Virus record (IMG/VR): IMGVR_UViG_3300034283_000030
Location: 1-31,090 of that record
Reading direction: 5' to 3' (one strand)
Source: a virus
Length of the DNA: 31,090 bases
Part shown: positions 1 through 31,090 of the stretch, in pieces
How positions within the stretch are numbered: the stretch's first letter is position 1
How the letters are laid out: each line of letters opens with the position of its first letter
Program-made: the position numbers and the translations under genes
The notes under the pieces: model-generated
What the model saw: the letters and a program-made list of their open reading frames with translations, nothing else
Databases searched by the model: none
Told to the model about the DNA's origin: nothing

Positions 1-45
1 GTGATCGAAGACGGTATTAGGGGTTTACGCGTCTGGAGAATATGA
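1..45 (+). other. Possible 3' end of a rightward gene (partial)
   Basis: Plus-strand frame 1 is open from the window edge to a TGA at 43-45 and would encode a C-terminus ending GLRVWRI. The other two plus frames stop almost at once. I list it only because the hairpin that follows (91-121) has a T-run on the plus strand, as expected behind a rightward gene. Fourteen codons cannot establish a gene, and no product can be named. Confidence 0.22.
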
Positions 46-87
46 GTATATACACCCTTGGAAGTTTGCTCCTTCCGTTAGGCACAC

Positions 88-128
88 TTTAACCCCCGGT
101 TGCTCACTCAGCCGGGGGTTTTTATTTA
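88..128 (+). terminator. Rho-independent terminator hairpin, T-run on plus strand
   Basis: The arms AACCCCCGG (91-99) and CCGGGGGTT (112-120) are perfect complements. The stem can extend inward by a G-U pair and two further pairs, leaving a six-base loop. On the plus strand the stem runs straight into TTTTATTTA. On the minus strand it is followed only by TTAAAG. It sits immediately past the stop of the last leftward gene, so it may serve both directions, but the classical reading is termination of rightward transcripts. Confidence 0.75.
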
Positions 129-3100
129 TGCTTCAGCATAATAGCCTTTTGCTCCGGAGTAAGCTGCATACCGCGATAGCTATCCAATTCGCTCTGTAGG
201 TAGCGACTACGAGACTTGGCTATATCTTCCTCTTCAATCTGCAGTTCTGGTATCGGGTGCAACCTGTTGAACTCACGGATATCGGCTTCGACTTCGGCAA
301 CTGTTTCGCTGGAACCCTCGGGGTCGGATTTAGCTTTGTTTAGTTTAGCCATAAGGTCGGTACGTTCGCCGGTAACGGCGTTAATCATAGCAAGGGCACC
401 CATACGCTCACGCTGCCAATCCGATACCTCGTTCGGTGCCCAACCCATACGCTGGAAGTTAAGCTGCAAAGCCGTAATTTCGTCCTTCGCAAACATTTTC
501 CCACCCTTGCGGGTTTCTGCCCCCTGAGTTGACAGCCGCTCGGCAGTTATAGAACCACGGAATGTGCCGGGGACTATCTTCTCAAGGCCGCGCATAACGT
601 CGCCCTTGTACACATCCTCAAGTGCTTTGATGAACTCGATACTGATAGCCGCACCGGGAGACAGGTTGGTCTCAAGCCAGTTTACGATTGACTCGCTCCA
701 GTTTTCTCCGGGGATGCTGTCGCGTATCCACATGCCGTTCCAGCTAACACGAGATGCAAAGTTAACGCCGATAAGCTCGGACGGTATACCGTTACGTAGG
801 ACATCTGCCAGCGCATGCTGCTTGCCATCTAGACCGGGCAGCGTAGGATTACCGAAATTCTCCGGCAACCACTCGTACAGGAACCGGTGCTTGGAGTTGT
901 TGTACGAATATGGGTGCTGACGCCGGAACTCTTCTTCCTCCTCGTCGTCCATGAGCGACGGCAGGATCATATCAATGGCCCCGCACACCACGTCTAACAG
1001 CGGTGCGCCTGCTATACCGCCAAGGATAGCCACCATTGCCAAGTTGCCACCTAATTCGTGTATGGCAGCAGCGCGAGTACGGCCAGTGGCATTCTCGCCC
1101 CGTATGGTTTGTATACCCATACGCAAACCAAACATGGTGCGGTTCACAGCGTACATGCGGAACAGGAAAAGCAGTTGGCGGATTTGTCCGACCATGTAAC
1201 GCGGACGCTCGAACAAGTTGTGGCTACCGATAGTCTCGTTCAAGCCATTAACAGTGTTCTGGATAGCAGTGTTATATGCTTCCTCTGGCTCCATGCCGTC
1301 CTTACGGTTTTTGCCGTAGTCAAGGTCGAAGAACATCATGGCGCTCATCTCACGAGAAGCCACGTCAAACATAGTGAAGGGAAGACGCATAGCCTTAAAC
1401 GCCAGCCCGAGCACTTCTGCCGGAATGTTGTACGTGGAGTAAGTGTGCGCCATCTCGTTATTAAGGAATAGGGAGCTAGCCGCAGAAGAGTCGAACAAAT
1501 CGCGGTCGGTAAATTCCTTAAACGCACGGGCACGAATGGGGTTGTTTTTAACCGCCATGGATGTCCCTATCGAAGGCATAACCTGTGAGAACATGCCATC
1601 TGCGTCACGCTCAGGAAGACCGAAGCTGTACGGGATGAAGGAGTAACGCATAAAAGCAGCGGCAGCTGCGGTATACCCGTAGTCCGCATTGAGTTTAGGC
1701 ATAACCGAAATCGGGACGGACAACATCTGCGATGCAGCAGACGCAATACTAGACATGACTTCGAAGAAAGCAAACCGGCTAACCCCCGCCACGAATGCAT
1801 TCGGTGCTTCTGGGTTGATGGCTCCGCGCAGACGTTGGACCATTTCATCCACGTAAGTTCTCGCAGCGGCTTTTTCATCCACAGGCATGCCTTCAAGGGC
1901 ATCATAGCCTTCACTGACTACGCTGTTAACGTCAGACCCATATTGCAGCTTCGGGATTTGCACCGCATATTGTGCAGAACTGGACCTAAAATTACGCAGT
2001 ACATCGCTGCTGAAACCTGTCACGCGCTCGGCATGGATAAACTGCCTACGAAGGCTGCGCTCTGGTAGCGTCATGAGGTATGTCTGATAGAGCTTATCCC
2101 TAAGCTCTTTCTTCATGGCTTCCATAGCTTCCGCAGGAGTAGCGTATTTAGTGGTGTCGTAGTTCCCAGAAACCACAGCCTTATCAATCACCGAGAATAT
2201 ATTGCTGAGCATCAAGCTGCTCTCGACCAAGTTATTCTGGAAGTCCTCTAAGGTATTACCCTTTTCGAAAACGTTTTCGTTTTGCGGGTCTACGCCCAAC
2301 TCCTTGGCGCGCTTACGCAGGAAAGCATTCCGCCCAAAAGCAGTTTCAAAGTGGTGGCGCTCGCGGCCTGTTTTTATCCCGTCACCTTTAATGGTCAGCC
2401 AATATTTGCCGTAGCGCCGGAAAGGGAAGTACTCTTTGGGACGTATGCTATCCGGGATACCCGCATGTGGGTCGTTCGGGTCTGCCTCCCCTTCGGCAAA
2501 AGTATCGGGGTCCACCGCTGCAAGAAGCTCTTCTTTAGCTTCATCGTTGATGGGTAGTTTCTTGATGAAGCTGTTCTGCTCGGTACGCATGATAGTATAC
2601 ATATCCGCGTAAAAATCGCGGACGCGCACATAAATGTCGTGGCCGTTCTTCTGCTTACCAAGCTCTTCCCAAAGCTTCCAGACCGCCTTAATTTGTTTCT
2701 CGCGGATGGTCTTCTTGCCTTTAAACGCAGCGACCTGCCCCTTGCTAACGGTTGGGTCCTTTATTGCGTCATTGTACCAAACCATAATAGGGTCGTTCTG
2801 AAGCGCATTATCTAACGACGAGAAGTCCGAGGGGGAGAACTCGTTGATACGTGCAGCATGCATAGTCGTCGCGAGGACGCGCTGCCCTGTACGGTTGACA
2901 AACTTTGTAAAACGCCGGTCTAGCTTCCCAAATTGGGCACGCATCCTGTTTTGCGCCCCACGGATGTTAGCTTCAATCGTCTCCATACGCCGCAATGGCG
3001 GTAAGCGGCCCTTATCAATATCGTTAATAATGAACGAGCTAGTTAGTGCAGGCAGTATATATTCACGGGTAGCGTCGTTGAAGGAAGTCCACCCTTCTTT

Positions 3101-6100
3101 TATCGAGGGGAGGAAGAAGCTGCCGTCGCGCCCGTCGATAGCCGCACCGAGACCGTCAGTGAACTCCAGCATATCAGCGGCCATTTGCGCTTGGGCTACG
3201 CCACGATTGATCTCTTCCTCACCGGCAGTGACCCTCTCTTGTGCACTACCTTTACCTTTAGGAGCAGCCTTTTTCCTCTGCTCAAAAGTACGCCCTACAT
3301 CCTCCATACGGTCGATGTTCTTGGATGCGGCAATTAGTTTAGCGCCAGCTTTTAGTACGTTATCCAGTTGAGGCTGGAACTTAGGCTGCAGCTTAAGCAG
3401 CTTCCGCACTAACGCTACGAAACGCGTCCACAGGTTACCCTTCTCCAAGAATTTTTGGAAGCTAGGTTGGGTCAGTCCCTCAGCGATGAACTCGTCTAGG
3501 TTTTTCATGCCGTACGGGGATGCCTTGAGCAGTAGGTCCGCCGAACTCTCCACCTCAAACATGGTGTTGTACGCATCAATCAACTTATAGACTTCATCAC
3601 GTAATGCGAGCATTTCTGGGTCAGCATCAGGGCCAAGGTCTGTTAAACGCTTAAAGTCCGAGCCAAACTTAGCTATCAAAGCAATGTGAACTGCCTCGTG
3701 AAGGAGGGTTACAATGTTTGCTGCGGTTGACACCCCACGCAAACGAACGTCGGGGGCTGCGCCGTCGTAAACAGTGGCAGTTCCTAAAGTAAAAACTTCT
3801 TGGGGGCTAAAGTTAAGATTGCCGATATAGACATCAACGTCATCATCTATGACATCCGCTAAAGCAGCAGCAAGCCCACGCTGTGCAGGGTTCATTTTAC
3901 TGAGAATGTCTGGGTCGCGTAGTAAATCTGTTAGCCTAGCGTTGGCCAGTATAGGTTTACCAGTAAGCACCCTCCACGCATCCTGCATCCGGTATATAAG
4001 GCTTTGAAGCCTTTCGCTCGGAGTTGCACGTTCACTATTGGAAGAACCCATGGCTCGCTCAGCACTTCGCGTGCGGGCTGCGTCAAGCTGGGCTTCAATT
4101 TTTTCTAGTGGCAAACGGCGTTCTACTGCCGAGGTAAGCAGCTTATGTGTTCTTGCGTCAATCGCCTCGTCGGCTAGCGCTGCCTCAATGTCCGCAAGTA
4201 CGTCAGTATAAGGGTCAGCTTCTGGCGCTGCTTCCTCAACAGGTGCAGCAACTACCTCAGGTGCGATCTCTTCGGTTGCTAGCTCGCGCGCTTCGATTTC
4301 TTGTCGTAAGGTCGCCTCGGCTTCAGCATCCGCAGCTTCTTGTGCTGCTAGTTCTTGCTTCCGTGTATCGACATAACCTTGTACATCTTCCTGTACAGCT
4401 ACATCGGGTGCAGCTTGCACGGCAGCAACCTGTTCTTTCCCCCATTGCTGGCCTTCTTTGTAAGCGGCGAGAACTTCGGGGCTACCCCGCTCAAGGGAAA
4501 GAACTTGTTCGTCAGTTAGAGGCTTGATATCGGGGTTCTTTGCTTCTCGCACACCTTCACCGAACATACCGTTCTCGGCGGTGTTAAACACATAACCACG
4601 ACGCGTGGCTTCTTTGTAACCGAAACGCGTTAGATTGTCGTAGATTTCCTGTGGGGTGTAGTCTGCGGGGTCATAAATCGGTTTCTCTTCACGGCTAAGC
4701 GGGGCCACTTCAGGCGCAGCCGCTATCTCAGGCGCAGCCGCTATCTCAGGCGCAGCCGCTATCTCAGGCGCAGGCGCAATACCCAACTGCTGCGCACTTG
4801 CTTGGGCTATCGTTGGGATGGAGTCAGGGGTGGGGGCAGTGACTGATTTAATCGCAGCAGCAACAGGAGCCACAGCTACTTCGTCAACCGAAGGCGCGGC
4901 AGGTGCAGCAGAGGCAATTGTATCCGCAACAAATTGCCGCATTGAACCTTGGAAGTCACCTGATTGCCGAGCTGCGTCTACGCCCGCATCTATACGTTCA
5001 AGCATGTCTACATCTACAGGTACACCAGCATCTTTAATCATCTTTGCCGTCTGGAGAACTATAGATGGCTGACGACCAGTTTCAGTAATTTCCCCAGCTT
5101 CTACCTTTGCTAGAAGTGCGGCCCTTAGGGTTTCACCTATACCGCCACTTAAACCACCCAGAGTAGAAAGGCCGCTGGTGTCTGTATCAACAGTTGGTAC
5201 TGCGACAGTCTCGCTGACGTCGAGAGGAGCAGCAAACTTCTTGCCAGTAACCGCTTCCAGCGCAGCCACGGGGTCACCACCATGCTTACCATTCGCAAGC
5301 TGGTTCTTAGCCATATCGAACTGCTTTTGGTCAACGTCGTTCACATTGACGAGGGGATTATTGAGTATCGTGTCGTTCAGTAGCTGCCTAGCCGTGTCAA
5401 CGCGTGTAGTCAGCTTGACTTTCTTATCCGCAAGGATGTTCTTAGCTTCGTCTAGTGAACTGACTCCCGCTCCCTCGCCAACATCAGAAGTTGATACGCC
5501 AGAAACAGACCGCCCCAATCCTCCTCCGACAGTCTCTCCAACGTCTGCAGCACCGGATACGGACGAAGCGGTTCCGATATCAGAAGCAGTGCCTGCGCCA
5601 GTTCCTCCGAAGTCATCCACTCCGGTATCAGTATCGGGGACATCTGTAGCTCCTTCTTCGCGTGCGCGCCCGAGTTGTTGTTGGGCATACAGCGCTGCTT
5701 TCTCTGGGGTAACCCCGTAGCTTTCCACCATACGTTCAACAATGGTATCGAAAGCGGCATCGTCGTTCGGGTTCTCTTGCAGACGCATAGTTGCCGCAAT
5801 AAGCTTTGCGTCCGACTTAATTTTATTGGCGGTTTCTACGCCGCCTGTTACTTTTGTAACTAGCTCAGTAAGTCCACGTACGCCGCCACCAACGACCGCA
5901 CCGTAGATAAAGTTCTCTGCTACCCCTTCGGTTACGTCCTTTTCAGGGTTGTACGTTGTCTTCTCGATGGTATTCTGTGCGAACTGAGCGGTACCTTCCT
6001 GCGTACCTTCTTCCAGCATAGCGACACCCACACGGCCTCGGCCAGTTTTCTGGATGTCAGCTATAAGGGTGCGTACTTCTGCTGCCGCAGCTTTCGGCGA

Positions 6101-7174
6101 TATGCCACCGACTTCTACACGCTCTACAAGACCTGCAAGTTTTGAAGTCATAGACCCGCGCAACTTGGAAGGTACCCGCGCCATCATAGCATCTAAGGTG
6201 AGAACTTCTGTAGCCCCGATGGCTGCACCGCCAGCCTGCGCAAGCGCACGTACGAGAGGGTTAACGACCTTCCCTGTCTCAGCTTCGTACTGCTCGATTG
6301 CCTGACGCTGTTGCTGGGCACCAGAACCCGCACCTAATGCAAGTTGTGTTGCTTGTTCTGCTCGTGCGATTGCAGGGACAGCACGTGTACCAGCGACAGC
6401 CATACCCGCACGGGAAGCGCCGCGAGTAACAAACGCAGGTGCAACGCTACCTGCTACTTCAGAGAGCTTACGAGTTTGTCTTGCAAACGCACCGAACTTA
6501 GCCGCGTCGCTCTCGTCAGGCGCAAGGTAGTTTTTAATAAACTCTTCACCTGCTTGTTCGGCGGCTTTGCCCGGAGCTTCAATACCTACTGCGCCTAATA
6601 AACTAGGGATACCCGCGACCGTACGAACTGCGCCCGCACCAAGCCCTTTAAGTGTATCCGTAGCAATCTCACCAAATGACCGTTCAGGCACGAGTGTACC
6701 CGTGCGCTTCATGTAGTCTAGTTCGGCTTTGCTATCTTCGATAGCCCCACGGTATGCCTCTGTATACCGGTTGAGGTTCTCGCGCATACTCGCCGTTGCG
6801 CCGGGTATATTGGCTAACTTTTCGTTGTTAGCAATGCTTCGTTGGTTTCTAGCAATATCATCATTGATAGCTTTTGTGCGTTTAGCAATTTCAGCCGCTG
6901 CGCTAGGTGTGGGTTTTACTGGCGTTGGTGGCTTGCCAGCCGTCGGCTTCTGCCGAATTACAGCCGCAGCAACTTCCTTCTGGGTAGCATTCTTAGGCCC
7001 TTCAATCGCATACGTATTGCCATCAGGTGCCTGTATTTTGTGCGTAGCTTTAGGCACACCCGCCGATGGGTTCTGCCTCATTACTGCAGCAATTACATCT
7101 GCTTGGGACGCGTTGGGTGGCCCCTCTATCCGGTAGGTGTTACCATCAGGGGCTTTGATCCGGTATGTAGGCAT
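122..7174 (-). CDS. Giant (2350 aa) polyvalent virion protein with putative zinc metallopeptidase motif
   Basis: This is probably a virion-packaged, ejected internal protein, analogous in size and position to T7 gp16. Residues 4-39 and 45-80 are two copies of a module built on APDGNTYxIEGP, period 41. Hydrophobic Gly/Ala-rich stretches follow (around 180-200 and 250-440), then an acidic Ala/Pro/Glu linker with tandem PEIAAA. HEAVH at 1159-1163 inside a hydrophobic helix matches the zincin HExxH motif, and DEFIAEG near 1227-1233 could supply the third ligand. The C-terminal half resembles large polyvalent-protein regions (EYFPFRRYGKYW-like segment). A hydrophobic stretch near 2040-2070, followed by an acidic DDEEEEE run, may insert in a membrane. 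The start follows AAGGGG. Peptidase activity is inferred from the motif alone. It is the last gene of the operon. Confidence 0.85.
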   Translation of the reverse strand: MPTYRIKAPDGNTYRIEGPPNASQADVIAAVMRQNPSAGVPKATHKIQAPDGNTYAIEGPKNATQKEVAAAVIRQKPTAGKPPTPVKPTPSAAAEIAKRTKAINDDIARNQRSIANNEKLANIPGATASMRENLNRYTEAYRGAIEDSKAELDYMKRTGTLVPERSFGEIATDTLKGLGAGAVRTVAGIPSLLGAVGIEAPGKAAEQAGEEFIKNYLAPDESDAAKFGAFARQTRKLSEVAGSVAPAFVTRGASRAGMAVAGTRAVPAIARAEQATQLALGAGSGAQQQRQAIEQYEAETGKVVNPLVRALAQAGGAAIGATEVLTLDAMMARVPSKLRGSMTSKLAGLVERVEVGGISPKAAAAEVRTLIADIQKTGRGRVGVAMLEEGTQEGTAQFAQNTIEKTTYNPEKDVTEGVAENFIYGAVVGGGVRGLTELVTKVTGGVETANKIKSDAKLIAATMRLQENPNDDAAFDTIVERMVESYGVTPEKAALYAQQQLGRAREEGATDVPDTDTGVDDFGGTGAGTASDIGTASSVSGAADVGETVGGGLGRSVSGVSTSDVGEGAGVSSLDEAKNILADKKVKLTTRVDTARQLLNDTILNNPLVNVNDVDQKQFDMAKNQLANGKHGGDPVAALEAVTGKKFAAPLDVSETVAVPTVDTDTSGLSTLGGLSGGIGETLRAALLAKVEAGEITETGRQPSIVLQTAKMIKDAGVPVDVDMLERIDAGVDAARQSGDFQGSMRQFVADTIASAAPAAPSVDEVAVAPVAAAIKSVTAPTPDSIPTIAQASAQQLGIAPAPEIAAAPEIAAAPEIAAAPEVAPLSREEKPIYDPADYTPQEIYDNLTRFGYKEATRRGYVFNTAENGMFGEGVREAKNPDIKPLTDEQVLSLERGSPEVLAAYKEGQQWGKEQVAAVQAAPDVAVQEDVQGYVDTRKQELAAQEAADAEAEATLRQEIEARELATEEIAPEVVAAPVEEAAPEADPYTDVLADIEAALADEAIDARTHKLLTSAVERRLPLEKIEAQLDAARTRSAERAMGSSNSERATPSERLQSLIYRMQDAWRVLTGKPILANARLTDLLRDPDILSKMNPAQRGLAAALADVIDDDVDVYIGNLNFSPQEVFTLGTATVYDGAAPDVRLRGVSTAANIVTLLHEAVHIALIAKFGSDFKRLTDLGPDADPEMLALRDEVYKLIDAYNTMFEVESSADLLLKASPYGMKNLDEFIAEGLTQPSFQKFLEKGNLWTRFVALVRKLLKLQPKFQPQLDNVLKAGAKLIAASKNIDRMEDVGRTFEQRKKAAPKGKGSAQERVTAGEEEINRGVAQAQMAADMLEFTDGLGAAIDGRDGSFFLPSIKEGWTSFNDATREYILPALTSSFIINDIDKGRLPPLRRMETIEANIRGAQNRMRAQFGKLDRRFTKFVNRTGQRVLATTMHAARINEFSPSDFSSLDNALQNDPIMVWYNDAIKDPTVSKGQVAAFKGKKTIREKQIKAVWKLWEELGKQKNGHDIYVRVRDFYADMYTIMRTEQNSFIKKLPINDEAKEELLAAVDPDTFAEGEADPNDPHAGIPDSIRPKEYFPFRRYGKYWLTIKGDGIKTGRERHHFETAFGRNAFLRKRAKELGVDPQNENVFEKGNTLEDFQNNLVESSLMLSNIFSVIDKAVVSGNYDTTKYATPAEAMEAMKKELRDKLYQTYLMTLPERSLRRQFIHAERVTGFSSDVLRNFRSSSAQYAVQIPKLQYGSDVNSVVSEGYDALEGMPVDEKAAARTYVDEMVQRLRGAINPEAPNAFVAGVSRFAFFEVMSSIASAASQMLSVPISVMPKLNADYGYTAAAAAFMRYSFIPYSFGLPERDADGMFSQVMPSIGTSMAVKNNPIRARAFKEFTDRDLFDSSAASSLFLNNEMAHTYSTYNIPAEVLGLAFKAMRLPFTMFDVASREMSAMMFFDLDYGKNRKDGMEPEEAYNTAIQNTVNGLNETIGSHNLFERPRYMVGQIRQLLFLFRMYAVNRTMFGLRMGIQTIRGENATGRTRAAAIHELGGNLAMVAILGGIAGAPLLDVVCGAIDMILPSLMDDEEEEEFRRQHPYSYNNSKHRFLYEWLPENFGNPTLPGLDGKQHALADVLRNGIPSELIGVNFASRVSWNGMWIRDSIPGENWSESIVNWLETNLSPGAAISIEFIKALEDVYKGDVMRGLEKIVPGTFRGSITAERLSTQGAETRKGGKMFAKDEITALQLNFQRMGWAPNEVSDWQRERMGALAMINAVTGERTDLMAKLNKAKSDPEGSSETVAEVEADIREFNRLHPIPELQIEEEDIAKSRSRYLQSELDSYRGMQLTPEQKAIMLKHK
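4711..4772 (-). repeat. 18-bp tandem repeat encoding PEIAAA units
   Basis: Three perfect in-frame copies of an 18-base unit occupy 4711-4728, 4729-4746 and 4747-4764, followed by eight bases of a fourth. They encode a flexible Ala/Pro/Glu linker within the 2350-aa protein. Perfect identity suggests recent slippage or selection for linker length. Confidence 0.9.
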
Positions 7175-7189
7175 AAAAACCCCTTACTA

Positions 7190-8554
7190 TTAATTCTCGA
7201 CCGTTGCTTCGCCCCAACCATCACCGCTACTATTCGCCCCTTGGCTACTCTTTGCTTTACCTTCTGAAAAAGTGGTAAACCCAGCCCCAAAATCACCCTT
7301 ACCTAACCGCTCGATAATACGTTCCGTGGCAGACGGAGCGTATGCCGCCACTTTTGCGGCCTGCAGTGACATTAGCTGACCTGCCCTCTGCGTAGCATTT
7401 GACATCTTAGCGATAAGTAATTGGACGGCATCACTCCGCTTCGCAAGCTCTAGCTGAACAGCACGGTCTTTCATAGCTTCGGCTAGCGTACCATATTTCA
7501 TGGTCATTTCCATAGCCAAATTCGCAGCTTCACGAGCAGACTTGTTGCTTATTCCTTCCTGTTCAGCCAACGACTTAACCGCATCACGCACTTCAGCACG
7601 CTGCTCCTTGACCCCAGCCTCAAAACCGGGCAGTGCCGCACCGAGACCTGCGGTAGCAGATTGCAGTATAGAGCCCGGTGCATTTGCCATCGCAACCCCT
7701 GCCCTAATCATCGCCATATTAATATTTTCTTTGCGGCGCTTCTTTTGCTCTCCCTCGTCGAGAGTTTTTTCTAGTTCCTTAGTCAGCCGCTCGCTGTACT
7801 TAGTTTGTTGCGGAGCCAGCGCTTTAATCGCTGCCAAGTTATCCTTTGGCGCGCTCGACATACCATACATAGATGCCGGGATGCCTTCAAAGGTTGGGAC
7901 TTTAAGTGGTATCGGGGCTTTAGCAGCTCCCTGACCAGATACGACAATCTCATTAGCTGCACTCGCAGGTGGGACATATTCGCTGTCTAGCTGAGCTAGA
8001 TATGCCTTTTCTGCTTCTTCTGCTGCTATTTCTTCCGGTGTTTTTTCCTTAACAGGGCCACCCTCAAAAAACGCAACCATGCCGCCACCTGCGTAGCCGT
8101 CGTCGAAGCCACCGTTGGTAGGCTCATCAAACATAGTGTCAGGTACGGGTAAAGTAGCTAAACCGCCCTCGGCCATACCTTGAGGAGGCGGAGCCATACC
8201 CATATCTTGGGGAGGCGGAGCCATACCCTGCGGTGGAGGGGCCATAGGAGCCGGAGCCATAGGAGGCGGAGCACCCATACCTTGCGCCGGAGCGGGCGGA
8301 GCGCCCATAGGCGGAGGGGCTCCCATAGGAGCCATTTGTGGTTGGCCACCACCTAGAACTTGTTGCGCAACAGACGGTGCCTGCCCAGCTTCCATAACCT
8401 GTGCGGAACGCATACGGTCAATGAACATACCGGCGAGTACGGCAGCAGTGGGGTCAACGACGCCCATTTGCGCAGCTTGCGCAATCTTCTGCTTGTTACC
8501 AGCATACTCCTTAGCGATGTCTTCTGGTGCTTGAATGCTGAACGGCTTAGCCAA
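7190..8554 (-). CDS. Pro/Met-rich and helical internal virion protein (454 aa), TTG start
   Basis: It sits between the Gln-rich protein and the giant protein, the place of T7 gene 15. Residues 1-70 are helical. A region rich in APPPQGM and GAPPPM units follows (about 75-130), then A-x-G-G motifs (MAEGGL, YAGGGMV, EGGPVK). The remainder is long charged helices with no domain I recognise. The start is TTG, preceded by AAGGAGA at a six-base spacing, with no ATG or GTG nearby to replace it. Function is unknown; an ejection or core role is inferred from gene order only. Confidence 0.8.
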   Translation of the reverse strand: MAKPFSIQAPEDIAKEYAGNKQKIAQAAQMGVVDPTAAVLAGMFIDRMRSAQVMEAGQAPSVAQQVLGGGQPQMAPMGAPPPMGAPPAPAQGMGAPPPMAPAPMAPPPQGMAPPPQDMGMAPPPQGMAEGGLATLPVPDTMFDEPTNGGFDDGYAGGGMVAFFEGGPVKEKTPEEIAAEEAEKAYLAQLDSEYVPPASAANEIVVSGQGAAKAPIPLKVPTFEGIPASMYGMSSAPKDNLAAIKALAPQQTKYSERLTKELEKTLDEGEQKKRRKENINMAMIRAGVAMANAPGSILQSATAGLGAALPGFEAGVKEQRAEVRDAVKSLAEQEGISNKSAREAANLAMEMTMKYGTLAEAMKDRAVQLELAKRSDAVQLLIAKMSNATQRAGQLMSLQAAKVAAYAPSATERIIERLGKGDFGAGFTTFSEGKAKSSQGANSSGDGWGEATVEN

Positions 8555-8560
8555 CTTATA

Positions 8561-8567
8561 TCTCCTT
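8561..8567 (-). promoter_or_regulatory. Strong Shine-Dalgarno that fixes a TTG start
   Basis: On the minus strand AAGGAGA lies six bases before TTG at 8554. It is the only plausible initiation signal for the 454-aa gene, so the rare start codon is probably real. Confidence 0.7.
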
Positions 8568-9987
8568 AACCGGATAACGACCTATACGCACCGAGCGCAC
8601 CTAAGCCGGTACCAAGTACCTGAGAAGCCATAGATGGGTTCTGGCCATACGTAATGTTGGTCGTGTTAAGACCTACAGGCAGACCGCGTAGCAGATTGCT
8701 CATATACCCCAACTGCTCGATAGGATAGTCACGTTGACGCAGGAAGTCAGCATAATACTGGTCGAGCCGCTGCTGTTCCATAGCCTGTGCTTGTGATGCC
8801 GCCGTAGTCTGCGCACCAAGCCGCTGCAAGTCAGCCTGCTGCTGATACTGACCGAGGTTACCAAGGGTCTGCGCCATCTGCCCAGTCTGCCCGAAGGCAG
8901 CCAGTTGGTTCTGCGCACCAAACTGGTTCGATTGTTCCGCGAGGCGCTGCGCTTCAAGCGCCGCCTGCTGGTTAGCAAGCAAGCCCTGCATACCTGTCTG
9001 AGTGCCCAACTGCTGTGTACCAAGAGCCGCCTGTAGATTGCTTTGGCCCACTTGTAACCGTGATTGTTGGTTAGCGAGGGCTGCACGAAGTGCTTGGTCG
9101 GCGTTCATACCCTGTGTCTGCAGCTGTGCTGCGAGGTTCTGTACGTTAGCCTGCGAAGCAGCGTCCAAGTTAGCAAGTGCTGAGCGTAGTCCGGTCTCAG
9201 TGCCCAACTGCTGCACACCGAGTTTAGACTGCAGGTTAGCCTGTTCCGCAGCCTGCCGAGCTTGTTGCTCAGTGTTAAACTGCTGCATGGCAGCACCATA
9301 TGCACTCTGCATACCTTGCGCTTCGATATCGCCCATCTGTTGTCCAAGGGCACGTTCGCGTTCTGTGGCAGCGAGAAGTTGGCGGGCACCGCCATAAGTA
9401 CCCTGACGCGCAGCGCCGAGGTCTTGAGCTAACTGCCCCTTGCGGGCGTCAGTAACTGCTTCGCGCTTTTGTACGTCAAGCACATTGCGCATATATGGCG
9501 ACATATACCGCTCAGTCATACCCTGTTGGGTTACGCTGTCTGGGGCAGCCATCTGATATGCAGTGAGTTCTGGTTTAAACTGCGTCTGGGCAGCCTGCAT
9601 CTGCGGAGCATTATATTTACCCGCTACGACATCCCCAGCGTCTTGCATCCGGTACTGCTGCAGTTCAGGCAACCCGACTTGTTGCGCAGTAAACTGAGCA
9701 GGTGTGTAATTAGCAGCGCGAAGCGAACCCTGACCGGCAAGTGCAGCAAGCCCCGAAGCGTCTGCAAACTGCTTGGGCGCTGTCATGTCGAGGTAGTTCT
9801 GCTGGATTTGTTCCTGAGCAGGCGTAAAGCCAGCGATCCGCTCGTACTTATACGGGGAATAGCCTTCGTTAGACCACGCCTGCGTACGCTGCATCACATT
9901 CTCAAAATACGGTCTTGCGTATTCCGGTATGGTGTTTGTAGTCGTGTTTACAGTCTGTTGAGTTGGTGTACTAGAACCGCCAGCCAT
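8566..9987 (-). CDS. Gln-rich coiled-coil virion protein (473 aa)
   Basis: Residues 160-215 (MSPYMRNVLDVQKREAV, then a GAARQGTYGGARQLLA-like segment) form a conserved-looking core that I associate with a family of uncharacterised phage virion proteins. Residues 210-415 are extremely rich in Gln, Ala and Leu, with an internal duplication: LGVQQLGTETG near 256 and LGTQQLGTQTG near 322. That composition suits an extended or oligomeric helical protein. The start follows AGGAG. It lies directly after the GNAT-like gene, as T7 gene 14 follows gene 13. A role in internal core or DNA ejection is inferred from position. Confidence 0.8.
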   Translation of the reverse strand: MAGGSSTPTQQTVNTTTNTIPEYARPYFENVMQRTQAWSNEGYSPYKYERIAGFTPAQEQIQQNYLDMTAPKQFADASGLAALAGQGSLRAANYTPAQFTAQQVGLPELQQYRMQDAGDVVAGKYNAPQMQAAQTQFKPELTAYQMAAPDSVTQQGMTERYMSPYMRNVLDVQKREAVTDARKGQLAQDLGAARQGTYGGARQLLAATERERALGQQMGDIEAQGMQSAYGAAMQQFNTEQQARQAAEQANLQSKLGVQQLGTETGLRSALANLDAASQANVQNLAAQLQTQGMNADQALRAALANQQSRLQVGQSNLQAALGTQQLGTQTGMQGLLANQQAALEAQRLAEQSNQFGAQNQLAAFGQTGQMAQTLGNLGQYQQQADLQRLGAQTTAASQAQAMEQQRLDQYYADFLRQRDYPIEQLGYMSNLLRGLPVGLNTTNITYGQNPSMASQVLGTGLGALGAYRSLSG

Positions 9988-9990
9988 AAC

Positions 9991-10422
9991 TTACTCCTGT
10001 ATATCCAATGGTAGCTCGAATGACTGTAGGGCAGACTTGTACCCCTCATCCCGAAACACCCGTTCCCAACCTACACGCCCGTGCGCTTCTATCGCGTCAC
10101 ACTTATTGTCCTTAGCCCATTTACGGAGCATGTCCAACATAGGCTTTTTCCATGTTGGGCTTTCCTTACCGCCGCACATCTCTAAGGAGAGGTAGCGCTT
10201 ACGCGGATAGTCTATGAACCGAGTTATTACGGCACCCTTTATATCATCACCGTCAAAAGCAATCCATAGCGGATAATCATATTCTAGTATGAGACCTAGT
10301 ACGTCTTCGGTCTCATATTTACCTCGGCTGTGGGCAACGGCATCTCGCACATACTGCTCTACCTGTGGCCATATGTTAGGCACAAGCTCTTTGGGCACAG
10401 CAGATATCAGGACTTCACTCAT
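9991..10422 (-). CDS. GNAT-fold acetyltransferase-like protein (143 aa)
   Basis: Residues 50-85 alternate strands and turns (PLWIAFDGDDIKGAVITRF, then YLSLEMCGG). A helix (95-107) and AHGRVGWERVFRDEGYK (113-129) follow. This matches the second half of a GNAT domain, where the last motif resembles the E-x-x-R-x-G-W segment of acetyltransferase-like phage proteins. Its length is close to that of T7 gp13, and it likewise precedes a run of large internal proteins. Start and previous stop overlap as ATGA, implying translational coupling. No substrate can be inferred, and it may be a non-catalytic assembly factor. Confidence 0.65.
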   Translation of the reverse strand: MSEVLISAVPKELVPNIWPQVEQYVRDAVAHSRGKYETEDVLGLILEYDYPLWIAFDGDDIKGAVITRFIDYPRKRYLSLEMCGGKESPTWKKPMLDMLRKWAKDNKCDAIEAHGRVGWERVFRDEGYKSALQSFELPLDIQE

Positions 10423-12893
10423 GCGAGTCCCTTAGCAAGTTTTGTATCTTGCCCGCGTCCAGCGCGCTTACGTGCTTTGTGGGCCTTTTCCATCATAGCA
10501 TAGAGCTTCTGCGTGCCGCGCTTCGCGCTGCCACCACCAAGGCGCTTTACAGCTTTGGGTTGGAAGATAACTTCGTCGCGGGCTACGCGTGCTTCTTGTT
10601 TGCCACCGATCCGTGCGGGGACAGAGTCGCTTACCCCATCACCACCACCGCGTACTGGCTGACCGCCTAGGCGTTGAAGGAGTTCAATACCAGCGTTGCT
10701 GCTACCGTTACCGAGTTCAGAAACCGTGCGGGCATCAACTACAAAGGCTCCGTTATGCATGTTTACCGGTCCGCCTGCAGCAAGTTCTGGGTTGTTAGGC
10801 ATCCCAAACTCTGCATTGCTGCTGCCGCCGCCACCGCCATATTGCTTAGCGAGCGCATCAAAGAACGCATCTGTGCCGATAAGTGATGCTAGGTTAGCAT
10901 TTGGATTAGTCTGCACTGCACCTGCGGAAGACCCAAAGCCGAAGTCCATCTCGCCGCCTACGTTTCCGGTATCCATAACGGTACCTGCATTCGGGTTAGG
11001 TTGCCGGTTAGCCTGCTGGTTATAGATGTTCATGTACGGACTGTTTAGGTCAAAGCCTGCAAGCCCATCAAAACCTGTATAACCCCTATTGCTAGCGGGT
11101 CCCGCTGTGTTGGCAGGTCCTGCTGTGCTGGTAGTTTTAGGCAGACCAAAATCTAATTCCCCACCAGTACCGGGAGTTGTTGGGGCAGGTGTCGTAGTAG
11201 AAGGCGTAGTGGTACCAGCGGCAGCGGCAGCGGCAGCGGCAGCACGGGCCGCAGCATTAGCTTGTGCGGCAGCACGGATACGCTCAGAAGGCGAACCACC
11301 AGCATAAGTACGTGAAGCAGTGACCGCACCGGGTGACGTTTGGTAACGTGCAGTAGCTTCTGGTAGCTTTGCAAACAGTTCCGAACCCATTGTATATGGG
11401 TCGCGCTTTTCAGTGACGAAGTCATCCTTCTGCGTGAACTTTGGCGTGTACAGGTCTTTAAGCGTCTGTACACCGGGACTATCGTATGTAGCACCGGGTA
11501 TATCTGGACGGTCGGTAAGTGTCGCACCTGTACCGGTACCCGGAGTTACACCACCCATGGTTGGGTCGATGGTCGTCTTAAGTGTATCGGTTACCGTGAC
11601 TTTGTCTTCGGGGGGCTTAACACCGCCTCCGCCGCCGGTATCTGTAATAGGGAAAAATACTCGAGGTTTATCGTCTATAACCGTTGGAGCAGCAGGGGGT
11701 TTAGCCCGCGCAATCAGGTCGTCAAGCGCTGCTATATCGTTGTTAAATAACGTCTGAAACTGACCACGGTGTAGTTTTTGGTTGCCGAGAGCGCCTTGCA
11801 GCCCACTTGTTATCGTCTTTGCAAAATCAGTATCAGCCGCTCCCGCTGCCTTCAGCGCTGCTAGCTTCGCATCAAACGTCTTCGCATAGTCGCTACGGTC
11901 AAACCCAAGGTCGTCAAGTGGGTTATCGGGGTTATCAATAGGACCACCCTCTGCATAGCCACGGCGCTCGCCTGTGGCAGTTAAGAAACCAACTGGGTTG
12001 ACTTCGTCGAAGAACTGGATTTCACCTTCGCCTTCAACCCTAGGGTCAAACTTGCGCGGTATTGTGCGGTACGGACCTTCGTACTTGAACTGATAACCCT
12101 CTTCGTCGGGATTGTAAGGTTTGTATGTAGGCTGCGAGGCATCCGAAATACCACTTAGTACACCCATACCCGCAATCATCGGAGCGTTCTTAGCAATAAT
12201 ACCGGGAGTACCGGCAGGTAGCCCTGCCTTTGCAGCAGCACCGAAGTTTTGAGCAAGGCCAGCAAGACCGGTTTTAGTTGCTGTAGTACCAGCAGTGTTG
12301 GCCAGCATACTGTCCGCCGCAAGGTCACGCGCAAAGTTAGCAGATGATCCAAAACCCCCAGCGGTCGATCCCGCTGCTGTTGACGCTAGTTTAGTTCCAG
12401 TAGCCGCAGGTGCAAGACCACCAGCAAGCGAAGCGCCGCCATACGCTTGGAGACCGGCCATCAGACCTTTCGAGAGGCTACCTGTTTTAGCGACAGAGCC
12501 AGCAGCAACAAGGCCAGCAGCAGCAAGGGGGCCGACACCGGGTATAAAGTTAAGTCCGATACCGAGGAGTGTAGGTAACAGCTTCTTGAGGAAGCCAGCT
12601 TCAGGAAGGCCAGTCTCCGGGTTAATAGTAAGTGAGCCACCATGCGCCATAGCTAGGCCTTGGAGGCTGTTAACCTCGCCGGGTGTCATATGGACAAGCA
12701 TAGAGTCGTCACCACGACCGTAGCTCTGAAGCTCCTTCGCCATAGGATTAGCAGTCACAGAGAGACCACCCTGCGCAGGGAGACCACCAGACATACCCGG
12801 AACTTGCTGACCAAGTACAGGAGGATTACCCATAGTAGGCCTCATGCCACCTACCGGTGTATATGTTGGCGGAGCCGTTTGTACGTCCATCAT
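10419..12893 (-). CDS. Large Gly/Ala-rich virion protein (824 aa) with recurring D/E-x-V/LG motifs
   Basis: The N-terminal part has VHMTPGEVNSLQGLAMAHGG (67-86), then LTINPETGLPEAGFLKKLLP and a hydrophobic Gly/Ala segment (about 104-175) that could cross or disturb a membrane. The middle is low complexity, with poly-Ala near 545-560 and Thr/Pro linkers. The C-terminal 119 residues contain AAGGPVNMHNGAFVVDA, then SDSVPARI, then ARVARDEVIFQPKAVKRLGG, ending in a Lys/Arg-rich tail. Similar short motifs recur in virion proteins of aquatic phages, but no function is established. It follows AGGA and precedes the GNAT-like gene. I infer an internal or tail-associated virion protein. Confidence 0.75.
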   Translation of the reverse strand: MMDVQTAPPTYTPVGGMRPTMGNPPVLGQQVPGMSGGLPAQGGLSVTANPMAKELQSYGRGDDSMLVHMTPGEVNSLQGLAMAHGGSLTINPETGLPEAGFLKKLLPTLLGIGLNFIPGVGPLAAAGLVAAGSVAKTGSLSKGLMAGLQAYGGASLAGGLAPAATGTKLASTAAGSTAGGFGSSANFARDLAADSMLANTAGTTATKTGLAGLAQNFGAAAKAGLPAGTPGIIAKNAPMIAGMGVLSGISDASQPTYKPYNPDEEGYQFKYEGPYRTIPRKFDPRVEGEGEIQFFDEVNPVGFLTATGERRGYAEGGPIDNPDNPLDDLGFDRSDYAKTFDAKLAALKAAGAADTDFAKTITSGLQGALGNQKLHRGQFQTLFNNDIAALDDLIARAKPPAAPTVIDDKPRVFFPITDTGGGGGVKPPEDKVTVTDTLKTTIDPTMGGVTPGTGTGATLTDRPDIPGATYDSPGVQTLKDLYTPKFTQKDDFVTEKRDPYTMGSELFAKLPEATARYQTSPGAVTASRTYAGGSPSERIRAAAQANAAARAAAAAAAAAGTTTPSTTTPAPTTPGTGGELDFGLPKTTSTAGPANTAGPASNRGYTGFDGLAGFDLNSPYMNIYNQQANRQPNPNAGTVMDTGNVGGEMDFGFGSSAGAVQTNPNANLASLIGTDAFFDALAKQYGGGGGSSNAEFGMPNNPELAAGGPVNMHNGAFVVDARTVSELGNGSSNAGIELLQRLGGQPVRGGGDGVSDSVPARIGGKQEARVARDEVIFQPKAVKRLGGGSAKRGTQKLYAMMEKAHKARKRAGRGQDTKLAKGLA
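11217..11243 (-). repeat. Hexamer tandem repeat encoding poly-Ala
   Basis: Four copies of AGCGGC plus AGC (plus-strand reading) give a 27-base low-complexity tract. It codes for an alanine run in the linker of the 824-aa protein and is prone to slippage. Confidence 0.85.
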
Positions 12894-12931
12894 GCTAATT
12901 CCTACCTTATCCCGTCGCTTATAGCATCAAC

Positions 12932-13237
12932 TCAAACAGAAGTCACGGTCTGCCATGCAGACCCATTATAAACACATAACTTACCTAATGTCGTATCAAA
13001 TACCACCCACCCAGCGCTAGGGGTAAGCGCATTTTTTTCAGTGGTAGTTACGTTCTTTGTAGCAAATATCCCGCCTACAAACTCATCGGCTGTGTATTTT
13101 TGCGCGTTGTTCGGTGTGCGCGAGTCAAGCTGTGAGAAGTACGTCTCTATTACGCGGATAACCTGCCGCAAATACTGCGGGTCGTATTCTGCCGGTGGGT
13201 TAGGCAGAGGGGAAGCGCGGAACTTATCGAGTGCCAT
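12932..13237 (-). CDS. Small conserved tail-associated protein (101 aa)
   Basis: The N-terminus is a short extended stretch (FRASPLPNPPAEYDP). A helix with QYLRQVIRVIETYFSQLDSR (24-43) follows, and the C-terminal half (GWVVFDTTLGKLCVYNGSAW) looks like the small beta-hairpin used in fibre proteins. The start shares bases with the stop of the 635-aa gene (TAATG), so the two are probably made in a fixed ratio. I do not recognise a characterised homologue. A tail or fibre attachment role is inferred from the neighbours. Confidence 0.75.
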   Translation of the reverse strand: MALDKFRASPLPNPPAEYDPQYLRQVIRVIETYFSQLDSRTPNNAQKYTADEFVGGIFATKNVTTTEKNALTPSAGWVVFDTTLGKLCVYNGSAWQTVTSV

Positions 13238-15144
13238 TAGCGACGTCCATCAGGGCGAGCATCCAAGCGCGGTGCGCCTAACTGCCACTGCACCCCAAGT
13301 TGATTGGAACTAATTTTTATCGCCATCTGGCGCGCACGTGCACGAACAAAGACCTGATCTGTATACTGGTTCACCGACGATGTTATTACGCGCTGGGCAT
13401 CCGCAGGGTCGATAGAGACCGGAGCACCGGGGAAATTGCGTGGGCGTACAGTAAGTGTTACTTCGGCAGCCGTAGCGGTAGAAGTCGCAAAGCTAATGTC
13501 TGGCAGTATACGCCGAGTAAGCATGAACTGATCGCCGTCATCGAGGTCAAAGTCAGACGACTGGATGTAGCTAACCATTGCGATGTCGTCGTCATTAATG
13601 CCGTTCTCATGGTCATAGAGAGACCCAACCGAAGTACCGCCCGGAGTATTTGCACCTTGTGGGTAGTAGCGTACAGCGGTGTCGAGCCATGCCGTACGGT
13701 CAATCGTGCCGTAATACCAGATACGCTCCAGATGGTTATAAACCACATAGGCATTATTGTAGTCCGAGTCTGCGGTGGGGTAGAACCACCAGACTTCGTT
13801 CCACTGCTCATTGGTGCCGCATACTACTTGGTCGGACTGGTTGAGGTTGAAGTTATTAAACACGTGGTTACGCAAGGTGCAGGGTAGCGTCTCGACGCGA
13901 CCGGTATAGGCATAGAACTTATCCTGCCCCATCCAGTAGGTAATGTTAGCCGCCGAAGCCACTGCTCGTGACGACATAATCGAGATGGTATCTGCATATT
14001 CCTGTAAGCCGAACACGTCTGTCGTACCTAAAAACTGCAGTGTGTACAGGTGGCTGTCGGTCCAGACTAAGATTTCCTGTCGTGTAGGAAGAGCGCGGAC
14101 GATGCGTGAACCACGAGAAACACGTAGGAAGCCAGCGGTATTAGTAACTGTAGGGGTCCAGTCACCCGGCGTATCTTGGTCAGCCCAGCGGATCAACAAC
14201 GGGTCAAAATCATCTGGGTCGGTAGACCCGAACGGCACAGCACCAAAGGCAATGATGTGCTTATCCTGCTGGGATACCAGCAACTGCATAATCTTAACGG
14301 GAACCGACGCTGCCGTAAATCCTTTAGCAGTCGCATAAGCTGACAGGCTAATAGCCCGAGTACCCAATGCATTCTGTGGGTCAGTTGTTACGCCGCGCTC
14401 CCACCAGTAACCTTCACCGTTACGGATATTCATCACGAGGTCGTTGTCGAAGTTGTCAAACCACCAGTCGCGCTGCGGCAATACTATCGGTTGGTCAGCA
14501 CCTAGACCCCAAGCGTTACGACCCCATGTGCCCACACCCCAACCATAACCGTATACGGTAATTGCGTTACCGGGGTTAATCTCCATCTGCACGACAATAG
14601 CAGTGCCGCCCCCACCAGTAACAGTAGATGTCGCAGCGGTAGCTACTTCGATAGTGAACGAGAAACCGCTGATAACTGAGGTGATGCGATGGTTGGCATT
14701 AAGTTCCGAAGCGGGGATACCGCCTACGGCCCCCGAAACACCTGAAATCTGCACGTAAGCACCAGCTACAGCATTGGTTGCAGTAACCGTAGTAATCGTA
14801 ACCGTGCGTGAACCATTGGTTGTGTAGACGCAGTTGTCCGAGTTTGTGGTGCTAATTGTCGTACGGATGGGTGTGATATCGTAGAAGTAGCCGCCGACCT
14901 CGATGTACACTTTTTCGTTAGTGCCTACAGCAAGGAAGTCATCTGTGAACGTAGTGACCCAGTTCCACATCTGACGGCAAGTACCAATAAACGTACGGGG
15001 AGTAGCCTTAACCCACCCACCTAGCTTCTCAGGGTAACCTGAGCGGAACCTGATCTTGTCGCACTCATACCAGCCGCCCTCGTTGGAGTAGTCGGTCTGG
15101 TCGCGGTTTACACCGGGTTTGAACTGGAGCTTGATAAAGGCCAT
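13237..15144 (-). CDS. Tail hub / nozzle-like beta-propeller protein (635 aa), inferred P22 gp10-like
   Basis: The N-terminus (FKPGVNRDQTDYSNEGGWY, then CDKIRFRSGYPEKLGGW) and the following all-beta sequence rich in Trp/Tyr strands resemble P22 gp10-type tail proteins and the nozzle protein of phage SU10. Examples are WADQDTPGDW, ILVWTDSHLYTLQFLG, ITYWMGQDKFYAYTGR and EVWWFYPTAD. Successive segments begin with strands that read as loading or sensor-like lines, as in a propeller. A Ser/Thr/Val-rich insert near 90-185 could be an Ig-like domain. The presence of two adaptor-like genes supports a P22/SU10-type tail. The assignment rests on pattern memory and context, not on a search. Confidence 0.65.
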   Translation of the reverse strand: MAFIKLQFKPGVNRDQTDYSNEGGWYECDKIRFRSGYPEKLGGWVKATPRTFIGTCRQMWNWVTTFTDDFLAVGTNEKVYIEVGGYFYDITPIRTTISTTNSDNCVYTTNGSRTVTITTVTATNAVAGAYVQISGVSGAVGGIPASELNANHRITSVISGFSFTIEVATAATSTVTGGGGTAIVVQMEINPGNAITVYGYGWGVGTWGRNAWGLGADQPIVLPQRDWWFDNFDNDLVMNIRNGEGYWWERGVTTDPQNALGTRAISLSAYATAKGFTAASVPVKIMQLLVSQQDKHIIAFGAVPFGSTDPDDFDPLLIRWADQDTPGDWTPTVTNTAGFLRVSRGSRIVRALPTRQEILVWTDSHLYTLQFLGTTDVFGLQEYADTISIMSSRAVASAANITYWMGQDKFYAYTGRVETLPCTLRNHVFNNFNLNQSDQVVCGTNEQWNEVWWFYPTADSDYNNAYVVYNHLERIWYYGTIDRTAWLDTAVRYYPQGANTPGGTSVGSLYDHENGINDDDIAMVSYIQSSDFDLDDGDQFMLTRRILPDISFATSTATAAEVTLTVRPRNFPGAPVSIDPADAQRVITSSVNQYTDQVFVRARARQMAIKISSNQLGVQWQLGAPRLDARPDGRR

Positions 15145-15154
15145 GAGCGCTCCG

Positions 15155-15829
15155 CTATACGAGATATGTTATAGTTAATGAACCGCCGGGAGGGACGTTT
15201 ATTGTGTATGTAGTTCCGGGGATTACGGTTATATTGGTATACGTTGTGGTAGCGGGGGCGACCGCTGTACGGTAGGGTACGCTGCCTGTAAGTGTACCCC
15301 CAGCAAAACTTAAACTGAAAGCACTTGCGCTACTGCCGTTATTCCCAAGTACCCGGTAAGTAGCAACAACGTACCAACCGAAATCACCCCCAGACGTAAG
15401 CTGAGAATACAAAATATTCCCCGACGATGGGTGACTCCCACGTTGCACTTTTGCAGCCGTATTACCTACAATCCAGAATGATGGCCCATAAGTAATATTG
15501 CTGTAATTATCAGCAGAGTCTACAAAATATTGAGGGCTCGGTAACGCGATAAAGTTAGTTCCTACGTTACCCGAGATAATAGACACGATGTTATTTGCCG
15601 CCGCATCGAGCGTACCCCACTGCGCATAAGGTGCATTGGGTTGTGGAACTCCCGCAAAAGAAGCGTAGGCGTATCCCGTTTCACCGAACGTCTCGGAGTC
15701 AGCTGTAGCAGCGCCTCCGTACCCAGATGCAACCTCTATACGCGAAGTAGGCGAGACCCACGACGTGGTAGAAGTGAACGTCTCACTAACGGATTTACGC
15801 GCTCCGGCACCTTTTGTAGCCGCAAACAC
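15155..15829 (-). CDS. Fibre/adhesin-like protein (224 aa), GTG start
   Basis: It starts with GTG overlapping the previous stop (TAGTG), so it probably relies on re-initiation. The N-terminus FTSTTSWVSPTSRIEV and the C-terminus NITVIPGTTYTINVPPGG match the two conserved ends of the glycine-rich adhesin encoded at 20375-19530, which has FSWVAPAGVTSV and NITVTPGTSYTVQVGAGG. Here the space between is not poly-Gly but an ordinary beta-rich domain containing SFWIVGNTAAKVQRG. I infer a tail-tip or fibre protein with the same frame and a different insert. Confidence 0.7.
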   Translation of the reverse strand: MFAATKGAGARKSVSETFTSTTSWVSPTSRIEVASGYGGAATADSETFGETGYAYASFAGVPQPNAPYAQWGTLDAAANNIVSIISGNVGTNFIALPSPQYFVDSADNYSNITYGPSFWIVGNTAAKVQRGSHPSSGNILYSQLTSGGDFGWYVVATYRVLGNNGSSASAFSLSFAGGTLTGSVPYRTAVAPATTTYTNITVIPGTTYTINVPPGGSLTITYLV

Positions 15830-16605
15830 TAGAAGTTCTGCCCGAAGATAGCTCCGTAGGTGTTGGTGCCATCTTGAATAAAAGTGAAAATGTCAATCTT
15901 ATTGTTAGTACTTGTAGGTGTCGGAGTTAGGTTTGAACTCCACTTAAGCGTCGATCCGCCCGCCCATGTCAGAGTGTGAGTGCCGCCATACTGCACCATG
16001 ATGACAAACGACTTACCCGCAACTGAGGCAGGTAATGTGATGGTGGTATTAGCATTAGTCGTGAAGCGCTGCACGGTGCCATTAGCTAGTGAAACAGTGA
16101 ACGAAGAACCCGCCGCAGGCGCAAACAGCGTCTCGACGTAGTTAGTCACCGTAGGGTTAGTCAGCGCTTGATCGACGATGGGCGAAGCAACAGTAAGGGA
16201 CGTCAGGTGAGTAGTCGTGGCTACTACGTTTGTGCCGTCGTTGTAGACCCACAGTGTCTTACCCGCTGGAACTGCGATACCTGTGCCGGTAGCATTCTTA
16301 ATTGTAATTGCATCAGCACAGTCGTTCTGTACGATGTAGACCTTTTCGATAGCAGGCACGATGAGGTTGCGAGCGCCACCAGTGGTCCCTGTGCAGCGTA
16401 GGCGCACGTTGCGCGCCGTCTGCGAAGCATTTGTATTAGTTAGCGCCAGCGTTACGTTACCACTGGAGAAGGTCACATCAGCAGAGCCAACGATAGCTTC
16501 CTCGATAGCCACACCAAGGTTGTCGTTCGTGACGTTACCCCACGTGGTATTGTTCTCACCTGTGGCCATTAGCTGAATTTTAAGATTGCTATAGGTACTT
16601 GGCAT
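15829..16605 (-). CDS. Tail fibre protein (258 aa)
   Basis: The N-terminus MPSTYSNLKIQLMATGENN is a familiar opening of fibre proteins in aquatic phages and probably anchors to the tail. Residues 30-130 are Thr/Ala/Val-rich beta repeats. The C-terminal ~95 residues (FTTNANTTITLPAS, then FVIMVQYGGTHTLTW, then IFTFIQDGTNTYG) form a beta domain that also ends the 190-aa fibre at 20952-20380. The pair therefore share a module. No receptor can be inferred. Confidence 0.75.
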   Translation of the reverse strand: MPSTYSNLKIQLMATGENNTTWGNVTNDNLGVAIEEAIVGSADVTFSSGNVTLALTNTNASQTARNVRLRCTGTTGGARNLIVPAIEKVYIVQNDCADAITIKNATGTGIAVPAGKTLWVYNDGTNVVATTTHLTSLTVASPIVDQALTNPTVTNYVETLFAPAAGSSFTVSLANGTVQRFTTNANTTITLPASVAGKSFVIMVQYGGTHTLTWAGGSTLKWSSNLTPTPTSTNNKIDIFTFIQDGTNTYGAIFGQNF

Positions 16606-16614
16606 GTTCAGTCC

Positions 16615-17253
16615 TTACGTGGGGATTTGCACCCAATTCGGTGTTTGGTTATCATTGATAATGCTCCACACTAAAGTGCTTTTAACTCGTGCTGCGGCTT
16701 GTACACCAACAACGTCTACATTACAAATACCCCCTGCAATAGGGGTTCCTACCTGACCGGTAGCGGTAACGCCCGACACAAATACGCGTTTAAACACCCC
16801 AGTGGAAACCGAGTTGAGTAGAGCGGAAGCTTGTAGGCCCGTTACGCTGGTAAGTACGCTACTCGAAACAATCACCGAACCTACCGCACCTGACGCAACC
16901 ACACCAGAAACCGGCACAGGCTTATTTACCGCTACATTAGCGGTACCTATAACACCTTCAGCAGATACTGAGGTAAGTGCAGTGGAAGCTAGCGCCCTTA
17001 TGGACACAGAACCAACAAGACCTTCTGCCGATACAGAAGATGCCACGGCGCTGTTATCGGCTACAACTGATACGGTACCGATAAGACCAGTACCAACGTC
17101 GTCGTTAGGGTCTACTGATATACCGCCGTCAGCAGCTACGCCTACACCATCGTCGATTACATTGAGCTCAAATCCGACTAACGTAACGACTACCGACTGC
17201 TTACCTGCAGCATCGGAAAAAGCCGTAGTGGCGAAAGGAGAGAAACCGAACAT
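16615..17253 (-). CDS. Beta-repeat virion protein (212 aa)
   Basis: After MFGFSPFATTAFSD the protein is a run of about seven imperfect repeats of roughly 22 residues, each resembling VSGVxAxGxVGxVxV, and it ends NDNQTPNWVQIPT. Almost no charged or aromatic residues occur in the repeats, which suits a fibrous or beta-solenoid stalk. A strong GGAGG site precedes the start. It lies between the lysis genes and fibre genes, so a tail or fibre component is the likeliest role. I do not recognise a named family. Confidence 0.7.
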   Translation of the reverse strand: MFGFSPFATTAFSDAAGKQSVVVTLVGFELNVIDDGVGVAADGGISVDPNDDVGTGLIGTVSVVADNSAVASSVSAEGLVGSVSIRALASTALTSVSAEGVIGTANVAVNKPVPVSGVVASGAVGSVIVSSSVLTSVTGLQASALLNSVSTGVFKRVFVSGVTATGQVGTPIAGGICNVDVVGVQAAARVKSTLVWSIINDNQTPNWVQIPT

Positions 17254-17297
17254 TATTTAGCCTCCCTCCTTCCTATAGTTAAGGGTTTAGGTTAGTC

Positions 17298-17480
17298 TTA
17301 GTTGCCTAGGTATTGCGAAGCAGCGGCAGCGACAGTAGCGATGGTGGCGAGGATACCAGCCAACTTAACTTTCCAACCCATCTTTGGCTTTTCGCCGTCC
17401 ATAGGAAGTATCTTACCTGCGGCTTTCTTGAGGATCGCCTTCTCGGCTTCTTTCTTCAGTGTGCTCTTAAAATCAACCAT
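17298..17480 (-). CDS. Small single-pass membrane protein (60 aa) next to endolysin
   Basis: I chose ATG at 17480 over the upstream ATG at 17501 because AAGGAGG (17493-17487) lies six bases before it and would fall inside the longer reading. The first 40 residues are Lys-rich and amphipathic (STLKKEAEKAILKKAAGKIL). Residues about 39-57 form one hydrophobic segment (LAGILATIATVAAAASQYL). Its place right after the endolysin suggests a lysis accessory such as a pinholin-like or antiholin-like protein, but sequence alone does not show this. Confidence 0.7.
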   Translation of the reverse strand: MVDFKSTLKKEAEKAILKKAAGKILPMDGEKPKMGWKVKLAGILATIATVAAAASQYLGN

Positions 17481-17486
17481 TGTAGT

Positions 17487-17493
17487 CCTCCTT
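17487..17493 (-). promoter_or_regulatory. Shine-Dalgarno overlapping endolysin stop
   Basis: AAGGAGG lies six bases before ATG 17480 and overlaps the TAA that ends the endolysin gene. It decides the start of the 60-aa membrane protein and couples the two genes. Confidence 0.75.
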
Positions 17494-18103
17494 ATGCCCA
17501 AGTAGCGTACTTCTTGGTCTTCAGTTTACGGTCGTCTAAGCCGTGTGTACCACCATTTATTCGCTTTGTCAGGGCAAGAATTGCAGCATCGTTAATACCT
17601 TGGTCACAGATACCCCACAGCTTGTTCTTATCGAAGAACCACAGAGCGCTCTCGAAGGCAAGTTCTGTGGCAACAAGGTCTGGGTTGTCCATGATGTCTG
17701 GGCGGTTCACATACTTAGCAAACTCAGAATAGTTAAATTTGCCAGTGAGTTGTAAGGCCCCGCGCCCGCGAAAAGCGAAACCTTCGCCTGACGCTTCGTC
17801 GCCATTACCCATACGGTTGCCGTAGACGCGGTTAGCAATTTTTGCAGGCTTGCGCTCATAAGCCTTGGCCAACGCATCGGTTGGGAAGTACTTACGGAAG
17901 ATACCGCGCAGACCCTTCGCGCCGTAGTTCAGGTTCTCGCTGAACGCCTTGAAGTTGCCCGACTCATGCGCCGTTTGAGCAAAGAAATGCGCAGCCCGAT
18001 TAGGTGATAATTTATAGTAAGCCGCAGCCGCCTTAAATGTCCCCGGACCGAACGCACCATCTGCGGTTACTCCAATCTTTTTCTGTAGGTTTACAAGGCT
18101 CAT
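17492..18103 (-). CDS. Endolysin, GH19 chitinase-like glycosidase (203 aa)
   Basis: It should cleave the glycan strands of peptidoglycan. AQTAHESGNF (42-51) with Glu47 and SENLNY (55-60) with Glu56 fit the two acidic positions of the GH19 active site. GEGFAFRGRGALQLTGKFNY (106-125) is the family's signature substrate-binding stretch. Residues 10-24 (IGVTADGAFGPGTFK) look like a short remnant of a peptidoglycan-binding repeat. There is no signal peptide, so release needs a holin, and two holin-like genes lie directly upstream. The start overlaps the previous stop as ATGA. Confidence 0.93.
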   Translation of the reverse strand: MSLVNLQKKIGVTADGAFGPGTFKAAAAYYKLSPNRAAHFFAQTAHESGNFKAFSENLNYGAKGLRGIFRKYFPTDALAKAYERKPAKIANRVYGNRMGNGDEASGEGFAFRGRGALQLTGKFNYSEFAKYVNRPDIMDNPDLVATELAFESALWFFDKNKLWGICDQGINDAAILALTKRINGGTHGLDDRKLKTKKYATWA

Positions 18104-18591
18104 TTACCAGCACTCCGCCAATCTGGAAAGTCATTTTCGTCAACCACGCCGTCGCCGTTGGCATCATAGCGCAGATCGTTGCGGTACTTCTCCCAAGGCT
18201 CCATGTCGTCATCATCGTCATCTTCAGGCTCGTCGATGAAGACCGTGCCTTGAGGGTCGCTATATGGCTTGGGTGCTTCTGGTTCTGGCGCGGGCGTGTC
18301 CAGTTCAAGCGGCGCTTCTGGCTCAGGCTCTTTGTCCCGCGCATTGGCGTTGAGGCTCAGGCCACCCAACAAACCGACGAAAGCGCCGATGATGGTCTGG
18401 AAGGCGGGGTTGACCATCTCAAGGATGGCGGTGCTTTCTATGACATCATTAGGCATAAACAGGCCAACGGCTAGTGTCAGCACAACGACAAGGATAACTG
18501 CCGCCAGCGTGACGATGGCCACGCGCACAACAAACTCAACGGTGTCGTTGACACCTTCACCCTTGCTCTCAAAACTATTTAGGAAGCTCAT
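18100..18591 (-). CDS. Holin-like membrane protein with acidic, EF-hand-like C-terminal tail (163 aa)
   Basis: Two hydrophobic segments (about 21-45 and 64-81) are joined by FMPNDVIESTAILEMVNP. A Pro/Glu/Ala linker (88-108) and an aspartate run (124-129) follow. The tail holds DANGDGVVDEND (143-154), a textbook 12-residue EF-hand calcium loop with acidic or amide side chains at loop positions 1, 3, 5, 9 and 12. The membrane part is paralogous to the protein just upstream. AAGGAG precedes the ATG by six bases, and the start overlaps the previous gene by 17 bases. Holin function is inferred from topology and position before the endolysin. Confidence 0.75.
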   Translation of the reverse strand: MSFLNSFESKGEGVNDTVEFVVRVAIVTLAAVILVVVLTLAVGLFMPNDVIESTAILEMVNPAFQTIIGAFVGLLGGLSLNANARDKEPEPEAPLELDTPAPEPEAPKPYSDPQGTVFIDEPEDDDDDDMEPWEKYRNDLRYDANGDGVVDENDFPDWRSAGK

Positions 18592-18868
18592 CTTCTTCTC
18601 CTTCGATCTTCTCTGGCGGCTTCGAAGTCATTGAGCCGTTGCCCTGACCCGCCATCAATCCTGCCAACGCCCCGACGATAAATGTCGCTATCGGGTTAAT
18701 CAGCTTAAAAAACTCAGCGTCATTCGGGGACTGCCCCTCCATCGGCTGCGACACAAACACCAGCGAGTATAACACAGTAGCTACGATAAACGTAAGTGTC
18801 AGTGACAGCACGATGCCGACGATGAACCGCAGCATTTCCTCTGGCGACCAATCTTTAGTGGGCTTCAT
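18575..18868 (-). CDS. Holin-like membrane protein (97 aa)
   Basis: Two hydrophobic segments (EMLRFIVGIVLSLTLTFIVA and onwards; later FIVGALAGLMAG) flank SPNDAEFFKLINP, and a short charged tail ends in EGEEDELPK. This matches the layout and the PND...NP...GA-GL core of the following 163-aa protein. I chose ATG 18868, preceded by a weak GAGC AAGAGC stretch. An in-frame GTG at 18886 would add six residues but has no ribosome site. Either start overlaps the end of the lipoprotein gene. Confidence 0.72.
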   Translation of the reverse strand: MKPTKDWSPEEMLRFIVGIVLSLTLTFIVATVLYSLVFVSQPMEGQSPNDAEFFKLINPIATFIVGALAGLMAGQGNGSMTSKPPEKIEGEEDELPK

Positions 18869-19055
18869 GCTCTTGCTCGTCTTCACCTGTATTTATTAGC
18901 CACTCTGTGCAGTAACCCATAGCAATGCACTTAGGCTTCTTGCAAATTTCCTCCTGCCAGTTCTCAGGGTCTTGGCAGTCGTACCGATAGCGGTCTTGGC
19001 AGCCCATGAGGGCCAGCAAAGCTAGAAACAGTGCATATGGTTTGACGTTAACCAC
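18855..19055 (-). CDS. Small Cys-rich lipoprotein (66 aa), possible outer-membrane spanin
   Basis: GTG at 19055 is preceded by AAGGAA at six bases, while the longer upstream reading runs through the preceding gene in another frame. The product has a lipoprotein signal peptide (VKPYALFLALLALMGC) with Cys19 as the lipid site. The mature part, CQDRYRYDCQDPENWQEEIC, continues to more cysteines (KPKCIAMGYC) and an acidic end. Such small lipoproteins with a CQDRYRY-type start occur beside lysis genes of aquatic phages. Being next to the holins, it could be an Rz1-like spanin, but no inner-membrane partner overlaps it. Confidence 0.75.
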   Translation of the reverse strand: MVNVKPYALFLALLALMGCQDRYRYDCQDPENWQEEICKKPKCIAMGYCTEWLINTGEDEQEHEAH

Positions 19056-19061
19056 GTTAGT

Positions 19062-19067
19062 TTCCTT
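19062..19067 (-). promoter_or_regulatory. Shine-Dalgarno that fixes the lipoprotein GTG start
   Basis: AAGGAA sits six bases before GTG 19055 and directly after the TAA of the chaperone gene. It supports the short lipoprotein start rather than the 136-codon reading. Confidence 0.65.
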
Positions 19068-19530
19068 ATACGCGGCTAGGGACGACAGGCCAAACAATGT
19101 TGAATGGGTCACTTTGAGTTGTGATGTCGCGCAGTTCTTGGCGGTATATGGCCCAAGTTGCGGCGTCTGCCGAAGCGTCAGGAAGCTGTGTCCAATCACA
19201 GGTCGATAAACGGCGGTTGCGATCTCCACGAATAAACGCCCACTGCGCTTGTGTACGGGCAGCAAGTTCGCTTTCAGTGAGTTCTACAATCTCATAGGTC
19301 TGGCGGTAGATACCGTCCTCACCCTTCCGAGGAGCAATTTCAACCACCTTCTGCGTTGGCTCACATTCAGGCTGCGATGCAAAGTCGTAACAGCCAAAAC
19401 CAAAACTCTCAACAGCCTCAGTCGTAAGCGGGTTAGGAAAAGATACTGTTGGAAACAGCATCCGAAAATTGTCTGCGAGAACTGGATAGCCATAAGCCAC
19501 GCCGTTTTCGTCAATCTGAATTACGTTCAT
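19066..19530 (-). CDS. Phage tail assembly chaperone-like protein, copy 2 (154 aa)
   Basis: The C-terminal part (QWAFIRGDRNRRLSTCDW at 95-112, then YRQELRDITTQSDPFNIVWP) is the pattern of the phage tail assembly chaperone domain that ends many fibre-assembly proteins. The N-terminal ~70 residues differ from those of the other copy at 21433-20954, while the C-terminal domain is clearly paralogous. It directly follows the glycine-rich adhesin gene (TAATG overlap), so that adhesin is its likely client. Family membership is from motif recognition. Confidence 0.82.
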   Translation of the reverse strand: MNVIQIDENGVAYGYPVLADNFRMLFPTVSFPNPLTTEAVESFGFGCYDFASQPECEPTQKVVEIAPRKGEDGIYRQTYEIVELTESELAARTQAQWAFIRGDRNRRLSTCDWTQLPDASADAATWAIYRQELRDITTQSDPFNIVWPVVPSRV

Positions 19531-20375
19531 TATAAGTTTCCTGTGTTAGTTGACGGGAAAGCGCGTCCTGCGCCCCAAATAATGCGGACTGCGCCACCAG
19601 CGCCGTTTCCGCCGACGCTGGGATAAAATTCGCCAGTCTCGTAGTTATAGTAGTAGCCCCAGCCACCTCCGCCTCCGCCATAATTTCCACCGCTTTGGCC
19701 AGAGTAATAACCACCAGCAGTCCCCGCATTCCCACCGGAACCACCATCGCCCCCTGCGCTAAGGGTAGCCCCACCCGCCCCTGATGCGCCTTGACCGAGT
19801 ATACCAACACCGCCGCCGCCACCGCCGCCTGCCTGAAGGTATTCGGGGTATACATATATATTGGAGCCAACCGCACCGCCGCCGCCGCCGCCGCCAGCCC
19901 CGGAACTCCCTACATTACTAGTCCCCCCCGCTCCTCCAGCGCCAGTATAGCCTCCCGCTCCCCCACCGCCGCGACTATCACTTGTAGCGCTATTACCGCC
20001 GTTGCCGCCGCCATCTCCAACATATGTACCTCCCACTCCCCCCGGAGTCCCACCACCGCCGCTTACCGTCCCTGTGTTAATGAAAGAACTAGTGCCGCCG
20101 AGGGAGCCCGTTGACTCATAGCCGTAAGCACCCCCAGCACCAACTTGCACTGTGTAGGATGTGCCGGGAGTTACCGTAATATTATTTTTCCAACCAAGGC
20201 CACCGCCTGCTCCGCCCGATCCACCTGTTCCGCCGCCCACGCAAACAACACAAACGCTTGTTACTCCCGCAGGAGCTACCCACGAGAAAGTCCCAGCTGT
20301 GGTGTAAGCCTGTTGTCCCGGAGGTGGCCCACTTGCGCCGCCAACCATCAGCAATGCGCGAGATACGCTATCCAT
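19530..20375 (-). CDS. Glycine-rich tail adhesin (281 aa)
   Basis: ATG 20375 lies five bases after the previous stop with AAGG before it; a longer in-frame ATG at 20441 would run 62 bases into the upstream fibre gene. The opening FSWVAPAGVTSVCVVCVGGG and NITVTPGTSYTVQVGAGG are typical of glycine-rich phage fibre domains. The middle is dominated by GGGG, GAGG and GNGG runs of the kind that pack as polyglycine II helices in T-even gp38-type adhesins. The C-terminus AVRIIWGAGRAFPSTNTGNL is a familiar closing motif of such proteins in aquatic phages. It is probably a receptor-binding tip. Confidence 0.82.
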   Translation of the reverse strand: MDSVSRALLMVGGASGPPPGQQAYTTAGTFSWVAPAGVTSVCVVCVGGGTGGSGGAGGGLGWKNNITVTPGTSYTVQVGAGGAYGYESTGSLGGTSSFINTGTVSGGGGTPGGVGGTYVGDGGGNGGNSATSDSRGGGGAGGYTGAGGAGGTSNVGSSGAGGGGGGGAVGSNIYVYPEYLQAGGGGGGGVGILGQGASGAGGATLSAGGDGGSGGNAGTAGGYYSGQSGGNYGGGGGGWGYYYNYETGEFYPSVGGNGAGGAVRIIWGAGRAFPSTNTGNL

Positions 20376-20379
20376 CGCC

Positions 20380-20952
20380 TTACGCCGTGTAGTTCGTCTG
20401 AGATGCACCGAGCCAGACAGTGCCGCCGTTGTCAGTGACAAAAGTGAACAACTGAATGCGGTTAGTAGTGAGCGAGGGGGCAGTTCCCCCGGGCCAACGC
20501 ACGGCTGCAGGCCATGTTACAGTGCCGCTAGTCTGCGTTAGTTCGAGCGTGAAAGCAAAAGCACGGCTGGCTGGTACGTTGCTAAACGTGAACGTGCTGT
20601 TCGCGCTGATGGTCTTAGTAAAGAAGTTACCCAAGGAACAGTTAATATCAAGCGCTGCGACTGCGACTATGTTCTGCGATATGTTGCCGGATACGTCAAA
20701 TTTAGTAGCGGGTGAACCTGTGCCTACCCCGACGTTAGTCCCGCTGTCGTACACCACAGACGCAGAGACCGCAGATGTACCATTACCCTTAACTAGATAA
20801 CCTGAAGTAAGCGTAGTCGCACCTGTGCCGCCGCTGGTAACAGGTGTTACATTACCGCCAACCCATACCGTGCCGTCCCATATCCATGATCCGCCATTGG
20901 CACTGTATACTTGGCCTATCGTGGGACTAGTAGGGAAATCAAGTGCTGCCAT
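20380..20952 (-). CDS. Tail fibre protein (190 aa)
   Basis: The N-terminus has FPTSPTIGQVYSANGGSWIW, a small tail-binding module found on many fibres, followed by WDGTVWVGG. VTSGGTGATTLTSGYLVKGN is a shaft repeat also present in the 725-aa fibre (VANGGTGAATLTANNVLLGN). The C-terminal ~90 residues (ISANSTFTFSNVPAS, then IQLFTFVTDNGGTVWLG) are the same beta domain that ends the 258-aa fibre. It is encoded between chaperone copy 1 and the adhesin. It may be an adaptor segment on which the adhesin sits, which is inference. Confidence 0.8.
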   Translation of the reverse strand: MAALDFPTSPTIGQVYSANGGSWIWDGTVWVGGNVTPVTSGGTGATTLTSGYLVKGNGTSAVSASVVYDSGTNVGVGTGSPATKFDVSGNISQNIVAVAALDINCSLGNFFTKTISANSTFTFSNVPASRAFAFTLELTQTSGTVTWPAAVRWPGGTAPSLTTNRIQLFTFVTDNGGTVWLGASQTNYTA

Positions 20953-20953
20953 C

Positions 20954-21433
20954 TTACTCTCCGATAAGTGGCAACGCAGGCCACTGGATGCTGAAAGGAT
21001 CAGCCTGCTTTGTTATATCACGCAAAGTTTTACGGTAAACGAGTTGTTCTAGACTGATAGCCGCACCTACTTCTGAGGCTTTCGTAACCCACCAATCCGT
21101 GCTGGATAACAGTTTGTTGCGTTCCGCACGAACAACGGCCCACTGAGTTTCAGCCTTTTCAGCAGCATCTTCTGGGTCGAGTTCTGACACGATGTAGTTC
21201 TGCGTCCACACGCCATTGATTAACAGTGCAGGGGCATGCTCGCGGGTCTGCGTCGCAGGGTCGTAATATGGAGGCGTAACCAGCTTAAGCTGATGCACGC
21301 CAAACTGTTCAAGCTGCTCAGGCGTCAGATTAGCTACGCGGCAGTAATTGTCTTCATCCCAACGAGTTGGCTCAACATCATGGATGTGCCGGACGAACGT
21401 GTCGCCATTAGCCTGAACATAAAACAGGTTCAT
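20954..21433 (-). CDS. Phage tail assembly chaperone-like protein, copy 1 (159 aa)
   Basis: The C-terminal part (QWAVVRAERNKLLSSTDWW at 97-115, YRKTLRDITKQADPFSIQWP) matches the tail assembly chaperone domain and the paralogue at 19530-19066. The N-terminus (FYVQANGDTFVRHIHDVEPT, then CRVANLTPEQLEQFGVHQL) is specific to this copy and may bind its own client. Its ATG overlaps the previous stop (ATGA), with AAGGAAG upstream. It lies downstream of the propeller fibre and a small conserved protein and upstream of the 190-aa fibre, so one of these is its likely client. Confidence 0.82.
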   Translation of the reverse strand: MNLFYVQANGDTFVRHIHDVEPTRWDEDNYCRVANLTPEQLEQFGVHQLKLVTPPYYDPATQTREHAPALLINGVWTQNYIVSELDPEDAAEKAETQWAVVRAERNKLLSSTDWWVTKASEVGAAISLEQLVYRKTLRDITKQADPFSIQWPALPLIGE

Positions 21434-21735
21434 CCCTCTGCTTCCTTTGCTTTGCGTTTTGCTGTTACGCGCTCAACGGCTGCTGCGTAAGCGTTGGCGT
21501 CGTCGATCTGTGACCGTAAGGCTTCTACAACACCCATGACGTTACCCATCTGCTTGCGGGTAGTGTCCAGCCGTTCAGCTACGTTAGCGGCAAACTCGTT
21601 GTCTGTAGCGTTTGCCAACAAATGCTCAAAGTTCTTGCGGTCAAAGTCATAATGAAAATACTCAACCTCACGGGCATACATAGCCTCCGCAAGTACGTCG
21701 TATTTATATTCGGTTGGAAGTTGTTCGTACTGCAT
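21430..21735 (-). CDS. Small conserved helical protein of fibre module (101 aa)
   Basis: The sequence LPTEYKYDVLAEAMYAREVE (6-25) followed by YFHYDFDRKNFEHLL is strikingly conserved in my memory of aquatic phage genomes, always beside fibre genes. The remainder is alpha-helical with a Lys/Arg/Glu-rich end (VTAKRKAKEAEG). It has no membrane segment or signal. It may be a fibre assembly or attachment factor, but the function is unknown. Confidence 0.75.
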   Translation of the reverse strand: MQYEQLPTEYKYDVLAEAMYAREVEYFHYDFDRKNFEHLLANATDNEFAANVAERLDTTRKQMGNVMGVVEALRSQIDDANAYAAAVERVTAKRKAKEAEG

Positions 21736-21746
21736 AGTGTTCTTTT

Positions 21747-23924
21747 CTATGGGTTGATTGTGAAGGCTACAGATCGCGAGGGGTTGCCACCAGGGAGTGT
21801 TGCTGGGTTGGCGTATTTAGTACCAAAGCCTGAGCCACTCCAAGGGTAAGCAGTGATATAAGGTGAACCGTTGTGCGCTACGGCGATAACATCACCTGAT
21901 AGATCGAAAGCTACTCCATAAGCCGCAGAAGGTATTGCCGTAGCTGGATTGGAAAACTTTGTACCGAAGCCACTAACACTCCAAACGTAAGCATTGACAT
22001 ATGGCGAAGAACCTTGGTCTACTACAGCAATGGCACTACCTGACGGGCTAAATGCTACGAATTGGCCGTCCCCAGCGGGAAGCGTAGCTGGGTTAGTAAA
22101 TTTAGTGCCGAAACCACTAACACTCCAAGGGTAGGCGGTGATATTAGGGGAGGAAGCATGCGCAATGGCTATAGCATCTCCTGCGGGGCTGAAGGCTACC
22201 CCATAGCCTGTACCCGCAGGTAGTGTTGCTGGGTTGGCGTATTTAGTACCAAAGCCTGAGCCACTCCAAGGGTAAGCAGTGATATAAGGTGAACCGTTGT
22301 GCGCTACGGCGATAGCGTCGCCAGCTGGGCTGAAGGCCACGCCGCGTCCGTCGCTAGTTGGCAGGGTAGCCGGATCGGCGAACTTAGTTCCGAAGCCACT
22401 GCCGCTCCAAGGGTATACTGATACGTAAGGTGAGATACCATGCGCTACGGCGACGGCATTCCCAGAAGGGGAAAACGCTACGCCAAGACCATAGGCGGGA
22501 GGTAGTGTCGTTGGGTTTGAGAATTTAGACCCAAAACCGCTAGCACTCCAAGCCCAAGCTTCTAAGCGTGGTGAGTTTTCGCTTGCCGAAGCGACCGCGC
22601 TACCCGTTGGACTAAACGCAACTCCATAGGTGCCCCCTACAGGGGTTGAAGTAGGTTCAGCCACTTTAGTACCGAAGCCTGCGCTACTCCAAGGGTAGGC
22701 ACACACAGTAGCCCCACCGGAGACTGAACCTATAGCAATCGACTGTGATGGAACAAATGGCGTGCCTGTTTGGTATAGGTAGTTAGCCATCCATTTAGTC
22801 GCAGTAACCTTGATGGCCATCAGCGTGTTGTTTGCTTGGACGCGGATTGTTCCGGTAGTGCCGTTACCAAATACCAACGTATCGCTAGTGATCGCTACGT
22901 TTACGTACGTCCCGCTGTTTTCCACGGTGAACAGCACGACAGTGCCAATCGGAAATGCTACACTGGCGTTCGCAGGTATAGTGTATGTACGCGTCGTAGT
23001 ATCAGACGTAGGGTGGAATATCTGTTTACCCGCATCACCCAAAACCAACGTATAGTTTGCTGATTGGATGTTTTGTGGGTAGCTGATCGTCCCCGTTGGG
23101 CCGGTTGGCCCTGTCGCCCCTGTCGGCCCTGTCGCTCCGGTTGCCCCTGTCGCCCCTGTTGGGCCCATAGCGAATGTCACCCATTGTGCTGTAGTGCCGT
23201 CGTTATAGTATATGTAGGGTATACCCGTCTCGCTGTTCCACCAAACATCGCCCGCCGCTGGTGATACTGGTGCGGTTGCGCTGATGACAGCCCTTGGCGG
23301 CGCTACGCTAGATACCCAGCTTGTGCCGTTGCTAGTAAGGATATTACCAGAAGTACTCGGCGCAACAACTTGAAGTGCGCCAGTGCCGTTGCCCAAGAGG
23401 ACATTATTCGCAGTCAGGGTCGCGGCACCAGTACCGCCATTGGCGACAGGCAGTGTGCCTGTTACGTTTGTTGTAAGGTTAACCGTCGAGAGGTAGCCGC
23501 TCGGATTAGCTGCCGGATACGCACCTAGAGACGTCAGAGCATTAGCAGCGGTCGTGGCGTTTGTGCCGCCATTGGCGATGGGGAGTACTGCAGAGCCTGC
23601 GGCGAGGGTCGAGCCGTTTTGATACACCGCCCTTTCTGCAGGATATGTAAGAAACACATCCTTGGCACCCGCGGCAAAGTCCACGAGCGCACCAGCATTA
23701 CTGGACTCCAATACGGTATCACGAGAAAGCGTAGGACCAGCACCGAGGTACGTACCAATACCGACTTCCCACTGGTTATCCAGATTGATCGTGTAGTATG
23801 TCGTATTACCGTTGCCGATTACACTGAAAGACTGGTAGCCAATTACAGCGCCAGCAAGGGTTATGGTCCCTGTACCAGTGGTAGTGGTAGTCTCTCGGAC
23901 GCGATCAGCAACGACTAAAGGCAT
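21747..23924 (-). CDS. Long tail fibre with collagen-like segment and seven-bladed beta-propeller head (725 aa)
   Basis: It probably forms a trimeric host-recognition fibre. The N-terminal ~110 residues (PLVVADRVRETTTTTGTGTI, then VGIGTYLGAGPTLSRDTVLE) are a tail-binding beta domain. Shaft repeats follow (LPIANGGTNATT, LPVANGGTGAATL). Residues 254-278 are eight Gly-X-Y triplets of collagen type plus a closing Gly. After a beta domain (280-390), residues ~395-725 are seven repeats of about 47 residues with the pattern VAFSPxGxAIAVAH, SPYITAYPWS, SGFGTKxxNPATLP. The last half-blade (SVAFTINP) can complete the first, as in Velcro-closed propellers. Blades 4 and 7 are partly identical in DNA. Confidence 0.85.
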   Translation of the reverse strand: MPLVVADRVRETTTTTGTGTITLAGAVIGYQSFSVIGNGNTTYYTINLDNQWEVGIGTYLGAGPTLSRDTVLESSNAGALVDFAAGAKDVFLTYPAERAVYQNGSTLAAGSAVLPIANGGTNATTAANALTSLGAYPAANPSGYLSTVNLTTNVTGTLPVANGGTGAATLTANNVLLGNGTGALQVVAPSTSGNILTSNGTSWVSSVAPPRAVISATAPVSPAAGDVWWNSETGIPYIYYNDGTTAQWVTFAMGPTGATGATGATGPTGATGPTGPTGTISYPQNIQSANYTLVLGDAGKQIFHPTSDTTTRTYTIPANASVAFPIGTVVLFTVENSGTYVNVAITSDTLVFGNGTTGTIRVQANNTLMAIKVTATKWMANYLYQTGTPFVPSQSIAIGSVSGGATVCAYPWSSAGFGTKVAEPTSTPVGGTYGVAFSPTGSAVASASENSPRLEAWAWSASGFGSKFSNPTTLPPAYGLGVAFSPSGNAVAVAHGISPYVSVYPWSGSGFGTKFADPATLPTSDGRGVAFSPAGDAIAVAHNGSPYITAYPWSGSGFGTKYANPATLPAGTGYGVAFSPAGDAIAIAHASSPNITAYPWSVSGFGTKFTNPATLPAGDGQFVAFSPSGSAIAVVDQGSSPYVNAYVWSVSGFGTKFSNPATAIPSAAYGVAFDLSGDVIAVAHNGSPYITAYPWSGSGFGTKYANPATLPGGNPSRSVAFTINP
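21796..21888 (-). repeat. 93-bp exact direct repeat, copy in blade 7
   Basis: These 93 bases are identical to 22222-22314 and in the same frame, 426 bases (142 codons, three blades) away. They encode 31 residues of a propeller blade including ITAYPWSGSGFGTKYANP. The bases just outside already differ. Confidence 0.95.
22222..22314 (-). repeat. 93-bp exact direct repeat, copy in blade 4
   Basis: This is the partner of 21796-21888. Other blades encode similar protein but differ in bases, so exact identity here points to recent duplication or gene conversion between these two blades. Confidence 0.95.
23091..23165 (-). repeat. Collagen-like Gly-X-Y coding repeat
   Basis: Twenty-five codons read as eight Gly-Pro/Ala-Thr triplets and a final Gly. 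The nine-base units vary at third positions, so the tract is not simply recent slippage. Such stretches form triple-helical stalk segments in trimeric phage fibres. Confidence 0.9.
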
Positions 23925-23933
23925 TGGTTTTCC

Positions 23934-24404
23934 TTATACGATACGGATAATAGCGGTGGTATTAGAAGCCGTCGGGAAGATGATGGTGAAGTCACCGTCC
24001 GTCGAGCTCTTATCCGAGCCGAAGTCCAAAGCAGCTACTGCAGCGTTAGTCAGCGTAGTGTTTGCGTTTGAGTTAGCCGAAGGCGTCGTGTTGTAGATAA
24101 GCGCGCCGCGAGCCGTGATCGTTGCATTGGAGAAGGTCAGGTCGGAAAAGTCCGTGAAGCCTGTCCCTGTAGACGCGCTGTTGTTGGATGTAACCACACC
24201 AAGATTGACGAGCGTGCCGCCACCAGCAGTGTAGTTAGTACCCACAACTTCATTCGACGCAGTATATGCGGTGGTGTTGGCGTCAATCGAAGCGGATGAA
24301 GTGTATAACGCCAGCTTAAAGGTATCGCCGCCTACGCGGAAATCGTGTACAGCCAGCATAAGCTCGGCCTTAAACGACGTGGTCATTGCTTGAGTAATTG
24401 GCAT
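23934..24404 (-). CDS. Beta-rich structural protein (156 aa)
   Basis: The N-terminus PITQAMTTSFKAELMLAVHD, then FRVGGDTFKLALYTSSASID, opens a compact beta-rich protein that ends in STDGDFTIIFPTASNTTAII. I have seen this type repeatedly in tailed-phage structural operons, usually just before fibre genes, without an assigned role. It contains no signal peptide, membrane segment or catalytic motif. It may be a tail or baseplate-like collar component. A TAA and AAGGAAA separate it from the fibre gene. Confidence 0.75.
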   Translation of the reverse strand: MPITQAMTTSFKAELMLAVHDFRVGGDTFKLALYTSSASIDANTTAYTASNEVVGTNYTAGGGTLVNLGVVTSNNSASTGTGFTDFSDLTFSNATITARGALIYNTTPSANSNANTTLTNAAVAALDFGSDKSSTDGDFTIIFPTASNTTAIIRIV

Positions 24405-24416
24405 CTTAAGGCCTCC

Positions 24417-24704
24417 TTATGTATCGAGTATAGCGGTTAGCTCTGGATGCCCCGCCTGCTTAAATTTGTTCACCAGAGTTACGTTATGAGACCGCACGGC
24501 CTCGTGCATATAGTGCACCAAGACAGCACGGATGCTATCTTTAAAAGCTTCGGCTTGGTCGCGGATAGCTGGGTGTGATGCACTACCCACATAGATAATT
24601 TTGTCTAACGCCCGTTCGGCAACTTCCTCCGGCGTGGAGCCACGCCCTTCGGTTGCCATAACCATAACGCTACCAATATCGCCGCCTGCAAGTGTGCTAA
24701 TCAT
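24417..24704 (-). CDS. Small helical conserved phage protein (95 aa)
   Basis: Residues 19-40 (EGRGSTPEEVAERALDKIIY) and 49-90 (REQ-like helices with FKDSIRAVLVHYMHEAVRSH and KFKQAGHPELTAIL) form an all-helical protein with no known motif. It lies between adaptor-like protein 2 and the 156-aa structural protein, in a part of the operon that builds the head-tail junction, so it may be a small virion or assembly factor. The function is not established. Confidence 0.75.
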   Translation of the reverse strand: MISTLAGGDIGSVMVMATEGRGSTPEEVAERALDKIIYVGSASHPAIRDQAEAFKDSIRAVLVHYMHEAVRSHNVTLVNKFKQAGHPELTAILDT

Positions 24705-24712
24705 AACCTACC

Positions 24713-25393
24713 TTATCCCACCGAATATCGAACTTGTGGTGTCCGATACATATCCTGACGGTTTTTACCTTCACCAAGTTGTTTGAGCATACCCATCGCT
24801 GCATCATACCGTTTCTGGTATTCAGCGTTAATATCCTGCTCGCCCTTCATAAAGATATACGCTTCAATTAACGCACCGTAAAGTAAAGCGCTATCAAAAT
24901 TATCGCCTAGCCAGCTTGTACCGGCTGTAACAATGGATTGCGGGTAATAGAAGTAGTGTAGTTCGACTACATAATCTGCATCTGGCGTCGGCCCCAAAAT
25001 GTACGAGTTCTCGTCAAAGTAGGCGTAGTGCGTGGGTATACCTGTCGTCGCTGGGTTAGGAAACGACTGCCGGATGTAACTTACATCCTTGTTAAGTAGG
25101 TACTCGTACCGCCCCGTAGCGTCGATGACAGCTATGGAGAAATTAGCCAGCCAGTCTGAAGGTACCGACAGGTATTTGTTACCTGCCGTCATGTTACCCG
25201 TCACGTTCTTACGCAGATCAAGCAACTGCACCGTGTTAAAGATGCGCTGCTCGGCCTGTTCAATAAACGTGTTGATCTGTTCGGTAGACGTGAACGTCAC
25301 CGGAGTGGAGCCGTCAGAGCCGGTCCATGAGGTGTTGGGGAAGTCGTTTTCGACGTACCCCTTGATTGTCTCGAACAGTTCAGCGTAATTCAT
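24713..25393 (-). CDS. Head-tail adaptor-like protein 2 (226 aa)
   Basis: Helical residues 36-62 (TEQINTFIEQAEQRIFN) precede a beta domain (KYLSVPSDWLANFSIAVID; THYAYFDENSYILGPTPDAD; YVVELHYFYYP). A helical end follows (ALLYGALIEAYIFMKGEQD, EYQKRYDAAMGML). This helix-beta-helix order, with the PxPDADYVVELHYFYYP strand, matches the adaptor family typified by SU10 and related podoviruses. The 236-aa protein at 26910-26200 has the same order. TAATG overlaps the previous stop. It probably forms a ring below the portal. Confidence 0.75.
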   Translation of the reverse strand: MNYAELFETIKGYVENDFPNTSWTGSDGSTPVTFTSTEQINTFIEQAEQRIFNTVQLLDLRKNVTGNMTAGNKYLSVPSDWLANFSIAVIDATGRYEYLLNKDVSYIRQSFPNPATTGIPTHYAYFDENSYILGPTPDADYVVELHYFYYPQSIVTAGTSWLGDNFDSALLYGALIEAYIFMKGEQDINAEYQKRYDAAMGMLKQLGEGKNRQDMYRTPQVRYSVG

Positions 25394-25593
25394 TATGCCA
25401 ACTTCTTGCTGCTATGCGTGCCCTTAGTCGCCGCACCCGTACCGCGAGTTTTCACAGTTTGAGTGTTAGCAATTTTGTTAGGGTACCCGTTGTTACCCAT
25501 GTCAACTGTATAGTTCATTGGCTGCTTCGCACGCGAAGGAAGCGGGTTTTCACCCGCACCAAGAAACGGCCAGCCTGTGTTGTCCTTAGCCAT
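25393..25593 (-). CDS. Small basic protein (66 aa)
   Basis: A Gly/Asn/Lys-rich, probably disordered protein. GWPFLGAGENPLPSRAKQPM opens it and TRGTGAATKGTHSSKKLA ends it. No motif or membrane segment is present. Its stop overlaps the start of adaptor 2. It belongs to the group of small basic proteins around the adaptors. It may be a DNA-binding or packaging accessory, which is inference from charge only. Confidence 0.65.
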   Translation of the reverse strand: MAKDNTGWPFLGAGENPLPSRAKQPMNYTVDMGNNGYPNKIANTQTVKTRGTGAATKGTHSSKKLA

Positions 25594-25594
25594 A

Positions 25595-25801
25595 TTAGAT
25601 GCCTTTCTTGGGTACGCTACGTACCGACTTCTTCTGGTTGGCGACCTTGGCTAAGTTACGGCCCATTGCACCCATTTGCGCATTGGTTTTGCCGCCCTTG
25701 GCCATCTTAGTCAGGGGCTTACCCTTGTGCATTGCGCGCTCGTGCTTGTGCACGGCCTTCGCTGCGGTAGCCTTATCCTGCTTCAAATCTTTCTTATCCA
25801 T
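25595..25801 (-). CDS. Small Lys-rich protein with A-K-G-G motif (68 aa)
   Basis: ATG 25801 is preceded by GGAGA at about eight bases; a GTG one codon earlier overlaps the previous stop (TAGTG) and is the alternative. About one residue in four is Lys, Arg or His (DKKDLKQDKATAAKAVHKHE; SVRSVPKKGI), and MAKGGKTNAQMGAMG carries the motif shared with several neighbours. It looks disordered or helical and could bind nucleic acid. I know no function. Confidence 0.65.
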   Translation of the reverse strand: MDKKDLKQDKATAAKAVHKHERAMHKGKPLTKMAKGGKTNAQMGAMGRNLAKVANQKKSVRSVPKKGI

Positions 25802-25803
25802 CA

Positions 25804-26196
25804 CTAATTCTCCGTCTCAATCGTTACGGTCCCTACTTGACCACTGCCTAATAGCGTATTTGGAAGACCAAATAAACCCAAAGGATCATTTAGTCCTACA
25901 GGGTTCCAACCCCACTGGATTATGCGACTACCGTCACTTGGGTTATTGTTCGGGTTAAGGCCCGATTGGTAGTAGCTGTTGTCTGGGCGTGGGTCTCGCA
26001 ACGCCTGTGGGTCATCCACGGGATACATACCTAGCTGAAGCTGGGGCTGATCTGGTTCCCAGCAAGTGGGGCACACAAGGATGTTGACATTCTTGGTCTT
26101 AATGACGAGCCGCTTGAGTTCCTTCAGCTTGTACCGAAAGTTACAGCGGTCGCACTGGGCGATTGCCCATTTACCAGATGCAAACCGATTAGGCAC
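25804..26196 (-). CDS. Zinc-ribbon virion-region protein (130 aa), GTG start
   Basis: Cys15-x-x-Cys18 and Cys42-x-x-Cys45 (AQCDRCNFRYKLKELKRL, then LVCPTCWEPDQPQLQLGM) form a zinc ribbon with a basic loop between. The C-terminal half (DPQALRDPRPDNSYYQSG, then IIQWGWNPVGLNDP) is Pro/Asn-rich and beta-prone. I recall this arrangement as a recurrent small protein of podophage structural operons, without a defined role. It starts at GTG three bases after the adaptor 1 stop, with no clear Shine-Dalgarno, so re-initiation is likely. No alternative start precedes the first cysteine. Confidence 0.78.
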   Translation of the reverse strand: MPNRFASGKWAIAQCDRCNFRYKLKELKRLVIKTKNVNILVCPTCWEPDQPQLQLGMYPVDDPQALRDPRPDNSYYQSGLNPNNNPSDGSRIIQWGWNPVGLNDPLGLFGLPNTLLGSGQVGTVTIETEN

Positions 26197-26199
26197 AAA

Positions 26200-26910
26200 T
26201 CACCGGAAATACTGACGAGGTGCGATGCGCAATGGCGCTTTCTCACGGTCCTCATCAGCAGCCTGTTGCCAGAGTTCTTCGTACTGCATCTTCAACCCAG
26301 CAGAGCGCTCAAGCGCGCCGGGAACCTTTAGGGATAGGTGATACGCGAGACCAGCCACCAAACAAGGGAGGAACCTAAACGGTATATCTTGCGTAGTAAC
26401 ACCATCACCAGCATCCTGTAAGCGGCGCAAGCGCCAGTAAACAAAGGTATAATAGTTACTCTGGTCTGGGGCTGGCCAGACGTTAATCTGCGGTTCTTTC
26501 ACACCAGTAACCGGATAGTCTGCACCTGACTGGCGGTTGATCCACACTTGGATAGGCCGACCCTGCGCGTTCTTGTTTGGAATAGTCGAGTATGTGTCGA
26601 TACTAATCCGGTTGATGGTGATGTCGGTCTGCTGCTCCCCAGTCTGGGTGCGCACGACATGCTCAAGTAGGTCTATGGTATCTACAGGTAGGTCATAGAC
26701 AATCTGCCCCTGAACCATAGGGATCGACCCCTGCTCGATGGTCCACAGATTAATGCCACGGTTAGCCCACTCAATGGTAAGCAGGTTGAGGCTACGCCGC
26801 GCAGTGCGCAGATCATAACCCGTGCGAAGCTCAGCCCCGCAACGCTCAAAAGCCTCTTCGACTAAGTCGTTGAGGTTAAGGTTAAATGTGCTGGTTCCGC
26901 TAGTGGTCAT
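26200..26910 (-). CDS. Head-tail adaptor-like protein 1 (236 aa), P22 gp4-type by inference
   Basis: Helices at 12-56 (LVEEAFERCGAELRTGYDLR, LNLLTIEWANRGINLW) lead into a beta domain (GSIPMVQGQIVYDLPVDTID; PIQVWINRQSGADYPVTG; INVWPAPDQSNYYTFVYW). A helical C-terminus follows (LPCLVAGLAYHLSLKVPG, LKMQYEELWQQAADEDREKA). This is the layout of tail-accessory ring proteins attached to the portal in short-tailed phages (P22 gp4, SU10 adaptor). Its start overlaps the previous stop (ATGA). It and adaptor 2 may form successive rings, or one may be a divergent duplicate. Confidence 0.78.
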   Translation of the reverse strand: MTTSGTSTFNLNLNDLVEEAFERCGAELRTGYDLRTARRSLNLLTIEWANRGINLWTIEQGSIPMVQGQIVYDLPVDTIDLLEHVVRTQTGEQQTDITINRISIDTYSTIPNKNAQGRPIQVWINRQSGADYPVTGVKEPQINVWPAPDQSNYYTFVYWRLRRLQDAGDGVTTQDIPFRFLPCLVAGLAYHLSLKVPGALERSAGLKMQYEELWQQAADEDREKAPLRIAPRQYFR

Positions 26911-27302
26911 CGGTATTTAGCTGCCTTCTTCGCTATGGCCTTCGGCTGCTTAACAAACTGTTTGCCTGCCTTAATACCTGCGCGCTTCGCCTTGCTTGTA
27001 GCAGAGTATTCCTGCGAACTCAAAGCCTCACGTGCTTTCTTAGGTAAGTAGCGCTCACCCGTAGCTTTCTTGCCCTGCGTAGACGGCTTGCCCGACTTGG
27101 TTCCCCAGTCTTCCTTGGTCCATTTGGTCAAGGATTTCTGTGCTTCTGTCTTTGGGCCGCTATAGCCACCGCCAGACTTCTTGTACCGCTGCGTAGCAAG
27201 CTGAGCTTTTCTCGCGGACCATTGCCCCGGATTGCCACCTTTGTCGCCAGCTTTTACACTGGCGACAATGCGTTTCCACTTGGGTTCGTCCGACCGGGCC
27301 AT
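26907..27302 (-). CDS. Basic conserved protein, DUF5872-like by recollection (131 aa)
   Basis: Lys and Arg make up roughly a quarter of the protein. WKRIVASVKAGDKGGNPGQW then SARKAQLATQRYKKSGGGY, KSLTKWTKEDWGTKSGK and RYLPKKAREALSSQEY are ordered motifs that I associate from memory with DUF5872, a domain seen in phages and in giant DNA viruses. The tail (KQFVKQPKAIAKKAAKYR) is a basic helix. Charge and company suggest a virion DNA-associated protein, but there is no evidence of activity. Confidence 0.7.
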   Translation of the reverse strand: MARSDEPKWKRIVASVKAGDKGGNPGQWSARKAQLATQRYKKSGGGYSGPKTEAQKSLTKWTKEDWGTKSGKPSTQGKKATGERYLPKKAREALSSQEYSATSKAKRAGIKAGKQFVKQPKAIAKKAAKYR

Positions 27303-27592
27303 TACTTCTTCTTGAAGCCCTTAAGCATCTGCGCAAACCGTGCACGTTGACCTAGCTTACCGGGGGCCTTGGCGGCTTTTGCAAGTTTCCCTGCTGGGAT
27401 TTTCTTTCCCTTAGGAGTGCCAAGCTGCGCACGGAGTGCGCCCGGTTTCTTGATCGCTTTGGAGATGTCAAGCTTCGCCTTACCGCCCTTAGCATACACA
27501 GCCACCTCGTCGGGGTTATCCTTACGACGGATTGTCTTTTTACCCGGCATTTTGGAAGGGTTTATGGCTCCCATACCCCGACAAGCGCGCAT
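27302..27592 (-). CDS. Lys-rich small protein with A-K-G-G motif (96 aa)
   Basis: The first ATG overlaps the previous stop (TAATG). A second at 27574 begins MGAINPSKMPGKK and may be the true start. The segment KKTIRRKDNPDEVAVYAKGG (18-37) combines a short structured stretch with the recurring motif. The rest is basic and helical (ISKAIKKPGALRAQLG, AKAAKAPGKLGQRARFAQML, GFKKK). It is probably a nucleic-acid-binding or virion-associated protein; that is inference from composition. Confidence 0.65.
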   Translation of the reverse strand: MRACRGMGAINPSKMPGKKTIRRKDNPDEVAVYAKGGKAKLDISKAIKKPGALRAQLGTPKGKKIPAGKLAKAAKAPGKLGQRARFAQMLKGFKKK

Positions 27593-28521
27593 TAGCAGGT
27601 TTTCCCGCCACGAGCCAGCATCTTGCCCTTGGTCTTACCCTTTACAGCGCAACCATCAGCACGCTTAGAGGCAGAGGAGACTGAGCCACCTGAAGCGTAG
27701 CACTTACCACCACCGGCCTTCTTCATCATTGCACGGCCCTTAGTGTCAGCAGACTTCTTGACGAGAGCCTTACCGAACTTAGTTGCCTTACCGCCTTTTG
27801 CCATACCCGTGGTGTTACCACGCGCAGCTTTAGCCGCAGTGTTTGCTGCCTTCCGTGCTGCAAGGTTCTCTCTGGTGATTGGCCCTAATTTTGGAGCAGA
27901 GGCTGCTGCGGCAGTGCCCGTGATGTTACCCCGCGCAGCTTTAGCCGCAGTGTTTGCTGCCTTTCGTGCCGCAAGATTTTCGCGGGTAATTGGCCCTGAG
28001 CTTGAAACAGCGGGTTTTGCCGCAGTAGTTGTTGGCCTTGCGGTCGTAGTAGCGGATGCGCCAGCGGGCATACCACCCATAGCCATTTTCTTTACGTTGC
28101 CGCCTTTTGCGTGCCCCATATTCAGCCGCCCAATATTTGTCGGTGTCCGTGCTGGAGCAGAAGCAGTGGAGCTTGCCTGTGCCGCTTTTGCGGCGGCTCC
28201 CTGCTGCAACTTATCGCTATTCGCTATGGCGTTAGCTTTGTTGGCAGAGGGACCTATTATAGCTGGAGTCCGCGGCTTAAGAGTTTTGTTTAGACTACTT
28301 GCAACTCTCGACGGGAGGGACGTACCACCAAAGGCCATCTTCTTTACCTTACCGCCTTTTGCGTAGCCGCTCGAACGGTTTGCACGACCGATAGCTGCGG
28401 CCTGTTCTGGTGTAGGCTTGAGGTTTTTTATAGACTTACGGAACTTAGCATCCGCTGCCCGCTCGGCAGCAGTTGGTTGTGGGGGTTTTGGAGGTGTTGA
28501 ACCACCGGAACGATATTTCAT
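27592..28521 (-). CDS. Ala/Lys/Gly-rich repetitive protein with four A-x-G-G motifs (309 aa)
   Basis: Motifs occur at 53-66 (YAKGGKVKKMAFGG), 137-150 (HAKGGNVKKMAMGG), 240-248 (MAKGGKATK) and 275-279 (YASGG). Residues 176-199 and 213-236 are a direct repeat starting GPITRENLAARKAANTAA. The end, SASKRADGCAVKGKTKGK (283-300), is nearly identical to the end of the 108-aa protein at 29348-29022. The sequence is of low complexity and presumably disordered between motifs. It resembles a modular virion or DNA-condensing protein but has no recognised domain. ATGA overlaps with the upstream gene. Confidence 0.7.
   Translation of the reverse strand: MKYRSGGSTPPKPPQPTAAERAADAKFRKSIKNLKPTPEQAAAIGRANRSSGYAKGGKVKKMAFGGTSLPSRVASSLNKTLKPRTPAIIGPSANKANAIANSDKLQQGAAAKAAQASSTASAPARTPTNIGRLNMGHAKGGNVKKMAMGGMPAGASATTTARPTTTAAKPAVSSSGPITRENLAARKAANTAAKAARGNITGTAAAASAPKLGPITRENLAARKAANTAAKAARGNTTGMAKGGKATKFGKALVKKSADTKGRAMMKKAGGGKCYASGGSVSSASKRADGCAVKGKTKGKMLARGGKTC
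27814..27885 (-). repeat. 72-bp coding direct repeat, copy 2
   Basis: Encodes the second copy (residues 213-236) of the ITRENLAARKAANTAAKAAR module in the 309-aa protein. It shares a run of about 30 identical bases with 27925-27996 and otherwise differs mainly at synonymous positions, so this duplication is older than the fibre-blade repeat. Confidence 0.85.
27925..27996 (-). repeat. 72-bp coding direct repeat, copy 1
   Basis: Encodes residues 176-199 of the 309-aa protein, partner of 27814-27885. Confidence 0.85.
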
Positions 28522-28766
28522 AGCTTTGTCCTTCCTATCTCTTCTACTTTAGCTTCAAGGCGTTCAAATGCCTTATCAAACCGGTCACCCAGCCTATCGA
28601 CCATTATGTTTACTTCTGACCGAGTGACATGGTCGCGTGCCACTTCTTCACGGGTTTTGTTGAGTAGGATGCCGAGACGATCCAATTCGTCGATCTTGCC
28701 TTTAAACAAGAAGCCCATGATTGCCACCGTTGCGCTTAGTGCGATGTTCCATATCATCATCTCCAT
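28518..28766 (-). CDS. Membrane-anchored coiled-coil protein (82 aa)
   Basis: I chose ATG 28766, two bases from the previous stop, because GGAAG lies seven bases before it. A longer ATG at 28817 overlaps the upstream gene with no ribosome site. One N-terminal hydrophobic helix (MIWNIALSATVAIMGFLF) is followed by a charged coiled coil (IDELDRLGILLNKTREEVAR, VNIMVDRLGDRFDKAFERLE). The layout resembles an i-spanin or small inner-membrane phage protein, but the lysis genes are 9 kb away. The hydrophobic helix may equally anchor it during assembly. Confidence 0.7.
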   Translation of the reverse strand: MEMMIWNIALSATVAIMGFLFKGKIDELDRLGILLNKTREEVARDHVTRSEVNIMVDRLGDRFDKAFERLEAKVEEIGRTKL

Positions 28767-28767
28767 G

Positions 28768-29022
28768 TCAACACTTCCAAGCCCGGAGTGACTTGTTGAT
28801 GCGGCTGTTAGGATCATTCGCAGTCTTCTTACTTGTGAGTTTCTTCTTCATCCCGGACATCCGAGCGCAGAATGACTTCTTACGCGGACCACCTTCGGGC
28901 TGCGGTGCCTTGAGACCGGGCTTACCCGGATTGGCTTTATTGTAAGACGCACGACCCTTGGCGTTCAGCCCGCCAGACTTCGCTTTGCCTTCTTTGCGTG
29001 TCCAAGCCGGAGTCTTAGCCAT
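28768..29022 (-). CDS. Basic conserved protein, DUF6321-like by recollection (84 aa)
   Basis: The sequence is ordered as AWTRKEGKAKSGGLNAKGRA, SYNKANPGKPGLKAP, then RKKSFCARMSGMKKKLTSKK and NDPNSRINKSLRAWKC. I recall these blocks as a widespread small phage protein (DUF6321 or similar), also seen in other large DNA viruses. It is very basic, with two cysteines. Its start overlaps the previous stop (TGATG). No biochemical role is known to me. It lies among basic virion-region proteins. Confidence 0.72.
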   Translation of the reverse strand: MAKTPAWTRKEGKAKSGGLNAKGRASYNKANPGKPGLKAPQPEGGPRKKSFCARMSGMKKKLTSKKTANDPNSRINKSLRAWKC

Positions 29023-29348
29023 CAGACAAAACGTCCTTTCGTCTTACCCTTGGTAGCGCAGCCGTCGGCACGCTTGGAAGCAGTTGAGCCACCCTTGGCC
29101 ATTTTCTTGACCTTGCCGCCCTTACGCATCGTAGGCTCGTTTTCTTCGCCTACCATGGGACGGGTGCCTTTTTTCTCTTTCTCTTTCTCTTTCTCTTCGT
29201 CTTTGTCGCGGGCGCTTTTAGCGAGGTACGACATAGGAAGAAGCATACCCATACCCGAGTCGGCCAGCTTGGCCATACCTTTACCGAACATGCCCTTACC
29301 GGTTAGCGCCCCTGCGAGCGGCGAAATGTCACCTAACTTGATACCCAT
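29022..29348 (-). CDS. Small protein with A-K-G-G and SKRADGCA motifs (108 aa)
   Basis: The N-terminal 45 residues are Gly/Met/Leu-rich and could be weakly membrane-active (LTGKGMFGKGMAKLAD, GMGMLLPMSYLAKSARD). A Lys/Glu run (DEEKEKEKEKKG) follows. The end has RKGGKVKKMAKGGSTASKR (75-93) and ADGCATKGKTKG (94-105), almost the same as the C-terminus of the 309-aa protein. Its start shares bases with the glycosyltransferase stop (TAATG). The function is unknown; the shared tail suggests a common binding partner or processing site. Confidence 0.68.
   Translation of the reverse strand: MGIKLGDISPLAGALTGKGMFGKGMAKLADSGMGMLLPMSYLAKSARDKDEEKEKEKEKKGTRPMVGEENEPTMRKGGKVKKMAKGGSTASKRADGCATKGKTKGRFV
29173..29196 (-). 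repeat. Six-base tandem repeat encoding Lys-Glu run
   Basis: Four perfect TTCTCT units on the plus strand encode the KEKE tract of the 108-aa protein. It is a low-complexity tract prone to slippage in steps of two codons, which keeps frame. Confidence 0.85.
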
Positions 29349-30085
29349 TATGCTGCATCCTTCTGTGCGGGGACAACCATCGGATAGAGGATGTCTTGTC
29401 CGTAGTTACCGGTATATTCCTGTACGCCCATGTGACCTAACGAGATTGATGGGTCGATCCAGACGTCGAAACCGAGTTCACGTGCACGGTCGCAGAAGAG
29501 GAAGTCTTCCCCCATGTAACCTTCCGACGTAACTTCGAAATCAAACATCGCAGTGAGCATACGATCCGTGCGTGTGTCATAATATTTCCACTCCGGATGG
29601 GCGGCTTCCATCTGTTCAAAGACTTCACGACGCACCAACATAAAGGCAGTCGCCACGCGCTTCGCACGTACGAGACCCATGCCATTCATGGTGAGTTCGC
29701 CATTTTCGTCATGGTCAAGCGTAGCGATGTAGGTTTTGGTTTCGCTGCGGGTGCGCGGGACACCAGCGACGATGCCCTTTTTGGGGTCTGTGCCCCACGC
29801 CATAAGGCGGAAAATATCGTCGGCCTCGAAGTTAATGTCCGAGTCGATGAACATTAGGTAGTCGCAGTTCGACTCCAGCAAGTCCTGCGCCAGCAGGTTG
29901 CGCGCACGAGAAACAACAGAGCAACCACAAATGCTGCCGATCTGAATATCAATCCCATGCTGCGCAGCCTGTTGCGCAAAGCGAGCAAGAGAAACAGCTA
30001 GCTTCAAGGATACCTTGAAGTCGTACGCTGGAAGAGCAATGAAGATGCTCTTACCAGCTAAGTCGTAGCTTTTTTCCTGCTGCAT
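29348..30085 (-). CDS. GT-A fold glycosyltransferase (245 aa)
   Basis: The opening SIFIALPAYDFKVSLKLAVS and the DSD motif at 81-83 (YLMFIDSDINFEADDIFRLM) are those of a GT-A, GT2-like, metal-dependent sugar transferase. YMGEDFLFCDRARELGFDVW (190-209), with Glu193/Asp194, and a late His in SLGHMG (218) complete the active-site pattern. SRARNLLAQDLLES precedes the DSD as in phage GT2 relatives. No membrane segment is visible, so it acts in the cytoplasm. Its place between capsid-region genes suggests it modifies a virion protein or DNA, but the acceptor is unknown. Confidence 0.9.
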   Translation of the reverse strand: MQQEKSYDLAGKSIFIALPAYDFKVSLKLAVSLARFAQQAAQHGIDIQIGSICGCSVVSRARNLLAQDLLESNCDYLMFIDSDINFEADDIFRLMAWGTDPKKGIVAGVPRTRSETKTYIATLDHDENGELTMNGMGLVRAKRVATAFMLVRREVFEQMEAAHPEWKYYDTRTDRMLTAMFDFEVTSEGYMGEDFLFCDRARELGFDVWIDPSISLGHMGVQEYTGNYGQDILYPMVVPAQKDAA

Positions 30086-30088
30086 ATA

Positions 30089-30562
30089 TCACCCGTAGAA
30101 AATGGTGCAGTGGATATTCGCACCGAGGAACACCCGGATACCGTTTTCCGCCAAAATACCTTCGCCGGGAATAACTACGCTATAGGCTGTTTGGTCCGAA
30201 GCGTCTGCTTGCGTTAATACCTCACCCCACACCGTGACGTTACCGCTGGTCGCGCCGCTGTTAGTCACAGTTACAGTGAACGTGTTGGTACCAGTTACAG
30301 TGACTTGATACGGGTTATCCGTTAAATCCCAATCGAGGTAGACCCATTGACCGGTACGTAGCCCATGGTTGGCTACGGTAATCGTCGCCGTTGTAGTGGA
30401 CCGAGCATAAGTACCCGACATAGACACATCGTTCACAAACGTAGAATAACCGGTTGCGTTGGTGAACGGAAAAATAACCGCACCTTTTAAACGCGTACGG
30501 TACCCGACCATAAGGCCGTCATCGGCGGCATGAGTGGATTTGACATCAAATTGCATACCCAT
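30089..30562 (-). CDS. Beta-rich virion protein (157 aa)
   Basis: AAGGAG precedes ATG by about seven bases. The protein opens MGMQFDVKSTHAADDGLMVG then YRTRLKGAVI. It continues with strands rich in Thr/Val (TATITVANHGLRTGQWVYLD, TVTGTNTFTVTVTNSG), which resembles an Ig-like or jelly-roll repeat. It ends in AENGIRVFLGANIHCTIFYG. It lies downstream of the presumed capsid genes, so a head decoration, collar or head-fibre protein is likely. I cannot name a family. Confidence 0.72.
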   Translation of the reverse strand: MGMQFDVKSTHAADDGLMVGYRTRLKGAVIFPFTNATGYSTFVNDVSMSGTYARSTTTATITVANHGLRTGQWVYLDWDLTDNPYQVTVTGTNTFTVTVTNSGATSGNVTVWGEVLTQADASDQTAYSVVIPGEGILAENGIRVFLGANIHCTIFYG

Positions 30563-30593
30563 CAGTATTCTCCTTCTTAGAGGTTGTTACCGA

Positions 30594-30974
30594 TTACGAT
30601 GCAGTAGTTACGGCAATCCAAGTGGTGCTGCCGTCCGAAACGTACAAGCGAGTCGAAGTCGAGCTACCGTCGCTACGCAGGTAAATCGAACCCTTAGCAG
30701 CCGCAATAGTTGGAGCGCCTGAACCGATGTACATACCCATACCAGCAGCGACGTTGGTTGCAATGAATGCAGAAGCACCACCAGCGACAAGCCCAGTAGC
30801 GCTGTCAGCCGTGATGTTGCCGGTTGCCGTTATTGTGGTTGCTGCCAAAGAAGTTACCGAAGTAGCAGCGCCAAAAGTGCCGGTAACAGTAACCGCGCCA
30901 GTCGTGCCATTGATCGAAATTGTTTGGAAGCCGTTCTCAGAACGAACTGGACCGTTAAATGTGGTATTAGCCAT
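30594..30974 (-). CDS. Small Thr/Ala/Gly-rich virion protein, head decoration- or fibre-like (126 aa)
   Basis: The N-terminus ANTTFNGPVRSENGFQTISI is a common opening of small structural proteins just after the capsid gene in aquatic phages. It is followed by short strand repeats (GAVTVTGTFG, SLAATTITATGNITAD) and a C-terminal SIYLRSDGSSTSTRLYVSDG, the small beta domain found at the tips of many fibres. AGGAG lies seven bases before ATG. This is the first gene of the window on the minus strand. Confidence 0.75.
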   Translation of the reverse strand: MANTTFNGPVRSENGFQTISINGTTGAVTVTGTFGAATSVTSLAATTITATGNITADSATGLVAGGASAFIATNVAAGMGMYIGSGAPTIAAAKGSIYLRSDGSSTSTRLYVSDGSTTWIAVTTAS

Positions 30975-31090
30975 GATTTATCTCCTGTGTAGTAGCACTC
31001 GTACGTACCGTCTCTACTAAGTCCGCTGGGCCGGTCGGTACGAATAATATCCCTAGTAACGCAGATATAGCATATATAAAAAAGAAGGGA
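30975..31090 (-). promoter_or_regulatory. Leader of the leftward operon in this window, with imperfect hairpin
   Basis: No gene is visible here on either strand. On the minus strand an AT-rich stretch (TTTTTTATATATGCTATATC, 31082-31063) precedes a hairpin with arms CGTACCG (31042-31036) and CGGTACG (31010-31004), with a 25-base loop; AGGAG then precedes the first start. A long leader plus the only sizeable non-coding stretch in 31 kb makes a promoter or processing site possible, but I see no consensus I could name with confidence. Confidence 0.25.

Follow-up and report, generated by a model that had tools for sequence, protein, structure and literature searches.

A predicted zinc metallopeptidase domain in the largest probable ejection protein of a short-tailed-type phage

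What is the role of a metallopeptidase-like motif inside the largest probable ejection protein of a phage? The question is raised by the window, the whole stretch of 31,090 nucleotides analysed here (positions 1 to 31,090 of IMG/VR virus record IMGVR_UViG_3300034283_000030), in which an open reading frame of 2350 residues contains the sequence HEAVH. Whether injected phage proteins include a working protease, and what it would cut, has been asked since a zincin was predicted in the vRNAP of phage N4 in 2017.

The preferred reading, with a probability of roughly 0.6, is an ejected zinc metallopeptidase domain in the largest ejection protein, acting on protein around the time of entry. Residues 1059 to 1294, approximately, would fold as a zincin in which H1159, H1163 and E1228 hold Zn2+ and E1160 activates water. 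It would form part of the largest ejection protein in a phage of the short-tailed type. That protein would be packaged, ejected with the DNA, refolded and loaded with zinc, and the domain would then cut protein as the phage enters the cell or soon afterwards.

The giant gene and its neighbours

The giant gene is the third, largest and final member of a run of three consecutive genes (Table 1). The gene order is similar in LUZ19 and the N4-like phages, with the small virion genes first and the giant gene at the end. The context points to a late virion protein, as the gene shares a strand block with a DNA ejection protein homologue and comes two genes downstream of it, and as PHROGs and NCBIfam place the tail of its product among the DarB/PLxRFG large phage proteins. 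The protein is probably packed in the particle and then injected into the bacterium.

The 2350-residue protein has no match in Pfam, and no relative of the whole protein was returned by phmmer against the PDB. A C-terminal module of about 760 residues is shared with the DarB-type/PLxRFG proteins (PHROG 10089, NF032893). Unlike the DarB antirestriction proteins, however, the window protein has no adenine methylase or SNF2 helicase domain that Pfam could find, and it was rejected as a DarB. It was likewise rejected as a vRNAP; a T7-like RNA polymerase domain was found with neither Pfam nor PHROGs.

Table 1. Features of the giant gene and its surroundings in the window
Feature	Positions	Strand	Basis or remark
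Giant polyvalent-type protein, probable ejection protein, 2350 aa	122..7174	minus, ATG at 7174	ORF and translation
PLxRFG/DarB-type C-terminal module, aa 1581-2341	152..2434	minus	NCBIfam NF032893, 5e-66, above its cut-off; PHROG 10089, 7e-32
Zincin metallopeptidase domain/cassette (predicted), aa 1059-1294	3293..4000	minus	Family alignment, profile matches, AlphaFold, limits of the L014/L015 DNA match
E1228, predicted third zinc ligand, first Glu of DEFIAE	3491..3493	minus	Only other invariant column
HEAVH, aa 1159-1163, two predicted zinc ligands and general-base Glu	3686..3700	minus	Invariant in the 13- and 24-sequence alignments
Ala/Pro/Glu-rich linker, aa ~751-826	4697..4924	minus	18-base tandem repeat inside
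N-terminal Ala/Gly-rich region, aa 236-484	5723..6469	minus	PHROG 2206, whole-protein E 5e-6, two stretches
454-aa gene, family not assigned	7190..8554	minus	Middle gene of the run of three
DNA ejection protein homologue, 473 aa	8566..9987	minus	PHROG 4287, 2e-9
Separate endolysin gene	17492-18103		PHROG 181, 1.5e-57

The zincin-type domain and its relatives

An earlier note on this DNA had placed HEAVH at residues 1159-1163 and had proposed a third zinc ligand from a DEFIAEG segment some 65-70 residues later, as in a zincin- or gluzincin-like domain of a polyvalent-type protein. HEAVH is indeed the sole HExxH in the protein; DEFIAEG is present, and E1228 is invariant and sits 65 residues past H1163. 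The proposed kind of domain is strongly supported by the invariant residues, the profile matches and the predicted fold. In alignments of 13 and 24 sequences, in which many loci are the same contigs repeated and the HE of loci found partly with a search pattern is not independent, as that pattern contained HE, just four columns are invariant: H1159, E1160, H1163 and E1228. In sequence terms, these four columns are the active site of a zincin. The first Glu of DEFIAE is assigned as the third ligand because it is among them; E1232 is not conserved among distant relatives. The remainder of the domain falls to 16-28% identity while the four catalytic residues stay invariant. No loss of the motif, which the note had named as contrary evidence, is seen in close relatives (67-98% domain identity): HEAVH and E1228 are both kept, and dN/dS values of 0.06-0.23 indicate purifying selection.

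A tblastn search with residues 1060-1290 returned 131 phage records at E <= 1, 96 of them from Pseudomonas phages. Most matches were internal virion proteins of the phiKMV-like type (about 1e-4), followed by N4-like vRNAPs (about 1e-2) and by crAss-like and other structural proteins. The motif was not required by these searches, and every matched protein that was read has an HExxH followed by an N-x-[DK]-E-[FL]-like segment. The relatives are virion proteins, as recorded for phi14:2 gp76 from mass spectrometry. A 24-sequence profile matched N4 vRNAP at aa 2161-2379 (5.6e-12) and PhiM1 gp48 at aa 377-511 (1.6e-11), both outside its training set, as well as a gp10 (7e-7) and, weakly, the protease Spartan (0.006). 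In the alignments of a 13-sequence profile, PhiM1 retains LHEAAH and HEFI, the virion RNA polymerase 11fw retains HELVH and NEF, and gp10 retains HELIH. Both phiNV3 (9e-8) and LUZ19 (2e-4) were still matched after the active site had been masked, against a best decoy of 0.8; the N4-like members were not recovered by the masked profile, so that their link rests on the family profile. The domain also matches positions 2035-2222 of PHROG 2206 (8.6e-7). Judged from these matches, it is a member of a diverged family common to N4 vRNAP and the phiKMV-type injection proteins. A plasmid search gave no match, and no relative was seen in two scans of genome contigs or in a scan of viral sequences queried with the domain of the Limnohabitans phage.

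The AlphaFold model built on the 24-sequence alignment (pLDDT 75, pTM 0.78) was used instead of one built with five close sequences (pLDDT 48). In the model HEAVH falls on a single helix (model positions 75-94), and E1228 comes early in a helix further on (150-159), with ligand placement judged from the secondary structure listing of the model. The two histidines, H1159 and H1163, are predicted at i and i+4 of that helix; the fold named in the note as contrary evidence, with the histidines facing apart or buried in a coiled coil, is not what the model gives. The polyvalent MPTases have their conserved third-ligand Glu in the second C-terminal helix and a three-stranded sheet preceded by an N-terminal helix; the model has an N-terminal helix (20-32) and strands at 38-42 and 66-70, with pLDDT partly below 50 between. 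Among viral models, Foldseek matched a phiKMV-like core protein, Bordetella internal protein D, the phi14:2 structural protein and a Vibrio vRNAP, each at a probability of 1.00. There was no significant match in the PDB; those to ACE/ACE2 were set aside (E >= 0.15, TM-score <= 0.33, rmsd 15-22 A). The domain may be called gluzincin-like by motif only, from HExxH and the distal Glu.

Zincin domains of this kind are already known. Iyer et al. (2017) predicted zincin metallopeptidases (MPTases) in polyvalent proteins, N4 vRNAP included, and proposed self-processing, action after injection or use as effectors (PMC5512222). Similar to these, the window domain has HExxH and a Glu in a later helix and belongs to a multidomain protein with a PLxRFG/DarB-type tail. 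A further point in common is that relatives carry ddrB-ParB and LPD39. The window domain, however, was matched by neither PF18818 (MPTase-PolyVal) nor any other Pfam model. Two of 13 relatives match PF18818 weakly (best 0.046), a model that, as read here, covers part of the twelve polyvalent MPTase clades only.

Within N4 vRNAP, the profile match lies almost exactly inside the C1 domain (aa 2124-2375; PDB 9PNR), whose HExxH is noted in the cryo-EM structure paper (PMC12633501). The motif prediction is repeated in a review of Pectobacteriaceae phages (PMC8472413). N4 vRNAP shares with the window protein the HExxH and the position as giant last ejection gene, but the window protein has no detected polymerase domain and its C-terminal module is of the PLxRFG type. 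LUZ19 gp37 (PDB 9SFN; PHROG 342) has a homologous zincin domain and is also the product of the largest, last ejection gene. Alignment of the window with LUZ19 by hhalign was confined to the zincin region, with C-terminal regions unrelated at the sensitivity of that method; the whole protein is therefore not claimed as a homologue of T7 gp16/phiKMV gp37. The tetrameric ejection protein of PhiM1, gp48 (PDB 8VB2), keeps the motif, as HEAAH, and the later Glu.

Exchange of the domain and its candidate substrates

Compared with the protein of contig L005, the window protein is 88-98% identical over aa 1001-1300 and mostly 12-34% identical over aa 1-500 and 1301-2350; the DNA is 91% identical over aa 964-1303 (3266-4283). 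The DNA match of L014 and L015 to the window is confined to aa 1059-1294. The edges of the zincin segment are sharp between contigs, a pattern as if it were exchanged as a cassette. The giant protein of L014 (1164-6812) contains two tandem zincins, HEAVH then HEAIH, and a ddrB-ParB domain, and its C-terminal module is split off after the zincins as the next ORF.

Other zincin types are found at the same place. The genes next to the giant one in L006 are 95% identical to the window across 5.7 kb, but the giant protein there (L006:5795-12019) has HETLGH in the same interval, at about aa 890-1000; this is the HExxxH variant type described by Iyer et al. (PMC5512222). In L007 and L008, zincin-like sequences with HEIAH and HELAH occupy the corresponding interval, the equivalence being set by order between shared markers and not by alignment. 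The L008 stretch has weak WLM/YgjP similarity. Upstream of the different HExxH stretch, both giant proteins include a GHKL/HATPase domain (L007 aa 975-1116; L008 aa 1069-1168). From the HExxxH and the other HExxH sequences at the equivalent position, the interval seems to stay a zincin while the zincin type varies. An apparently new observation is that the zincin behaves as an exchangeable cassette: it is about 95% identical between proteins that share 20-30% elsewhere, and in relatives an HExxxH zincin or a different HExxH zincin takes its place.

As for the substrate, the ejected polyprotein itself is placed slightly ahead of a host protein, although this choice is tentative. The polyprotein would be cut at flexible linkers to free the N-terminal part or the PLxRFG tail. 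Self-processing is supported by the low-complexity linkers, by L014, where the gene is naturally divided downstream of the zincins, and by the argument of Iyer et al. from P1 DdrB (PMC5512222). Release of the tail cannot be the only role, since the zincins persist in L014, where an ORF of its own already encodes the C-terminal module. The change of zincin type beside related neighbouring modules fits an outside target at least as well.

It is also possible, and ranks next, that the zincin is an effector which cleaves a host protein after ejection, such as a defence or envelope protein. The interval holds different zincin types, an HExxH of another clade among them, and the cassette moves between diverged proteins, as if targets change; cassette exchange is, however, general in polyvalent proteins and by itself no proof of host targeting. 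N4 vRNAP is packaged unprocessed, which argues against self-processing and for the effector, an option on the list of Iyer et al. (PMC5512222). Of the earlier suggestion of a virion peptidase, the zincin-type domain stands, and the peptidoglycan-associated or host substrate gained no support here.

It is unlikely that the domain, its protease activity vestigial, serves as a structural element of the packaged core or as a signal for encapsidation. A region of the N4 protein that includes the domain is needed for encapsidation (PMC5512222), and in the PhiM1 core the domain is ordered (PMC11440229). Nevertheless, invariant catalytic residues amid 16-28% identity would be difficult to account for unless the domain catalyses or at least binds metal, and other zincins take over the interval in relatives. 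Some other function is given equally little weight.

Beyond this locus, it might be proposed, though this is less likely than not, that the ejection machines of short-tailed phages (phiKMV-like, PhiM1-like, N4-like, crAss-like and those of the window group) widely have a protease, rather than a cell-wall enzyme, as a standard component, and that its zincin type is exchanged as a cassette between phages because the host or ejectosome targets change.

Endolysin labels and the remaining regions

Cell-wall names are frequent among the relatives. Many phiKMV-like records are named 'endolysin' or 'exotransglycosylase', and LUZ19 gp37 is labelled 'endolysin domain'. In the PhiM1 ejectosome paper, the stretch Asp268-Asp528 of TEP is described as endolysin/exotransglycosidase-like, and none of the words protease, peptidase, metallo or HExxH is used there (PMC11440229). 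These names, this paper and a true SLT domain in the same protein of a Limnohabitans phage would favour degradation of peptidoglycan or its peptides by the domain during ejection. However, the SLT (aa 16-118) and the zincin (HELIH at aa 609) of the Limnohabitans phage are separate stretches, and the LUZ19 match to PHROG 342 begins after the SLT. The active site of the window domain is that of a metallopeptidase and not a transglycosylase, and a lysozyme or SLT identity was rejected; the endolysin of the window has its own gene (Table 1). Peptidoglycan is the least likely target for a zincin fold, and this role is judged highly improbable.

Since PHROG 342 mixes members having a real SLT domain, such as that of the Limnohabitans phage, with members lacking that part, the endolysin label on LUZ19-type members, which have a zincin instead, looks inherited. 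The phiKMV/PhiM1-type ejection proteins carry this zincin-type domain, an apparently new assignment under which the 'endolysin' label looks wrong for that domain. The phiKMV domain was not found named as a zincin in the openly accessible literature covered here. If the N4 zincin is tied to the phiKMV/PhiM1 proteins in this way, a label would be corrected in many annotated phage genomes, existing cryo-EM maps would become a usable test, and well-studied phages, N4 first, would be open to a one-residue loss-of-function mutant.

A chance HEAVH in a helical or coiled-coil region has a negligible probability: an HExxH is present in 1.0% of 20,000 shuffles (0.012 occurrences expected by composition), but conservation rules this out, and the AlphaFold, Foldseek, profile and masked-profile results all oppose it.

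Outside the zincin, the Ala/Gly-rich region at aa 236-484 weakly resembles the N-terminal portion of N4-like vRNAPs, and composition could contribute to this resemblance. In the first Ala/Pro/Glu-rich linker, an 18-base tandem repeat (4710-4777, 3.8 copies) encodes an APEIAA repeat and adjoins a block of about 100 residues (aa 824-923; 4406-4705). This block, a small domain with no family assigned, shares 92% identity with L008 and high similarity with L007, whose proteins are otherwise diverged. A second Ala/Pro/Glu-rich, low-complexity linker lies at about aa 918-1000. At the N-terminus (aa 1-80; 6935-7174), a short module is read twice in the translation, as YRIKAPDGNTYRIEGP..A and HKIQAPDGNTYAIEGP..A.
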